Assembly (NCBI RefSeq): GCF_024749045.1
Contig: NZ_CP087184.1
Location: forward strand, 5,518,001 to 5,582,000
From: Pseudomonas sp. B21-028
GTDB lineage: Bacteria; Pseudomonadota; Gammaproteobacteria; Pseudomonadales; Pseudomonadaceae
DNA: 64,000 nt
Direction: 5' to 3'
The position numbers were made by a program, and so were the translations under genes. Under the pieces are notes generated by a model. The model saw only the letters and a program-made list of their open reading frames with translations, made no database searches and had not been told where the DNA came from. This document shows, piece after piece, positions 1 through 64,000 of the stretch (positions within the stretch are counted from its first letter, which is position 1; each line of letters begins with the position of its first letter).

Positions 1-48
1 AAAACGGACAATTCTCATAAATCCCAGTGGCTTCGGAACCGTAAACGC

Positions 49-3027
49 ATGCCATACTCCAAGGCACTCCGATTCCACCAGATGAAGCCACACATGCCCA
101 AAGGATTGCTGCGCGCCCTCGGCGCCCTGTTCACCGCACTGGCCCTCTACAGCCTGCTGGGTTTTCTGATACTGCCAGGCATTGCCTTGCGCATCGCCAA
201 TCAGCAACTGGCCAACCATGCCACGGTGCCGGCCCAGATCCAGCGTATCGAACTCAATCCTTTCAGCCTTGAAGTCACCGTCTGGGGCCTGAATATCGGC
301 GAGCCGGGCAAGGAGCAGGTGGGCTTCGAACGGCTCTACGCCAACCTGCAGATCGACAGCCTGTGGTCCGGCGCCCTGCACCTGGCCGACATCGAACTGG
401 ACAAACCCAAGACCGAGGTGGTGTTCGCCAAGGACGGCCAGTTGAACCTCGTGGGGCTGTTCAAGCTGCCACCCAGCGAGCCGACCCCGGCCGATCCCGA
501 GGCCAAGCCGTTTCCCCTGCGGGTCGACCGGATCAAGCTGACCACCGGTTATGTCCATTTCCAGGACCTTCGCCCCAGCGAACCCATCGAATTTCTCTAC
601 GACACCCTTGATTTCGAGCTGAAGAACCTCAGCACCCTGCCCGACGACAGCGCCGACATGACCCTGGTGGCCGCCGGCCCCGAAGGTGGAAAGATCGACT
701 GGACCGGTAATTTCAGCCTTTCGCCGATCGCGTCCGAGGGCAAGCTCAAGGTCACCGATGGCCAGATGAAACTCTGGTGGCCTTACGTCCGCGACGCGGT
801 ACCGCTGGTGCTGGAGAACGGCATCCTCAATCTGAGCACCGATTACAAGCTCAACCTGGACAAGGGCACCGAGCTGCTGCTCAACAACGTGGCCGTCAGT
901 GTCGCGCCTTTCGCCATCAAGGCCCCCGATGGCCGTCCACTGGCGAAACTCGAACGCCTGGATGTCAGCGAAACCACGGTGGACCTGGCGAAACAACAGG
1001 TGATCGTGGGCAAGATCCGCAGCCAGAAGCTCGAAACCTGGGCGGCACGCGAGGCCGATGGTCAGTTGGACTGGCAGAAACTCTTCGCCAGCCAGCCGAC
1101 CAAACCGCAGGTCAAGGTTGAGCCGGCATCGGCCCCGGCAGCGGCCGACTCCCCCAAACCTGAACCAAAGGCACCCGGCAAGCCGTGGCAGGTGCTATTG
1201 AAGGATGTGCAACTGCGCGATTACCGGGTGCATCTGGCCGACCGCCAGGCGCAACCTGCCGTGGCACTGGACGTCGGCCCGCTGAACCTCGACCTGCAGA
1301 ACTACGACACCCTCAACGGCTCGCCTTTTACCCTCAAGCTTGATAGCGGCGTGGGTAAACAGGGCAAGCTCCTGGCCGACGGCGAAGTCAACCTGAACCC
1401 GATCACCGCCAGGCTCAAGGTCAAGACCCAGGACATCGACCTGCGTGTCGCCCAGGCCTATATCACCCCATTCATTCGCCTGGAGCTGCGCTCGGGAATG
1501 CTCGGCAGCGACCTGGCGGTCGACCTCAAGAGCACCGCGCCGCTGGCCTTCGCGGTCACCGGTCGCGCCCAGGTCGACCAACTGCACACCCTCGACACCC
1601 TCAAGACCCGCGACTTCGTCAAATGGCAGAGCCTGGTGCTCGAAGGCCTCAACTATCAGCACGGCGACAGCCTGTCCATCGACAAGGTCAACCTGTTCCA
1701 GCCTTATGCCCGCTTCATGATCAACAGCGATCGCACCACCAACGTCGATGACTTGCTGGTCCCACAGCCGCCGGACAACGACACGAAGAGCACCACGGCA
1801 AAACCGGCTTCTCAAGAGAAGCCGCTGGGTATCCGCATTGGCGCGATTGCCATCAACGACGGTTCGGCCAACTTCGCCGACTTCAGCCTGACGCCGAATT
1901 TCGCCACCGCCATCCAGCAGCTCAACGGTCAGATCGGCACCATCGACAGCCGCCAGGCCAAACCGGCCAGCGTGGACGTCAAGGGCAAGGTCGACCGCTA
2001 TGCGCCGGTAACGATCAAGGGCGCACTCAACCCTTTCAATCCGATGGAAAGCCTCGATATCGCCACCAGCTTCAAACGGGTGGAGCTGACGACGCTGACG
2101 CCCTACTCCGGCAAATTCGCCGGCTATCGCATCCGCAAGGGCCGACTCAATCTCGACCTGCATTACCGGATCACCAAGGGTCAGCTCCAGGCCGAGAACA
2201 AGGTGGTGGTCGAGCAACTGCAACTGGGGGAAAAGGTCGACAGCCCGGACGCCGTGAGCCTGCCGCTGAAACTGGCCGTCGCGCTGCTGAAGGATTCCGA
2301 GGGCAGGATATCCATCGAGTTGCCGGTGTCCGGCAACCTCAACGACCCGCAATTCAGTGTGATGCCGATTGTCTGGCAGACCCTGCGCAACCTGGTGGTG
2401 CGAGCGGCCCAGGCGCCGTTCAAACTCATCGGCGGGCTGGTGGCCGGCGGTGGCTCGGAAGACCTGGGCAATGTTGCGTTCGCAGCCGGCTCCAGCGACC
2501 TGAGCCCGGAAAGCGAAGGCGTGCTGCTCAAGCTCTCCGAGGCGCTGGCCAAGCGTCCGGAGCTGCGCCTGGAAATCGAAGGCACCGCCGCCGAGAGCAG
2601 CGACGGGCCGCTGCTGGCCAGTCAGCGCCTGGAGCGCGAGTACCAGTACAACTACTACAAGATGCTGCAACGCCGGGGCGACAAGGTTCCAGCCAAGGCT
2701 TCGCTGCTGCAGGTACCGGAGGATGAAAAGGCCCCGCTGCTGGAAGGCATCTACCGAACCCGTCTCAAGACCCAGCCGCCGGCCGAATGGACACAACTGG
2801 ATAAAAAAGCCCGCATCGAAAAACTGCGTGAAGGCGTCATCAAGTTCTGGAGCGGCAGCGACGTATTGCTGCGCGAGCTGGGCCAGGAACGGGCCAGCAG
2901 CATCAAGGACTTCCTGGTGGACAAGGGCCAACTGGCCGATGACCGGGTGTATTTCATCGACGCCAGCCTCGGCCAGGCCGAAAGCGACGGGCGTGTGATC
3001 ACTCCTCTGCATCTGGATGCCGAATAG
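49..3027 (+). CDS. DUF748 domain-containing envelope protein
   Basis: A 992-residue protein with one N-terminal membrane segment (about residues 22-48) followed by a long periplasmic region of AsmA-like character. Repeated beta-rich segments and DUF748-type motifs (for example 'LNLDLHYRITKGQLQAENKV') are visible. An Ala/Pro/Lys-rich linker lies near residues 360-380. The C-terminal 180 residues contain an OmpA-like stretch with 'LRLEIEGTAAES'. Family members are linked to the cell envelope and lipid transport, but no precise role is established. The start is uncertain: ATG codons at 49, 82 and 94 are all in frame and none has a strong ribosome binding site. The gene for a DUF2845 protein begins at the stop codon, so the two are probably co-transcribed. 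Confidence 0.85.
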   Translation: MPYSKALRFHQMKPHMPKGLLRALGALFTALALYSLLGFLILPGIALRIANQQLANHATVPAQIQRIELNPFSLEVTVWGLNIGEPGKEQVGFERLYANLQIDSLWSGALHLADIELDKPKTEVVFAKDGQLNLVGLFKLPPSEPTPADPEAKPFPLRVDRIKLTTGYVHFQDLRPSEPIEFLYDTLDFELKNLSTLPDDSADMTLVAAGPEGGKIDWTGNFSLSPIASEGKLKVTDGQMKLWWPYVRDAVPLVLENGILNLSTDYKLNLDKGTELLLNNVAVSVAPFAIKAPDGRPLAKLERLDVSETTVDLAKQQVIVGKIRSQKLETWAAREADGQLDWQKLFASQPTKPQVKVEPASAPAAADSPKPEPKAPGKPWQVLLKDVQLRDYRVHLADRQAQPAVALDVGPLNLDLQNYDTLNGSPFTLKLDSGVGKQGKLLADGEVNLNPITARLKVKTQDIDLRVAQAYITPFIRLELRSGMLGSDLAVDLKSTAPLAFAVTGRAQVDQLHTLDTLKTRDFVKWQSLVLEGLNYQHGDSLSIDKVNLFQPYARFMINSDRTTNVDDLLVPQPPDNDTKSTTAKPASQEKPLGIRIGAIAINDGSANFADFSLTPNFATAIQQLNGQIGTIDSRQAKPASVDVKGKVDRYAPVTIKGALNPFNPMESLDIATSFKRVELTTLTPYSGKFAGYRIRKGRLNLDLHYRITKGQLQAENKVVVEQLQLGEKVDSPDAVSLPLKLAVALLKDSEGRISIELPVSGNLNDPQFSVMPIVWQTLRNLVVRAAQAPFKLIGGLVAGGGSEDLGNVAFAAGSSDLSPESEGVLLKLSEALAKRPELRLEIEGTAAESSDGPLLASQRLEREYQYNYYKMLQRRGDKVPAKASLLQVPEDEKAPLLEGIYRTRLKTQPPAEWTQLDKKARIEKLREGVIKFWSGSDVLLRELGQERASSIKDFLVDKGQLADDRVYFIDASLGQAESDGRVITPLHLDAE

Positions 3028-3028
3028 G

Positions 3029-3325
3029 ATGAAGCGTCTCTACTGGCTCGGCCTGGGCTTACTGCTCATCACCCCGTACGCATCGGCTGCCGACACATTG
3101 CGTTGCGGCAGCCAGTTGATCAGTGTGGGCGACCGTTCGAGCGAAGTGCTGCAAAAGTGCGGGCAACCGGTGGCGCGGGACGATCTGGGCTACAAACGCA
3201 GCGTCAATCGCCGGGAGGAATATCCGGTAGAGGAGTGGACCTACGGCCCCAACAGCGGCATGTATCAGTTCTTGCGCTTCGAGGGTAATCGGTTGGTGCA
3301 GATCACCAGCCGGCGTGGGCACTGA
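3029..3325 (+). CDS. DUF2845 domain-containing secreted protein
   Basis: A 98-residue protein with a clear Sec signal peptide (MKRLYWLGLGLLLITPYASA, cleavage near ASA-AD). The small mature domain has two cysteines, in 'LRCGSQLISVGD' and 'VLQKCGQP', as expected for DUF2845. The likely start at 3029 places the signal peptide at the N terminus; an in-frame ATG at 3017 overlaps the upstream DUF748 gene. Function unknown, periplasmic. It follows the DUF748 gene with no gap and is probably translated from the same message. Confidence 0.85.
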   Translation: MKRLYWLGLGLLLITPYASAADTLRCGSQLISVGDRSSEVLQKCGQPVARDDLGYKRSVNRREEYPVEEWTYGPNSGMYQFLRFEGNRLVQITSRRGH

Positions 3326-3340
3326 AGCTGGCAATGACTC

Positions 3341-3440
3341 CGCCATCGCGAGCAGGCTCGCTCCCACGGGATCGGCGCCGACCGTACACTTTTGGAACAA
3401 CCCAGAACCAATGTGGGAGCGAGCCTGCTCGCGATGGCGG
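3341..3440. repeat. REPIN (inverted pair of family-A REP palindromes)
   Basis: Two REP units face each other: CGCCATCGCGAGCAGGCTCG at the left end and the reverse complement at the right end, with a spacer of about 40 bp. This is the most common intergenic repeat of the window and resembles REPINs described in P. fluorescens. It lies between the stop of the DUF2845 gene and the terminator of the convergent BON gene. Confidence 0.9.
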
Positions 3441-3483
3441 TAGACGAGCCAACACAAGTGCCGACTGACTTTCACCCAAAATA

Positions 3484-3512
3484 AAACAGGCCCCCGGCAA
3501 ATGCCGAGGGCC
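3484..3512 (-). terminator. Rho-independent terminator of the BON gene
   Basis: Read on the minus strand, the sequence folds as CAGGCCCTCGGC / GCCGGGGGCCTG with a short ATTT loop, followed by TTTTATTTT. It lies about 110 bp downstream of the BON gene stop codon, so it should end that transcript. Confidence 0.8.
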
Positions 3513-3622
3513 TGTGGCGGCCACGTCCCTGTGGCCTTTCGCATGAACTCCAAAGCAACGGCAAACGTATGACACAGCCCGTTTGCCGCGCCCTCTCCCA
3601 GTCCAGGCGAGAAGTCTTGGCC

Positions 3623-3976
3623 TTATTCGGCCTTCAGGCCATCAGCCGATACGGCTTTGACGCCTTTGATTTTCTTGGCGATTGCTACGGCGGTGGTCTT
3701 TTGAGCGTCGGTAATGGCTACGGTTGAAGACAGGGATACGACGCCTTTGTTGGTTTCAACCTTGATGTCAGAACCTGGGATACCTTTTTCGGTAATCAGA
3801 TCAGCTTTGACCTTGGTGGTGATCCAGGTGTCCTTGGTTTCTTCCTTGGCTTTAGTCACTTCACCAGCAGCCAACATCATCGGAGCCTGGGTCGCTTGAG
3901 CAGTCTCGGCAAATGCGTTAGCCATGGTCAAGGTCAGTGCGGCAGCAGTAGCGGCAGTGATAGCGAACTTCTTCAT
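3623..3976 (-). CDS. BON domain-containing periplasmic protein (OsmY-like)
   Basis: A 117-residue protein with a signal peptide (MKKFAITAATAAALTLTMANAFA) and one BON domain from about residue 48 to the C terminus. The BON features 'DTWITTKVKADLITEKGIPG' and 'NKGVVSLSSTV' are recognisable. BON proteins such as OsmY and Kbp bind membranes or potassium and are often stress induced. The gene stands alone, with a good ribosome binding site (ACAGGAG) before the ATG, a hairpin terminator downstream and a sigma54-type promoter upstream at 4042-4058. Codon use is less GC-biased than its neighbours, with many A/T-ending codons, as seen in highly expressed Pseudomonas genes. Confidence 0.9.
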   Translation of the reverse strand: MKKFAITAATAAALTLTMANAFAETAQATQAPMMLAAGEVTKAKEETKDTWITTKVKADLITEKGIPGSDIKVETNKGVVSLSSTVAITDAQKTTAVAIAKKIKGVKAVSADGLKAE

Positions 3977-4041
3977 ACGAGTAACTCCTGTTTTTCTCAG
4001 AAACTGCCGGAGGTGTATCCCGGCAGGGTTATCAGGAGTAG

Positions 4042-4058
4042 TGCGAAGGGTGTGCCAG
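4042..4058 (-). promoter_or_regulatory. Putative sigma54 promoter of the BON gene
   Basis: On the minus strand the sequence CTGGCACACCCTTCGCA contains GG and GC separated by exactly 10 bases, matching the RpoN pattern TGGCAC-N5-TTGCA except for one base in the -12 element. It lies 65 bp upstream of the BON start codon, which would give a leader of about 50 nt. No activator site was identified. Confidence 0.6.
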
Positions 4059-4208
4059 TTTTTAGGCGTTCATTAATTCCTTTTAAATCAGACAGTTAAC
4101 CGAAACGGCAACTTTCAAAATCATGCAAAATGCAATGAGCTGTTGATTTAGGACATGCAAGTTGCGGGTTTTGGGTCTCTCTAAGCTTATGAAATAAGGA
4201 GATTTTTT

Positions 4209-4320
4209 TGTGACGAGGGGAACTGGGCTTATTCCCGCTGGCCTAGTTGCCGCCCAGCGCGCAGAGGTCCTTATTATGGAGTTGCTACGCAGCCCAGCAG
4301 GAGTACGCTCCCTCGTCACA
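4209..4320. repeat. Degenerate family-B inverted repeat
   Basis: The ends are TGTGACGAGGGG and CCCTCGTCACA, with 'CTACGCAGCCCAGCAGGAGTA' inside the right arm. This matches the family-B element found elsewhere in the window (TGTGGCGAGGGG ... CCCCTCGCCACA), but with GAC replacing GGC in both arms. The paired change keeps the arms complementary. It fills most of the gap between the BON gene region and pilA. Confidence 0.7.
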
Positions 4321-4331
4321 GACTGTTCGCC

Positions 4332-4742
4332 TTATACGCCCGGGCACCCTTTAGGGGCGAATTCCTTAGCCGCGGTGGTAGCACAAGTCCACACGCCGTT
4401 CCCATCACGAGTAAGAGTAATTGTTTTGCCCAGTACCGGGCCGGGAGCATTGAGCAGGGTGCAGCCAATGCTACCCTTGCCGGTAGTGGCGGAGCCTGAA
4501 GCGGTCATGGTGCAATTGCCGGTTGTTGCCGTTCCACCGATGGTCTCCAAGCTTGGATCAGTACCCTGGTTGATCATATCCTCGAACGGCACCTTCAACG
4601 CGGTCGCTTCCGCCACCGCCGCCGTTACCTTGGCCCGCGCCTGATACTTGGAATATTGCGGCAACGCAAACGTCGCCAGAATGCCGATGATCGCCACGAC
4701 GATCAGCAGCTCGATCAGGGTAAAACCATTCTGCTTGCTCAT
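4332..4742 (-). CDS. pilA: Type IV major pilin PilA
   Basis: A 136-residue prepilin, the main subunit of the type IV pilus. The short leader MSKQNG is cut by PilD before the Phe of FTLIELLIVVAIIGI, and Glu5 of the mature protein is present. The N-terminal hydrophobic helix is followed by a globular domain with four cysteines; the C-terminal pair (in 'VWTCATT' and 'KGCPGV') should form the disulfide loop. The start at 4742 is chosen because GGAG lies six bases upstream and it gives the usual six-residue leader; a longer frame reaches 4799. The gene is divergent from pilBCD, as in P. aeruginosa. A sigma54 promoter at 4790-4806 points to PilS/PilR control. Confidence 0.95.
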   Translation of the reverse strand: MSKQNGFTLIELLIVVAIIGILATFALPQYSKYQARAKVTAAVAEATALKVPFEDMINQGTDPSLETIGGTATTGNCTMTASGSATTGKGSIGCTLLNAPGPVLGKTITLTRDGNGVWTCATTAAKEFAPKGCPGV

Positions 4743-4789
4743 AGACATCTCCATTACATGAGGCGAAATCTCATGGTTGGAGGGGGCGT

Positions 4790-4806
4790 TGCACGGCACA
4801 TGCCAA
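4790..4806 (-). promoter_or_regulatory. Sigma54 promoter of pilA
   Basis: The minus-strand sequence TTGGCATGTGCCGTGCA has GG-N10-GC spacing and matches the RpoN consensus TTGGCACG-N4-TTGCA at all but two of the informative positions. Transcription would begin near 4778, about 36 nt before the pilA ATG. P. aeruginosa pilA is known to be PilR/RpoN dependent, and both pilS and pilR are present in this window. Confidence 0.85.
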
Positions 4807-4965
4807 CCCCTCCAGCCCAGCCAGCAAGGGGCCTAAGCCCACAGACGCCCTACGTCCTACTCCAACATCCGCACTATCTGACGTTTTTTGTCACCTGGCC
4901 CCGCTGGTTTGGCGTCGATGCTTGACTAGGCTATAAGTCATGAACTGTCAGCAGTCGGTATCCCC

Positions 4966-6666
4966 ATGAATGACATCGCCCTCAGCGGCCTGACCAAGCA
5001 ACTGGTGCTGGCCGAGCTGATCACCGAACAAAGCGCGCAGCAGGCGCAGCAGCAAGCCCAACGCAACCGCATGCCCCTGGTCAGCTACCTGGTGCAGAAC
5101 AAACTGGTCCAGAGTCGCCAGGTTGCGGAAATCGCCTCGGAGCATTTCGGCGTCGCCCTGCTGGACCTCAACAGCCTGGACAAGGAAAGCCAGCCCACCG
5201 GCCTGGTCAGTGAAAAACTGGTCCGGCAACACCATGCCCTGCCGCTGTGGCGGCGCGGCAACAAGCTGTTCGTGGGAATCTCCGACCCCACCAACCACCA
5301 GGCCATCAACGACATCCAGTTCAGTACCGGCCTGACCGCCGAGGCCATCCTGGTGGAGGACGACAAACTCAGCGATGCCATCGAGAAGTTTTTCGAGTCC
5401 AGCACCACGGGCCTGGAAGGCATGGGTGATGTCGACCTCGATGGCCTGGACATCGAGTCGGACGACGATCGCAAGCAGGACGCCATTACCGGCCAGGATA
5501 CCGACGACGCGCCGGTGGTGCGGTTCGTCAACAAGATGCTGCTGGACGCGATCAAGGGCGGTTCTTCCGACCTGCACTTCGAACCCTATGAAAAATCCTA
5601 CCGGGTGCGTGTGCGCACCGATGGCATGCTGCGGGAAGTGGCCAGGCCGCCGACCCAACTGGCCAGCCGCATCGCCGCGCGCCTGAAGGTCATGGCCAGC
5701 CTGGATATTTCCGAGCGGCGCAAGCCGCAGGACGGCCGGTTGAAAATGCGCCTGTCGAAAACCAAGTCCATCGACTTCCGGGTCAATACCCTGCCCACGC
5801 TCTGGGGCGAAAAAGTAGTGATCCGGATCCTCGACCCTTCCAGTGCGCAAATGGGCATCGATGCCCTGGGCTACGAACCGGATCAGAAGGAGCTCTACCT
5901 CGCGGCCCTCAAGCAACCACAAGGGCTGATCCTGGTGACCGGGCCAACCGGCTCGGGCAAGACTGTCTCGCTCTACACCGGCTTGAATATCCTCAATACC
6001 GTGGACATCAACATCTCCACCGCCGAAGACCCGGTGGAAATCAACATGGAAGGCATCAACCAGGTCAACGTGACCCCGCGTCAGGGACTGGACTTTGCCC
6101 AGGCCCTGCGCTCGTTCCTGCGCCAGGACCCGGACGTGATCATGGTGGGTGAGATCCGCGACCTGGAAACGGCGGAAATCGCCATCAAGGCGGCCCAGAC
6201 CGGGCACATGGTGCTCTCCACCCTGCACACCAACAGCGCCGCCGAAACCCTGATCCGCTTGCAGAACATGGGCATCCCCGGCTTCAACATCGCCACGGCG
6301 GTCCACTTGATCATCGCCCAGCGCCTGGCGCGAAAACTGTGCAGCCAATGCAAGAAAGCCACGGAGATTCCCGAGGAGACCCTGCTCAAGGAAGGCTTCC
6401 CCAAGGAACGCATCGGCTCATTCACGATCTATGAGCCGGTCGGTTGCGAACAGTGCAACAGTGGCTACAAAGGACGCGTGGGGGTTTACGAAGTGGTGAA
6501 AAATACGCCCGAACTGCAACGGCTGATCATGGCCGAAGGCAATTCCCTGGAAATCGACCTGCAAATGCGCAAAGACGGTTTCAATGACCTGCGCACTTCA
6601 GGGCTGCTCAAAGTGATGCAAGGCGTGACCAGCCTGGAAGAAATCAACCGGGTCACCAAGGACTGA
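4966..6666 (+). CDS. pilB: Type IV pilus assembly ATPase PilB
   Basis: A 566-residue cytoplasmic GspE/PilB-family ATPase that powers pilus extension. It has an N-terminal MshEN-type domain (about 1-145) and a C-terminal RecA-like ATPase core. The Walker A motif GPTGSGKT lies at residues 326-333, the Walker B region DPDVIMVGEIRD at 388-399, and a zinc-binding tetracysteine comprises C459, C462, C494 and C497. Length matches P. aeruginosa PilB (566 residues). It starts the pilB-pilC-pilD operon, with two bases separating its stop from pilC. The ribosome binding site before the ATG is weak. Confidence 0.97.
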   Translation: MNDIALSGLTKQLVLAELITEQSAQQAQQQAQRNRMPLVSYLVQNKLVQSRQVAEIASEHFGVALLDLNSLDKESQPTGLVSEKLVRQHHALPLWRRGNKLFVGISDPTNHQAINDIQFSTGLTAEAILVEDDKLSDAIEKFFESSTTGLEGMGDVDLDGLDIESDDDRKQDAITGQDTDDAPVVRFVNKMLLDAIKGGSSDLHFEPYEKSYRVRVRTDGMLREVARPPTQLASRIAARLKVMASLDISERRKPQDGRLKMRLSKTKSIDFRVNTLPTLWGEKVVIRILDPSSAQMGIDALGYEPDQKELYLAALKQPQGLILVTGPTGSGKTVSLYTGLNILNTVDINISTAEDPVEINMEGINQVNVTPRQGLDFAQALRSFLRQDPDVIMVGEIRDLETAEIAIKAAQTGHMVLSTLHTNSAAETLIRLQNMGIPGFNIATAVHLIIAQRLARKLCSQCKKATEIPEETLLKEGFPKERIGSFTIYEPVGCEQCNSGYKGRVGVYEVVKNTPELQRLIMAEGNSLEIDLQMRKDGFNDLRTSGLLKVMQGVTSLEEINRVTKD

Positions 6667-6668
6667 AC

Positions 6669-7886
6669 ATGGCGGTCAAGGCAGTAAAAACCGATACCTA
6701 CACCTGGGAAGGCAAAGACCGCAAAGGCACGAAGATGTCCGGCGAGCTGACCGGCCAGAGCCCGGCGCTGGTCAAGGCGCAATTGCGCAAACAAGGCATC
6801 AACCCGGAAAAGGTACGCAAGAAATCCACGTCGATATTCAGTAAGGGTAAACGCATCAAGCCGCTGGATATCGCCCTCTTCACCCGCCAGATGGCGACGA
6901 TGCTCAAGGCCGGTGTCCCCCTGCTGCAAGCCTTCGACATCATTGGCGAGGGCTTCGACAATGCCAACATGCGCAAGCTGGTGGACGAGGTGAAACAGGA
7001 GGTCGCCGCCGGCAACAGTTTCGCCGCGTCGTTGCGCAAGTGCCCGCAATACTTCGATGAGCTGTACTGCAACCTGGTCGACGCGGGTGAACAGGCCGGC
7101 GCCCTGGACACCCTGCTGGACCGGGTCGCGACCTACAAGGAAAAGAGCGAGGCCCTCAAGGCCAAGATCAAGAAAGCCATGACCTATCCGGCGGCCGTTG
7201 TAGTCGTCGCGGCAGTGGTCACCGGTATTCTGCTGGTCAAAGTGGTGCCGCAATTCGAATCGGTATTCTCCGGGTTCGGGGCACAATTACCTGCGTTCAC
7301 GCTGATGGTCATCGGTCTGTCGGAGTTCATGCAAGAGTCGTGGTGGCTGCTGCTCGGCGCAGTGGCGGGCGCATTCTTTGGCGTGAAGTATGCGCTCAAG
7401 CACTCCCAGGGCTTTCGTGACTGGCGCGATAAATGGCTGCTCAAACTGCCGCTGGTCGGCGCCCTGATGTACAAGTCCGCGGTAGCCCGCTACGCCCGGA
7501 CGCTCTCCACCACCTTCGCCGCCGGTGTGCCACTGGTGGAGGCGCTGGACTCGGTCTCCGGCGCCACCGGCAACGTGGTGTTCAAACGTGCGGTCCAGCG
7601 CATCCGGCAAGATGTCTCGACCGGCATGCAGTTGAATTTTTCCATGCGCGCCTCAGGCATCTTCCCGAACCTGGCGATCCAGATGACCGCCATTGGCGAG
7701 GAGTCCGGGGCGCTGGACGACATGCTCGACAAGGTGGCAGGTTTTTATGAGGCCGAGGTCGACAACCTGGTGGACAACCTCACCAGCCTGATGGAACCGT
7801 TCATCATGGTGGTCCTGGGGGTGGTCGTCGGCGGTCTGGTGGTTGCCATGTACCTGCCCATCTTTCAACTCGGCTCTGCGATCTGA
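6669..7886 (+). CDS. pilC: Type IV pilus inner membrane platform protein PilC
   Basis: A 405-residue GspF/PilC-family protein that forms the inner membrane platform on which PilB and the retraction ATPases act. Two T2SSF domains are visible (about residues 68-190 and 270-395). The first begins with 'IALFTRQMATMLKAGVPL' and the second with 'YARTLSTTFAAGVPLVEAL'. Three hydrophobic segments lie near residues 176-195, 215-240 and 375-397. The gene is two bases downstream of pilB and one base upstream of pilD. Confidence 0.97.
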   Translation: MAVKAVKTDTYTWEGKDRKGTKMSGELTGQSPALVKAQLRKQGINPEKVRKKSTSIFSKGKRIKPLDIALFTRQMATMLKAGVPLLQAFDIIGEGFDNANMRKLVDEVKQEVAAGNSFAASLRKCPQYFDELYCNLVDAGEQAGALDTLLDRVATYKEKSEALKAKIKKAMTYPAAVVVVAAVVTGILLVKVVPQFESVFSGFGAQLPAFTLMVIGLSEFMQESWWLLLGAVAGAFFGVKYALKHSQGFRDWRDKWLLKLPLVGALMYKSAVARYARTLSTTFAAGVPLVEALDSVSGATGNVVFKRAVQRIRQDVSTGMQLNFSMRASGIFPNLAIQMTAIGEESGALDDMLDKVAGFYEAEVDNLVDNLTSLMEPFIMVVLGVVVGGLVVAMYLPIFQLGSAI

Positions 7887-7887
7887 C

Positions 7888-8757
7888 ATGCCTTTGACCG
7901 AATTCTTTGCGCTTTATCCCCTGGCCTTTGTGCTGACGGCGCTTTTGCTCGGGCTGATCGTTGGCAGCTTCCTCAACGTGCTGGTGTGGCGCCTGCCCAA
8001 GATGCTCACCCGGGAATGGCGGCTGCAAGCCCACGACCTGCTGGGCCTGCCTGCCGAAACGCCCGGCCCGGCCTATAACCTGATGCTGCCCCATTCCCAA
8101 TGCCCCCACTGCGACCACCGCATCCGGGCCTGGGAAAATATCCCGTTGTTCAGCTACCTCGCACTGCATGGCCGCTGTTCCAGTTGCGCCACCCCCATCG
8201 GTCGACGCTACCCCCTCACCGAGCTGGCCTGCGGCGCGCTGTCGGCGTTCGTCGCCTGGCATTTCGGCTTTGGCTGGCAGGCCGCGCTGGTGATGGTCTT
8301 GAGTTGGGGCCTGCTGGGCATGAGCCTGATCGATGCCGAACATCAATTACTGCCCGATATCCTGGTGCTGCCGTTGTTGTGGCTGGGGCTGATCGTCAAC
8401 AGCTTCGAGGTGTTCGTCTCGTTGAAGCAGGCGATGTGGGGCGCGGTGGCCGGCTATCTGGCGCTGTGGTCGGTATTCTGGGTCTTCAAGTTGATCACCG
8501 GCAAGGAAGGCATGGGCTACGGCGACTTCAAGTTGCTGGCGATGCTGGGAGCCTGGGGCGGCTGGCAGATCCTGCCGCTGACGCTACTGCTCTCGTCGCT
8601 GGTGGGCGCCGTGGTCGGGGTCATTGTGTTGCGCATGCGAAATGCTCCGGCTTCGACACAGATCCCCTTTGGACCCTATTTGGCCATTGCCGGCTGGATT
8701 GCCTTGCTCTGGGGTGGTCAAATAACCGACTTCTATTGGCACTCTGTCGGTTTCTAA
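7888..8757 (+). CDS. pilD: Prepilin peptidase / N-methyltransferase PilD
   Basis: A 289-residue polytopic membrane aspartyl protease that removes prepilin leaders and methylates the new N terminus. The catalytic aspartates are D149 (in '[12 protein letters not shown]') and D213 (in the GYGDFK motif). A cytoplasmic zinc site is formed by C72, C75, C97 and C100. The start at 7888 ([14 protein letters not shown]) gives the usual N terminus; a longer frame from 7843 would overlap pilC by 44 bp. It should process PilA, the minor pilins of this window and type II secretion pseudopilins. Confidence 0.97.
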
Positions 8758-8767
8758 TGATTTCCTT

Positions 8768-9391
8768 ATGAACAATCCCGTGGAAAGACCCTGGATTCTT
8801 GGCCTGACCGGCGGCATCGGCAGCGGTAAAAGTGCCGCCGCCCAGCACTTCATCGACCTGGGCGTACATGTGATCGACGCCGATCATGCAGCGCGCTGGG
8901 TGGTCGAGCCGGGGCGTCCGGCGCTGGTGGAAATCGCTGAGCACTTCGGCCCGGACGTACTCCAGGCCGACGGTACGCTGGATCGCGCGGCCCTGCGCAA
9001 GCTGATTTTCGAGAACGCCGATGAGCGCCGCTGGCTCGAAGCGCTGCTGCATCCGTTGATCGCCGACGAAATTGCCCACCACCTGGCCCAGGCCCGATCG
9101 TCATACGCAATCCTCGTCTCGCCACTGTTGATCGAGTCAGGACAGTACGCCATGACCCAACGCATCCTGGTGATCGACGCGCCCGAACAACTTCAGATCG
9201 AACGGACCTTGCAGCGCGACCGGATCAGCGAGCAACAGGTCCAGGCGATCCTCAAGGCTCAATCCGGCCGCCAGGATCGCCTGGACCATGCCGACGACGT
9301 GGTGGTCAACGACCGCGACCTCGCCTGGCTGCACAGCGAGGTCGAACGCCTGCATCATTTCTACCTTACATTGCTTGGAGGCCAATCATGA
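8768..9391 (+). CDS. coaE: Dephospho-CoA kinase
   Basis: A 207-residue P-loop kinase that phosphorylates the 3'-hydroxyl of dephospho-CoA in the last step of coenzyme A synthesis. The Walker A motif GGIGSGKS lies at residues 15-22, followed by 'VIDADHAAR' and the 'HPLI' motif typical of CoaE. It follows pilD after 10 bp and overlaps yacG by 4 bp (ATGA), an arrangement conserved as pilD-coaE-yacG in pseudomonads. Confidence 0.97.
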
Positions 9392-9594
9392 GCCAGACCC
9401 CAACCGTTGATTGCCCGACCTGCGGCGCCCCTGTCGAATGGAGCCCGGAGAGCAAGTTCCGGCCTTTCTGTTCCGATCGCTGCAAGCTCATCGACCTGGG
9501 CGCCTGGGCGTCGGAAGAACACAAGATCCCCGTCAGCCCCGATGCCGAGGACGAACTGTTCAGCGAAGATTTCAACCCCCGCTCACACCACTGA
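9388..9594 (+). CDS. yacG: DNA gyrase inhibitor YacG, zinc protein
   Basis: A 68-residue protein whose start ATGA overlaps the coaE stop. It carries one zinc site formed by CPTC near the N terminus and 'FCSDRCK' at mid-length. The following '[15 protein letters not shown]' is the YacG signature. In E. coli YacG binds GyrB and inhibits gyrase. The acidic C terminus ([11 protein letters not shown]) is also family-typical. Confidence 0.95.
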
Positions 9595-9599
9595 AAAAC

Positions 9600-9815
9600 C
9601 TAAGGCCGCATGAACCCGTAGTCCTGTTTTTCGTCGAGATTTTCCGCCAGGAAGCTCAACTCATCGGCCAGGTCCTCGGCGCTGCGCACTGTCTTGCTCT
9701 GTTGCACGATCGCACTGAGCAAGGCACGCAGGCTCAGGCCCGGATCGAAACCGATCTCCATGGCCGCATCGTGGCTACGCCTGATCTCTTGTCTCGCCCA
9801 CTCATAGACACCCAT
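9600..9815 (-). CDS. Conserved small protein, function unknown
   Basis: A 71-residue acidic, mostly helical protein (begins MGVYEWARQEIRRSHDAAM), convergent with yacG and only 5 bp from its stop. The start at 9815 has AGGAG seven bases upstream. A longer frame to 9845 lacks such a site. No catalytic motif or membrane segment is visible. Its position next to yacG resembles small conserved genes near PA4531 in P. aeruginosa, recalled rather than checked. Confidence 0.75.
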   Translation of the reverse strand: MGVYEWARQEIRRSHDAAMEIGFDPGLSLRALLSAIVQQSKTVRSAEDLADELSFLAENLDEKQDYGFMRP

Positions 9816-9878
9816 CGTTGTGCTCCTGGAAGTTTTCCAGAGCATGAACGGCGCCTGCCTGCACGACCTTGATATGCG

Positions 9879-10565
9879 TCAAGCCTTGTCGTCATCCTTC
9901 CAGGGTGCCGACAGATAGCGCGTACGGTTGAAGGTTTCCAGCCATTCGGGGCTGAATACCACCAGCGCACTGATCACCATGCCGTTGATGAACGCTTCCG
10001 GGAAAATGATCAACCAGAGGTAGCCGACGAAATCGCTCAGCCAATAAGGCATGGCGAACACCCCGTCGTACCACAACAGACCCAGCCCCAGCAGCAGGCA
10101 CAGCAATGCCGACAGGGCCGCGGCGAGGAACCCCGAACAGAAGATATACACGAACAGATTACGCGGCTGGGCGCGCTCCACCAGGACCGCGCAGCATTCG
10201 GTGACCAACACCGGCAGCAGAATCAACAGCACCCCGTTGACGCCCAGCGCCACCATGTCCTGGCGCCCCAGCAGCACCAGCGCAAGCTGGGCAATGAGGC
10301 CGCCAAGGATTGCCAGCGGCCAGTCCAGCAGCAGCGTCACGGCAGTCATGCCGATGAAGTGATAGGACACACCGGTGTCGAAATCCCGTCGCACCAGCCA
10401 CAACATGAACAGCGCCAGCACCGTGCCGAACAGCAGGTGCTGGCGACGGCTGTCGGTAAACAGCTCCACCCACGGCGCCCGCCACACCGCCCAGGCCAGC
10501 ACCGGGACATAGATCATCCAGCCTGCCAGAAGCGTCTGGGGTGAGAGCAGTTCGGCTCCGATCAT
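9879..10565 (-). CDS. CbiM-like energy-coupling factor transporter permease
   Basis: A 228-residue membrane protein with about six hydrophobic helices. Its features, including 'VSYHFIGMTAVTLL' and 'FPEAFINGMVISALVVF', match the CbiM/NikM substrate-specific permease family for Co2+ or Ni2+ uptake. It lacks the canonical N-terminal Met-His metal loop of true CbiM. No CbiN, CbiQ or CbiO gene is adjacent, so it either works with distant components or has another role. It is a lone gene; the next gene on this strand is 63 bp downstream. Confidence 0.75.
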   Translation of the reverse strand: MIGAELLSPQTLLAGWMIYVPVLAWAVWRAPWVELFTDSRRQHLLFGTVLALFMLWLVRRDFDTGVSYHFIGMTAVTLLLDWPLAILGGLIAQLALVLLGRQDMVALGVNGVLLILLPVLVTECCAVLVERAQPRNLFVYIFCSGFLAAALSALLCLLLGLGLLWYDGVFAMPYWLSDFVGYLWLIIFPEAFINGMVISALVVFSPEWLETFNRTRYLSAPWKDDDKA

Positions 10566-10870
10566 GGGAACTACACCTTTCGCTTGTCTTTTCCAGCAAC
10601 CGGCACAGCGCAGGCCCCGTCGGGCTGCGATCTTTTCCAGGCACTTGAATGCCCAGTGTCCGGGAAAAGATCGCAGGCTTCGCCAGCGCCTACAACCTCA
10701 GACTCTTTTGGGCGCGCTACGCACGCCAGCGGGGATAAATCCCCTCGCCACAAGAATTGTGCACAGCTTTATGTCTCTATTGACGCGCAGAGTCTACACC
10801 CCCACTCATCAGACTCATTCATCAACGCAACGCTTCCAGCTTGTCGCAATTGAACGCTAAGCTTGAGCTC
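10566..10870. repeat. Intergenic region with a third repeat type and a family-B half
   Basis: This 305-bp gap separates the CbiM-like permease from the DUF1780 gene. It holds an inverted pair CTGCGATCTTTTCC (10625-10638) and GGAAAAGATCGCAG (10663-10676), separated by 24 bp and flanked by further imperfect complementarity. It also holds a solitary right arm of the family-B repeat, about 10716-10762 (CCAGCGGGGATAAATCCCCT ...). No riboswitch or coding sequence was recognised. Confidence 0.7.
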
Positions 10871-11497
10871 ATGGATGATTCCGATTATTTACGCCTGCTG
10901 ACCATCGCGGCCGAGCAAGCCAACGCGTTTCTCTCCAATGCCCGCAAATGGGAGCGTGAGCGTTGGGTCTGCCAGCGACTGCTGCAAGGGCTGAACGTGC
11001 CCTACCGCGCCGACGAGTTCGCCCCCGCCGGGGAGCCACCGGACGTGTTGTTCCGTGACGCCAACTTCGAGGTGTTCTTCGTCCTCGACGAAGGCCGTCG
11101 GCTCAATGACGAATGGCGCGACGAACTGCAACGCCGTCGCAGCGCATTCTCACTGAGCCAACTGGTGCGCCGCGAAGCCAAGCCCAGGCGGATCCCGGCC
11201 AATGAATTCCTGCTGAGGCTGGCGCCGACCCTGCGCAAGAAAGCCCACAACTACACCGAACGCGGCATGGACCTGGGAGAGCTGGACATCATTGCCTTCG
11301 CCAGCCTGAAGCGTGAAGTACTGGACCTCAACAGCCATTTCCCGCCGCCCACCGAATACCTGCGTCAGGGTTGGCGCTCGCTGTCGCTGGTGGGACCAAC
11401 CTTCGCCCGGGTGCTGTTCGCCCACCCCGATGCGCCGGATTTCCTGCGGGGCAACCTGGGACGCAGCATCGTGTTCGATGTGGGGATCAGCCTGTGA
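10871..11497 (+). CDS. DUF1780 domain-containing protein
   Basis: A 208-residue cytoplasmic protein matching DUF1780, a family annotated as putative endonucleases. It opens with MDDSDYLRLLTIAAEQANAF and contains 'RKWERERWVCQRLLQGL' and 'PPDVLFRDANFEVFFVLDEG'. The acidic and conserved 'PDVLF..ANFEVFFVLDEGRR' stretch could be part of a PD-(D/E)XK-like site, but this is inference. The ATG at 10871 is preferred over an upstream TTG at 10841. Pseudomonas proteins of this type begin at or near MDDSDYL. It precedes the DUF3094 gene by about 100 bp. Confidence 0.85.
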   Translation: MDDSDYLRLLTIAAEQANAFLSNARKWERERWVCQRLLQGLNVPYRADEFAPAGEPPDVLFRDANFEVFFVLDEGRRLNDEWRDELQRRRSAFSLSQLVRREAKPRRIPANEFLLRLAPTLRKKAHNYTERGMDLGELDIIAFASLKREVLDLNSHFPPPTEYLRQGWRSLSLVGPTFARVLFAHPDAPDFLRGNLGRSIVFDVGISL

Positions 11498-11595
11498 ATC
11501 ATCACCGTGCCCACCGAACGGCTATGCTGTTCGCAGCCGCGGGCAATCCCCTGTAACGTACGCACACTTCGCAACGTCTACCTGACGAGGCCTTT

Positions 11596-11769
11596 ATGAC
11601 CAGCCGCCTGAACCCTGACGACCAGAAACATGTCGAAGAGTACCTGCAACTGTCCCAGCACCGAGTCGAGCGCCGGCCTTTCCGGCCGTGGATGCTCCTG
11701 GTGGTGGTACTGGCCGTGACGATCAGCCTGGGCCTGTTGAGCCGACTGATCAGTTACCTGACGCTATGA
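11596..11769 (+). CDS. DUF3094 family small membrane protein
   Basis: A 57-residue protein: MTSRLNPDDQKHVEEYLQLS at the N terminus, a short basic linker (RVERRPFRP) and one C-terminal transmembrane helix (WMLLVVVLAVTISLGLLSRL). This layout matches DUF3094. The ribosome binding site GAGG is well spaced. It lies between the DUF1780 gene and ndh, as is common in Pseudomonas. Function unknown. Confidence 0.85.
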   Translation: MTSRLNPDDQKHVEEYLQLSQHRVERRPFRPWMLLVVVLAVTISLGLLSRLISYLTL

Positions 11770-11850
11770 GCGGCCTGCTGTCGAGGGATACGACACCGGC
11801 GCTCGCGAGGGTAACGGCACCGATTTCCTTTAGCCTTGCGAGATATCCCC

Positions 11851-13149
11851 ATGACTCATCGTATTGTCATCGTTGGCGGCGGCGCCGGCGGCCTGGAGTT
11901 GGCTACTCGCCTGGGTAAGACCCTGGGCAAACGTGGCACGGCCAGCGTGATGCTGGTCGACGCGAACCTGACCCACATCTGGAAACCCTTGCTGCACGAA
12001 GTGGCGGCCGGCTCCCTGAACTCCTCCGAAGACGAACTCAACTACGTCGCCCAGGCGAAATGGAACCACTTCGAGTTCCAGCTCGGGCGCATGAGCGGCC
12101 TGGACCGCGAACGCAAGAGTATCCAGCTGGCTGCCACCTACGACGAAGCCGGCGTGGAACTGCTGCCGGCCCGCGTGCTGGGCTACGACACCTTGGTGAT
12201 TGCCGTCGGCAGCACCACCAACGACTTCGGCACCGAAGGCGCGGCGCAGCATTGCCTGTTCCTCGATACCCGCAAACAGGCCGAGCGCTTCCATCAGCAA
12301 CTGCTCAATCATTACCTGCGCGCCCACGCCGGCCAGACCGATGCCGTGGAGCGGATCAGCGTTGCCATCGTAGGCGCCGGTGCCACCGGCGTCGAACTGG
12401 CGGCCGAGCTGCATAACGCCGCCCATGAGCTGGCGGCCTATGGCCTGGACCGGATCAAGCCGGAAAACATGCACATCACCCTGATCGAAGCCGGCCCACG
12501 GGTGCTGCCGGCCTTGCCGGAGCGTATCGGCGGGCCTGTGCACAAGACCCTGGAAAAGCTCGGGGTCAATGTCATGACCAACGCCGCGGTCGGCCAGGTG
12601 ACGGCTGACAGCCTGATCACCGTCGATGGCAAGGTGATCGACGCCAGCCTGAAAGTCTGGGCTGCCGGGATTCGCGCACCGGAGTTTCTCAAGGACATCG
12701 ACGGGCTGGAGACCAACCGGATCAACCAGTTGCACGTACTGCCGACCCTGCAAACCACCCGCGACGAAAACATCTTCGCCTTCGGCGACTGCGCCGCCTG
12801 CCCGCAACCAGGCAGCGATCGCAACGTACCACCCCGCGCCCAGGCAGCGCACCAGCAGGCATCGCTGCTGGCCAAGTCTTTGAAGCTGCGGATCGAAGGC
12901 AAGGCGTTGCCGCATTACAAGTACACCGACTACGGCTCGCTGATCTCGCTGTCGAAGTTCTCGGCGGTGGGCAACCTGATGGGCAATCTCACCGGCAGCG
13001 TGATGCTCGAAGGCTGGCTGGCGCGGATGTTCTATGTGTCGCTGTACCGCATGCACCAGATGGCGTTGTACGGGATGTTCCGTACAGCCATGTTGATGCT
13101 GGGCAGCAAGATCGGTCGCGGGACCGAGCCGCGGCTGAAGCTGCATTGA
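11851..13149 (+). CDS. ndh: Type II NADH dehydrogenase (NDH-2)
   Basis: A 432-residue flavoprotein that oxidises NADH and reduces quinone at the inner membrane without pumping protons. The N-terminal FAD-binding GGGAGGLELA motif (residues 9-18) and the second Rossmann motif for NADH (VGAGATGVELAAEL, about 174-187) are present. So are the 'FGDCAACPQ' motif that contacts FAD and a C-terminal amphipathic/hydrophobic region for membrane attachment. The start at 11851 gives MTHRIVIVGGGAGG; a frame from 11836 adds only five residues. The gene stands alone and is followed by REP repeats. Confidence 0.95.
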   Translation: MTHRIVIVGGGAGGLELATRLGKTLGKRGTASVMLVDANLTHIWKPLLHEVAAGSLNSSEDELNYVAQAKWNHFEFQLGRMSGLDRERKSIQLAATYDEAGVELLPARVLGYDTLVIAVGSTTNDFGTEGAAQHCLFLDTRKQAERFHQQLLNHYLRAHAGQTDAVERISVAIVGAGATGVELAAELHNAAHELAAYGLDRIKPENMHITLIEAGPRVLPALPERIGGPVHKTLEKLGVNVMTNAAVGQVTADSLITVDGKVIDASLKVWAAGIRAPEFLKDIDGLETNRINQLHVLPTLQTTRDENIFAFGDCAACPQPGSDRNVPPRAQAAHQQASLLAKSLKLRIEGKALPHYKYTDYGSLISLSKFSAVGNLMGNLTGSVMLEGWLARMFYVSLYRMHQMALYGMFRTAMLMLGSKIGRGTEPRLKLH

Positions 13150-13169
13150 AAATGGCGGTTGCCTGACAC

Positions 13170-13500
13170 ACTGCTTTCGCGAGCAGGCTCGCTCCCACAG
13201 GTTCTGGTAGCGCATGCCCAATGTGGAAGCGGGCAAGTCCTAATGCAGTCAGTTAAGCCACAAACCTGTGGGAGCAAAGCTTGCTCGCGATTGCGGTAAG
13301 TCAGTCACAATGTTGACTGGCCCATCGCTATCGCGAGCAAGCTTTGCTCCCACAGGTGTTGCGCCGTTTGATCCTTAACTGACTAACATTAGGGCAAGCC
13401 CGGCTCCCACAGGGTCTGGTGGCGTACACAAATGCTGCATACACCCCGGCCCCCTGTGGGAGCGAGCCTGCTCGCGAAGACGGCGGTGCCGTCAGTGCTG
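13170..13500. repeat. Cluster of four family-A REP units between ndh and the chemoreceptor gene
   Basis: Four REP palindromes lie near 13176-13202, 13266-13296, 13326-13356 and 13450-13482, in alternating orientation. Two contain the variant core AGCAAAGCTTGCT/AGCAAGCTTTGCT instead of GAGCAGGCTC. This fills the 367-bp gap between the convergent genes ndh and the chemoreceptor. No coding sequence was seen. Confidence 0.85.
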
Positions 13501-13516
13501 ATCTACAGCCCCGCAC

Positions 13517-15368
<1,852 letters not shown>

Positions 15369-15370
15369 GT

Positions 15371-15403
15371 AATAAAAAGGCGACCTTTTCAAGTCGCCTT
15401 CTT
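15371..15403 (-). terminator. Internal terminator-like hairpin between tRNA-Lys and tRNA-Pro
   Basis: The minus strand reads AAGGCGACTT-GAAA-AGGTCGCC followed by TTTTTATT. It lies between tRNA-Lys and the second tRNA-Pro and could attenuate expression of the distal tRNA-Pro copy or act as a processing signal. Confidence 0.65.
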
Positions 15404-15462
15404 CGATCAGCGCTTTTGGCCTCTGATCTTAAGATTCGATTCCAGCGAACTGGTCTCAAAAA

Positions 15463-15538
15463 TGGTGGGTCGTGTGGGATTCGAACCTACGACCAATTGG
15501 TTAAAAGCCAACTGCTCTACCAACTGAGCTAACGACCC
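15463..15538 (-). tRNA. tRNA-Lys (TTT)
   Basis: A 76-nt tRNA with CCA encoded. The acceptor stem is GGGTCGT/ACGACCC and the anticodon loop CTTTTAA gives TTT. It is nearly identical to E. coli tRNA-Lys. Confidence 0.97.
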
Positions 15539-15543
15539 AAATA

Positions 15544-15620
15544 TGGTCGGGGTAAGGGGATTCGAACTCCTGACATCCTGCTCCCAAAGCAGGCGCGCTA
15601 CCGGACTGCGCTATACCCCG
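15544..15620 (-). tRNA. tRNA-Pro (TGG), copy 1
   Basis: A 77-nt tRNA with encoded CCA, anticodon TGG and the same sequence as the tRNA-Pro at 15292-15368. The exact duplication around tRNA-Lys suggests a local duplication event. Confidence 0.97.
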
Positions 15621-15627
15621 ATTGAAA

Positions 15628-15703
15628 TGGCTCCGTGACCAGGACTCGAACCTGGGACCCAATGATTAACAGTCATTTGCTCTACCGACTGAGCTATCAC
15701 GGA
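15628..15703 (-). tRNA. tRNA-Asn (GTT)
   Basis: A 76-nt tRNA with CCA encoded. The acceptor stem is TCCGTGA/TCACGGA and the anticodon loop CTGTTAA gives GTT. It is the first gene of the four-tRNA transcript. Confidence 0.97.
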
Positions 15704-15800
15704 ACTGATATTTCAAGTTGCAACCTTGAAGCCTGATTGAAGCCAGCTTCAACCTCTTCTACCCGTCTGCATCGCTGCGTTCGTGTGTCTGAGGCGCGCT

Positions 15801-15828
15801 ATTCTACAATCTTAAAAACCTCTGTCAA
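15801..15828 (-). promoter_or_regulatory. Sigma70 promoter of the tRNA cluster
   Basis: The minus strand carries TTGACA (15823-15828), 16 bp, then TAGAAT (15801-15806), followed by a GC-rich discriminator (AGCGCGCC). A strong -35 box plus a GC-rich discriminator is typical of stable RNA promoters under stringent control. The rest of the gap to clpB (15829-15957) shows no gene. Confidence 0.85.
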
Positions 15829-15960
15829 CCCCTTAAATTGCTTTCAAGACAATGATTTGCAACTTATTTTGGATTCCTTCTCAGGGAGAAGTAACCCTTG
15901 GGGGTGACTGACTGCGGGGCGCACTTTACAAGCCTTTTCCTTTGAGTTCAACGGCCTGAT

Positions 15961-15991
15961 GAAAAAAATGGCCTCGCAATGCGAGACCATT
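15961..15991 (-). terminator. Terminator of clpB
   Basis: The minus strand folds as ATGGTCTCGC-ATT-GCGAGGCCAT followed by seven T residues. It begins about 20 bp after the clpB stop codon. Confidence 0.85.
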
Positions 15992-16013
15992 CGGTCAACG
16001 ACGGTGCAGCCGG

Positions 16014-18578
16014 TCAGTTGAAGACGATTTCGTCGTTTTCCACCGTTCCGGTCACGGTTTCGCCCGGCATGAAGCGACCAGACAGGATCAGCTGCGCCAA
16101 TGGGTTTTCGATCCAGCGCTGGATCGCCCGTTTCAACGGCCGTGCCCCATAGACGGGGTCGTAACCCACGGCAATCAACTTATCCAGGGCTTCGTCGCTC
16201 AGTTGCAGCTTCAGCTCGCGCTCGGTGAGGCGGCTGCGCAGGCGACCTAGCTGGATGTCGGTGATACCGGCAATCTGATCGCGGGCCAGCGGTTCGAAGA
16301 TCACCACCTCGTCGACCCGGTTGATGAACTCCGGCCGGAAATGGGTAGAAATCGCATCCATCACCGCCGCCCGTTGCGCCTCGCGATCCCCTACCAGCTC
16401 CTGGATCTGCGCCGACCCCAGGTTGGAGGTCATCACGATCACGGTGTTGCGGAAATCCACCGTGCGCCCGTGGCTGTCGGTCAGACGACCGTCTTCCAGC
16501 ACTTGCAGCAGGATGTTGAACACATCCGGATGGGCTTTCTCGACCTCATCGAGCAGGATCACCGAGTACGGCTTGCGGCGCACGGCCTCGGTCAGGTAAC
16601 CGCCCTCTTCATAGCCGACATAACCCGGCGGTGCGCCGATCAGGCGGGCCACGGAATGTTTCTCCATGAACTCGGACATGTCGATGCGTACCATCGCCTC
16701 CTCGGTGTCGAAGAGAAACTCGGCCAGCGCCTTGCACAGCTCGGTTTTACCGACACCGGTCGGGCCGAGGAACATGAACGAGCCACTTGGCCGGTTCGGG
16801 TCCGACAACCCGGCACGGGACCGCCGCACGGCATTGGCGACCGCCACGACCGCTTCGTTCTGGCCGATCACACGCTGGTGCAGCAGGCTTTCCATCTTCA
16901 GCAATTTGTCGCGCTCGCCTTCGAGCATCTTCGACACCGGAATACCGGTCCACTTGGAGACCACTTCGGCGATTTCTTCCTCGGTGACCTTGCTGCGCAG
17001 CAACTGGTTTTCACTCTTGCCGTGCTGGTCGACCATCTGCAGGCTGCGTTCCAGATCCGGGATCACCCCGTATTGCAGCTCGGCCATGCGGTTGAGGTCG
17101 CCTTTGCGGCGAGCCGCTTCCAGCTCCTGGCGGGACTGTTCGATCTTTTGCTGGATCTGCGCCGAACCCTGGACTTCGGCTTTCTCCGAATTCCAGATCT
17201 CCTCGAGATCGGAATACTCGCGCTCGTGACGAACGATTTCTTCCTGCAATTTCTCCAGGCGCTTCTTCGCCGCTTCGTCGCTTTCTTTCTTCAGGGCCTG
17301 GGACTCGACCTTGAGCTGGATCAGGCGCCGCTCCAGGCGATCCAGCACTTCCGGCTTGGAGTCGATTTCCATGCGGATGCGGCTGGCGGCCTCGTCGATC
17401 AGGTCGATGGCCTTGTCCGGCAACTGACGGTCGGTGATATAGCGGTGGCTGAGCTTGGCCGCCGCGATGATCGCGCCATCGGTGATCGCCACTTTGTGGT
17501 GAACCTCGTACCGCTCCTTAAGGCCACGCAGGATGGCGATGGTGTCCTCTTCGCTCGGCTCGTCCACCAGTACTTTCTGGAAGCGACGCTCGAGGGCTGC
17601 GTCCTTCTCTATGTACTGGCGGTACTCGTTGAGGGTGGTCGCGCCGACGCAATGCAGCTCCCCACGGGCCAGCGCGGGCTTGAGCATGTTGCCAGCGTCC
17701 ATCGAGCCTTCGCCCTTGCCGGCGCCGACCATGGTGTGCAATTCGTCGATGAACAGAATGATCTGCCCTTCCTGCTTCGACAGCTCATTGAGCAGGGCCT
17801 TGAGCCGTTCTTCGAATTCGCCACGGTACTTGGCACCGGCGATCAGCGCCCCCATGTCCAGGGACAACAAGCGCTTGCCCTTGAGGCCGTCCGGCACTTC
17901 ACCGTTGATGATCCGTTGGGCCAGTCCTTCGGCGATGGCGGTCTTGCCCACGCCAGGCTCACCGATCAACACCGGGTTGTTCTTGGTGCGACGTTGCAGT
18001 ACCTGGATCGTCCGACGGATCTCGTCATCGCGGCCGATCACCGGGTCGAGCTTGCCTTCCTCGGCACGCTTGGTCAGGTCGACGGTGTATTTGTCCAGCG
18101 CCTGCCGGGATTCTTCGTGGTTGGCATCGTTGACGGCCTCGCCACCACGCAGGTTATTGATGGCATTCTCCAGGGCTTTCTTGCTCACGCCCTGGCCGAG
18201 CAGCAACTTGCCAAGCTTGCTGTTCTCGTCCATGGCCGCGAGCAGCACCAGTTCGCTGGAAATGAACTGGTCACCTTTCTGCTGGGCCAGGCGGTCAGCC
18301 TGGTTGAGCAGCCGCGCCAAATCCTGGGACATGTTCACGTCACCGGTCGGGTTCTGGATCTTGGGCAACTGGTCGAGTTCTTTCGCCAGCTCTTTTCGCA
18401 GGCTGTTGACGTCGAAGCCCACCTGCATCAGCAGAGGCTTGATGGAGCCGCCCTGCTGTTCGAGCATGGCCTGCATCAAATGCGCCGGTTCGATGCCGGG
18501 ATGGTCCAGGCCAACGGCCAGGGACTGGGCATCGGACAGCGCCAATTGCAATTTGCTGGTTAAACGGTCAATACGCAT
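16014..18578 (-). CDS. clpB: ATP-dependent disaggregase ClpB
   Basis: An 854-residue Hsp100 chaperone that, together with DnaK, pulls proteins out of aggregates. It has an N-terminal substrate domain (about 1-145), a first AAA+ module with Walker A GEPGVGKT, a coiled-coil middle domain (about 405-525) that docks DnaK, and a second AAA+ module with '[19 protein letters not shown]'. The pore motif '[13 protein letters not shown]' is present. Length is normal for the family. It has its own heat-shock-type promoter and terminator, so it is probably monocistronic although it lies on the same strand as pgeF. Confidence 0.98.
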
Positions 18579-18649
18579 AAGGCCACCTTCCTTTTGAGCA
18601 GGCCGGACCGAAAAACATCCTGAATGAAGAAACCTGCCAGATATCGATA

Positions 18650-18678
18650 TAGATGTGGTCGATTATGGAAGATTCAAG
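18650..18678 (-). promoter_or_regulatory. Heat-shock (sigma32) promoter of clpB
   Basis: The minus strand carries CTTGAA (18673-18678), a 14-bp spacer and CCACATCTA (18650-18658), close to the sigma32 consensus CTTGAAA-N11-15-CCCCATNTA. It lies about 70 bp upstream of clpB, the expected position for a heat-shock gene. Confidence 0.75.
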
Positions 18679-18770
18679 CAGGTTCTGTTGATACACATCA
18701 GTCAAATGAGGGCCTGGGGAAACGATCCGGCTCGCGGTAGAAATGTGCCAATCGGTTAAAGGTCAACTGA

Positions 18771-19417
18771 CACACCGCTTTCGCGAGCAAGCTCGCTCCC
18801 ACAGTGGATTTTCGGTGTATGGGGTATTTGTGCACGGCGCGGGACCGGTGGGAGCCGCGCTTGCTCGCGATAGCGGTGGCACATTCAACATGGGTGCGAG
18901 CTGACAGGACGCCATCGCGAGCAGGCTCGCTCCCACAGTGGGTCTGCGGTGTATGGAGTATTTGTGCACGGCGCGGGACTTGTGGGAGCCGAGCTTGCTC
19001 GCGATAGCGGTGGCGCATTCAACATGGGTGCAAGCCGACACGCCGCCATCGCGAGCAGGCTCGCTCCCACAGTGGGTCTGCGGTGTATGGAGTATTTGTG
19101 CACGGCGCGAGACGGTGGGAGCCGAGCTTGCTCGCGATAGCGGTGGCACATTCAACATGGGTGCGAACAGATACGCCGCCATCGCGAGCAGGCTCGCTCC
19201 CACAGTGGATTTTCGGTGTATGGAGTATTTGTGTTCGGCGCGGGACCGGTGGGAGCCGAGCTTGCTCGCGATAGCGGTGGCACATTCAACATGGGTGCAA
19301 GCCGACATGCCGCCATCGCGAGCAGGCTCGCTCCCACAGTGGGTCTGCGGTGTATGGAATATTTGTGCACGGCGCGGGACTTGTGGGAGCGAGCCTGCTC
19401 GCGATGGCGGCGGCACA
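18771..19417. repeat. Tandem array of five REPINs, period 133-134 bp
   Basis: The motif TCGCGAGCA(A/G)GCTCGCTCCC starts at 18781, 18915, 19049, 19182 and 19316. Each copy is followed by a conserved spacer (containing GGTGTATGGAGTATTTGTGC), an inverted REP (GTGGGAGC..GC.TGCTCGCGAT) and a second conserved linker (CACATTCAACATGGGTG). Unit spacing is 134, 134, 133 and 134 bp. The array fills the gap between pgeF and the clpB promoter and contains no credible gene. Confidence 0.93.
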
Positions 19418-19429
19418 TCCGGCAGTCTT

Positions 19430-20155
19430 CTACTGTTCGATCCAGACCAGGGAGGCGAAGCGACCGGTGCGCGGGCTGCGTCGGTAGGAAAAGAAGCGGG
19501 GATCGGTCACGGTGCATAGCCCGCCGCCGTAGACCGCTAAGACACCTCGTGCGGCCAGTCGCAGGCGCGCCAGCGCATAGATGTCGGCCATGAATTTGCC
19601 GGCGTTATGGCTCGGCACAAAGGCTTGTACCGCCTGGGGCAGGTGCGCGATGAACGCCTCGCGCACTTCCGGCCCGACTTCGAAGGCTTGCGGGCCGATG
19701 GCCGGGCCGAGCCAGGCGAGAATCTCATCCGCCGGCGTTGCGAGGCTGTCGAGGGTGGCTTCCAGTACGCCGTTCGCCAGCCCGCGCCAGCCGGCATGGG
19801 CAGCCGCGACACGAGTCCCGGCGCGGTTACAGAACAGTACCGGCAGGCAGTCCGCCGTCATCGCCGTACAGGCGATACCCGGCATGGCGGTCCAGCTGGC
19901 ATCGGCGGTCGCCACCCGGGTCGGGTCGGCCTCGACCACGGCAATCCCGTGGACCTGCTGCAGCCAGGCCGGACGCACGTCGAATCGATCGGTGAGACGG
20001 CGCCGATTTTCGGCGACGGCCCCCGGGTCATCATCGACATGGTCGCCCAGGTTGAGGCTGTCGAACGGCGCCACGCTGACGCCGCCCGCACGGGTAGTGA
20101 CACAGGCCTTGACCCGGGCCGGCGCGGGCCAGTCGGGTATCAGCCAGTCACTCAT
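19430..20155 (-). CDS. pgeF: Peptidoglycan editing factor PgeF (YfiH family)
   Basis: A 241-residue cytoplasmic enzyme of the YfiH/laccase-domain family. In E. coli it edits peptidoglycan precursors by removing L-serine misadded in place of L-alanine. The metal ligands H69 (QQVHG), C103 (ADCLP) and H120 (AAAHAGWRG) are all present. It overlaps the rluD stop by 4 bp (ATGA), a widely conserved rluD-pgeF coupling. It is followed by the REPIN array and then clpB. Confidence 0.93.
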   Translation of the reverse strand: MSDWLIPDWPAPARVKACVTTRAGGVSVAPFDSLNLGDHVDDDPGAVAENRRRLTDRFDVRPAWLQQVHGIAVVEADPTRVATADASWTAMPGIACTAMTADCLPVLFCNRAGTRVAAAHAGWRGLANGVLEATLDSLATPADEILAWLGPAIGPQAFEVGPEVREAFIAHLPQAVQAFVPSHNAGKFMADIYALARLRLAARGVLAVYGGGLCTVTDPRFFSYRRSPRTGRFASLVWIEQ

Positions 20156-21114
20156 CCGATGAACGCCTCGCGGTCCTGCTTGAGCAGCGTCAGCAGCCAG
20201 ACGAAGTCATCCGGCAACGGCGACTCCCAGCTCATGCGCTTACCGGTGGTCGGATGATCCAGTTCCAGGAAACGTGCATGCAGCGCCTGACGCGGGAAAT
20301 GCTTCAGGGATTCGACCATGGTCACGCTGGCGGCCGGCGGAATGCGGAAGCGGCCGCCATAGGCCGGGTCGCCCACCAACGGGAAGTTGATGTGGGCCAT
20401 GTGCACGCGGATCTGGTGGGTACGACCGGTTTCCAGCTTGACCCGCACATGGGTGTGGGAGCGGAAGCGTTCAAGCACACGGTAATGACTGACCGCCGGC
20501 TTGCCGCCTTCCATCACCGCCATGCGCTGGCGTTGCTGGCCGTGACGACCAATGGGCGCGTTGATCTTGCCGCCAGCGGTCACTACACCGATCACGATGC
20601 ATTCATAGATGCGGCTGACACTGCGGCTTTGCAGTTGTGCGACCAGCTGGGTCTGCGCCTGGATGGTCTTGGCCACCACCATCAGACCGGTGGTGTCCTT
20701 GTCGAGGCGGTGCACGATACCGGCCCGGGGCACATTGACGATGTCCGGCACGTGGTGCAGCAAGGCATTGAGCAGGGTGCCGTCGGCGTGACCGGCGGCC
20801 GGGTGCACCACCAGGCCCGCTGGCTTGTTGATCACCAGGATGTCATCGTCTTCATAGACGATGTCCAGGGCGATGTCCTGGGCAACCCATTCGCCCTGGG
20901 CTTCCTGCTCGGCCGTCAACTCTAGGATGGCGCCGCCATGGACGATGTCGCGCGGACGGATGACCGCCCCATCCACCGTCAGGCGGCCGTCCTTGATCCA
21001 GGCGGAAAGGCGCGAGCGCGAATGCTCGGTGAAGAGTTGGGCGGCGACTTGATCGAGGCGTTGGCCGCCCAAATCGGACGGCACCTCTGCGCGAAGTTCT
21101 ATTTTATCGGACAT
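20152..21114 (-). CDS. rluD: 23S rRNA pseudouridine synthase RluD
   Basis: A 320-residue pseudouridine synthase that modifies U1911, U1915 and U1917 in helix 69 of 23S rRNA. An S4-like RNA-binding domain (about 15-75) precedes the catalytic domain. The active-site motif HRLDKDTTG contains the catalytic aspartate D138. The start at 21114 (MSDKIELRAEV) gives the family length (E. coli 326); the open frame continues upstream to 21993 antisense to bamD, which is not credible. It is divergent from bamD and translationally coupled to pgeF. Confidence 0.96.
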   Translation of the reverse strand: MSDKIELRAEVPSDLGGQRLDQVAAQLFTEHSRSRLSAWIKDGRLTVDGAVIRPRDIVHGGAILELTAEQEAQGEWVAQDIALDIVYEDDDILVINKPAGLVVHPAAGHADGTLLNALLHHVPDIVNVPRAGIVHRLDKDTTGLMVVAKTIQAQTQLVAQLQSRSVSRIYECIVIGVVTAGGKINAPIGRHGQQRQRMAVMEGGKPAVSHYRVLERFRSHTHVRVKLETGRTHQIRVHMAHINFPLVGDPAYGGRFRIPPAASVTMVESLKHFPRQALHARFLELDHPTTGKRMSWESPLPDDFVWLLTLLKQDREAFIG

Positions 21115-21182
21115 GCTCGGACTGGGCGTCGGCACAGCCTTTGGTTTCGGCTGCGCGCTTGTGGTTAAATACGGCGTCTTTT

Positions 21183-21204
21183 GCCCCGAGGCTTTCAACG
21201 GGGC
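21183..21204. other. Short hairpin in the rluD-bamD divergent region
   Basis: GCCCCG and CGGGGC form a 6-bp inverted repeat with a 10-nt loop, about 60 bp before the bamD start. It may be a leader hairpin of bamD or an operator. No clear -10/-35 pair was found nearby. Confidence 0.35.
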
Positions 21205-21264
21205 GCTCATCATAACAGGACGGCCCCGCCCAAGACAGCGGCCGTCATAGGGACGCAAGCCGCC

Positions 21265-22281
21265 ATGCAAGTGAAACACCTGCTGCTGATCGCCATCCTC
21301 GCATTGACTGCTGCTTGCTCGTCGAAGGAAGTCGTAGACGAAAACCTGAGCGAAGTCGAACTGTACCAACAGGCGCAGAACGACCTGGACAACAACAGCT
21401 ACACCAGCGCCACCGCCAAGCTCAAGGCCCTGGAGTCGCGGTATCCGTTCGGTCGTTACGCCGATCAGGCCCAACTGGAGCTGATCTACGCCAACTACAA
21501 GAACGCCGAGCCGGAAGCTGCGAAATCTGCCGCCGAACGCTTCATTCGCCTGCATCCACAGCATCCGAACGTCGATTACGCCTATTACCTCAAGGGCCTG
21601 ACGTCTTTCGACCAGGATGTCGGCCTGCTGGCGCGCTTCCTGCCGCTGGACATGACCAAGCGTGACCCGGGCGCCGCGCGCGACTCGTACAACGAGTTCG
21701 CCCAGCTGACCAGCCGCTTCCCCAACAGCCGCTACTCGCCGGATGCCAAGCAGCGCATGATCTACCTGCGCAACCTGCTGGCTTCCTACGAGATCCACGT
21801 GGCCGACTACTACCTGACCCGTCAGGCCTACGTCGCCGCCGCCAACCGTGGTCGCTACGTGGTGGAAAACTTCCAGGAAACCCCTTCGGTGGGCGACGGC
21901 CTGGCGGTGATGACCGAAGCGTACCAACGCCTGCACCTGGACGAACTGGCGGCCAGCAGCCTGGAAACCCTGAAACTGAACTACCCGGACCACCCTACCC
22001 TGGTCGACGGCCAGTTCACCCCACGCGTTGCAGAAGCCGACAACCGCTCATGGCTGAGCAAGGCGACCCTGGGCCTGATCGAGTCCCGTCCACCGCTGCC
22101 GCCAGGCGAGACCCGCGCCAACCAGGACGTACAACGTCAGTTCCAGGACGCCAAGGAAGCCATTCCGAACGAGCTCAAGCCCAAGGATGAGAATGGCGAT
22201 GTGATCGAAGAACCGGAGCCTGAGAGCAGCTCCAGCGACCGCTCCTGGTTCAGCTACATGACCTTCGGCCTGTTCGACTGA
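21265..22281 (+). CDS. bamD: Outer membrane assembly lipoprotein BamD (ComL)
   Basis: A 338-residue lipoprotein of the BAM complex, which folds beta-barrel proteins into the outer membrane. The signal peptide ([18 protein letters not shown]) ends at the lipidated cysteine. Five TPR-like helical repeats follow, including '[20 protein letters not shown]' and '[14 protein letters not shown]'. It is longer than E. coli BamD (245 residues) by an acidic, proline-rich C-terminal tail (about 265-338), as in other pseudomonads. The start at 21265 is set by the signal peptide. Divergent from rluD; followed by a strong terminator. Confidence 0.96.
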
Positions 22282-22301
22282 GCACAGGGCATCAACAGAA
22301 A

Positions 22302-22327
22302 GGGAGACCCGACGGTCTCCCTTTTTT
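22302..22327 (+). terminator. Terminator of bamD
   Basis: GGGAGACC-CGAC-GGTCTCCC is a perfect 8-bp stem followed by TTTTTT, about 20 bp after the bamD stop codon. Confidence 0.92.
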
Positions 22328-22406
22328 GTAGCTGGATCCTAATGAACTGTGCGCCGCTCCAGTCCTTGGCTAAACTGGCTCATCTCTCGCCAGAAAGCCG
22401 CCCATC

Positions 22407-22640
22407 ATGCTTCGTCTAATAATCTTGTTCGCCATCGTTGCCTCCGCCATATGGTTCTTTCGCAGCATGAAGCCCAAGGCGTCCGCGGCAGAGTCCTCCA
22501 GGGAGCAGGATGCGCCGCCCATGGTTCGCTGCGCCCACTGTGGCGTGCACCTGCCGCGTGACCGGGCACTCTCCCTCCAACAACAATGGTACTGCAGCCA
22601 GGCTCACCTCGAGCAAGGCCCGGGCCCTCGTGATCACTGA
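22407..22640 (+). CDS. PP0621 family protein (small membrane-anchored zinc-ribbon-like)
   Basis: A 77-residue protein with one N-terminal transmembrane helix (LRLIILFAIVASAIWFF) and a C-terminal domain with cysteines in 'VRCAHCGVHLPRDRAL' and 'YCSQAH', a likely zinc-binding motif. This pattern matches the Pseudomonas PP0621 family. Its 3' end overlaps the GTG start of pilS by 11 bp, so the two are probably translated together. Function unknown; the link to pilS suggests a pilus or envelope role but this is only context. Confidence 0.85.
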   Translation: MLRLIILFAIVASAIWFFRSMKPKASAAESSREQDAPPMVRCAHCGVHLPRDRALSLQQQWYCSQAHLEQGPGPRDH

Positions 22641-24219
22641 GGCTTCAAGCCCTCGCGTCAGACAGACGCAGCGCCTGCTGCGTCTCTATCACCTGTACCG
22701 CTTGAGCATCGGCATTACCCTGGTGCTGCTGATCTCCAGCAACATGGACAACCGCCTGCTGGCCTTCGCCAACGACGACCTGTTGCGCAGCGGCAGCTGG
22801 TTGTACCTGGTACTGAACATCCTGCTGGTGGTGTTCCTTGAAAACACCCGCCGCCCGGCCCGGTTGTTTGGTCTGGCGCTCACCGATGTGCTGCTGCTGT
22901 CATGGCTGTTCTTCGTCGCGGGCGGCGCCCCCAGCGCCATCGGCAACCTGCTCATCGTCTCGGTGGCCATCGGCAATACACTGTTGCGCGGTCGAATCGG
23001 CCTGTTGATCGCCGCCGTTGCCACGATCGGCATCGTCGGCTCGAGTTTCTTCCTTGGTCTGAACGACTCGAACCCTCCCGGCAGCTATTTGCAGGCCGGC
23101 ACCCTGGGCGCGCTGTGCTTTGCCGCCGCGCTGCTGGTACAGGGCCTGACCCGGCGACTGGAAGCCAGCGAAACCCTGGCCGAGCAACGGGCCAGCGAGG
23201 TGACCAGCCTCGAAACCCTCAATGCCTTGATCCTGCAACGCATGCGCACCGGCATCCTGGTGCTCGATCGTCAACGCCGGGTGCAACTGGCCAACGAAAG
23301 CGCCTTGAATCTGTTGGGCATGCACGACCTGGTCGGCCAGCCAATCGATGAGTACTCCAGCGCCCTCGTCGACAGCCTGAAAGTGTGGCTGAACAACCCC
23401 AGCCTGCGCCCACCCAGCCTGACCGTTCCCGGCACGGGCCTGACCCTGCAACCGAACTTCATCGCTCTGGGGCATAACGAACAGCATCAGGTCCTCGTGT
23501 TTCTCGAAGACCTGGCCCAGGTGGCCCAGCATGCCCAGCAACTGAAACTCGCCTCGCTCGGGCGCCTCACCGCCGGCATCGCCCATGAAATCCGCAACCC
23601 CCTGGGGGCCATCAGCCATGCGGCGCAATTACTGCGCGAGTCCGAGGAACTGAACGACTCGGATCGACGTCTGACGCAGATTATTCAAGATCACTCCCAA
23701 CGAATGAACCGCGTCATCGAAAACGTCCTGCAGGTGTCCCGTCGCCGACAAACCACGCCCCAGCGCCTGGACCTGCGCACCTGGCTCGACCAGTTCGTCC
23801 AGCAGGCCCGCGAAAACATGGCCGCGCACCAGCAATTGCACCTGAGCATCGCCCCGGGCGACTACACCACCCTCATGGACCCCGATCAATTGACCCAGGT
23901 GCTCGACAACCTGCTGCGCAACGCCTGGCGCCACAGCGCCCAGGACCATGAACAGGCCGAGGCCTGGCTGGAGCTGTTCGTCGATTCCCACAGCCATCTT
24001 CCCACGCTGGATATCATCGACAACGGCCCCGGCGTGACACCGGACCAACAGGCGCACCTGTTCGAGCCGTTCTTCACCACCAGCAGCCAGGGCACCGGCC
24101 TTGGGCTCTATCTGTCCCGTGAGCTGTGCGAAAGCAACCAGGCCCGCCTAGACTTCAAACCACGCCAAGGCGGCGGCTGCTTTCGCATCACCTTTGCTCA
24201 CGGACGGAAACAGATTTGA
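22630..24219 (+). CDS. pilS: Sensor histidine kinase PilS
   Basis: A 529-residue membrane histidine kinase that controls pilin expression. Six transmembrane helices lie in the first 175 residues, as in P. aeruginosa PilS, which senses PilA in the membrane. A PAS-like region (about 190-300) follows. The H-box 'HEIRNPLGAISHA' contains H319, the phosphorylated histidine at the same number as recalled for P. aeruginosa. N and G boxes (DNLLRNAWRH, 'FFTTSSQGTGLGLYLSRELC') are intact. The start is the GTG at 22630, which gives the family length; longer frames overlap the PP0621 gene. It overlaps pilR by 4 bp. Confidence 0.93.
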   Translation: MITEASSPRVRQTQRLLRLYHLYRLSIGITLVLLISSNMDNRLLAFANDDLLRSGSWLYLVLNILLVVFLENTRRPARLFGLALTDVLLLSWLFFVAGGAPSAIGNLLIVSVAIGNTLLRGRIGLLIAAVATIGIVGSSFFLGLNDSNPPGSYLQAGTLGALCFAAALLVQGLTRRLEASETLAEQRASEVTSLETLNALILQRMRTGILVLDRQRRVQLANESALNLLGMHDLVGQPIDEYSSALVDSLKVWLNNPSLRPPSLTVPGTGLTLQPNFIALGHNEQHQVLVFLEDLAQVAQHAQQLKLASLGRLTAGIAHEIRNPLGAISHAAQLLRESEELNDSDRRLTQIIQDHSQRMNRVIENVLQVSRRRQTTPQRLDLRTWLDQFVQQARENMAAHQQLHLSIAPGDYTTLMDPDQLTQVLDNLLRNAWRHSAQDHEQAEAWLELFVDSHSHLPTLDIIDNGPGVTPDQQAHLFEPFFTTSSQGTGLGLYLSRELCESNQARLDFKPRQGGGCFRITFAHGRKQI

Positions 24220-25559
24220 ATACACGCTCACGGCAACGGATCCTGATCGTCGATGACGAACCGGACATCCGCGAACTCCTGGACATCACCCTGGGCAGGA
24301 TGAAACTCGACACCCGCAGCGCCAGGAATCTTGCCGAGGCCCAATCCCTGCTGGCGGACGAGGCCTTCGACCTGTGCCTGACCGACATGCGCCTGCCCGA
24401 CGGAACCGGCCTGGAACTGGTGCAGCACATCCAGCAACGCTTCCCGCAACTGCCCGTGGCGATGATCACCGCCTACGGCAGCCTGGAAACCGCCATCGAC
24501 GCCCTCAAGGCCGGGGCTTTTGACTTTCTGACCAAACCGGTCGACCTGGGTCGACTGCGGGAACTGGTCACCAGCGCCCTGCGCCTGCCGCCTGCCACCG
24601 TCCCGACCACCATCGAACGCTGCCTGCTGGGTGACTCGCCGCCGATGCGCAGCGTGCGCAAACAGATCGAAAAACTGGCCCGCAGCCAGGCACCGGTGTA
24701 CATCAGCGGGGAGTCCGGCTGTGGCAAGGAGCTGGTGGCACGGCTGATCCACGAACAAGGCCCCCGCTCCAGCCGGAGCTTTGTGCCGGTCAACTGTGGG
24801 GCCATTCCGACAGAGCTGATGGAAAGCGAGTTTTTCGGCCATCGAAAAGGCAGCTTCAGCGGTGCCATCGAGGACAAGCCAGGTCTGTTCCAGGCCGCCA
24901 ATGGTGGCACCCTGTTTCTCGATGAAGTGGCCGACCTGCCCCTGGCAATGCAGGTCAAACTGCTGCGGGCGATCCAGGAAAAAGCCGTGCGCGCCGTTGG
25001 CGGCCAGCAGGAGGAAGTGGTGGATGTCCGCATCCTCTGTGCCACCCATAAGGACCTGGACGCCGAAGTCGCCGCCGGACGCTTTCGTCAGGATCTGTAC
25101 TATCGACTGAACGTCATCGAACTCCGCGTCCCGCCCCTGCGCGAACGCCGCGAAGACATCGAACCGCTGGCCAACCACATGCTCCAGCGTCTGGTGGCCA
25201 ACACCGGCAACCCAGCCGCCAGACTCCATCCCCAAGCCCTCGAAGCCCTTCGAAACTACCGCTTCCCCGGTAACGTGCGCGAGCTGGAAAACATGCTCGA
25301 ACGGGCCTACACCCTCTGCGAACACCAACAGATCGAAGCCGACGACCTGCGCCTGGCCGAAGGCAACGGCATCACCGACACCGCCAGCCCCGATCTGATG
25401 CGGGTCGACAACCTGGAAGACTATCTGGAAGACGTCGAACGCAAAGTCATCCTCCAGGCCCTGGAAGAAACCCGCTGGAACCGCACGGCGGCGGCACAAC
25501 GGTTGAAGCTATCGTTTCGGTCGATGCGGTATCGGCTGAAGAAGTTGGGGTTGGATTGA
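24216..25559 (+). CDS. pilR: Sigma54-dependent response regulator PilR
   Basis: A 447-residue NtrC-family activator. The receiver domain (about 6-120) has the phosphorylatable D57 in 'CLTDMRLPDG'. The AAA+ domain has Walker A GESGCGKE at residues 165-172, and a Fis-type helix-turn-helix ends the protein (NRTAAAQRLKLSFRSMRYRL). The sigma54-contact loop reads GSFSGA (212-217), with serine where the GAFTGA threonine normally sits. The start is inferred to be a TTG at 24216, overlapping the pilS stop (TTGA). It should activate pilA from the sigma54 promoter at 4790-4806. Confidence 0.93.
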   Translation: MNTRSRQRILIVDDEPDIRELLDITLGRMKLDTRSARNLAEAQSLLADEAFDLCLTDMRLPDGTGLELVQHIQQRFPQLPVAMITAYGSLETAIDALKAGAFDFLTKPVDLGRLRELVTSALRLPPATVPTTIERCLLGDSPPMRSVRKQIEKLARSQAPVYISGESGCGKELVARLIHEQGPRSSRSFVPVNCGAIPTELMESEFFGHRKGSFSGAIEDKPGLFQAANGGTLFLDEVADLPLAMQVKLLRAIQEKAVRAVGGQQEEVVDVRILCATHKDLDAEVAAGRFRQDLYYRLNVIELRVPPLRERREDIEPLANHMLQRLVANTGNPAARLHPQALEALRNYRFPGNVRELENMLERAYTLCEHQQIEADDLRLAEGNGITDTASPDLMRVDNLEDYLEDVERKVILQALEETRWNRTAAAQRLKLSFRSMRYRLKKLGLD

Positions 25560-25595
25560 GGGGAGCCACCACCAATGGCTGGGCTCAGACCACCC

Positions 25596-25727
25596 TGTGG
25601 CGAGGGGATTCATCCCCGCTGGGCTGCGTAGCAGCCCTGAATCCTTACACCTCCGTGTATCAGGCAGATTGTATAGACTGTCTTAGGGCCGCTACGCAGC
25701 CCAGCGGGGATGAATCCCCTCGCCACA
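25596..25727. repeat. Family-B inverted repeat element
   Basis: Left arm TGTGGCGAGGGGATTCATCC and onward through GCTGGGCTGCGTAGCAGCCC; right arm GGCCGCTACGCAGCCCAGCG and onward to CCCCTCGCCACA. Arms of about 40 bp are almost perfectly complementary, with a 50-bp centre. It lies downstream of pilR and could also serve as a transcription end. Confidence 0.9.
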
Positions 25728-25763
25728 AATCGTGTTTGGCCTGACCGTTCTATTGATCAGTTC

Positions 25764-26129
25764 CTAATCCGCCATCACCGGCACCCGCTCATCCAACACC
25801 CGATTGGCCAGCAATTCGCTCAGCTCGATCAGCTGTTGCACACCCAGGGCCACATGCCGACGCGAACCGTCAAGCTCGAAGGCCAGGTCGCTGAGCGTTG
25901 CGTTCGCGGATGCCAGGGTTTCGCTGAGATTGGCGAGGAGGCATTCGGCGTCAATGCCTTCCATGACGGTGAATAACTGGCTTGAGGCTGGTTTCTTTTT
26001 GACTTCAGGTGAAGGGGCTAGGTAATAGTCGAGAGCGCGCTTGGCGGCTTCATCGAGCTTTTGAGGATCGAGCCCGCCATGGGCTGATGAGGAATCTGTT
26101 TCAGGGGGATTGGGTGTGACTTTGATCAT
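25764..26129 (-). CDS. DUF6124 family protein
   Basis: A 121-residue, probably helical cytoplasmic protein matching the Pseudomonas DUF6124/DUF3077-like proteins. It begins MIKVTPNPPETDSSSAHGG and contains 'SSQLFTVMEGIDAECLLANL' and 'VALGVQQLIELSELLANRVL'. Function unknown. The start at 26129 has GGAG seven bases upstream; a frame to 26159 lacks one. The gene sits between pilR and thiO, a place where I recall no such gene in P. aeruginosa, so it is part of an accessory insertion. It has an elaborately structured leader (26130-26243) in which the Shine-Dalgarno is base-paired. Confidence 0.8.
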   Translation of the reverse strand: MIKVTPNPPETDSSSAHGGLDPQKLDEAAKRALDYYLAPSPEVKKKPASSQLFTVMEGIDAECLLANLSETLASANATLSDLAFELDGSRRHVALGVQQLIELSELLANRVLDERVPVMAD

Positions 26130-26136
26130 TGTGCAT

Positions 26137-26191
26137 CTCCAAGGTTTTGGAGCTGCCACCGATCGCCGCGACGCGATTGGAGGTGGCAGCT
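26137..26191 (-). promoter_or_regulatory. Structured 5' leader of the DUF6124 gene
   Basis: On the minus strand, AGCTGCCACC (26191-26182) pairs perfectly with GGTGGCAGCT (26160-26151). An inner ATCGC/GCGAT stem is separated from it by an asymmetric bulge. A second hairpin, CTCCAA-AACC-TTGGAG (26152-26137), buries the Shine-Dalgarno GGAG. An identical CTCCAA (26182-26177) is exposed in the bulge of the first hairpin, so the Shine-Dalgarno has two alternative pairing partners. This is the layout of a translational switch, but no ligand or trigger is known. Confidence 0.65.
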
Positions 26192-26229
26192 GTACGCAGG
26201 TTCGCGGACCGAGACCTTAGAAACCCGGC

Positions 26230-26243
26230 ATACCCTAGGGTAT
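26230..26243. promoter_or_regulatory. Perfect 14-bp palindrome upstream of the DUF6124 leader
   Basis: ATACCCTAGGGTAT is a perfect palindrome about 100 bp before the DUF6124 start. A TTGTCA box on the minus strand at 26262-26267 would put the palindrome at the -10/+1 region, suggesting an operator. The -10 match is weak. Confidence 0.5.
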
Positions 26244-26522
26244 CCCGCGCACAGCCAGCCATGACAAAACGACAAGTACCAAAGCACAGTCGAGGGCTGG
26301 AATTATGCACTAAGTTAACGGGCCGCGACGCCCGGACGCTGAATTGGCAGCGACCGAAAAAGGTTAGCGATAAGCCTTCCCACCCGGCAACCGCCAAAGC
26401 TCGTCGGAAAAATCAGCTTCAGCTTGGACGTTGTCCGACCATTCCCACAAATCTCGAACGGCTGTCAGCTCGCTCACAACAACTCTGCGGCAACCTGTTA
26501 TTTCTCAGCCAACACCAATCCT

Positions 26523-26613
26523 CGTGGGAGCGAGCCTGCTCGCGATGGCGGTGGGCCAGTTTGAATAGATATTGGATGTGCCGACGCCTTCGCGAGCAAG
26601 CCCGCTCCCACAG
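26523..26613. repeat. REPIN (family A)
   Basis: Inverted REP units: GTGGGAGCGAGCCTGCTCGC at the left, and CGCGAGCAAGCCCGCTCCCA at the right, about 50 bp apart. Located in the gene-free gap between the DUF6124 gene and thiO. Confidence 0.88.
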
Positions 26614-26992
26614 GGAGACCGAGGCCAGCCGCAAGCACAGGTCGGCTGTAGGGCCGCCTCGCTTTTTGGCTTTTGCTTTTGCTTTGCTTTTGATCTTCGG
26701 GCCCCATTAACCACGCTGGCCGAACGCAGGCATTGCGTAGTGGGCAACCCGGCATGGATGCCGGGTTAGCCGCGCTGGGCCATGGATGGCCCTTCGCGGC
26801 GGGCCCACGGAGCAATGCCGGAGTGAGGGCACACCGAGCCTAGGCGAGGTGCCGAGTGGTGGGGCCAAGCCTTTTTTGCTTACTTTTTTTGGCGTTTGAA
26901 AAAAAGTAAGCCGCCGTAAGGGCGGAACCGTAAGTGGCCGTTACCGCAGCAATGGATATGTACTCGACCAAAAACCGTGACCAACCGCAAGG
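26614..26992. repeat. Hairpin-chain intergenic element
   Basis: This gene-free stretch contains five consecutive hairpins between 26746 and 26925. They are AACCCGGCA-TGGA-TGCCGGGTT (26746-26767); a nested GCCGCG/GGGCCAT stem (26769-26800); GGCAC..GTGCC around GCCTAGGC (about 26828-26853); GCTTACTTTTTTT/AAAAAAAGTAAGC (26878-26911); and CCGCC-GTAAG-GGCGG (26911-26925). It is preceded by a (GCTTTT)-like low-complexity tract at 26668-26692. Similar sequences are recalled as common in Pseudomonas intergenic regions. Open frames across it have no start or coding signal. Confidence 0.7.
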
Positions 26993-27021
26993 CCGCCATC
27001 GCGAGCAGGCTCGCTCCCACA
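26993..27021. repeat. Solitary REP (family A)
   Basis: A single unit, CCGCCATCGCGAGCAGGCTC followed by GCTCCCAC, 27 bp from the end of thiO. No partner unit is present within 300 bp on the thiO side. Confidence 0.85.
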
Positions 27022-27047
27022 TTGGATCGAAGTACAACCGAAAGCCC

Positions 27048-28148
27048 CTACAACCGCCCCGCCGGTGCATAAGGCGCAGGATCAATCACCGGCTCACGCC
27101 CCAACATCACATCCACGAACAACCGACACGAAGCCGGCGCCAACACCAACCCATTGCGATAATGCCCACAGTTCAACCAAAGCCCAGCAAACCCCGGCAC
27201 CTCGCCTATATAAGGAACCCCCGCCGGCGACCCAGGCCGCAGCCCGGCCCAATGCCCGACCAACTCAGCCTCCGCCAGCGCCGGAATCAGTTGCTGCGCC
27301 GAAGCCTTCAGACTCTCCAGCGCCGCATCGGTCGGGGTCTTGTCGAAGCCCTCGCGTTCCAGCGTACTGCCCACCAAGATATGCCCGTCACGCCGCGGGA
27401 TCGCATAACGGCCCTTGGCCAGGACCATGCTCGACAGGAAGTCCGAAGCGCACTTGTACAGGATCATCTGGCCCTTGACCGGCTCGACCGGCAACTTCAG
27501 GCCCAGGGTCTTGAGCAACTCCCCGCTCCAGGCCCCGGCAGCCAGCACCACCTGATCGCCACGAATCGCCCCGGCCGAGCTGTCCACCCCCACGACACGC
27601 CCGCCGTCGAGAATGAAGCCACTGACCTCGCATTGTTCATGCAGCGTGACCCCGGGCAGCGCCAGCAAAGCAGCTTTGAGGGACTTCACCAACCGGGGAT
27701 TGCGCACGTTCGCCACGTCAGCCATGTGGATCGCCCGGGAGAAGCCGGCGCCCAGTACCGGCACCGCATCGTGGACCGCCGAGATATCCACGGGCCGCAA
27801 CGGCCGCCCTTCCCGCGTCGCCCAGGCCAACGCTTCGTCCTGATCGTCCAGGTCCAGCCAATACAGTCCGGTGACATGCACCTGCGGATCGATACCCGTG
27901 GCCGCGAACAAACGCTGGCCCAACTGTGGATAGAAATCCTGCGACCAATGCGCCAGCGCCGTGACCGCCGGGCTGTAGCGCCACGGGTACAACGGCGAAA
28001 CGATGCCGCCACCGGCCCAGGACGACTCCTGGCCGACACTGGCACGCTCCAGCAGCACGACACGTTGCCCTTCGGACGCCAGATTGAACGCCGTCAGCAG
28101 GCCAATGACTCCGCCGCCGACAATCACCACTTGCTGTTGCCTGGTCAT
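27048..28148 (-). CDS. thiO: Glycine oxidase ThiO
   Basis: A 366-residue FAD-dependent amine oxidase that oxidises glycine to the imine used for thiazole ring formation in thiamine synthesis. The N-terminal Rossmann motif VVIVGGGVIGLLTAFNLA (7-24) binds FAD. The 'SSWAGGGIVSPLYPW' motif and 'GHWAGLRPGSPAGVPYIGEV' are characteristic of ThiO. The C-terminal 'NCGHYRNGLVLAP' motif is intact. A D-amino acid oxidase of this kind is also recalled next to the pil cluster in P. aeruginosa (PA4548). Here it is read in the same direction as pilE, 57 bp downstream. Confidence 0.92.
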   Translation of the reverse strand: MTRQQQVVIVGGGVIGLLTAFNLASEGQRVVLLERASVGQESSWAGGGIVSPLYPWRYSPAVTALAHWSQDFYPQLGQRLFAATGIDPQVHVTGLYWLDLDDQDEALAWATREGRPLRPVDISAVHDAVPVLGAGFSRAIHMADVANVRNPRLVKSLKAALLALPGVTLHEQCEVSGFILDGGRVVGVDSSAGAIRGDQVVLAAGAWSGELLKTLGLKLPVEPVKGQMILYKCASDFLSSMVLAKGRYAIPRRDGHILVGSTLEREGFDKTPTDAALESLKASAQQLIPALAEAELVGHWAGLRPGSPAGVPYIGEVPGFAGLWLNCGHYRNGLVLAPASCRLFVDVMLGREPVIDPAPYAPAGRL

Positions 28149-28205
28149 GTATTGATTCGACTCTTAGGACAGAGGGCGCAACACAGCGCCCGATACAAAG
28201 AAAAA

Positions 28206-28604
28206 CTAGCGCCCCCAACAGTCCTTGGCGGTCACACCACTAGCATTGTTGACCACGCTCCGTACGCCGGTGTTGGTGATCTTGAAGTCGCCACATTTGT
28301 CCGTTGCCATGGACGAGCCAGTCCTGCGCACGGCGGTCAGGGTGAAGCTCTGGTCTGTGAGTTCCTGCGTGATGGTATAGAAGTCGTTACCGCTGCTCAG
28401 CCCGGTTGCGCTATAGACGTTGTTCTTCGAATAGTTGCGTTCGAGGATCTGCGCCTGTTCCGACAACAGCCCGGCGATTTCAGTACGTCGGCCCTTTTTC
28501 ATGTATTCGGTCAGGCTCGGGTAGCCGACGGTGATCACGATACCGATGATCGCGATCACGATCATGATTTCGATCAAGGTGAAACCCCGGTTGGTTCTGC
28601 GCAT
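28206..28604 (-). CDS. pilE: Type IV minor pilin PilE
   Basis: A 132-residue minor pilin with leader MRRTNRG followed by FTLIEIMIVIAIIGIVITVG; Glu5 is present. The mature domain has two cysteines ('TDKCGDF' and 'AKDCWGR') that can form a C-terminal disulfide. PilE joins PilV, PilW, PilX, FimU and PilY1 in the complex that primes pilus assembly. The start at 28604 gives a seven-residue leader; a frame from 28634 would overlap pilY1. It lies 11 bp after the pilY1 stop, with no pilY2 in between. Confidence 0.93.
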   Translation of the reverse strand: MRRTNRGFTLIEIMIVIAIIGIVITVGYPSLTEYMKKGRRTEIAGLLSEQAQILERNYSKNNVYSATGLSSGNDFYTITQELTDQSFTLTAVRRTGSSMATDKCGDFKITNTGVRSVVNNASGVTAKDCWGR

Positions 28605-28615
28605 GTCCTTGCCTC

Positions 28616-31600
28616 TCACTGTATTTGTCGCCACATGACGCGACGGCTGCCGCCAACGGATTTGCTCAGCAGGTCGGTGATACCGCCACCGGAATCGTTC
28701 ACGACCATGTTGGTGGCTCCGTTGGCATTGACGACGGCACTCAAGGTCGGGATACCGCCGGTAAACACCACCCCGGCGGAGATCGTGTCGAGGCTGTTGA
28801 GTTTGCCGTCGCCATTGGTGTCGATTACCGCATAGTTGAGCATCTTACCGCTGAACGCATCCACTTCGATCAACTTGCCGGTGCCGAAGCTGGCGCAGGG
28901 GTCGGTGGTGTCCACGGCGGCCGTGGTAAAGACAACGCGCCCAAGTACCAGGTTGGCCGGGTTGATCACCCGCTCCCCGGTCAGCGCGTTGTTGTACACC
29001 AGGGGCAGGTACCAGCCTTTTTTCGCCGGGTAAGTCACGTCGGTCTGGCTGGTGGTCACGAACTGCCCCGTGCTGCCGCCCGAGAATATGCCGGTAATCG
29101 ATTGGGCCTGCAGGCTCGACACCGTGATCTGCCCGGCGCCACCGGTGGCGTCCCAGATCGAATAGAACGCCTGCTGGTCCTTGTTGAGCTTGTCCGTCGC
29201 CTCGTTGAACTTACCGGTACCGAAAAAGACCTGGACCCCACCCTGGGGGTTGTCCGCCAGCAACGGTTGAACCGTGATGGGCTGAGTCGCTCCGCCGGGT
29301 GCGGTGAACAAGGGCTGGCCGGCAAACGCCAGGCCCCAGGTGGTCGGGGACGTGCCACTGAGGTCGAACTTCCACATCCGTCCTTTCAAGTCGCCACCGT
29401 AGGCCGCTTGCACCACATTCTGGGAGTTGACCCGCAGCTTGACCGACGACAAGCCATTGTCGGTCTCGCTGCTGTTGATGACGATCTTGCGGATCAGCGA
29501 ACCGTCACGGATATCCACCACATACAACGCTGCCACGCCGCTGTTGCTGCCATAGCCATTGGAAATGAATGCCGCCCAACGACCGTCCGCCAGCCGGGCG
29601 ACTTCAGGACGGGCATAGGCATAGCCCAGGTCATTGAAGGTATTGGCCGTGTTGGCAACGGTCGGCGCGCTGATTTCCCACAGCGCCCGAAGCGTATTGC
29701 CGGCCGCCGCATCGAACAGTTGCACCGCAAAGAAAGTCCTGCCTCCGGCCCCGGTCCCGCCTACGGCCACGGTTTTCCAGGCACTGCCCGATTGCGTATC
29801 GAATACACCAATCTGACCATCTACCAGGAACTTGTGGCTCACCCCGTTGATGTAATTGGTACTGGCGATGTCATCCAGCCCTGGCAACACGCTCGAAGGC
29901 ATATAGGCGTAACGCCGTGTGCCGTTGGCAGCGTTGATGACGCTGAAGAAGCCATCGTTGGCATTCACCACGAGGCTGGTGTTCATGGCCGTCGCCTTGG
30001 TCGCCAGGTACGTGCTGTAGCTGGTGTCGTTCAGCAGGTCCGCGGCGGTCTGGTCATTGGGCGAGGCCAGCACCAGCGGCGAGTTGATGATGTCTCCCAG
30101 CAACGCACTGCGCACCTTCAAGCCGGTCTTGTTGGTGCCCTTGCTCCATTCCACCAGATCGTTCCCGGTAATTCCCGTGGGCAGGTTCTGGTTGAGGGTG
30201 GTTTGCTGTGCCGTTGAAAAGTTGCCGTAGGCCAGGGTCACCGGCGCATTGGTCGCGGTGTTCCACGATTGATAAAGCGGCGCCGTGGCGCCAGGGACAA
30301 TGGCAGTGTCCGTGGTCCATTGCACCGCAGCCCTGTTGACCGTGCCTGCCGAGGTGAAGCCGAACGCCCGGATAGTGCCGCGCCAGTCCTTGGGATCGTA
30401 GGTGGTCTGGTAGAAGCTGGAGGTGCTGGACAGCGTCGCACCGTTGGTGGTGCCGCCGCCCCCCGATCCGGCCTTGGAAGTGATGTCGCTCAGAGCCGAT
30501 GTCAGGGCCGAGCTCAAGCCCTCGCTGTCGGTGGCCTGGTAATATTTGCCTGCGCCATAGCGAGCGGCGTCGGACAGCATCGGGTTGGTCGCGGTGAAGC
30601 CAACAGTGTAGGTATTGAGGTACTGCCGGGGGAAATCCGCGGTGTCCCAGCTCTTGCCGGTGGCATCGGTACCGGTGGAGCGCATGTCGATGTCGAAGGC
30701 GAATTTGGCTATGTCGTCCAGGTACAACGTGTCACCCTCGCCATCGCCAGTGGGATCATCCCCGTCGTTGGTGCTGATGCCGTCCCAGTTTGGCAGGCGG
30801 GGAACGCCCGTGGCGCTGACCTGCGGGTCGTTGCTGGGGAACGTCCGGTCATAGGTGGGCAAACCGTCGGTGATCACCACGCCGAAGTTTTTCTGGCAAC
30901 GGTATTGGATCGGGCTGGTATAGGTACTGGGGGTACCGTTGTAGTAAGGCGTCATCCCGCGGAAATAGCGGGTGACTTCGTAATAGCTCTCGGCCAGCGG
31001 TGTATTCGCAACCGCGCCCAGGCCGTTGATAGCCGTTATCAAGGCGGTGTAGTTGGAATTGGCCTGGGTCTGGGTGACGCTACCGGCCACGGGTGACAGA
31101 TCGCTGACGGAGCGGGCGATATAGCCTCCCGGGCCGGAGTTGCTGCTGTTGGGCGGATTGAAGGTGGCAAGACCGATGCGCAGGGCACGGTTGCTGGTGA
31201 CCAGGTCGTTGGAGACATCCCGAGCCACGTTGATTCGGTAATCGCTGGGGATCGAGCCGGTGGTGAAGTCCCGGCTCGAACCGCTGGTCAGGGTCAGTAA
31301 ATAAGATAAATATTTAGTTGTGTAGCGGGTATTCTCGCCCCCGACTGGATCGGGTAATCGCAGGCAAACCAGACCAAAGCCCGCTCGGTAAAAGCCGTAC
31401 CAACCACTTAAACAGCCGCCTCGAAACAGACTTGCAAGCAAGACGTTTCCATCTTCCGCCGCAAGAGTCCGTCTGTTGCTGCTACTGCAACTTTTATCGT
31501 CGGTGCATACTTCAACCAGTGGCCGACTGAGCGTCGGATCAAACCCCGCCGCCCAGATGATGTTGTTCATACTCCCCGAATCATCGATCAGCAGCATCAC

Positions 31601-31738
31601 GTTCGGCGTCACCGCGGCCGCGCTCAACAACGGCGAATCCGAAGGCGTGAACCCATAGACCGGGGCCGTCAGATACAGGCTGAGCAACACCCCCCACAGC
31701 ATCTGTCGCCAGCCATGGCGAGCCTCAATACTTCGCAT
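28616..31738 (-). CDS. pilY1: Type IV pilus tip adhesin PilY1
   Basis: A 1040-residue secreted protein at the pilus tip. A signal segment (about 11-29) leads into a von Willebrand A domain with a MIDAS motif, D52-x-S54-x-S56 in 'LIDDSGSMNN'. The C-terminal half (about 520-1040) is the PilY1 beta-propeller with 'AAYGGDLKGRMWKFDLSG'. The canonical calcium loop before that motif is replaced by RVNSQNVVQ (769-777), lacking all aspartates. An EF-hand-like DTNGDGKLNSLD lies at 973-984. The start at 31738 overlaps pilX by 14 bp and gives a signal peptide; a longer frame reaches 31876. P. aeruginosa PilY1 is about 120 residues longer. Confidence 0.92.
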   Translation of the reverse strand: MRSIEARHGWRQMLWGVLLSLYLTAPVYGFTPSDSPLLSAAAVTPNVMLLIDDSGSMNNIIWAAGFDPTLSRPLVEVCTDDKSCSSSNRRTLAAEDGNVLLASLFRGGCLSGWYGFYRAGFGLVCLRLPDPVGGENTRYTTKYLSYLLTLTSGSSRDFTTGSIPSDYRINVARDVSNDLVTSNRALRIGLATFNPPNSSNSGPGGYIARSVSDLSPVAGSVTQTQANSNYTALITAINGLGAVANTPLAESYYEVTRYFRGMTPYYNGTPSTYTSPIQYRCQKNFGVVITDGLPTYDRTFPSNDPQVSATGVPRLPNWDGISTNDGDDPTGDGEGDTLYLDDIAKFAFDIDMRSTGTDATGKSWDTADFPRQYLNTYTVGFTATNPMLSDAARYGAGKYYQATDSEGLSSALTSALSDITSKAGSGGGGTTNGATLSSTSSFYQTTYDPKDWRGTIRAFGFTSAGTVNRAAVQWTTDTAIVPGATAPLYQSWNTATNAPVTLAYGNFSTAQQTTLNQNLPTGITGNDLVEWSKGTNKTGLKVRSALLGDIINSPLVLASPNDQTAADLLNDTSYSTYLATKATAMNTSLVVNANDGFFSVINAANGTRRYAYMPSSVLPGLDDIASTNYINGVSHKFLVDGQIGVFDTQSGSAWKTVAVGGTGAGGRTFFAVQLFDAAAGNTLRALWEISAPTVANTANTFNDLGYAYARPEVARLADGRWAAFISNGYGSNSGVAALYVVDIRDGSLIRKIVINSSETDNGLSSVKLRVNSQNVVQAAYGGDLKGRMWKFDLSGTSPTTWGLAFAGQPLFTAPGGATQPITVQPLLADNPQGGVQVFFGTGKFNEATDKLNKDQQAFYSIWDATGGAGQITVSSLQAQSITGIFSGGSTGQFVTTSQTDVTYPAKKGWYLPLVYNNALTGERVINPANLVLGRVVFTTAAVDTTDPCASFGTGKLIEVDAFSGKMLNYAVIDTNGDGKLNSLDTISAGVVFTGGIPTLSAVVNANGATNMVVNDSGGGITDLLSKSVGGSRRVMWRQIQ

Positions 31739-32204
31739 AGATGCTCTCCACCACGCTGCGCTGGTTGTCCCCCACCACCGCAACTGCCGTGATCCGGTAT
31801 AGCGTCGCCGATGTCCCGTTTGGCACATTGACCGCCGCGAGTGTGGTGCCGATGTTCTGCACCCCATAGAACCCACCGGCGGCGGCGACCCAAGTGACTC
31901 CCGACGATGAATAGTACCCTGGCGCCTTCAGCGTGGCGGATTCCACAGGTGGCGCACATTGGGTCGCAGTAGTACAAACCGCCAGCGTGTAGGTTTCGAC
32001 TTGCACGGCGTTCTCGCCCATTCTCAGCGCCGCCTCGGCCATCTGGAACGACTGGTTGCGCAGCATGACGCTGCTGGTCATCTTTTCCTGCAGGGTGGCG
32101 CTTTGCATCGACGACAGGCCGATCAGCGTGAGCAGCAGCAGGAAAACCAGGCTGACCAGTAATGCCATGCCATGCTGACGGTGCCCGAAGGATCTCGATC
32201 TCAT
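31725..32204 (-). CDS. pilX: Type IV minor pilin PilX
   Basis: A 159-residue minor pilin. The leader MRSRSFGHRQHG precedes MALLVSLVFLLLLTLIGL. Position 5 of the mature protein is valine rather than glutamate, as recalled for PilX and GspK-type subunits, which sit at the tip and need no partner below. The start at 32204 has GGAGG seven bases upstream; an in-frame GTG at 32219 is less likely. The 3' end overlaps pilY1 by 14 bp. Confidence 0.9.
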   Translation of the reverse strand: MRSRSFGHRQHGMALLVSLVFLLLLTLIGLSSMQSATLQEKMTSSVMLRNQSFQMAEAALRMGENAVQVETYTLAVCTTATQCAPPVESATLKAPGYYSSSGVTWVAAAGGFYGVQNIGTTLAAVNVPNGTSATLYRITAVAVVGDNQRSVVESIYAKY

Positions 32205-32215
32205 CAATCGCCTCC

Positions 32216-32929
32216 TCACAAGAGCCGGTTGCGCAAGGCGGCAACCACGTTGAAGGTCTGGTCGCGCACGTTGTTCTTCGGATCGAAGAGCGTCAGGGTC
32301 AGGCGCACGCTGCGGATCAGTGCCGGATCAGGCGGGTTGCTGCTGTAGCTCGAGGCCGCAATATCCGTCGAGCTTCCGGCCACGCCAAAGGTCACGTTGA
32401 ACGTGCGGACGTTGTCCACCAGCACCGCCAGGGTCGGATTGCCGGCCCCGGTGCCCATCGACAACTGGTTGTTGCTGAAGCTGTAGATCAACCGACGCAC
32501 CGGAAACGCCAACTGCCCGGCCGCGGGAGCCCGCGCACCGGTATAGGCCGTGGCCGTGGTGCGGCAGTCGGACAGGACGGTCCAGGTCGGCACGCCGCCA
32601 CTGTTGCCCACATCCGTCGTCACCAGGGTCATCTTCTGGTTGGCGTTGTCCCAGCGGATCGGCGTGATCTGACTGGCGTTGAAGTCCCCTGCCGAGGACG
32701 CGTCGGTGATGCTGCCCAGGCAACCGAACATCCCCACCATGCGAATCTCCTGGACCATCTTGCTCAGGGCAAAGCGCGCATCCTCCTGCATCACCGCCGC
32801 CGCACTCTGGCTGATGTAGGTGTTCTTGGCGGCGATGAAGATCTGCACCACGCCCAGGACCACGATGAGACTGATGACCAGCGCGATCATCAATTCGATC
32901 AGGCCGAAGCCCCGGCAGCGCTTGTTCAT
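32216..32929 (-). CDS. pilW: Type IV minor pilin PilW
   Basis: A 237-residue minor pilin with leader MNKRCRG and mature N terminus FGLIELMIALVISLIVVLGV, with Glu5 present. The motif 'NTYISQSAAAVMQEDARFAL' is typical of PilW. It is larger than the other minor pilins, as expected. It overlaps pilV by 4 bp (ATGA) and is 11 bp upstream of pilX. Confidence 0.92.
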   Translation of the reverse strand: MNKRCRGFGLIELMIALVISLIVVLGVVQIFIAAKNTYISQSAAAVMQEDARFALSKMVQEIRMVGMFGCLGSITDASSAGDFNASQITPIRWDNANQKMTLVTTDVGNSGGVPTWTVLSDCRTTATAYTGARAPAAGQLAFPVRRLIYSFSNNQLSMGTGAGNPTLAVLVDNVRTFNVTFGVAGSSTDIAASSYSSNPPDPALIRSVRLTLTLFDPKNNVRDQTFNVVAALRNRLL

Positions 32930-33384
32930 GGCGTCGCCACCGGATCGACAGCGGCGCGGCTGGTCAGCACGAAACTACGCCGGGCATCGGCCGCATTGCT
33001 GGTGTTGGCAGCCCGGGCATCGTCCCAGGAAATGGTGATGGTGTAGACCCGCTGGTTCAGCGCGATGGTGCCGGTGGCCGTGGCGCCGCCGAAACTGGTG
33101 ATGTTGGTCTTGAAGTCGTAGAGGTCCTGGTCCCGGGTCACGTTGAGGTTGGGTGAACTGGGCGGCGCCACGGTGTAGTCGGCGCCGGAGTTGGCACGGA
33201 TACGGTCCAGCATGTCGTAGGCGATGAAGCTGGCCTGGCTGGTCATGCGCGAGCTGTCGGTGTACTTCAAGGCGTTGAGCTGGATCATCGCCGCCCCCAG
33301 CAGACCCACGCCGAGAATCAGCACCGCCACCAGCACTTCAATCAGTGTCATGCCCTCCTGTGGCCTTCTACTGCAACCCTTCAT
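32926..33384 (-). CDS. pilV: Type IV pilus modification protein PilV
   Basis: A 152-residue minor pilin with leader MKGCSRRPQEG and mature N terminus MTLIEVLVAVLILGVGLLGA. PilV proteins carry the extended 'LNALKYTDSSRMTSQASFIA' segment seen here. The ATGA overlap with the fimU stop fixes the start at 33384; the longer frame to 33423 would overlap fimU by 43 bp. Confidence 0.92.
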   Translation of the reverse strand: MKGCSRRPQEGMTLIEVLVAVLILGVGLLGAAMIQLNALKYTDSSRMTSQASFIAYDMLDRIRANSGADYTVAPPSSPNLNVTRDQDLYDFKTNITSFGGATATGTIALNQRVYTITISWDDARAANTSNAADARRSFVLTSRAAVDPVATP

Positions 33385-33854
33385 CCGCAACTTCCACCCA
33401 ATACGATTCGTCCATTGAGGCAAACGCTCAGCGTCCGGCTCTGCGTTCCCCGCACATAATTGAAGCTCACCGGGGTGGCCGGTGCCGATAACCCACCCAG
33501 GTTGTTGAAATCAATGTTGGTCACCTCTGAGGTTAGCGTCAGAGTCGCACCACTGCTCATTGCGGGAACAACCCGCAATACATTGGCCGGATTGCCAGTA
33601 CTGTCGTACACCGTCAATTCGCCGCTCCAGACGCTGCCCTGGGCGGTGGGGCGAATGCGCGTGGTGACACCCCGGTCGATCGCCTCCATGCGGGCAAAGT
33701 TCAAGGCCCGGCGCAGATCGCCGATCTCGGTATCCGCCTTGGTGCCCTGCATCGAGCCGGTGAACGCTGGCACCGCCATGGTGATGAGGATCAGCAGTAC
33801 GCCAAGGGCTACCAGGACCTCGATCAGCGTGAAACCTTTTGTACGAAGATCCAT
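33381..33854 (-). CDS. fimU: FimU-like minor pilin (GspH/FimT family)
   Basis: A 157-residue pseudopilin with leader MDLRTKG and mature N terminus FTLIEVLVALGVLLILITMAV. The GspH/FimT signature 'LRRALNFARMEAIDRGVTTR' follows, and the C terminus has two cysteines (SVCLNGRI and GGSCG). It is the first gene of the minor pilin operon, so by position and sequence it is FimU rather than FimT. A GGAGG ribosome binding site lies 6 bases upstream of the ATG. Confidence 0.87.
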   Translation of the reverse strand: MDLRTKGFTLIEVLVALGVLLILITMAVPAFTGSMQGTKADTEIGDLRRALNFARMEAIDRGVTTRIRPTAQGSVWSGELTVYDSTGNPANVLRVVPAMSSGATLTLTSEVTNIDFNNLGGLSAPATPVSFNYVRGTQSRTLSVCLNGRIVLGGSCG

Positions 33855-33922
33855 CGATGCCCTCCGTTGCCGTCGGCTATACCTGCTTCTGTAACGCTAG
33901 AACAAACCATCGGCGCTTGCCT

Positions 33923-34015
33923 TGTGGCGAGGGAGCTTGCTCCCGCTGGGCTGCGCAGCAGCCCCAAAAAGAACGGCCGCTACGCGCCCGAGCGGGAGCA
34001 AGCTCCCTCGCCACA
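33923..34015. repeat. Family-B inverted repeat between fimU and fimT
   Basis: Arms TGTGGCGAGGGAGCTTGCTC and GAGCAAGCTCCCTCGCCACA, with GCTGGGCTGCGCAGCAGCCC inside the left arm. It sits in the divergent promoter region of fimU and fimT, so it may separate or influence the two promoters. Confidence 0.9.
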
Positions 34016-34069
34016 ATGAGCCCCCCAAGTCCTCAAGGACCGCTCCACACTCTCCAGGGAGGAGACACC

Positions 34070-34585
34070 ATGCCCCAACAGGGTTTCAGCCTGATCGAAC
34101 TGCTCATGGGACTGGCGATTGCCGCAATTGTTCTGCCATGGGCCAGTTCAAGTTTCAAAGCGCTTGTGGAAACCACTGAACGCAAAGACACCGCGCAACT
34201 ATTGGCCAGCGGCCTGCGCAGTGCCCGCAGCGAAGCCATCACGCGCAATCGGACAGTGATCATTCAAGGGATAGACAACGATTGGAGCCAAGGGTGGCAG
34301 ATCAGGTTGGACGACGATGGTCAGACATTGCTGGAACAGCGCAGCAATCGCACCCGGGTGGTGGGTAACTGGCCGGTGAAGCACCGGGTAAGGTTCGCCG
34401 GCCATGGCGCGGCATTGCTGCCCAGTGGCGCCTTTCAGGCGGGTACCTTGCACGTGTGTGCCCGACACCAGCCCATCAGCCATTACCAGGTGGTGCTGTC
34501 ACCCACCGGCCGCGTCAGCCTGCGCAGCGAGGAAAGTGCGCAGGCCCTGTGCGAAAAGCGCTTAAAGCAGGGAACGGACGCGTAG
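34070..34585 (+). CDS. fimT: FimT-like pseudopilin (GspH/FimT family)
   Basis: A 171-residue pseudopilin with leader MPQQG and mature N terminus [20 protein letters not shown]. The family signature '[20 protein letters not shown]' follows. The C terminus has cysteines in 'LHVCARHQ' and 'ALCEKRL'. A strong ribosome binding site (GGAGGAG) precedes the ATG. FimT family members bind DNA for natural transformation in some gammaproteobacteria (Legionella), so a role in DNA uptake is possible. It is divergent from fimU and overlaps the convergent ispH by 24 bp. Confidence 0.85.
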
Positions 34586-35509
34586 TTCCTTGGGCATGGA
34601 GAACGTGATGTTTTCCTCCCGGCCGGCCAGCTCATCGGCACCGATGGCACCCCAGGCCTGCAACTGCTGGATCACACCACGCACCAAGACTTCCGGCGCG
34701 GAAGCACCCGCGGTAATGCCGATGTGCTCGACGCCGTCGAACCAGCCGCGCTGCATGTCCTCGGCACCGTCGATCAGGTAGGCCGGCGTTCCCATGCGTT
34801 CGGCCAGTTCACGCAGGCGATTGGAGTTGGAGCTGTTCGGGCTGCCGACCACCAACACGACATCGCACTCGTCGGCCAATTGCTTGACCGCGTCCTGGCG
34901 ATTCTGGGTGGCGTAGCAGATGTCGTCCTTGCGCGGGCCGCCAATGGCTGGGAAGCGCGTACGCAACGCATCGATCACCCGGCTGGTATCGTCCATGGAC
35001 AGGGTAGTCTGGGTGACGAAGGCGAGTTTTTCCGGGTTACGCACCTGCAAGGCAGCCACGTCCTCCTCGTCCTCCACCAGGTAGATCGCGCCGCCATTGC
35101 TGGCGTCGTACTGGCCCATGGTGCCTTCGACTTCCGGGTGCCCTTCGTGGCCGATCAGGATGCATTCACGTCCGTCGCGGCTGTAGCGCGCCACTTCGAT
35201 GTGCACCTTGGTCACCAACGGGCAAGTCGCGTCGAACACCTTGAGACCACGCCCCGCCGCTTCGGTACGCACCGCCTGGGAAACCCCATGGGCGCTGAAG
35301 ATCACGATGACGTCGTCCGGCACCTGGTCCAGTTCCTCGACGAAAATGGCCCCGCGGCTGCGCAGGTCCTCGACGACGAATTTGTTGTGGACCACTTCGT
35401 GACGCACATAGATCGGCGGCCCGAAGACTTCCAGGGCGCGGTTGACGATTTCGATCGCCCGGTCCACACCGGCGCAGAAGCCACGGGGGTTGGCGAGTTT
35501 GATTTGCAT
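34562..35509 (-). CDS. ispH: 4-hydroxy-3-methylbut-2-enyl diphosphate reductase IspH
   Basis: A 315-residue iron-sulfur enzyme making IPP and DMAPP in the last step of the MEP pathway. The cluster ligands C12, C96 and C198 and the active-site residues H41, H124 and E126 are present at the usual numbers. The start at 35509 ([15 protein letters not shown]) gives the family length; an open frame continues through the REPIN to 35611. It follows fkpB after 136 bp that contain the REPIN. Its 3' end overlaps fimT tail to tail. Confidence 0.97.
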
Positions 35510-35524
35510 GCTGTGCCTCGTGTC

Positions 35525-35613
35525 TGTGGGAGCGAGCCTGCTCGCGATGCGGTGGACCAGTCGCCTCGGTAGCGATTGTGACTCAGCTATCGCGAGCAGG
35601 CTCGCTCCCACAG
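35525..35613. repeat. REPIN between fkpB and ispH
   Basis: Inverted family-A units GTGGGAGCGAGCCTGCTCGC and CGCGAGCAGGCTCGCTCCCA separated by about 30 bp. It lies inside what would otherwise be a continuous ribF-ileS-lspA-fkpB-ispH transcript and could stabilise or punctuate the upstream message. Confidence 0.9.
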
Positions 35614-35645
35614 GTAGTGTGAGAGCAGTAATTGCCCGTTAAACC

Positions 35646-36083
35646 TTAAACCGCCTTGACCTCGAGGATTTCCACTTCGAAGTTCAAGGTCTTGCCCGCC
35701 AGCGGGTGATTGAAGTCCACGGTCACCTGGGCGTCGTCAAAAGCCTTCACCACACCCGGCAACTCGGTATTGGCCGCGTCGTTGAAGATCACCAGCAAGC
35801 CCTCGGACAGCTCCATGTCCTGGAACTGCGAGCGTGGCATGGTCTGCACGTTTTGCGGGTTGGGCTGACCAAAGGCGTTTTCCGGAGTCACGACCACGGT
35901 GCGCTTGTCGCCGGCCTTGAAGCCGAAGATCGCCGCCTCGAAGCCTGGCAACAGGTTACCGTCACCCACCTTGAACACGGCCGGGGCCTTGTCGAAGGTG
36001 CTGTCGACGGTGTCGCCGTTATCCAGGTGCAGGGCGAAGTGCAGCTTCACTTCGGTGTTTTGAGCGATACGCTGCTCAGTCAT
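35646..36083 (-). CDS. fkpB: FKBP-type peptidyl-prolyl isomerase FkpB (SlpA-like)
   Basis: A 145-residue FKBP-fold isomerase of the SlyD/SlpA type. It starts [20 protein letters not shown], and the insert-in-flap region 'AFGQPNPQNVQTMPRSQF' is typical. The His-rich metal tail of SlyD is absent, which supports FkpB. It overlaps the lspA 3' end by 8 bp; the lspA-fkpB-ispH order is conserved in gammaproteobacteria. Confidence 0.93.
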   Translation of the reverse strand: MTEQRIAQNTEVKLHFALHLDNGDTVDSTFDKAPAVFKVGDGNLLPGFEAAIFGFKAGDKRTVVVTPENAFGQPNPQNVQTMPRSQFQDMELSEGLLVIFNDAANTELPGVVKAFDDAQVTVDFNHPLAGKTLNFEVEILEVKAV

Positions 36084-36588
36084 GGACGGCTTCTCCGGTT
36101 TTCTTGCTCTTGAACATGTCCAGGGCGAGCATGATGGCGCCCACGGTGATGGCGCTGTCGGCGAAGTTGAACGCCGGGAAATACCAGCGGTTCTGCCAAT
36201 GCACCAGGATGAAATCGATCACGTGGCCCAAGGCAATGCGGTCATAGAGATTGCCCAGGGCGCCGCCGAGCACCAGCGCCAGCGCCACGGCCAGCCAGGT
36301 TTCGTCGCGGCCCAGGCGCTTGAGCCAGACCACCAGCACCGCGCTGACCACAACAGCGATCAGGGCGAACAGCCAGCGCTGCCAGCCCGAACTGTCGGCC
36401 AGGAAGCTGAACGCCGCGCCGGTGTTGTAGGCCAGGGTCCAGCTGAAGTAATCGGGGATGACCACGATCTGCTGGTACATGGTCAACGAGCCTTCGAAGT
36501 AGAACTTGCTGGCCTGGTCGATGACCAGGACCAGCACGCTCAACCAGAGCCAGCCCAGCCGTCCGAAACGGCCCGCTGCGTTAGGCAT
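36076..36588 (-). CDS. lspA: Lipoprotein signal peptidase LspA
   Basis: A 170-residue membrane aspartyl protease that cleaves lipoprotein signal peptides after lipidation. Four transmembrane helices are visible. The catalytic aspartates D125 (in '[10 protein letters not shown]') and D144 (in 'FNFADSAI') are present, close to D124 and D143 of P. aeruginosa LspA. The start at 36588 overlaps the ileS stop by 8 bp; the longer frame to 36627 is unlikely. Confidence 0.96.
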
Positions 36589-39412
36589 AGTGGCGAACCT
36601 CGCCGGTGCCGCTGATGTTGTCGACACAACGTCCGCAGATTTCCGGATGTTCCGGATTCACGCCGACGTCTTCGCGGCAATGCCAGCAACGGGCGCACTT
36701 GACGAAGCCCGACTTGACCACCTTGAGCTTCAGCCCGGCCACTTCGGTCACCACGGCATCGGCCGGGGCCTGCGCCAACGGCGCGACACTGGCGGTGGAG
36801 GTGATCAGCACGAAGCGCAGTTCGTTGCCCAGCCTGGCCAGGTCGCCGCTCAGGGCCTCTTCGGCGTAGAGGGTCACCTCGGCTTGCAGGTTGCCACCGA
36901 CGGCCTTGGCCGCGCGCTGGATTTCCATTTCCTTGTTGACCGCAGTCTTGACCGCCATGATCCGGTCCCAGTAGGCACGGTCCAGCTCGAAGCCTTGCGG
37001 CAATTCGGTGAGGCCTTCGTACCAGGTATTGAGCATCACCGATTCGTTGCGCTCGCCCGGCAGGTACTCCCACAGCTCATCGGCGGTGAACGCCAGGATC
37101 GGCGCGATCCAGCGCACCAACGCCTCGCTGATGTGGAACAGCGCGGTCTGGCACGAGCGGCGTGCCTTGCTGTTGGCGCCGGTGGTGTACTGGCGATCCT
37201 TGATGATGTCGAGATAGAAACCACCCAGTTCCTGCACGCAGAAATTGTGGATCTTCGAGTAGACATTCCAGAAGCGGTATTCGCCGTAGTGTTCCTGCAA
37301 TTCGCGTTGCAGCAGCAGGGTACGGTCCACGGCCCAGCGGTCCAGGGCCAACATGTCTTCGGCCGGCAGCAGGTCGGTGGCCGGGTTGAAACCGGTCAGG
37401 TTCGACAGCAGGAAGCGCGCGGTATTACGGATGCGCCGGTAGGCGTCCGCGCTGCGCTGCAGGATCTGCTCGGAAACCGCCATCTCGCCGGAGTAGTCGG
37501 TGGAGGCGACCCACAGGCGCATGATGTCGGCGCCCAGGGTGTCGTTGACCTTCTGCGGCGCGATCACGTTGCCCAGGGACTTGGACATCTTGCGGCCGGA
37601 CTCGTCGACGGTGAAGCCGTGGGTCAGCAGCTCGCGGTACGGCGCGTGGTTGTCGATGGCGCAACCGGTCAGCAATGACGAGTGGAACCAGCCGCGATGC
37701 TGGTCCGAACCTTCCAGGTACAGGTCGGCACGCGGGCCGCTCTCGTGGCCCATCGGGTGCGAACCGCGCAGCACGTGCCAGTGGGTGGTGCCGGAGTCGA
37801 ACCAGACGTCCAGGGTGTCGCTGATCTTGTCGTACAGCGGCGCTTCGTCGCCCAGCAGCTCGACGGCATCGAGCTTGAACCAGGCTTCGATGCCTTCGGC
37901 TTCGACGCGCTTGGCCACGGCTTCCATCAGTTCGACAGTACGCGGGTGCAGCTCGCCGCTTTCCTTGTTCAGGAAAAACGGGATCGGCACGCCCCAGTTG
38001 CGCTGGCGGGAGATGCACCAGTCAGGACGGTTGGCGATCATCGAGTGCAGGCGCGCCTGGCCCCAGGCCGGGACGAACTGAGTGTCCTCGATGGCCTTGA
38101 GCGAGCGCTGGCGCAGGGTGTCGCCGCTGGTTGGCTGCTTGTCCATGCCGATGAACCACTGCGCGGTGGCGCGGTAGATCAATGGGGTCTTGTGGCGCCA
38201 GCAGTGCATGTAGCTGTGTTCGATGACGGTGGTGTGCAGCAGCGCGCCGACTTCGGTCAGCTTGTCGACGATGGCCGGGTTGGCCTTGAAGATGAACTGG
38301 CCACCGAAAAACTCCAGGGATGGCGCGTACACGCCATTACTTTGAACTGGATTGAGGATGTCATCGTTGACGAGGCCGTATTTCTTGCAGATGACGAAGT
38401 CGTCCACACCATAGGCAGGCGAGCAGTGAACGATACCGGTGCCAGCGCTCAGTTCGACGTAGTCAGCCAGATAGATTGGCGACAGACGATCATAGAACGG
38501 GTGACGGAAGTTGATAAGTTCCAGCGCCGAGCCTGGCGCGGTCGCCAGCACCGAGCCTTCGAGGCCGTAGCGGGACAGGCAGGACTCGACCAGCTCTTCG
38601 GCCAGCACCAGCAGCTTGTCGCCAACGTCGACCAGGGCGTAGTTGAACTCCGGGTGGACGTTCAGCGCCTGGTTGGCCGGGATGGTCCACGGAGTGGTGG
38701 TCCAGATCACGATGGCGGCCGGCTTGGCCAGCTTGCCCAGGCCGAAAGCGGCGGCGAGCTTGTCTTCATCGGCAATCGGGAACGCCACGTCGATGGTCGA
38801 CGACTTCTTGTTTTCGTACTCGACTTCCGCCTCGGCCAGGGCCGAACCGCAATCGAAGCACCAGTTCACCGGCTTGAGGCCCTTGAACACGAAGCCACCC
38901 TCGACGATTTTCGCCAGGGCACGGATTTCGCCGGCTTCGTTCTTGAAGTCCATGGTCTTGTAGGGGTTGGCGAAGTCACCCAGCACGCCGAGGCGGATGA
39001 ATTCGGACTTCTGCCCTTCGATCTGCTCGGTGGCGTAGGCACGGCACAGCTCGCGGGTCTTGTCCGCGCCCAGATTCTTGCCGTGGGTCACTTCCACCTT
39101 GTGTTCGATCGGCAGGCCGTGGCAATCCCAGCCTGGGACATACGGCGCGTCAAAACCCGACAAGGTCTTGGAGCGGATGATCATGTCCTTGAGAATCTTG
39201 TTCAGCGCGTGACCGATGTGAATGGTGCCGTTGGCGTACGGAGGGCCGTCGTGCAGGACGAACTTCGGACGATCCTTGCCAATTTCGCGCAACTTTCCGT
39301 ACAGGCCAATGCTGTCCCAACGCTGCAGAATCTGTGGTTCGCGCTGAGGCAGGCCGGCCTTCATCGGGAAGGCGGTGTCCGGAAGGTTTAGCGTGGCTTT
39401 ATAGTCGGTCAT
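36581..39412 (-). CDS. ileS: Isoleucine-tRNA ligase
   Basis: A 943-residue class I aminoacyl-tRNA synthetase. The HIGH motif lies in '[15 protein letters not shown]', the KMSKS motif in '[10 protein letters not shown]', and the editing domain occupies about residues 200-400. A C-terminal zinc site is formed by cysteines in '[12 protein letters not shown]' and 'ICGRCVDNI'. Length is normal for the bacterial enzyme. It follows ribF after 13 bp and is coupled to lspA. Confidence 0.98.
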
Positions 39413-39425
39413 TTAAGGCTCTTCA

Positions 39426-40364
39426 TTAGCGATTGGCGCTGGTTGCGACAAGGGCACGGGCGGCGGCGATATCTGCATGGATCGCCGTCTTGAGCGCCTC
39501 CAGGGAGGCAAAACGCTGCTCTTCACGCAGCTTCTGGTGGAAAACCACCGTCAAACGCCGGTCATACAGATCGCCGGCAAAATCCAGAACATGTACTTCG
39601 AGATGGGCCTTGCCATCTCCCTGGACCGTGGGGCGCACGCCGATATTGGCGACGCCGGGCCAGGCCTTGCCGTCGATCTCGACGCTCACCAGGAACACCC
39701 CGGTCAGCGGCACACGACGGCGCTTGAGCTGCACGTTGGCGGTCGGCGTACCCAATTGGCGCGCCAGCTTCTGTCCGTGCAGGATCCGCCCGGCAATCCG
39801 GTACGGACGGCCAAGCAAGCGCTCGGCCAACTCGAAGTCGGCAGCGGCCAGGGCATTGCGGACCTGGGTGCTGCTGACACGCAAGCCATCCATCTCGACG
39901 GTCTGCGCCGCTTCAACGGTAAAGCCACGGGCGAGGCCGGCCTGCTGCAAGTAGGTGAAATCCCCTGCCCTGTCGCAGCCGAAACGGAAATCGTCACCGA
40001 CCTCCAGATGCTTCACGTCGAGACCGCTCACCAGGATGGTTTCGACGAACTCGGCGGCGCTGAGCTTGCTCAGGCGCTCGTTGAAAGCCAGGCACAGGAC
40101 CCGGTCGACGCCTTCGGCGGCCAGCAGTTGCAGTTTGTCCCGCAAGCGGGCCAGACGGGCCGGCGCGGTCTCGGGGGCAAAGAACTCCCGGGGTTGTGGC
40201 TCGAAGATGACCACGCAACTGGGCAGGCCCAGCTCCAGCGCACGCTCGCGCAGCCGCGCCAGGATAGCCTGGTGGCCACGGTGAACACCGTCGAAGTTGC
40301 CAATGGTGGCGACACAGCCCCGATGCCGGGGACGCAGGTTGTGGAGGCCTCGAACCAGCTGCAT
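39426..40364 (-). CDS. ribF: Bifunctional riboflavin kinase / FAD synthetase RibF
   Basis: A 312-residue enzyme that converts riboflavin to FMN and then FAD. The N-terminal adenylyltransferase domain has 'ATIGNFDGVHRGHQAIL'. The C-terminal kinase domain has 'GTPTANVQLKRRRVPLTGVF'. The start at 40364 (MQLVRGLHNLRP) is standard for Pseudomonas; the frame extends to 40403. It lies between murJ and ileS on the same strand, an arrangement common in gammaproteobacteria. Confidence 0.96.
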   Translation of the reverse strand: MQLVRGLHNLRPRHRGCVATIGNFDGVHRGHQAILARLRERALELGLPSCVVIFEPQPREFFAPETAPARLARLRDKLQLLAAEGVDRVLCLAFNERLSKLSAAEFVETILVSGLDVKHLEVGDDFRFGCDRAGDFTYLQQAGLARGFTVEAAQTVEMDGLRVSSTQVRNALAAADFELAERLLGRPYRIAGRILHGQKLARQLGTPTANVQLKRRRVPLTGVFLVSVEIDGKAWPGVANIGVRPTVQGDGKAHLEVHVLDFAGDLYDRRLTVVFHQKLREEQRFASLEALKTAIHADIAAARALVATSANR

Positions 40365-40493
40365 AACGCGCTTCTTGCTCATAAAGTGGCCGATTATAAC
40401 CACACCCGGCGGTCAACGACAGGCAACACCGTAACCCAAAGTGATCGAACCGACAAAACCGCTGCCCGACCCGCCCTTATCGACAGTAATCCC

Positions 40494-42032
40494 TCAGCTC
40501 AAGGCCTTGCGATTGAAGTCTCGCAGACGGAACCCCATCAGCAACAACATGCCGAAATACGCCACCACACCCGCGACGACCAGCACGCCCAGGCGCAGGA
40601 AACGTTCGAGCATCTGCCCGTCGCCCCAGGCCGGCATGAAATACATCGCCCCGAGCAGCACCGCCGCCATCACCCCCACGGCCACCAACAGCTTGAGGCC
40701 GAACTTGCCCCAGCCCGGCTGCGGTTGATACATCTTCTGCTTGCGCAGTTGGTAGAACAGCAACCCGGCGTTGAGGCAGGCGCCAATACTGATCGCCAAC
40801 GCCAGCCCGGCGTGGGCCAGGGGACCGATCAGCAAGAGGTTGAACAATTGCGTCATCACCAGAGTGAAAATGGCGATCTTTACCGGTGTGCGGATGTTCT
40901 GCTGGGCATAGAAACCTGGCGCCAGCACCTTGATCAGGATGATCCCCAGCAACCCCACCGAGTAAGCGATCAGGGCCCGCTGGGTCATCAGGGCATCGAA
41001 CGCCTTGAACTGGCCATACTGGAACAGCGAGACGGTCAAGGGCTCCGCCAGGATCCCCAAGGCCACCGCGCAAGGCAGCACCAGCACAAAGCACAGGCGC
41101 AGGCCCCAGTCGAGAATGCGCGAGTACTCCTGGCGGTCCCGGCTGGCATAGGTCTTGGCCAGGGTCGGCAACAGGATCGTGCCCAGCGCCACGCCCAGCA
41201 CGCCGGACGGCAATTCCATCAAACGGTCGGCGTAGTACATCCACGACACCGAACCGGCCACCAGGAACGAAGCGAAAATAGTGTTGATGATCAGGGAAAT
41301 CTGACTCACCGATACCCCGAGGATCGCCGGCAACATCTGTTTCAGCACCCGCCAGACGCCGCTGTCGCGCAGGTTCAGGCGCGGCAGTACCAGCATGCCG
41401 ATCTTCTTCAGGTAGGGCAGTTGGTACAGCAGCTGCGCCAGGCCACCCACCAGCACCGCCCAACCGAGGGCCATTACCGGAGGGTTGAAGTACGGCGTCA
41501 GGAACACCGCAAACACGATCATGCTGACATTGAGCAGCGTCGGCACGAAGGCCGGCACCGAAAACCGGTTCCAGGTATTGAGAATCGCCCCGGCCAGGGA
41601 CGACAGGGAAATCAGCAATATATAAGGAAAGGTCACCCGCAAGAGATCCGTGGTGAGCTGGTATTTTTCCGGAGTATCGGTAAAACCCGGCGCCGTGGCC
41701 CAGATCACCCAGGGCGCGGCGAGCATGCCCGCCGTCGTGACGAGCGCCAGCACCAGTGTCAGAAGACCAGTGACATAGGCAATGAACGTGCGGGTCGCCT
41801 CGTCGCCCTTCTGGCTTTTATATTCCGCCAGGATCGGCACGAAGGCCTGGGAAAATGCCCCTTCGGCGAAGATCCGACGCAGCAGGTTGGGCAGCTTGAA
41901 GGCGATGAAGAAGGCGTCGGTGGCCATTCCGGCGCCGAATATCCGTGCGATGAGCGTGTCACGGACAAACCCCAGGACGCGGGAAAGCATCGTGATAGAG
42001 CTGACGGCAGCCAACGATTTGAGCAGATTCAT
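40494..42032 (-). CDS. murJ: Lipid II flippase MurJ
   Basis: A 512-residue MOP-superfamily membrane protein with about 14 transmembrane helices. It moves lipid II across the inner membrane for peptidoglycan synthesis. Family signatures include '[20 protein letters not shown]' and '[20 protein letters not shown]'. The conserved basic residues of the central cavity near the N terminus are present. It is divergent from rpsT, as in P. aeruginosa (PA4562/PA4563), and lies 129 bp upstream of ribF. Confidence 0.97.
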
Positions 42033-42204
42033 GAAAAGAGTTTCAGCCTGTCGATAAACAGCAGGCGAACAACGCGCCCACTTGTGCGATACTCCGCGCC
42101 GCTAAACAGCACAGCGCCAAAGCCCGCGAGTTTACAGGTCACACGCCGGAAAGAAATCATCCGGTGCGTTGTACCTGCCATTCAGCGGAACGCGTCACCC
42201 GCCC

Positions 42205-42233
42205 TTGACAAGACCTCAACTCATCGGCATGAT
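42205..42233 (+). promoter_or_regulatory. Sigma70 promoter of rpsT
   Basis: TTGACA (42205-42210), a 17-bp spacer and CATGAT (42228-42233), then a GC-rich discriminator (TCGCGGCC). It lies about 45-50 bp before the rpsT start. The GC-rich stretch after the -10 box is typical of growth-rate-controlled ribosomal promoters. Confidence 0.8.
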
Positions 42234-42286
42234 TCGCGGCCTATTTTGTTTGCTATTTCCCAAAAAGTCTTTCGAGGAGCTCGACG

Positions 42287-42565
42287 GTGGCCAACTCACC
42301 TTCCGCCAAAAAACGTGCAAAACAGGCTGAGAAGCGTCGCAGCCACAACGCCAGCCTGCGTTCCATGGTTCGTACCTACATCAAAAACGTAGTTAAGGCC
42401 ATCGACGCAAAAGACGCTGAAAAAGCTCAAGCTGCCTACGTTCTGGCTGTGCCTGTTATCGACCGTATGGCCGATAAAGGCATCATCCACAAGAACAAAG
42501 CTGCTCGTCATAAGAGCCGCCTGAATGGCCATGTAAAGGCCCTGAACGTTGCCGCTGCTGCCTAA
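42287..42565 (+). CDS. rpsT: 30S ribosomal protein S20
   Basis: A 92-residue basic, helical ribosomal protein ([20 protein letters not shown]) that binds 16S rRNA. The start codon is GTG at 42287 with a strong GAGGAG Shine-Dalgarno. E. coli rpsT also uses a non-ATG start (UUG) as part of S20 autoregulation, so the weak start may have the same purpose here. Promoter and terminator are both visible, so it is monocistronic. Confidence 0.98.
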
Positions 42566-42578
42566 GCGACGCGCTCGT

Positions 42579-42607
42579 TAAAAAACCGACCTCAGGGTCG
42601 GTTTTTA
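42579..42607 (+). terminator. Terminator of rpsT
   Basis: AAAAAACCGACC-TCAG-GGTCGGTTTTTATT, a perfect stem followed by a T run, 14 bp after the rpsT stop. It can also work in reverse because of the A run. Confidence 0.93.
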
Positions 42608-42677
42608 TTGCCTGGGATTTTTCACACCACGCAAATTTATGTGGGTAATGCCGCTCACTTAAGGAAGTAGCTAAACC

Positions 42678-42798
42678 TGTGGCGAGGGGATTTATCCCCG
42701 CCGGGTCGCGAAGCGACCCTTAAACCTGAGCATGCGATGTGTCAGGCGGGCTGAGGGGACTGCTTCGCAGTCCAGCAGGGATAAATCCTCTCGCCACA
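42678..42798. repeat. Family-B inverted repeat between rpsT and creA
   Basis: Left arm TGTGGCGAGGGGATTTATCC, right arm GGGATAAATCCTCTCGCCACA, with the inner stems GGGTCGCGAAGCGACCC and GGACTGCTTCGCAGTCC. Here the inner sequences of the two arms differ, so it folds as two local hairpins within the large inverted repeat. Confidence 0.9.
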
Positions 42799-42828
42799 TT
42801 TAGCCCTCTCACAGGGGCTATGTGTTGA

Positions 42829-43293
42829 TTATTGAGGACGAGCCCACGGCAGGATTGGAATCGCCGTCACCGCGTTCTGCGGACTGCCCTCGATCACGCG
42901 GTCGCTGTAGACCAGGTACACCAGCGTATTGCGCTTCTTGTCGAGGAAGCGCACCACCTGCATGGTCTTGAACACCAGCGAGGTGCGCTCGCGGAATACT
43001 TCCTCGCCGTCCTTGAGCTCACCCTTGAAGCTGATCGGCCCCACCTGACGACAGGCGATGGACGCCTCGGCACGATCCTCGGCCAGACCCAGACCACCTT
43101 TCACGCCTCCGGTCTTGGCCCGGGACAGGTAGCAGGTCACGCCATCCACCTTGGGATCGTCGAACGCCTCAACCACGATCCGGTCGTTCGGCCCGACAAA
43201 CTTGAATACCGTCGATACCTGGCCAATCTCCTCGGCCGAGGCCAGCAGCGGCATCGCCAACAGCAGGCCGATCAATCCTTTTGCCAAACCCAT
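42829..43293 (-). CDS. creA: CreA family periplasmic protein
   Basis: A 154-residue protein with a signal peptide ([20 protein letters not shown]) and a CreA domain, recognised by '[20 protein letters not shown]', '[20 protein letters not shown]' and '[17 protein letters not shown]'-like sequence near the C terminus (here [17 protein letters not shown]). Two cysteines (VTCYLS, IACRQV) could form a disulfide. Function unknown. It lies 9 bp downstream of proB and is probably co-transcribed. Confidence 0.92.
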
Positions 43294-43302
43294 GTAATTT
43301 CC

Positions 43303-44421
43303 TTAGACAAGAATCAGGTTGTCGCGGTGAACCAGCTCAGGCTCAGCCATGTAACCCAGCAGACCGACAATCGCATCAGACGATTGGCCGATGATTTTCT
43401 GTGCTTCCAGCGCGCTGTAGTTAGCCAGGCCACGAGCGATCTCGCGACCATCCGGCGCCACGCACACCACCATTTCGCCACGCCGGAAGCTACCCTGGAC
43501 CAGTTTCACACCCACTGGCAGCAGGCTTTTGTTGCCCTTCGACAACGCCGTCACGGCACCCGCATCCAGCACCAGGGTGCCACGGGTTTGCAGGTGCCCG
43601 GCCAGCCACTGCTTGCGCGCCGCCAACATGCCGCGCTCAGGCGAGAGCAACGTACCAATGTGCTCGCCCGCCTTCAGGCGATCCAGCACCCGCTCCAATC
43701 GCCCACCGATGATGATGGTATGGGCACCGGAGCGCGCCGCCAGACGCGCAGCACGCAGCTTGGTCTGCATGCCACCACGCCCCAGCGCGCCGCCAGTACC
43801 GCCCGCCACCGCATCCAGAGCCGGGTCATCGGCACGGGCTTCGTAGATCAGCTTGGCATCGGGGTTGCTGCGCGGATCAGCGTCGAACATGCCATCACGA
43901 TCCGTGAGAATCACCAGCAGATCGGCTTCCACCAGGTTTGCCACCAGCGCGGCCAGGGTGTCGTTGTCGCCAAAGCGGATTTCATCGGTGACCACGGTAT
44001 CGTTCTCGTTGATCACCGGGATGACCTTCAGCTCTACCAGCGCTCGCAAGGTGCTGCGGGCATTGAGGTAGCGCTTGCGGTCGGAGAGGTCATCGTGGGT
44101 CAGGAGAATCTGCGCCGTATGACGGCCATGCTCGGCGAAGCTGGATTCCCAGGCCTGTACAAGACCCATCTGGCCGATGGCGGCGGCTGCCTGCAATTCG
44201 TGCATCGCGCTGGGTCGCGACGTCCAGCCCAGACGGCTCATGCCGGCTGCCACAGCCCCCGAAGAGACCAGCACCAGCTCGACGCCAGCCTCATGCAAGG
44301 CCACCATCTGCTCGACCCACACCGCCATTGCCTTGCGATCCAGGCCCTTGCCATCCGCCGTCAGCAGTGCGCTGCCGATCTTCACGACCCAGCGCCGCGC
44401 ACCCGTCACCTTGCTCCGCAT
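43303..44421 (-). CDS. proB: Glutamate 5-kinase ProB
   Basis: A 372-residue kinase for the first step of proline synthesis. The N-terminal amino acid kinase domain has '[13 protein letters not shown]' and '[15 protein letters not shown]'. A C-terminal PUA domain (about 275-372) has '[19 protein letters not shown]'. The start at 44421 ([16 protein letters not shown]) is standard in Pseudomonas; a second ATG is immediately upstream at 44424. A strong hairpin lies in the leader at 44442-44465. proB is followed by creA. Confidence 0.96.
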
Positions 44422-44441
44422 CATTTTCAACCTTTGCCAGC

Positions 44442-44465
44442 GGACGGCGCGACCCAGCGCCGTCC
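44442..44465 (-). promoter_or_regulatory. Leader hairpin before proB
   Basis: GGACGGCGC pairs perfectly with GCGCCGTCC across a 6-nt loop, 20 bases upstream of the proB ATG and just before the AAAGG ribosome binding site. There is no T run after it, so it is not a terminator. It may affect translation or message stability. Confidence 0.45.
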
Positions 44466-44499
44466 ATGGGATTATTCGTATTTGCGTTTTGCAGACACC

Positions 44500-44523
44500 A
44501 AAACGCCGCTCGAATGAGCGGCG
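44500..44523 (-). terminator. Terminator downstream of obg
   Basis: The minus strand folds as GCCGCT-CATTCG-AGCGGC followed by GTTTT. It lies after the REPIN and about 180 bp downstream of the obg stop, and would separate obg from proB. Confidence 0.6.
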
Positions 44524-44574
44524 CCCTGGAAACCGGCTGGCTGCGATGATAACACCGCGCCGAGCCACTTAAAC

Positions 44575-44667
44575 CCTGTGGGAGCGAGCCTGCTCGCGAA
44601 AGCGCTGGATCAGCAGCATGGATACTGGCTGATATAACGCATTCGCGAGCAGGCTCGCTCCCACAGG
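44575..44667. repeat. REPIN between obg and proB
   Basis: Inverted family-A units CTGTGGGAGCGAGCCTGCTC and GCGAGCAGGCTCGCTCCCAC with a spacer of about 35 bp, located in the 277-bp gap between obg and proB. Confidence 0.9.
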
Positions 44668-44698
44668 TTTCGCAGCTTAACTGACGAACATCTCAGGA

Positions 44699-46054
<1,356 letters not shown>

Positions 46055-46066
46055 TCACCCCACAAA

Positions 46067-46096
46067 CGAAAAAGCCCCGTCGCAAGACAGGGCTTC
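46067..46096 (-). terminator. Terminator downstream of rpmA
   Basis: The minus strand reads AAGCCCTGTC-TTGC-GACGGGGCTTTTTCG, a stem with one G-U pair and a T run, about 20 bp after the rpmA stop. It probably limits read-through into obg. Confidence 0.75.
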
Positions 46097-46112
46097 TCCA
46101 GCATCCTCGCGA

Positions 46113-46370
46113 TTAAGCCGCGACAACGCTCACGTAACGGCGGTTGAAAGCGCCCTTTACTTCGAACTTGATCACGCCTTCGATTTTAGCGAAGAGAGTG
46201 TGATCCTTACCCATGCCTACACCGTAACCGGCGTGGAATTGGGTGCCGCGTTGACGCACGATGATGTTGCCCGGAATGATTTTCTGGCCACCATACATCT
46301 TCACGCCAAGGCGTTTGGCTTCTGAGTCGCGACCGTTACGGGTACTACCACCAGCTTTTTTGTGTGCCAT
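46113..46370 (-). CDS. rpmA: 50S ribosomal protein L27
   Basis: An 85-residue ribosomal protein ([20 protein letters not shown]) whose N terminus reaches the peptidyl transferase centre. The conserved '[12 protein letters not shown]' and '[15 protein letters not shown]' segments are present. It lies 35 bp downstream of rplU in the same operon. Confidence 0.98.
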
Positions 46371-46405
46371 GAGTTCAATTCTCCTAGTGAGGAATTAGGC
46401 TGAAA

Positions 46406-46720
46406 TTAAGCCTGAATACCGGTGATTTTGATCTCGGTGTACCACTGGCGGTGGCCCATACGCTTCATGTGGTGCTTACGACGACGGAACTTGATGATGC
46501 GGACTTTATCGTGACGACCTTGGGAGATCACTTCAGCCACAACGGTAGCGCCAGCAACAACTGGAGCACCGATATTCACGTCATCGCCATTGGCGACCAA
46601 CAGAACGCGATCAAAAGTCACGGATTCGCCGGTAGCGATTTCCAGTTTTTCGATCTTCAGGTATTCACCTGGGGCGACCTTGTATTGCTTGCCACCAGTA
46701 ACGATTACTGCATAAGACAT
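46406..46720 (-). CDS. rplU: 50S ribosomal protein L21
   Basis: A 104-residue ribosomal protein ([20 protein letters not shown]) that binds 23S rRNA. The C-terminal '[20 protein letters not shown]' motif is conserved. The start at 46720 has a GGAG ribosome binding site; the open frame continues to 46936 through the promoter. First gene of rplU-rpmA. Confidence 0.98.
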
Positions 46721-46851
46721 GGTATTTCTCCGATAATCCTGCTCACCCAGCGCTTTATAAGAAGAGGTATTGGCTGGCATGGCTGCATGGGCTGGAAGGC
46801 CCGGATGCAATTGCGTAAGGCAGGTGCTGCCCAGGAAGTTCAGGGTGCGCG

Positions 46852-46880
46852 ATTGTACGCAAGCTGTCCTGGCGATGCAA
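46852..46880 (-). promoter_or_regulatory. Sigma70 promoter of rplU-rpmA
   Basis: The minus strand carries TTGCAT (46875-46880), a 17-bp spacer and TACAAT (46852-46857), followed by a GC-rich discriminator (CGCGCACC). The leader would be about 125 nt long. Confidence 0.82.
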
Positions 46881-46898
46881 GTAGCCGTCCATCGTGCC

Positions 46899-46927
46899 TT
46901 GACAGCCCCGGACGTGGGTCCTAGCAT
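46899..46927 (+). promoter_or_regulatory. Sigma70 promoter of ispB
   Basis: TTGACA (46899-46904), a 17-bp spacer and TAGCAT (46922-46927), about 33 bp before the ispB ATG. Its -35 box is only 18 bp from the -35 box of the divergent rplU promoter, so RNA polymerases at the two promoters might interfere. Confidence 0.82.
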
Positions 46928-46959
46928 GCCGCGCAACCCTTCTGGAGCGCCTGTCGCTG

Positions 46960-47928
46960 ATGCAACCCCAAGCTTTCTACCGCGCAGTGGCGGACGATTT
47001 TAGTGCCGTCGACGGCATCATCAAGAAGCAGCTGACTTCCCGAGTGCCGCTGGTGTCGAAAATCGGCGACTACATCACCTCGGCTGGCGGCAAACGCCTG
47101 CGTCCTTTATTAGTGCTCCTGTGTGGCAAGGCCCTGGGCCGCGAAGGCGACGACCTGCGCCTGCTGGCTGCCACCATCGAATTCCTGCATACCGCCACCC
47201 TGCTGCACGACGACGTGGTCGACATGTCTGGCATGCGCCGCGGCCGCTCGACCGCCAATGCCATGTGGGGCAACGCCCCGAGCGTATTGGTGGGCGACTT
47301 CCTGTATTCGCGCTCGTTCGAAATGATGGTCGAACTGGGCTCGATGCCGGTGATGAAGATCCTGTCCCAGGCCACTCGCATCATCGCTGAAGGCGAAGTA
47401 CTGCAGTTGTCCAAGGTGCGTGACGCCAGCACCACGGAGGAAACCTACATGGAGGTCATCCGCGGCAAGACCGCGATGCTCTTCGAAGCCTCGACCCACA
47501 GCGCCGCCGCGCTGGCCGGCGCGACCGCCGAGCAGAGCGAAGCGCTGCGCACCTTCGGCGACCACCTGGGCGTGGCCTTCCAATTGGTGGACGACCTTTT
47601 GGACTACAAGGGCGACGCTGAGACCCTGGGCAAGAACGTCGGTGACGACCTCGCCGAAGGCAAGCCGACCCTGCCGCTGATCTACACCATGCGCGAAGGT
47701 ACGCCAGAACAGGCGGCCCTGGTACGCCAAGCCATCCAGAAAGGCGGGATCGAAGACCTGGAAAGCATTCGTGAAGCGGTCGAAGCTTCCGGCTCGCTGG
47801 ACTACACCGCGAAACTGGCCCAGGACTACGTCGCCCGCGCAATCAAATGCCTCGATGCCCTGCCGGCCAGCGAATACCGCGATGCCCTGGTGGAACTGAG
47901 CGAGTTTGCAGTCGCCCGTACCCACTGA
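46960..47928 (+). CDS. ispB: Octaprenyl/nonaprenyl diphosphate synthase IspB
   Basis: A 322-residue trans-prenyltransferase that makes the long side chain of ubiquinone (Q9 in Pseudomonas). The two aspartate-rich motifs are present: DDVVD in '[18 protein letters not shown]', and DDLLD in '[18 protein letters not shown]'. Length is normal. It is divergent from rplU, as in E. coli and P. aeruginosa, and is followed by a family-B repeat. Confidence 0.96.
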
Positions 47929-47940
47929 TCCAAGGGCTTT

Positions 47941-48063
47941 TGTGGCGAGGGGATTTATCCCCGTTGGGCTGCGAAGCAGCCCCAGGGCCTGAGTCCACGG
48001 TGTGTCAGATCGTTTGTTGGGGGGCTGCTTCGCAGCCCAACGGGGATAAATCCCCTCGCCACA
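47941..48063. repeat. Family-B inverted repeat after ispB
   Basis: This is the best-preserved family-B copy. Arms are TGTGGCGAGGGGATTTATCC (then CCGTTGGGCTGCGAAGCAGCCC) and GGGGCTGCTTCGCAGCCCAA (then CGGGGATAAATCCCCTCGCCACA). Arms of about 42 bp are nearly perfect, with a centre of about 38 bp. It lies 12 bp after the ispB stop and may end its transcript. Confidence 0.92.
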
Positions 48064-48145
48064 ATGCCTTCGCAGCACCACCCGCCTCGCAAAAAACCCT
48101 ATACAATGTGCGCCCTTTTGTCCTCCTGATACCCAAGGAACCTTA

Positions 48146-48487
48146 GTGAGCACGTTGCCACCCTGCCCGAAATGCAATTCCGAATACACCTACGAAGACG
48201 GCACTCAGCTGGTCTGCCCGGAGTGCGCCCACGAATGGTCTGCCAGCGGCGAAGTCGAAGCGACGTCCGACGACACCGTGAAGAAAGACTCGGTCGGCAA
48301 TGTCCTGCAGGACGGCGACACTATCACCGTGATCAAGGACCTCAAGGTCAAGGGCACGTCGCTGGTGGTCAAGGTGGGCACCAAGGTCAAGAACATCCGC
48401 CTGTGCGACGGCGATCATGACATCGACTGCAAGATCGATGGCATCGGACCGATGAAACTCAAATCCGAGTTCGTCAGAAAAGTCTGA
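48146..48487 (+). CDS. yjdM: YjdM/PhnA family zinc-ribbon protein
   Basis: A 113-residue protein of the PhnA/YjdM family. An N-terminal zinc ribbon with CPKC (residues 7-10) and CPEC (24-27) is followed by an SH3-like domain with '[20 protein letters not shown]' and '[13 protein letters not shown]'. The family was first linked to phosphonate use but its biochemical role is unclear. The start codon is GTG at 48146, with AAGGAA upstream. It has its own weak terminator. Confidence 0.92.
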
Positions 48488-48499
48488 GTCTTCTGTACC

Positions 48500-48524
48500 C
48501 CATCCCGCGCCTGGCGTGGGATGG
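48500..48524 (+). terminator. Possible terminator of yjdM
   Basis: CCATCCC and GGGATGG form a 7-bp stem around an 11-nt loop, followed by GTTCTT. It lies 12 bp after the yjdM stop. The T tract is poor, so confidence is moderate. Confidence 0.45.
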
Positions 48525-48644
48525 TTCTTCGCCCTCCCCGCTCCAGCCCCGCTTCGCAGATGCCAGCCAAACGCCAGCCATGGTGAGCTGCGAAAACCCA
48601 TCGTCAGAAAAGAAACCGGAATACAAATAGAGTCTTGCTATTCT

Positions 48645-48663
48645 GATAATAAGAATTATTCTC
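48645..48663 (+). promoter_or_regulatory. Fur box upstream of the PA4570-like gene
   Basis: GATAATAAGAATTATTCTC matches the 19-bp Fur consensus GATAATGATAATCATTATC at 15 positions. It overlaps a possible promoter (TTGCTA at 48635-48640, 16 bp, TATTCT at 48657-48662), the right placement for iron repression. Confidence 0.85.
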
Positions 48664-48690
48664 ATCAAACCCATCAAGGAGATGAGAACC

Positions 48691-48948
48691 ATGACTTATT
48701 TGATCGACGCCTGGCTGGACCGCCCACATCCCTACCTCAGGATCCTGCATCGGGAAACCGGGGAAGTCTGCGCGGTGCTTGAAGAAGAAGCCTTGAGCGA
48801 ACTACAGGATCAGGGAGACCTGGACCTCAACAGCCTGAACTCAAGCGAACCACTGGTGCTCAAGGAGCTGGTGCGAAACCTGTTCCTGTTCTGCTATGCC
48901 CGGGCGTTGCGCCCGACAGGTGATTTCAATGGCAGGTTTCACGGATGA
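48691..48948 (+). CDS. PA4570 family protein, probably iron regulated
   Basis: An 85-residue cytoplasmic protein (MTYLIDAWLDRPHPYLRILH) with 'TGEVCAVLEEEALSELQDQG' and 'LVLKELVRNLFLFCYARALR'. It resembles P. aeruginosa PA4570, which is recalled as strongly induced by iron starvation. Function unknown. The ATG at 48691 has an AAGGAG ribosome binding site. The Fur box 28 bp upstream supports repression by Fur-Fe2+. Confidence 0.85.
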   Translation: MTYLIDAWLDRPHPYLRILHRETGEVCAVLEEEALSELQDQGDLDLNSLNSSEPLVLKELVRNLFLFCYARALRPTGDFNGRFHG

Positions 48949-48961
48949 GCACACAAGCCCC

Positions 48962-49049
48962 GTGGGAGCGAGCCTGCTCGCGATGACGTCGTGTCAGTCA
49001 CATTACTCTCGACTGACCGACCGCCATCGCGAGCAGGCTCGCTCCCACA
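48962..49049. repeat. REPIN between the PA4570-like gene and fklB
   Basis: Inverted family-A units GTGGGAGCGAGCCTGCTCGC and GCGAGCAGGCTCGCTCCCAC with a spacer of about 35 bp, between two convergent genes. Confidence 0.9.
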
Positions 49050-49065
49050 AAGGCCTGTTACTGCC

Positions 49066-49683
49066 TTACAGAACGTCCAGCAGCTCGACGTCGAACACCA
49101 GAACGCTGTGCGGCGGGATGCTGCCAACGCCCTGGGCGCCGTAAGCCAGTTCGCTCGGCACGTACAGGCGCCATTTGCTGCCGGTATTCATCAGTTGCAG
49201 CGCTTCGGTCCAGCCTGGGATCACGCCGCCCACCGGGAATTCGGCTGGCTGGCCACGATCGTAGGAGCTGTCGAACACGGTGCCGTCGATCAGGGTGCCG
49301 TGGTAGTGGGTACGCACCTGGTCTTCACGGGTCGGCTTGGCGCCTTCACCCTGGGTCAGCACTTCAAATTGCAGGCCCGAAGCCAGGGTGGTGATGCCGT
49401 CGCGCTTGGCATTTTCAGCCAGGAACGCACGACCTTCGCCCGCAGCGGCTTCGGCTTTGGCGGCTGCTTCGGCCTGCATGATTTCGCGGATGACCTTGAA
49501 ACTGGCGGACATTTCTTCCTGGCCCACACGGCTTGGCTTGCCGGCGAAAGCGTCGGTCAGGCCGGCCAGGATCGCGTCCAGGCTGACGCCCGGTGGCGGG
49601 TTGTCGCGCAACTGGTCGCCCAGTTGACGACCAATGCCGTAGCTGACGCGGGTTTCGTCGGTGGACAGGTTAACTTCGGACAT
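49066..49683 (-). CDS. fklB: FKBP-type peptidyl-prolyl isomerase FklB
   Basis: A 205-residue isomerase with an N-terminal FKBP_N dimerisation region (MSEVNLSTDETRVSYGIGRQ) and a C-terminal FKBP domain. The latter includes 'VRTHYHGTLIDGTVFDSSYD', 'VGGVIPGWTEALQLM' and 'YGAQGVGSIPPHSVLVFDVE'. No signal peptide precedes the start at 49683, so it is cytoplasmic, unlike the periplasmic FkpA. In P. aeruginosa this position holds PA4572 fklB. Confidence 0.93.
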   Translation of the reverse strand: MSEVNLSTDETRVSYGIGRQLGDQLRDNPPPGVSLDAILAGLTDAFAGKPSRVGQEEMSASFKVIREIMQAEAAAKAEAAAGEGRAFLAENAKRDGITTLASGLQFEVLTQGEGAKPTREDQVRTHYHGTLIDGTVFDSSYDRGQPAEFPVGGVIPGWTEALQLMNTGSKWRLYVPSELAYGAQGVGSIPPHSVLVFDVELLDVL

Positions 49684-49837
49684 GCTGCTGCTCCGCTGTG
49701 CGGACGGCTCGGGAATGGCCGTGCGTGACACAGCGCCTCCCGGAGCGCCCGGAACCAAAAGGGCGAGCAGACTAGCACAGATGCCATGACGGATGACCAG
49801 CGCCCACGTCAAAGTGCCTCGCCGGAAACGACAACGC

Positions 49838-49870
49838 CCGCCTGCCTTTCGACAGACGGGCGCTGCGCCA
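49838..49870 (-). terminator. Terminator of the YqhA-like gene
   Basis: The minus strand has CGCCCGTCTG-TCGAAAGG-CAGGCGGGCG followed by TTGTCGTTT, just after the stop of the YqhA-like gene. The stem is strong, the T tract imperfect. Confidence 0.6.
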
Positions 49871-49879
49871 ATGGAGGCT

Positions 49880-50368
49880 TCAGTGTTTAGTCAGCTTGTC
49901 CAGATAGCCCATGGCGAACGCCGACACCACGAAGGTCATGTGGATGATCACGTACCACTTCAGGTGTTCGGGATCGACATTCTTGGCGTCCATGAAAATG
50001 CGCAACAGGTGGATGGACGAAATGGCCACGATGGAAGCGGCGACTTTCATCTTCAGCGATGAAGAGTCCATGGTGCCCAGCCAGTTGAGCTTTTCCTTAT
50101 CGGAATCGATGTCCAGTTGCGAGACGAAGTTCTCGTAGCCGGAAATCATCACCATCACCAGCAGGCCGCCCACCAGGGCCATGTCGATCAGCGACAGCAG
50201 CACCAGGATCAGATCGGACTCGGCCATGGTGAACACGTTGGGGATGACGTGAAAGACTTCCTGGAAGAATTTCAACGCCAGGGCCAGCAGGCCCAGGGAC
50301 AGACCGAAGTAGATCGGCGCCAGCAGCCAACGGGAGGCGTACATTGCATTTTCGATAAAGCGTTCCAT
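49880..50368 (-). CDS. yqhA: YqhA/TIGR00645 family inner membrane protein
   Basis: A 162-residue protein ([20 protein letters not shown]) of the UPF0114/TIGR00645 family with four hydrophobic segments near 13-37, 53-78, 107-125 and 136-155. The conserved '[20 protein letters not shown]' and '[20 protein letters not shown]' are present. Function unknown. It lies between PA4575-like and fklB genes, as in P. aeruginosa. Confidence 0.92.
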
Positions 50369-50491
50369 TGAGTCTCACACCAGGGCCAGAAAATGGCGGC
50401 GAGTATATCAGCCACGACGAGCCCCACAAACGCCAGGGCCGTCCCTGGCCGCAGCCTCTGGTGTCAGGTTGCAAGTGCCGGGATCCGGCCT

Positions 50492-50833
50492 TCAATGAGG
50501 TGGATGGAACTCGAAGCCGCCGGAACTGCGGCAACGACCGCCATTGATCTCGCGTAGCTGGGCCTGCATGTGCAGGCACCAGATCTGCGGGTCGTTGGCC
50601 AGTTCATAACCATGCAGGGTCAGCGCCTGGACGATGGTGTCGAGGATCGATTCGGCGGCGTTCGGGCCGGGAAACGGGCCCTGGGCCTTGAGGGCGGAAG
50701 GTTGTTCGCCGGCCATTCCGGCGGCAAAAAGCAGGGTCCACATGCCGGTATCCCCCGCCAGCGGACGGATAGCGCATTCGATACGAGTGACAAGACCCAG
50801 GCATTGACGGGTGAGGCAAAGGTTGCGCGACAT
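50492..50833 (-). CDS. PA4575 family protein
   Basis: A 113-residue protein (MSRNLCLTRQCLGLVTRIEC) with 'IRPLAGDTGMWTLLFAAGMA', 'ALTLHGYELANDPQIWCLHM' and a short C-terminal tail. It matches P. aeruginosa PA4575 from memory in sequence and place. Four cysteines are present, no signal peptide, no known domain. Function unknown. Confidence 0.8.
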   Translation of the reverse strand: MSRNLCLTRQCLGLVTRIECAIRPLAGDTGMWTLLFAAGMAGEQPSALKAQGPFPGPNAAESILDTIVQALTLHGYELANDPQIWCLHMQAQLREINGGRCRSSGGFEFHPPH

Positions 50834-51036
50834 GGCGGCGCCCCTCAGTGATACGGTATTCAGCCCCGGGGGGCTGTTTCGGTCCGATGATGACTCTCGT
50901 TATCCTTGAACTGAGGATAGAAGAAAAGTTCCGCTTGCAAGCCAAGCGAGACCAGAATGCGCCGAATGGTCATAGTGTGAATATTGACGCCAAATCGGCG
51001 GCGTTCTGAAGCATTTTTGAATCGGTCCCAACCAAA

Positions 51037-51125
51037 TGTGGGAGCGAGCCTGCTCGCGAATGCGTTGGGTCAGTCAACATCAATGATGCTGATCCACCGC
51101 TTTCGCGAGCAGGCTCGCTCCCACA
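51037..51125. repeat. REPIN upstream of the PA4575-like gene
   Basis: Inverted family-A units TGTGGGAGCGAGCCTGCTCG and CGAGCAGGCTCGCTCCCACA. It fills part of the 310-bp gap 50834-51143, which otherwise shows no gene; this gap is upstream of the PA4575-like gene and downstream of the Lon-like gene. Confidence 0.9.
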
Positions 51126-51143
51126 TTCAGGTCTTCACTTCCA

Positions 51144-53582
51144 TCAAGCCGGCTTGGCCTCCGCCAAGGCTGCTTGCGCCAGTTCCTTTTCCGCCTCCTT
51201 GATGTCGTCTTCGCTGATCATTTCCGCAATCACCCTCAACCGCTCCACCACGCGGGCGTTGACGCTGCCCTCGGGGAACTCGCCATTTTCATCCGGCTCA
51301 CCGGCAGGCTCACCCACCAACAGGCTCAGGGCCTCGTCGGCCTGGCGCACGGCATAGACGTGGAACTGCCCCGCCCGGACGGCGGCCAACACCTTCTCAT
51401 CGAGCATCAAAGTGGCGACGTTGGCCTGGGGAATGATCGCCCCCTGCTCGCCGGTCAGCCCACGGGCCTCACAGAGACGGAAGAAACCTTCGATCTTCTC
51501 GTTGACCCCGCCCACCGCCTGCACTTCACCGAACTGGTTGATCGAGCCGGTGATGGCGAAGCACTGCTTCAACGGTGTCTTCGACAACGCCGAAATCAGT
51601 GTGCACGCCTCACCCAGGGAAGCGCTGTCGCCGTCGACATAACCGTAGGACTGCTCCAGGGCGATACTGGCCGAGATCGCCAACGGGAATTCCTGGGCGT
51701 AGCGGCTGCCCAGGTAACCGGTCAGGATCATCACGCCCTTGGAGTGAATCGGCTGGCCGAGGTTGACCTCTCGCTCGATGTCGACGATACCGCTGCCGCC
51801 CGGGTACACCGTGGCGGAGATCCGCGCCGGCACACCGAACGCCGAGTCGCCCACCTCCAGCACCGTCAACCCGTTGCACTTGCCCACGGCCGCGCCATCG
51901 GTGTCGATCAGGATGATCCCCGCCAGCATGTCGTCGAGGATCCGCGCCGAAACCCGCCCGGTGCGGGTGGCCTTGGCCTTGAGGGCGCGCTCGATGTGGC
52001 CGGCGTCGGTCATCTCGTCACCGGCCAACTGACGGATGAAATCCGCCTCGCTGACCAACTGGAACAGATCGCCGATACGGGCCGACAAGCGTCCCTGGTG
52101 TTCGGCCAGGCGCGCACTGTAGGTGGCCAGGCGCGCCACCGCGTCGGCGGTCAGTGGCGCCATGCCTTCTTCCGAAGTACGGGTCTTGAGCAACTGAGCG
52201 AACTGCTCCAGGCTCTCGTCGCCCATCGGGATGTCTTCGTCGAAGTCCACCAGCACGCGAAACATTTCCTGGAAGTCCGAGTCCAGGTCCTGCAACGCGT
52301 AGTAGAGCTGGCGGGCGCCGATGATCACGACCTTGACCTGCAACGGGATGTGCTGCGGCGTCAGGGTCACCGTGGCCAGCCGGCCCAGTTCGCCCAGGGG
52401 TGATTCCATCTTCAGCTTGCGCGATTGCAGGGCACGCTTGAGCGCGTCCCACACGAACGGCTCACCAAGCATTTTCTCCGCTTCAAGGATCAGGAAGCCA
52501 CCGTTGGCCCGATGCAAGGCACCGGGACGCAGCTGTCGATACGTGGTGTAGAGCGCGCCTTGATCCGTGCTGTACTCGATGCGCCCGAACAGGTTGTCGT
52601 AGGTCGGGTGCGGTTCGAACACCACCGGTGCGCCGCCGCTCGCCGGATGTCCCACCACCAGGCTCGGCGCATATTGCTCTTCCAGCATTTTGCGGGCGAT
52701 GGCGTCGGTCTTGCTGTCGTCCACCAGTTGCTCGACCACTGTCCGGAGCAGGTTGACCTGCATCGCTTGCAGGTAACCGCAGACCGCCGCGTTCTCCGCG
52801 TACTTTTCCGACAACGGCGCCAACAGCGGTTGCAGGGCCAGGGTGATGGTTTCTTCGTTGAGTTGGCGCAACTGGTTGCTGGACTCACGCTTCCATTGCG
52901 GCAGGCTGGCGAGTTCTTCGTTCAGGCGTTCTTCCAGGCCGGAGATGTCGTCATGGAAACGCTCGCGTTCGGATTCCGGCAACTGGGCGAACTCCGCTTC
53001 ATCCAGGGCCTTGCCTTCGCTCATCGGCGTGAAGGCGATGTTGCTGCTGTCGCGGTACAGCGCGACATCCTTCTCCAGGGCCAGGCGTTCGATGATATCC
53101 AGGGCGCGGTCGTAGCGCTGGTTGAAAGCCCGGTCGATGGCGCTTTTTTTCTGCTGGTAGGACGGGTGCTCGAATACCGCCGGAAAGGTCGACAGCAAGT
53201 TGTCGATCAGGCCGTTGATATCATTGATGAACGCACCGGCGGTACCCGATGGCAGCTCCAGGGCCCGGGGCTCGCGAGGCTCGTCGAAATTGTTGACGTA
53301 GACCCAGTCCGCCGGGGTCTGCAGGCGCTTGCCTTCGGCCTTGAGGTAACGTTTAACGAATGAAAACCGGCCGGTGCCGGGCTCGCCCATGACAAATACG
53401 TTGTAACCGGGGCGCGGCATGGCCACGCCGAACTGCAATGCTTCGACCGCACGCTCCTGGCCAAGCACACCGCGGAAGGGCTCCAGATCATTGGTGGTAG
53501 AGAAGCTGAACTGTTCAGCGGAAAACGGACGGGTCAGCGCTTCGGGCGCTAGACGCAAGCTGGCAGCAACAGGATCAGGCAT
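51144..53582 (-). CDS. Lon-like AAA+ protease with atypical Walker A
   Basis: An 812-residue protein with an N-terminal AAA_32-type ATPase region and a C-terminal Lon protease domain. The Ser-Lys dyad is intact: S653 in 'YVDGDSASLGEA' and K696 in 'VGGVNEKIEGFF', 43 residues apart as in Lon. The ATP site is unusual: the Walker A reads GEPGTGRFS (66-74), with arginine at the usual lysine, and the presumed Walker B region reads 'GGFLILEAEKML'. It resembles P. aeruginosa PA4576 and E. coli YcbZ. The substrate is unknown; it is a quality-control or regulatory protease by inference. Confidence 0.9.
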   Translation of the reverse strand: MPDPVAASLRLAPEALTRPFSAEQFSFSTTNDLEPFRGVLGQERAVEALQFGVAMPRPGYNVFVMGEPGTGRFSFVKRYLKAEGKRLQTPADWVYVNNFDEPREPRALELPSGTAGAFINDINGLIDNLLSTFPAVFEHPSYQQKKSAIDRAFNQRYDRALDIIERLALEKDVALYRDSSNIAFTPMSEGKALDEAEFAQLPESERERFHDDISGLEERLNEELASLPQWKRESSNQLRQLNEETITLALQPLLAPLSEKYAENAAVCGYLQAMQVNLLRTVVEQLVDDSKTDAIARKMLEEQYAPSLVVGHPASGGAPVVFEPHPTYDNLFGRIEYSTDQGALYTTYRQLRPGALHRANGGFLILEAEKMLGEPFVWDALKRALQSRKLKMESPLGELGRLATVTLTPQHIPLQVKVVIIGARQLYYALQDLDSDFQEMFRVLVDFDEDIPMGDESLEQFAQLLKTRTSEEGMAPLTADAVARLATYSARLAEHQGRLSARIGDLFQLVSEADFIRQLAGDEMTDAGHIERALKAKATRTGRVSARILDDMLAGIILIDTDGAAVGKCNGLTVLEVGDSAFGVPARISATVYPGGSGIVDIEREVNLGQPIHSKGVMILTGYLGSRYAQEFPLAISASIALEQSYGYVDGDSASLGEACTLISALSKTPLKQCFAITGSINQFGEVQAVGGVNEKIEGFFRLCEARGLTGEQGAIIPQANVATLMLDEKVLAAVRAGQFHVYAVRQADEALSLLVGEPAGEPDENGEFPEGSVNARVVERLRVIAEMISEDDIKEAEKELAQAALAEAKPA

Positions 53583-53747
53583 CGGGCTTCCTTACATCAG
53601 GCGGGGCAGATAACGGCATTCTGGCGCCGCCCGTACCTGACTGGCAAGGAGCGCCTCAGGTCAAAGCATAGTCAACCGGCCAGCCCCGAACCGAAGTGGA
53701 GGCCCGTAACCGCATGACTTGCAGGATAGTTTTTGCAAAATGTCACG

Positions 53748-53775
53748 GAACCCTTGGATCGTGCCTAAACTCCAA
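53748..53775 (+). promoter_or_regulatory. Possible AlgU (sigma22)-type promoter of the DUF3015 gene
   Basis: GAACCC (53748-53753), a 17-bp spacer and TCCAA (53771-53775) resemble the AlgU/RpoE pattern GAACTT-N16/17-TCTGA. Two mismatches in the -35 and one or two in the -10 leave it tentative. The leader would be about 95 nt. Confidence 0.35.
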
Positions 53776-53876
53776 ACTGCGCGGCTGGAACAATAACCGG
53801 CCCACTGGCGCGAGTGGTTGAGGCCACGAAGGCGCCAGACCCTGTCCATTGGTATGCACATAAAGAGAACATAGCT

Positions 53877-54365
53877 ATGAAACGGATTCTTCTCGGTACT
53901 CTCTTCACCGCTGTATCCCTCAACGCCATGGCTCAGGCGCCGGGCGGCCCGGATTGCGGCTGGGGCAACATGCTGTTCGAAGGTCAGCGTGGCACCCCGG
54001 CTCACTTCCTCGCTTCCACCACCAACGGCACCTCCGGCAACGCCACCTTCGGCATGACCTCTGGCACCAACGGCTGCTCGACCAACGCAGCACTGACCTA
54101 CGGTGGCAAGTCCTGGCTGGCCATGAATGGAATGATGAACGAGCTGTCCGAAGACATGGCCAAGGGTCAGGGCGAAGCGCTGACCACCTATGCCGTGGTA
54201 CTGGGTGTGGCACCGGAAGATCGCGCCCACTTCTCAGCTGTCACCCACGAGCACTTCCAGCAGATCTTCAGCAAGGCTGACGTGACCGCAGAAGACGTGC
54301 ATACCAATACCCTGGCCGTACTGAAAAACGATCCTCGCCTGGCCAAGTACGCCACTCAAGCTTAA
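53877..54365 (+). CDS. DUF3015 family secreted protein
   Basis: A 162-residue protein with a signal peptide (MKRILLGTLFTAVSLNAMAQ) and two cysteines in the mature part ('GPDCGWGN', 'TNGCSTNA') spaced as in DUF3015. The mature domain is rich in Thr, Gly and Asn, with helical repeats near 'NELSEDMAKGQGEAL'. Function unknown, periplasmic or outer membrane associated. The start at 53877 has an AGAGAA upstream and fits the signal peptide. It is followed by a terminator and the DUF4105 gene. Confidence 0.87.
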   Translation: MKRILLGTLFTAVSLNAMAQAPGGPDCGWGNMLFEGQRGTPAHFLASTTNGTSGNATFGMTSGTNGCSTNAALTYGGKSWLAMNGMMNELSEDMAKGQGEALTTYAVVLGVAPEDRAHFSAVTHEHFQQIFSKADVTAEDVHTNTLAVLKNDPRLAKYATQA

Positions 54366-54378
54366 GCTCGACCCCACT

Positions 54379-54406
54379 CGCTCCCTTCGGGGGGCGGGTT
54401 TTTCTT
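54379..54406 (+). terminator. Terminator of the DUF3015 gene
   Basis: CTCGCTCCC-TTCG-GGGGGCGGG, a stem with two G-U pairs, followed by TTTTTCTTTTTT, 14 bp after the stop codon. Confidence 0.8.
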
Positions 54407-54453
54407 TTTTGGGCCCATCCGGTCTTTATTTTCGACTTTCCAAGTAGCCGACT

Positions 54454-56307
54454 ATGCTCAAACGCCTTGCCTGGCTGGCGCTCTGTGTGTGCGCCCCATT
54501 GTCCGCCGCCCCCCATGTCGACCCTCAACGTTTGCAGCAATTGGCCAATGACCGCTTCTGGATTTCCCTGGGCCACTACGAAACCGCCAAGCTCGGTGGC
54601 TGGCGCAGCTATGTCAGCGACAGGAAATTCTTCCTGGCCCCCGACGGCAACGAACACCCCGACCATGAACTGACCGCCACGCTGCAGGCCCTCTACGGCC
54701 CGGCCAGCGCCGGTCAGCAACATGCCCAGTGCGTGTACCCGGCCCGCACGCGCTGGCTCAAGGCACAGCTCAACCTGACCGATCTGCCAGCAGTCGATTG
54801 CAGCGAATTCAAGCAATGGTTCAAGGACGTCTCGCCCCATAGCGCGGTGATGATTTTTCCGGCCGCCTACCTGAACAGTCCGTCGTCTATGTTCGGCCAT
54901 ACCCTGTTGCGCATCGACCAGGCCGACGTGCAACGGGACAAGACCGCCCTGTTGAGCTACGCGATCAACTTCGGCGCCTACATTGAAGGGTCGGACAACA
55001 GCATCATCTACGCCTGGAAGGGCTTGATGGGCGGCTATCCCGGCCTGTTCGCCCTGGTGCCCTACCAGGAGAAGCTGTCCGAGTACCGTAGCCTGGAAAA
55101 CCGCGACCTGTGGGAATACCGCCTCAACCTGAGCCAAGTGGAAACCGAGCGCATGGTCGAGCACGTCTGGGAGCTCAAGCAGATCCAGTTCGATTATTTT
55201 TTCTTCGATGAAAACTGCTCCTATCGCCTGTTGGAACTGCTGCAAGTGGCCCGTCCCAGCCTGCGCCTGACCGAACAATTTCCGCTGACGGCGATCCCCA
55301 CCGACACCGTCAAGGCCGTGAAGGAAGCCGGGTTGGTGGAGAGCATCGAATATCGGCCGTCCCGCGAGCGGGAACTGCTCAGCCGCGCCGAGCCACTCAC
55401 CGATGACGAACAGCAATGGGTACTGAAGGTCAGCGCCGACCAAAAGCGCTTGCAGGCCCCCGAATTCAAGGCACTGCCCCGCCAACGCCAGGCGCTTATC
55501 GTCGATGCGGCCTATCGCCTGGAGCGTTACCGCGCCAACGGCCAGGAGCGCGATCCGCAACGCGCCCAGCGCAGCTTCGAACTGTTGCGGGCGATCAACC
55601 AGAACCCCGCGCCAGAACTCGACATTCCCCAGCCGGGCCTGCCCGAGGACGGCCATGAATCGCGCACCTGGCAGGCTGGCCTCGGCACCCGGGGTGACCG
55701 GGCGTTCGGTGAATATGGCCTGCGCATGGCTTATCACGACCTCAATGACAATGCCGAAAGCTTCCCGCTGGGTGCGCAGATTGAAATCCTGCAGTTGAAG
55801 CTGCGCCAGTACGAAGGCAATGACTGGCAGGTCCAGCGCCTCGACCTGGCGACCATCCGCTCCCTGACGCCGCGCAATGAATTGCTGCAACCGCTGTCCT
55901 GGCAGGTCACCGGGGGCCTGGAACGGGTGCCGGGCAAGCACGACGATGAAAACCTGGTCAGCCACGTCAACGGCGGTGCCGGCGGCACCTGGGCGCTGAG
56001 CGAGGACGTGCTGGGGTTTGCCCTGGGCACGGTGCGGGTGGAACACAACAACGACTTCGCCCAATTCATCGCCCCGGCCACCGGGTTCAACAGTGGCGTG
56101 CTGTGGAAAAACCCGCTGGGCAATCTGAGCCTGGAAGCCAAGGGTGACTATTTCGTCAACGGTGAGGTGCGCCGGCGCCTGAGCCTGAACCAACAGTGGG
56201 AACTGTCCCGCAACCTCGGCCTGCGCCTGAGCGCCCAACGGGAATTCAGCCACCTGGCCTCGCCGGAGAACGAGGTGATGCTGGAGGTGAAGTGGTATCA
56301 CTACTGA
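54454..56307 (+). CDS. DUF4105 (Lnb N-terminal-like) periplasmic protein
   Basis: A 617-residue protein with a signal peptide (MLKRLAWLALCVCAPLSAA). The DUF4105/Lnb_N region (about 130-330) contains 'SSMFGHTLLRIDQA', 'YAINFGAYIEGSDNSIIYAW' and 'FFDENCSYRLLELL'; a His, a Cys and acidic residues suggest a papain-like thiol fold. The C-terminal third (about 385-617) is beta-rich with alternating hydrophobic strands and resembles an outer-membrane barrel ending in '...VMLEVKWYHY', with a terminal aromatic. Related Lnb proteins act on lipids or glycans, but the function here is not known. Confidence 0.85.
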   Translation: MLKRLAWLALCVCAPLSAAPHVDPQRLQQLANDRFWISLGHYETAKLGGWRSYVSDRKFFLAPDGNEHPDHELTATLQALYGPASAGQQHAQCVYPARTRWLKAQLNLTDLPAVDCSEFKQWFKDVSPHSAVMIFPAAYLNSPSSMFGHTLLRIDQADVQRDKTALLSYAINFGAYIEGSDNSIIYAWKGLMGGYPGLFALVPYQEKLSEYRSLENRDLWEYRLNLSQVETERMVEHVWELKQIQFDYFFFDENCSYRLLELLQVARPSLRLTEQFPLTAIPTDTVKAVKEAGLVESIEYRPSRERELLSRAEPLTDDEQQWVLKVSADQKRLQAPEFKALPRQRQALIVDAAYRLERYRANGQERDPQRAQRSFELLRAINQNPAPELDIPQPGLPEDGHESRTWQAGLGTRGDRAFGEYGLRMAYHDLNDNAESFPLGAQIEILQLKLRQYEGNDWQVQRLDLATIRSLTPRNELLQPLSWQVTGGLERVPGKHDDENLVSHVNGGAGGTWALSEDVLGFALGTVRVEHNNDFAQFIAPATGFNSGVLWKNPLGNLSLEAKGDYFVNGEVRRRLSLNQQWELSRNLGLRLSAQREFSHLASPENEVMLEVKWYHY

Positions 56308-56340
56308 TCAGGCAAAGCCCAATACAGGTCAATTAATACC

Positions 56341-56433
56341 TGTGGGAGCCGAGCTTGCTCGCGATGAGGGCGGGTCAATCGCCAACAATGCTGACAGGTC
56401 CGCCGCTATCGCGAGCAAGCTCGGCTCCCACAG
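56341..56433. repeat. REPIN downstream of the DUF4105 gene
   Basis: Inverted family-A units TGTGGGAGCCGAGCTTGCTC and GAGCAAGCTCGGCTCCCACA. Both arms carry the AGC CGAGCTTGCT variant, so the two arms changed together and still pair perfectly. Confidence 0.9.
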
Positions 56434-56582
56434 GTGGTGCGGCGCCTGGTCCTTATCGATTGGCATCAGGTCAATGCCCCACCGGCAACACAACGAACAG
56501 ATTAATCACAGCGCTTTCACACCGGCCTGACGAATCCGCTTCTAGACTTCCTGTATATGTGAATGCGGCAGGAAGGCAGGAA

Positions 56583-56939
56583 ATGAGGCGCGCGGTAGCG
56601 GTACTGGCGGTAGTGATGTTGCTTGGCGGCTGTGAAACCACCCATGAGGACCTGATCGCCCGAGGTTATCCACCGGCGTTCGCCGACGGCTTCGACGATG
56701 GCTGCAGCAGTGGCCGGCAAGCCGCCGGCGCGATCACCGGCCAGTTTCGCAAGGACGTCCCGCGCTATCTCAAGGACGCACGCTACGCCGAAGGCTGGAG
56801 CGACGGTTTCCGGCAGTGCCAGGCCATGCGCGAAAGTGAAGACCGGGACGCCTACCGCGACCGTCACTGGGATGAGCGCGAACGCGCCTGGCAACAGGAA
56901 AAGGATCGCGACGCCGCCCGGGCCTATCGCTCGCAGTGA
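56583..56939 (+). CDS. Small lipoprotein, function unknown
   Basis: A 118-residue protein with a lipoprotein signal (MRRAVAVLAVVMLLGGCETT) whose lipobox LGGC is typical. The mature part has 'DLIARGYPPAFADGFDDGCS' and a C-terminal half rich in Arg, Glu and Asp (about 80-118) that is probably a charged helix. The start at 56583 has AGGAA just upstream. It lies about 70 bp upstream of the Gre-like gene, on the same strand. No family recognised with certainty. Confidence 0.8.
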   Translation: MRRAVAVLAVVMLLGGCETTHEDLIARGYPPAFADGFDDGCSSGRQAAGAITGQFRKDVPRYLKDARYAEGWSDGFRQCQAMRESEDRDAYRDRHWDERERAWQQEKDRDAARAYRSQ

Positions 56940-57009
56940 GTCGCGTACAGACATCCGTCGAAACCAAAAGCCTGCGACCATGGCCCAAACTCCAATAGAG
57001 GAGAACACC

Positions 57010-57501
57010 ATGAGTCGTGCCTTCGTCAACGAAGACAGCGCCGCGGCCCAGGCCGATCAACCGGTAGAACGCCAGGTCAGCGCGCAACCCAACTACGTCA
57101 CACCCGCCGGGTTCGTCCAGTTGCAGGCCCGGGTCGCCGAGCTGCAGGCGCTGCACAGCCAGCAGACAGCCCGCAAAGAGCTGGCGGACAAACAGCGCAT
57201 CGCGGACCTGGAACGGGATCTGCGCTATTTCAACCAGCGCCTGCAAAGCGCACAGGTCGTTACGGCAACCTCAGCGGACCAAGTGCGAATCGGACACTGG
57301 GTGACCTTTGTCGATGAGCAGGACCATGAGCAGCGCGTGCAATTGGTGGGGGAAGACCAGGCCGATGCGGCCAGCGGATTGATCAACTGGGGCTCACCGC
57401 TGGGGCGGGCGTTGCTGGGAAGCAAGGTCGGGGATGAGGTGGTCTGGAAGCGACCGCTGGGGGATATGGCGATTGAGGTGTTGGCGATAGAGCCGGAGTG
57501 A
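57010..57501 (+). CDS. GreA/GreB family protein with a shortened coiled coil
   Basis: A 163-residue protein with a Gre-type N-terminal coiled coil (about 30-83, 'TPAGFVQLQARVAELQ' to 'LRYFNQRLQSAQVV') and a C-terminal Gre domain ('DQVRIGHWVTFVDEQDHEQ', 'GLINWGSPLGRALLGSKVGD'). Compared with E. coli GreA the coiled coil is about 15 residues shorter and lacks the acidic GDL.ENAEY tip that triggers transcript cleavage by RNA polymerase. A 29-residue non-homologous extension precedes the coiled coil. It could act as a Gre competitor or an Rnk-like factor. The ribosome binding site GAGGAG is strong. Confidence 0.85.
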   Translation: MSRAFVNEDSAAAQADQPVERQVSAQPNYVTPAGFVQLQARVAELQALHSQQTARKELADKQRIADLERDLRYFNQRLQSAQVVTATSADQVRIGHWVTFVDEQDHEQRVQLVGEDQADAASGLINWGSPLGRALLGSKVGDEVVWKRPLGDMAIEVLAIEPE

Positions 57502-57522
57502 CTCCTGCCTGCCGATAAACCA

Positions 57523-57617
57523 CTGTGGGAGCGAGCCCTGCTCGCGATAGCGGTGGGTCAGGCAACATGAATGTTGGCTGGTCCGACGCTATCGCGAGCA
57601 GGGCTCGCTCCCACAGG
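57523..57617. repeat. REPIN between the Gre-like gene and ettA
   Basis: Inverted family-A units CTGTGGGAGCGAGCCCTGCT and AGCAGGGCTCGCTCCCACAG. Both arms contain the GAGCCCTGCTC/GAGCAGGGCTC variant, again a paired change. It lies between convergent genes. Confidence 0.9.
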
Positions 57618-57642
57618 CTCTACGGCTTACCGGCTGAAGGAA

Positions 57643-59307
57643 TCAGGCCAGTTTCTTGTGCCGTACCCGATGCGGCTGGGCAGCGGCTTCGCCGAGGCGC
57701 TTCTTGCGATCGGCTTCGTACTCGGTGTAGTTGCCTTCGAAGAACACCGCTTGTGAGTCATCTTCATACGCCAGGATGTGGGTCGCCACGCGGTCGAGGA
57801 ACCACCGATCGTGGGAGATCACAATGGCGGCGCCCGGGAAGTCCAGCAGGGCTTCTTCCAGGGAACGCAGGGTTTCGACGTCGAGGTCGTTGGACGGTTC
57901 GTCGAGCAGCAGGACGTTGCCACCCTCCTTCAGGGTCAGCGCCAGGTGCAGGCGGCCGCGCTCACCACCGGAGAGGTCCTTGACGAACTTCTGCTGGTCG
58001 CCGCCCTTGAAGTTGAAGCGACCCACGTAGGTGCGCGACGGGATTTCGTAGTTGCCGATGCGGATCTGGTCGGAACCGTCGGAGATCTGCTGGAACACGG
58101 TCTTGCTGCCGTCCAGGTCTTCGCGGCTCTGGTCGACGCAGGCCAGTTGCACGGTTTCGCCGACTTCGATGGTGCCCGAATCCGGCGTTTCCTTGCCCAT
58201 CAGCATGCGGAACAGCGTGGATTTACCCGCGCCGTTACCACCGATTACACCGACGATGGCGCCCTTGGGCATGGAGAACGACAGGTTGTCGATCAACACG
58301 CGATCGCCGTAGCCCTTGGTGACGTTCTTGAATTCGATGACCTTGTCACCCAGGCGTGGACCGGCCGGGATGTAGATCTCGTTGGTTTCGCTGCGCTTCT
58401 GGAATTCCTGGGACTGCATTTCCTCAAAGCGTTGCAGACGGGCCTTGGATTTGGACTGGCGGGCCTTGGCGCCTTTGCGCACCCACTCCAGTTCTTCCTT
58501 CATGGCCTTTTCATGGGCCGACTGCTGCTTGGATTCCTGGGCCAGACGATCGGACTTGGCTTCCAGCCAGCCCGAATAGTTGCCCTCGTACGGAATGCCC
58601 GCGCCGCGGTCGAGTTCCAGGATCCAGCCGGCGACGTTGTCCAGGAAGTAACGGTCGTGGGTAATCGCCACGACGGTGCCCGGGAAATCGTGCAGGAAGT
58701 GTTCGAGCCAGGCGACGGAATCGGCGTCCAGGTGGTTGGTCGGTTCGTCGAGCAGCAGCATGTCCGGGGCGGACAGCAACAGGCGGCACAGGGCCACACG
58801 GCGCTTCTCACCGCCGGACAGGTGTTCGACCTTCGCTTCCCAGGCCGGCAGGCGCAGGGCGTCGGCAGCGACTTCCAGCTGACGCTCCAGATTATGGCCA
58901 TCGCTGGCCTGCAGGATCGCTTCGAGCTTGGCCTGTTCGGCGGCGAGCTTGTCGAAGTCGGCATCCGGGTCAGCGTAGGCGGCGTAGACTTCGTCCAGGC
59001 GCGCCTGGGCGTCCTTGATCACGCTGACCGCTTCCTCGACCACTTCACGCACGGTCTTGGTCGGGTCCAGTTGAGGCTCCTGGGGCAGGTAGCCGATGTT
59101 CAGGTCCGGCATCGGGCGGGCTTCGCCGTCGAATTCGGTATCGACGCCGGCCATGATCTTCAGCAGCGTGGATTTACCCGAACCGTTGAGGCCCAGCACG
59201 CCGATCTTGGCGCCAGGGAAGAATGAGAGCGAAATGTTTTTCAGGATTTCCCGCTTCGGCGGAACAACTTTGCTCAGCCGATGCATGGTGAAGACGTATT
59301 GAGCCAT
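57643..59307 (-). CDS. ettA: Energy-dependent translational throttle protein EttA
   Basis: A 554-residue ABC-F protein that binds the ribosomal E site and gates the first peptide bond according to the ADP/ATP ratio. Two ATPase domains are complete: Walker A 'GLNGSGKSTLLKIMAG' and 'GGNGAGKSTLFRMLMG', with signature motifs LSGGEKRR and LSGGERGR. The P-site-tRNA interaction arm and the linker 'ARQSKSKARLQRFEEMQSQE' between domains fit EttA (E. coli 555 residues). The start at 59307 (MAQYVFTMHRLSKVV) is standard; the frame extends to 59382. It is divergent from morA. Confidence 0.97.
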   Translation of the reverse strand: MAQYVFTMHRLSKVVPPKREILKNISLSFFPGAKIGVLGLNGSGKSTLLKIMAGVDTEFDGEARPMPDLNIGYLPQEPQLDPTKTVREVVEEAVSVIKDAQARLDEVYAAYADPDADFDKLAAEQAKLEAILQASDGHNLERQLEVAADALRLPAWEAKVEHLSGGEKRRVALCRLLLSAPDMLLLDEPTNHLDADSVAWLEHFLHDFPGTVVAITHDRYFLDNVAGWILELDRGAGIPYEGNYSGWLEAKSDRLAQESKQQSAHEKAMKEELEWVRKGAKARQSKSKARLQRFEEMQSQEFQKRSETNEIYIPAGPRLGDKVIEFKNVTKGYGDRVLIDNLSFSMPKGAIVGVIGGNGAGKSTLFRMLMGKETPDSGTIEVGETVQLACVDQSREDLDGSKTVFQQISDGSDQIRIGNYEIPSRTYVGRFNFKGGDQQKFVKDLSGGERGRLHLALTLKEGGNVLLLDEPSNDLDVETLRSLEEALLDFPGAAIVISHDRWFLDRVATHILAYEDDSQAVFFEGNYTEYEADRKKRLGEAAAQPHRVRHKKLA

Positions 59308-59579
59308 GGTGAACCTAGCGTCTGTGACAGGTGAAAAGAACGAACCAGGCCATGCACGGCGCCGGCAGTTGACGGTCATCAATGCCTGCGGGGCAGATAA
59401 AGCCTGGGGATCTGGAGCTGGAACGCTCTTGTTTGACCGGCAAAGCTACCTCAACCGTCCGTCAAGGTCCAGCCACCAGGGACTGGCACTTTGCCACAAG
59501 GCAAGGCATGCTAGCCGCCCTTCGGGCGTCCGGCTTATAGTGCGTGTCGCGCCAGTCCAGCAAACCGCAGGATTACAGC

Positions 59580-62500
59580 TTGTCCAACGTCACGCCGACC
59601 CTGTCCCCACGCGCACCGGATACAGTGCCCAGCTCGCCCCTGCGCGGGACATTGAAGGGCGCCCTGGCCACGCTGGTGCTGCTGTTGCTCGGATTGCTCT
59701 TCTGGCAGTTGCTCGATCAACTGCGCGTCACCCAGCAGCAACAGCGCCAGTACACCATCGACTACACCGCCGACCTGGCCGCGCAAGTCAGCCTGAACAT
59801 GGCCCTGAACGCGCAAATCGCCCTCAACCTGCTACCGATCGTCGAACAACCGCAGACAGCCGACGAACAGCAGGCCTTGCTGCACAAACTCCAGCAATCG
59901 CTGCCCCAGCTACGCAGCCTGGCATTGCTGAGCCCGTCCGGCATGGTGCTCAGCGACACCGATCCGGACAGCCACGATGCCGGCTACCTCAGCGAACTGG
60001 TGCACCGCAGTCATGACCAGGCACACTACTTCAGCAACGCCGACGACGGTTCCGTGGTGCATCTCCTGTTGCACCAGGCCACCGGCAATACCCGCGGTTA
60101 TTGGGCCCTGCGCCTGACCCCGGGTTTCTTCTCCACGCTGATCAAACAAGTCGATACGGGTTTGCGCCCGCTGTGGCTGGTGGAGAACCGCCTCAACCAA
60201 CAAGTCGTCAGCCGTGACGAGAGCCTGCCGTCGATCAGCCCCTCGCACCTGTCGCCGGACGACCAGGACAACACCGTACTGACCGTGCCGCTGAGCAGCA
60301 GCGACTGGCAACTGCGAGGCCTGTTCGACCGTCGCCAGGTGCTCGAACAACTGCTGCCGGCCTTCATCGGCAAATGCCTGCTGGGCCTGGCGTTTTCGAT
60401 GCTGCCGGTGATCGCACTGCTGAACATGCGCCGGCGCCAGCGGCAACTGCACGAAGGCCGTCGGCGCTATCAGGACATTTTCGAAGGCACCGGCGTGGCC
60501 CTGTGCGTACTCGACCTCTCCAGTCTCAAGTCATTCTTTGTCCGGGCCGGCCTGCACAATGGCGATCAATTGCGGGCGTGGATGAAAGTCCCGCACCAGC
60601 TCGAGCAACTGCAACAGGAAGTGCGCATCACCGAAGTCAACCAGATGGCGTTGCGGCTGCTCAACGTCGACTCCTGTGAACAGGCCTGGCAATTGCTGGT
60701 GGGCAAGGGCCCGCAGGACAACAATCCGGTCGGCCCGCAACTGCTCGAAACGCTGCTTGACCAGCACAAGCAGCTGGAACTGGAAATCAAGCTCCAGGAC
60801 GCCCACGGTCGTGACCAGCATCTCTGGCTGGTACTGCGCCTGCCGGAAAAACAGGACGACTACAACGCCGTTATCCTGAGCATTAACGACATCACCAGCC
60901 GCAAGCTGATCGAACTCTCGTTGCTCGAACGCGAAGGCTTCTGGTCCGACGTGGTGCGCACCGTGCCGGATCATCTCTACGTGCAGGACGTCATCAGCCA
61001 GCGGATGATCTTCAGCAACCACCACCTGGGCCAGACCCTGGGGTATGACCGCACCGAACTGCACCAGATGGGTGAGTACTTCTGGGAAATCCTGCTGCAC
61101 AGCGACGATGCCGACCACTACCACACGTTGCGCCAGGAACAGCGGCGCGGCGGCTATGCGCACCTGTTGCAATGCCAACTGCGTTTCCGCCATCGCGATG
61201 GCAAATGGCGACGCTTTGATATCCGCGAACAGGCCCTGGCCCGGGACCGACATGACCAGGTGACGCGAATCATCGGCGTGGCGAAGGATGTCACCGAGCA
61301 GATCGAGGCCAGCGAGTCACTGCGTGACAGCGAACAGCGCTACCGGATGCTCGCCGAGAGCATCAGCGACGTGATTTTCTCCACCGACAGCAAGCTTTCG
61401 CTCAACTACGTCAGCCCGTCGGTGCAAGCGGTATTGGGCTACAACGCCGACTGGATCTTCCAGAACGGTTGGCAGTCGACCATCGCCAATCCGCAGCAAC
61501 TGACAGGCATCTATACCCTGATGGACCGGGTCAGCAAGGCCCTCGACAAGCCCGGACAATTGGCCGAACTGCGCAATCAGATGCAGACCCAGCTGTTCCT
61601 GTTCGACTGCCTGCGTGCCGACGGACGCAAGATCCCCATCGAACTGCGGCTGGTACTGGTCTGGGATGATGCCGGTGGATTCGAAGGCGTGCTTGGCGTC
61701 GGCCGCGACATCAGCCAGCAACGGCGCGCCGAAAAAGACCTGCGCATGGCCGCCACGGTATTCGAGCATTCGACCTCGGCGATTCTGATCACCGACCCGG
61801 CCGGTTACATTGTCCAGGCCAACGAAGCCTTCAGCCGGGTCAGTGGCTACGCGGTATCCCAAGTGCTGGACCAGTTGCCGAGCATGCTGACCGTGGACGA
61901 TCAGCAGGAAGCCCACCTGCGCTACGTGCTCAAGCAACTGCAACAGCACAGCTCCTGGGAAGGCGAGGTCTGGCTCAAGCGCCGCAACGGCGAACATTAC
62001 CCGGCCTGGGTCGGCATCACCGCAGTGCTGGATGATGAAGGCGACCTGGCCAGCTACGTGTGCTTCTTCAGCGACATCAGCGAACGCAAGGCCAGCGAGC
62101 AGCGCATCCATCGCCTGGCCTATTACGACGCCCTCACCCACCTGCCCAACCGCACGCTGTTCCAGGACCGCCTGCACACCGCGCTGCAATCGGCCGAGCG
62201 GCAGAAGAACTGGGTCGTGCTGATGTTCCTCGACCTGGACCGGTTCAAACCGATCAACGACTCCCTGGGGCATGCCGCCGGCGACCGGATGCTCAAGGAC
62301 ATGGCGACCCGGCTGCTCGGCTGCGTCACCGACGACGACACCGTGGCGCGCATGGGCGGCGATGAGTTCACCCTGCTGCTGGAGCCGCGCTCGAGCCGGG
62401 AAATGGCGCTGAACCGGGCCATCACCGTGGCCGAGCAGATCCTCGCCAGCCTGGTCCGGCCCTTCGTGCTCGAAGGCCGCGAGTTCTTCGTCACGGCCAG

Positions 62501-63428
62501 TATCGGTATCGCCTTGAGTCCCCAGGACGGCAACGAACTGAGCCAGTTGATGAAGAACGCCGACACGGCGATGTATCACGCCAAGGAGCGCGGCAAGAAC
62601 AACTTCCAGTTCTATCAGGCCGACATGAACGCCAGCGCCCTGGAACGACTGGAACTGGAAAGCGACCTGCGCCACGCCCTCGAGCAGAACGAGTTCGTGT
62701 TGTATTACCAGCCGCAGTTCAGTGGCGACGGCAAACGCTTGACCGGCGCCGAGGCCCTGCTGCGCTGGCGCCATCCGCGACGCGGGCTGGTGCCGCCAGG
62801 GGACTTCATCCCGGTGCTGGAGGAACTGGGCCTGGTGGTGGACGTCGGCGACTGGGTCATCGACGAAGCCTGCCGGCAGCTCAAGACCTGGCACCAGGCC
62901 AAGGTCCGGGTGCCGAAAGTCTCGGTCAACATCTCGGCCCGGCAGTTCTCCGATGGCCAGTTGGGTACGCGAATCGCCAATATCCTGCGCAGCACCGGCC
63001 TGTCACCGGCCTGCCTGGAACTGGAGTTGACGGAAAGTATCCTGATGCGCGAAGTCAGCGAGGCGATGCAAATCCTGGCCGGGTTGAAAAACCTGGGCCT
63101 GAGCATCGCCGTGGATGACTTCGGCACCGGTTATTCGTCGCTCAACTACCTCAAGCAATTCCCCATCGACGTGCTGAAGATCGACCGCACCTTCGTTGAC
63201 GGCCTGCCGTCCGGCGAACAGGACGCGCAGATCGCCCGGGCGATCATCGCCATGGCCCACAGCCTCAACCTGGCGGTGATCGCCGAAGGCGTCGAGACCC
63301 ACGAGCAACTCGACTTCCTGCGCGAACACGGTTGCGACGAAGTCCAGGGCTACCTGTTCGGCCGCCCGATGCCCGCCCACCGGTTCGAAGCGCAGTTCAG
63401 CAATGATGCGCTGTTCATGCTCGACTGA
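59580..63428 (+). CDS. morA: Membrane PAS-GGDEF-EAL protein MorA
   Basis: A 1282-residue cyclic di-GMP enzyme. Two transmembrane helices (about 24-46 and 258-285) flank a periplasmic sensor region. Several PAS domains follow (about 300-860). The GGDEF domain has the active site GGDEF at 926-930 and the EAL domain EAL at 1058-1060 with '[16 protein letters not shown]' and 'AEGVET'. Both active sites look intact. The inhibitory RxxD site before GGDEF reads TDDD, so product inhibition is probably absent. The start is taken as TTG at 59580 with AGGA upstream; a GTG at 59544 is the alternative. glyA follows, as for P. aeruginosa morA (PA4601). Confidence 0.9.
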
Positions 63429-63450
63429 AGGCCTTGCAGCGCCTGGGCGG

Positions 63451-63524
63451 GCCTCATCGCGAGCAGGCTCGCTCCCACATTTGGAATGCATTCCCTTGTG
63501 GGAGCGAGCCTGCTCGCAATGAGG
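63451..63524. repeat. REPIN between morA and glyA
   Basis: Inverted family-A units CATCGCGAGCAGGCTCGCTC and GAGCGAGCCTGCTCGCAATG, with a short spacer. It lies 23 bp after morA and 127 bp before glyA, probably separating the two transcripts. Confidence 0.88.
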
Positions 63525-63650
63525 TCAGTCCGGGCAACGCCGGTCCTGGGTGAATCCCATTCGTCCACCACATGACGTCCTTTCATACCCCTTCCAAAAC
63601 AGGTTGGGGTAGAATGCCTCCCTTTTCTGCCCCGATCCTTGAGGACCGCC

Positions 63651-64000
63651 ATGTTCAGCCGTGATTTGACTATTGCCAAGTACGACGCCGATCTCTTTGC
63701 CGCCATGGAGCAAGAAGCTCAGCGCCAGGAAGAGCACATTGAGCTGATCGCTTCGGAAAACTACACCAGCCCAGCGGTGATGGAAGCTCAAGGCTCGGTA
63801 CTGACCAACAAGTACGCCGAAGGCTACCCGGGCAAGCGCTACTACGGTGGTTGCGAATACGTCGACGTGGTCGAGCAACTGGCCATCGACCGCGCCAAGG
63901 AGCTGTTCGGCGCCGATTACGCCAACGTCCAGCCCCACGCCGGTTCCCAGGCCAACGCCGCCGTCTACCTGGCGCTGCTGTCGGCTGGCGACACCATTCT
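63651..64000 (+). CDS. glyA: Serine hydroxymethyltransferase, 5' part
   Basis: The first 116 residues of glyA, cut by the window end. [20 protein letters not shown] opens the protein, followed by '[20 protein letters not shown]' and '[19 protein letters not shown]', which form the serine and folate binding region of this PLP enzyme. It interconverts serine and glycine with tetrahydrofolate. The ATG at 63651 has a GAGGA ribosome binding site. A TAGAAT at 63610-63615 may be its -10 box. Confidence 0.95.

Follow-up and report, generated by a model that had tools for sequence, protein, structure and literature searches.

The window analysed here, a stretch of 64,000 nucleotides from Pseudomonas sp. 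B21-028, carries on its minus strand a gene (25764..26129) for a protein of 121 aa that matches the Pfam model for DUF6124 (PF19619; 103.1 bits, cut-off 27). The locus has no phage genes as neighbours and lies between a gene for a sigma-54-type response regulator, which has many NCBIfam matches, of which those listed do not reach their respective cut-offs, and thiO, which codes for glycine oxidase (271.9 bits, cut-off 250.8). On the plus strand, a TwoAYGGAY RNA (RF01731) is matched at 26742-26806 (55 bits, cut-off 43; model positions 45-113 only). Just upstream of the DUF6124 gene and on the same strand, we find a C4 antisense RNA (Rfam RF01695; 26179..26266) that scores 64.8 bits against a cut-off of 45 over the full model (positions 1-87), and both its sequence and its P1/P2/P3 fold agree with the covariance model. 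C4 RNA is known from phage immunity, and its processing by RNase P gives an RNA of about 77 nt.

Further elements are arranged around this C4, given here from 5' to 3' on the minus strand. A candidate -35 element (TTGCCG, 26385..26390) and a candidate -10 element (TAACCT, 26361..26366), both read by eye against paralogous leaders, precede a 5' hairpin, H1 (GGTCGCTGCCAATTCAGCGTCC, 26334..26355), near which transcription probably starts; a consensus promoter scan of the window reported no promoter. H1 lies inside a match to the c4-a1b1 family (RF03163; 26367-26315), which at 43.2 bits (E 2.8e-9 in the Rfam scan) stays below the cut-off of 46.7 for membership. Two upstream targets follow, a1 (GTCGCGG, 26323..26329) in the loop of a hairpin (26333-26320) and b1 (AACTTAG, 26310..26316). 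In the C4 itself, whose mature form is predicted by analogy with the C4 of phage P1 to span 26260-26182 and would begin with GG as in P1, the loop segment b' (GTTTCTAAGGT, 26214..26224) is antisense to the Shine-Dalgarno sequence (SD): it pairs over 11 nt, three of them as G-U, with ACCTTGGAGAT (26145-26135), which holds the SD. A second segment, a' (CCGCGAA, 26201..26207), is complementary to a1 and also to a2 (GTCGCGG, 26166..26172), a target in the loop of a hairpin (26177-26162) after the C4. The 3' strand of the C4 stem P1, placed by the Rfam alignment and the sequence, occupies 26182..26191. Between a2 and the SD lies an element that we call X (GGTGGCAGCT, 26151..26160), at whose end stands a local anti-SD, CTCCAA (26147..26152). 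The b2 target (26135..26145), complementary to b', includes the SD TTGGAG. All the accessory features of RF01695, namely b2 over the ribosome-binding site, a2 after the C4 and a1/b1 upstream, are present and complementary to b' or a'. The order a1, b1, C4, a2, b2/SD, start codon is that of phage P1, annotated as a1, b1, C4, a2, b2, icd, and the spacing is similar.

Such units recur throughout the complete genome of 6.49 Mb. It contains 36 C4 matches, 35 of them over the cut-off, together with 29 DUF6124 matches and two DUF3077 matches, which agrees with the statement of an earlier note on this DNA that similar DUF6124/DUF3077 genes are multicopy in Pseudomonas and may form a family of regulatory RNAs; DUF3077 does belong to the set. 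Of the 29 DUF6124 genes, 27 (two of these truncated) have a C4 ahead of them in the same orientation, as do both DUF3077 genes; of the remaining C4s, five stand before other small or unclassified genes and two are degenerate copies. One of the DUF6124 genes without a C4 match (L058) is preceded by an apparent remnant of the C4 3' arm and X, and the other (L057) has no C4 remnant. For quantitative comparison, four of the 36 C4s (L042, L052, L055, L056) were left out as truncated, degenerate or having no usable start codon, which leaves 32 units; in one of these (L006) no open reading frame of the required length was present and the start was set by hand.

Using the duplex energy of every C4 loop with every SD region of the 32 intact units, we find that each C4 tends to match its own target. 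Own b':SD pairs average -14.2 kcal/mol and cross pairs -6.6 kcal/mol, the lowest value in 10,000 permutations being -8.88 kcal/mol. Judged by predicted pairing, divergence of the recognition loops has left most C4s with their own gene as the best match: for b' the own partner comes first (ties allowed) in 28 of the 32 units, or in 17 of 32 when the whole P3 segment is used instead of the loop, and the most variable C4 columns lie in the loop. A wider set, drawn from this genome, its relatives and other Pseudomonas, comprised 131 units with an automatically assigned start codon, reduced to 80 at less than 85% identity; C4 matches with no start codon 40-80 nt downstream were dropped, start codons outside the own genome are rule-based and uncurated, and some loci overlap each other. 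Across these 80 units, own b':SD pairs average -14.0 and cross pairs -6.8 kcal/mol (z -29, 0 of 20,000 permutations), and in a choice across genomes the own SD is the first partner of b' in 49 units and among the top three in 69. A b':SD helix of at least 7 bp is found in 76 of the 80 own pairs (it is shorter in the other four) versus 21% of cross pairs, and in 69 of 80 a helix of at least 6 bp contains GGA, AGG or GAG.

Other pairings within the unit are self-matched as well, including a' with a2 (z -15), b' with the upstream region (z -13.4), a' with the upstream region (z -16) and the two strands of P1 (z -14), each at 0 of 20,000 permutations over the 80 units. Paralogs are not independent, yet control segments of the same ancestry carry no signal (C4 5' strand with X, z +0.7; C4 5' strand with SD, z -0.6). 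Taken alone, a' discriminates poorly, its own partner ranking first in 6 of 80 units. When thresholds of -12 kcal/mol for b and -8 kcal/mol for a are combined, 22 of 31 units satisfy both with their own partner, and cross-talk is predicted for 10 of 930 ordered cross pairs; at looser thresholds (-10 and -7) the counts are 29 of 31 and 61 of 930.

Orthologs of the window locus show paired changes on the two sides of these duplexes. Two of them, L069 and L071, retain the C4 unit. In the comparison with L071, b2 differs by C to A and the C4 loop correspondingly by G to T, with a perfect 9 bp there; in the comparison with L069, b1 differs by A to G and the loop correspondingly by T to C. In L070 (P. 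corrugata), L072 and L100 (P. kilonensis), the DUF6124 ortholog occurs without C4, a2 or X, and the promoter region, H1 and the a1 hairpin are joined directly to another SD, which makes these loci a natural C4-less form.

The association of C4 with DUF6124 extends over the genus. A C4 ends within 250 nt upstream of the gene in 61 of 65 DUF6124 relatives from named genomes. RF01695 is matched in 138 of 149 genus genomes, in 137 of them over the cut-off. At family level it occurs in 66 of 99 genomes, spread over 17 of 19 genera. Over 99 genus genomes the copy numbers of C4 and DUF6124 are correlated (Spearman 0.88, with C4 counts taken as floor values and a top class of at least 27); 78 genomes have both, 14 have C4 only, none has DUF6124 only and seven have neither. 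Where a genome has many C4s and few DUF6124 genes, the C4s precede DUF3077 genes, families of about 52 aa and about 80 aa, and others, and many of these other small proteins start MxKxxPDPP.

The DUF6124 protein is predicted to have an N-terminus that is disordered, followed by a single helix and a helical hairpin (a block with pLDDT 92-98 over residues 61-110; overall pTM 0.51), and structure searches returned generic helical pairs only. Among the 120 relatives listed of 843, those with an organism name are all from Pseudomonas. Of 10 small proteins preceded by a C4, one exceeds the cut-offs of both DUF6124 and DUF3077 (43.1 and 25.1 bits), and another three hit both models but stay below the cut-off of at least one of them, which suggests that the two families are related.

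With the whole unit in view, the structure singled out by the earlier note can be placed. That note had described a perfect 10-bp stem with two identical CTCCAA segments as alternative partners of the SD. The inverted repeat is indeed there, formed by AGCTGCCACC (26191-26182) and the X element (26160-26151), as are both CTCCAA copies (26182-26177 and 26152-26147), the second just before the SD (26142-26137) of the gene whose ATG is at 26129. However, the 64-kb window holds 20 distinct perfect inverted repeats of at least 10 bp with spacers of 3-40, where 30 Markov-random windows average 3.4 (sd 1.7), and since the class is about six-fold enriched, a single 10-bp repeat proves little alone and the weight of the stem rests on comparison. 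We find that the stem is a fragment of the larger C4 element, with the 3' strand of P1 as the stem's 5' arm, and the 55-nt stretch on which the note was based cuts the C4 in half. Of 80 related leaders, 61 have a gapless helix of at least 6 bp between this arm and X, yet so do 65% of mismatched pairings. Self-matching of the arm with X is modest but clear (z -5.9; 0 of 20,000 permutations over the 80 units and 26 of 20,000 in the own genome), as the proposed covariation of the stems would have it, and the 3' strand's pairing with X is better seen as an alternative pairing of the C4's own strand. X is also self-matched with the SD (z -4.5 over the 80 units; 240 of 20,000 permutations in the own genome). 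Both pairings discriminate poorly, the own partner ranking first in 1 of 80 units for arm with X and 2 of 80 for X with SD. The first CTCCAA is found in one of the 80 non-redundant leaders, that of the window, and its two close orthologs (L069, L071) have it too, which makes the duplicated segment a local peculiarity; as for the second copy, CTCC adjoins the SD in 40 of 80. The large stem and the local anti-SD hairpin are thus both backed significantly but less strongly, and the place of best-supported partner of the SD passes from either CTCCAA to the P3 loop of the C4 just upstream.

We consider it very likely that the window leader is a C4-type antisense unit and that each C4 represses translation of its own small helical protein. 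The course of events that we infer, from promoter through processing and repression to the roles of a1/b1 and of the protein, would be as follows. One transcript would start near H1 and run through a1/b1, the C4, a2/b2 and DUF6124. The C4 would fold and then be excised, by analogy with phage P1 through RNase P at its 5' end. Binding of b' to the SD and of a' to the a2 hairpin loop would switch DUF6124 translation off, and the upstream a1/b1, which could bind the same C4 loops, would probably buffer or relieve this and may titrate the C4. In the own genome the unit has multiplied to about 35 dispersed copies.

A role for the C4 as the acting RNA can be weighed against control in cis only, in which the CTCCAA/TTGGAG hairpin closes the SD, as a plain ribosome-binding-site hairpin or a thermosensor, and the C4 is a bystander. 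The self-matching of X with the SD fits such control, and so do predicted folds of the leaders downstream of the C4, where at least two of three SD core bases are paired in 61 of 77 cases (three of the 80 leaders, with no recognisable core, being left out). Against this, the match of C4 loop to SD is far stronger and in the window copy extends past the bases of the local hairpin, and we regard cis-only control as quite improbable. The earlier note's broader suggestion of a translational switch, thermosensor or sRNA-controlled leader is sustained in that the locus has the anatomy of RNA-based translational control, but nothing found points to a thermosensor; the Rfam matches at the locus include no described RNA thermometer family, in a scan that a new thermometer family could escape.

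Should the C4 act, it might do so mainly through premature transcription termination, with a1/b1 as the main site, in the manner of the CI RNA of phage P4 with seqA and seqC. The covariation of a1/b1 with the C4 would agree with this, and the available text of PMC4825925 describes P4 SeqA and IsrK as structural homologs and considers that termination may be involved. On the other hand, a consensus scan of the window's minus strand reported no terminator-like site and the b' pairing is centred on the SD, and we consider termination unlikely as the main mode. That the C4s are prophage relics, leftover immunity regions with no present role, is suggested by the first description of C4 in phages, the identical P1 order and the four truncated or degenerate copies among the 36. 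We give this hardly any credence, given a locus set between the response regulator gene and thiO, C4s over the cut-off in nearly all genus genomes, and a match of loop to target that has been kept through two-sided changes.

Within the preferred reading of an antisense unit, the arm:X and X:SD complementarities make a more elaborate arrangement possible, in which the unit is a bistable switch of four segments: the P1 5' strand (1), the P1 3' strand (2, the 5' arm of the 10-bp stem), X (3, its 3' arm) and the SD (4). In the off-state 1 would pair with 2, C4 would be made and X would close the SD (3 with 4); in the on-state 2 would pair with 3, the C4 would not fold fully and the SD would be free. 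The window leader is predicted to fold into two states 1.3 kcal/mol apart (-101.5 and -100.2). In the minimum-energy fold the upper P1 of the C4 coexists with the local SD hairpin and with 8 bp of the stem, so competition would be mainly at the foot of P1. We put the switch forward as a tentative idea and think it somewhat doubtful. If it is true, antisense production and target translation would be mutually exclusive within one molecule, and the about 35 copies, with loops that are mostly self-specific, would amount to a genome-wide array of switches, each turned on or off independently in a heritable or stochastic manner, for a superfamily of small helical proteins.

Comparison with known systems sets these units closest in anatomy to the C4 (RF01695) of phages P1 and P7, with which they share the fold, the order from a1 to the ribosome-binding site, the predicted ends and the pairing of b' with that site. 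They differ in that the target is DUF6124 rather than icd/ant and that they are chromosomal, present in about 35 copies in one genome and mostly self-matched. The X-like stretch of phage P1 forms a duplex of -14.2 kcal/mol with the C4 3' arm, its longest gapless helix being 5 bp. In the phage system, according to the portion available of PMC5320573, RNase P cleavage takes place at the 5' end of the P1 stem and the ribosome-binding site is partly masked by the b' loop, and the passages at hand of PMC12197685 have c4 RNA binding around the ribosome-binding site of ant mRNA. The Group 1 C4-like sRNAs of Acinetobacter baumannii are likewise a large chromosomal C4 group with a variable recognition loop, reported as expressed and apparently processed; their bacterial targets are still open in the available text, whereas here each C4 lies in the leader of an evident target (PMC5320573). 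IsrK/STnc1160 of Salmonella Gifsy-1 is similar in that a leader RNA precedes both a processed RNA and a small open reading frame and that alternative long-range pairings switch translation; it differs in its genes and in that, in the sections available, the short upstream IsrK RNA activates its own long transcript in trans (PMC4825925), a suggestive parallel to a possible role of a1/b1. The IsrK family (RF01394) itself gives a weak match at 26354-26264 (29.7 bits, cut-off 50), which falls short of membership. The CI RNA of phage P4 is also a processed antisense RNA between upstream and downstream targets (seqA and seqC), but works through transcription termination (PMC4825925, in part).

C4 and c4-a1b1 in proteobacteria and phages have already been published (PMC2864571, available in part), and PMC5320573 cites that work for Pseudomonadales in the part available and reports a large C4 group in one genome. 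Leaving aside subscription papers and supplements, our literature search found neither a link of C4 to DUF6124 or DUF3077 nor a self-matched chromosomal set. The excerpt available of PMC2718517 describes for P. fluorescens an intergenic repeat of 101 bp, R178, that encloses an 11-bp inverted repeat and occurs 9-28 times per genome; by description alone, R178 might be a C4 leader.

With about 35 C4s, most of them loop-matched to their own gene, the genome looks like it holds a large and largely self-specific set of RNA switches. One genome offers about 30 cases of a C4 beside its evident target, the loops having changed in concert, and so a natural library for measuring the divergence of antisense pairs and the avoidance of cross-talk, and the uncharacterised multicopy DUF6124 and DUF3077 proteins of Pseudomonas gain a common candidate mechanism of control.

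Several individual loci are of separate interest. At L006 (G000:C1:870041) the C4 is followed by a 28-codon leader reading frame whose stop overlaps, as TGATG, the start of a 178-aa gene, a layout reminiscent of the overlap between icd and ant1 in phage P1; over its first 130 aa the 178-aa protein bears only a weak resemblance to QslA (14.4 bits, cut-off 25). At the DUF3077 unit L003 (G000:C1:337507), the start codon next to the matched SD belongs to a different short frame, and DUF3077 is read in another frame that begins 133 nt after the C4, possibly another coupled pair. One DUF6124 copy (L057, G000:C1:2185959) adjoins a gene that, judged by eye from the sequence upstream of the copy, resembles one for a phage-type repressor, and another (L134, EU982300) adjoins an annotated prtR. 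Short arrays of several C4s within about 0.5-1.1 kb are found at G009:C58, G009:C21, G024:C40 and G023:C45.
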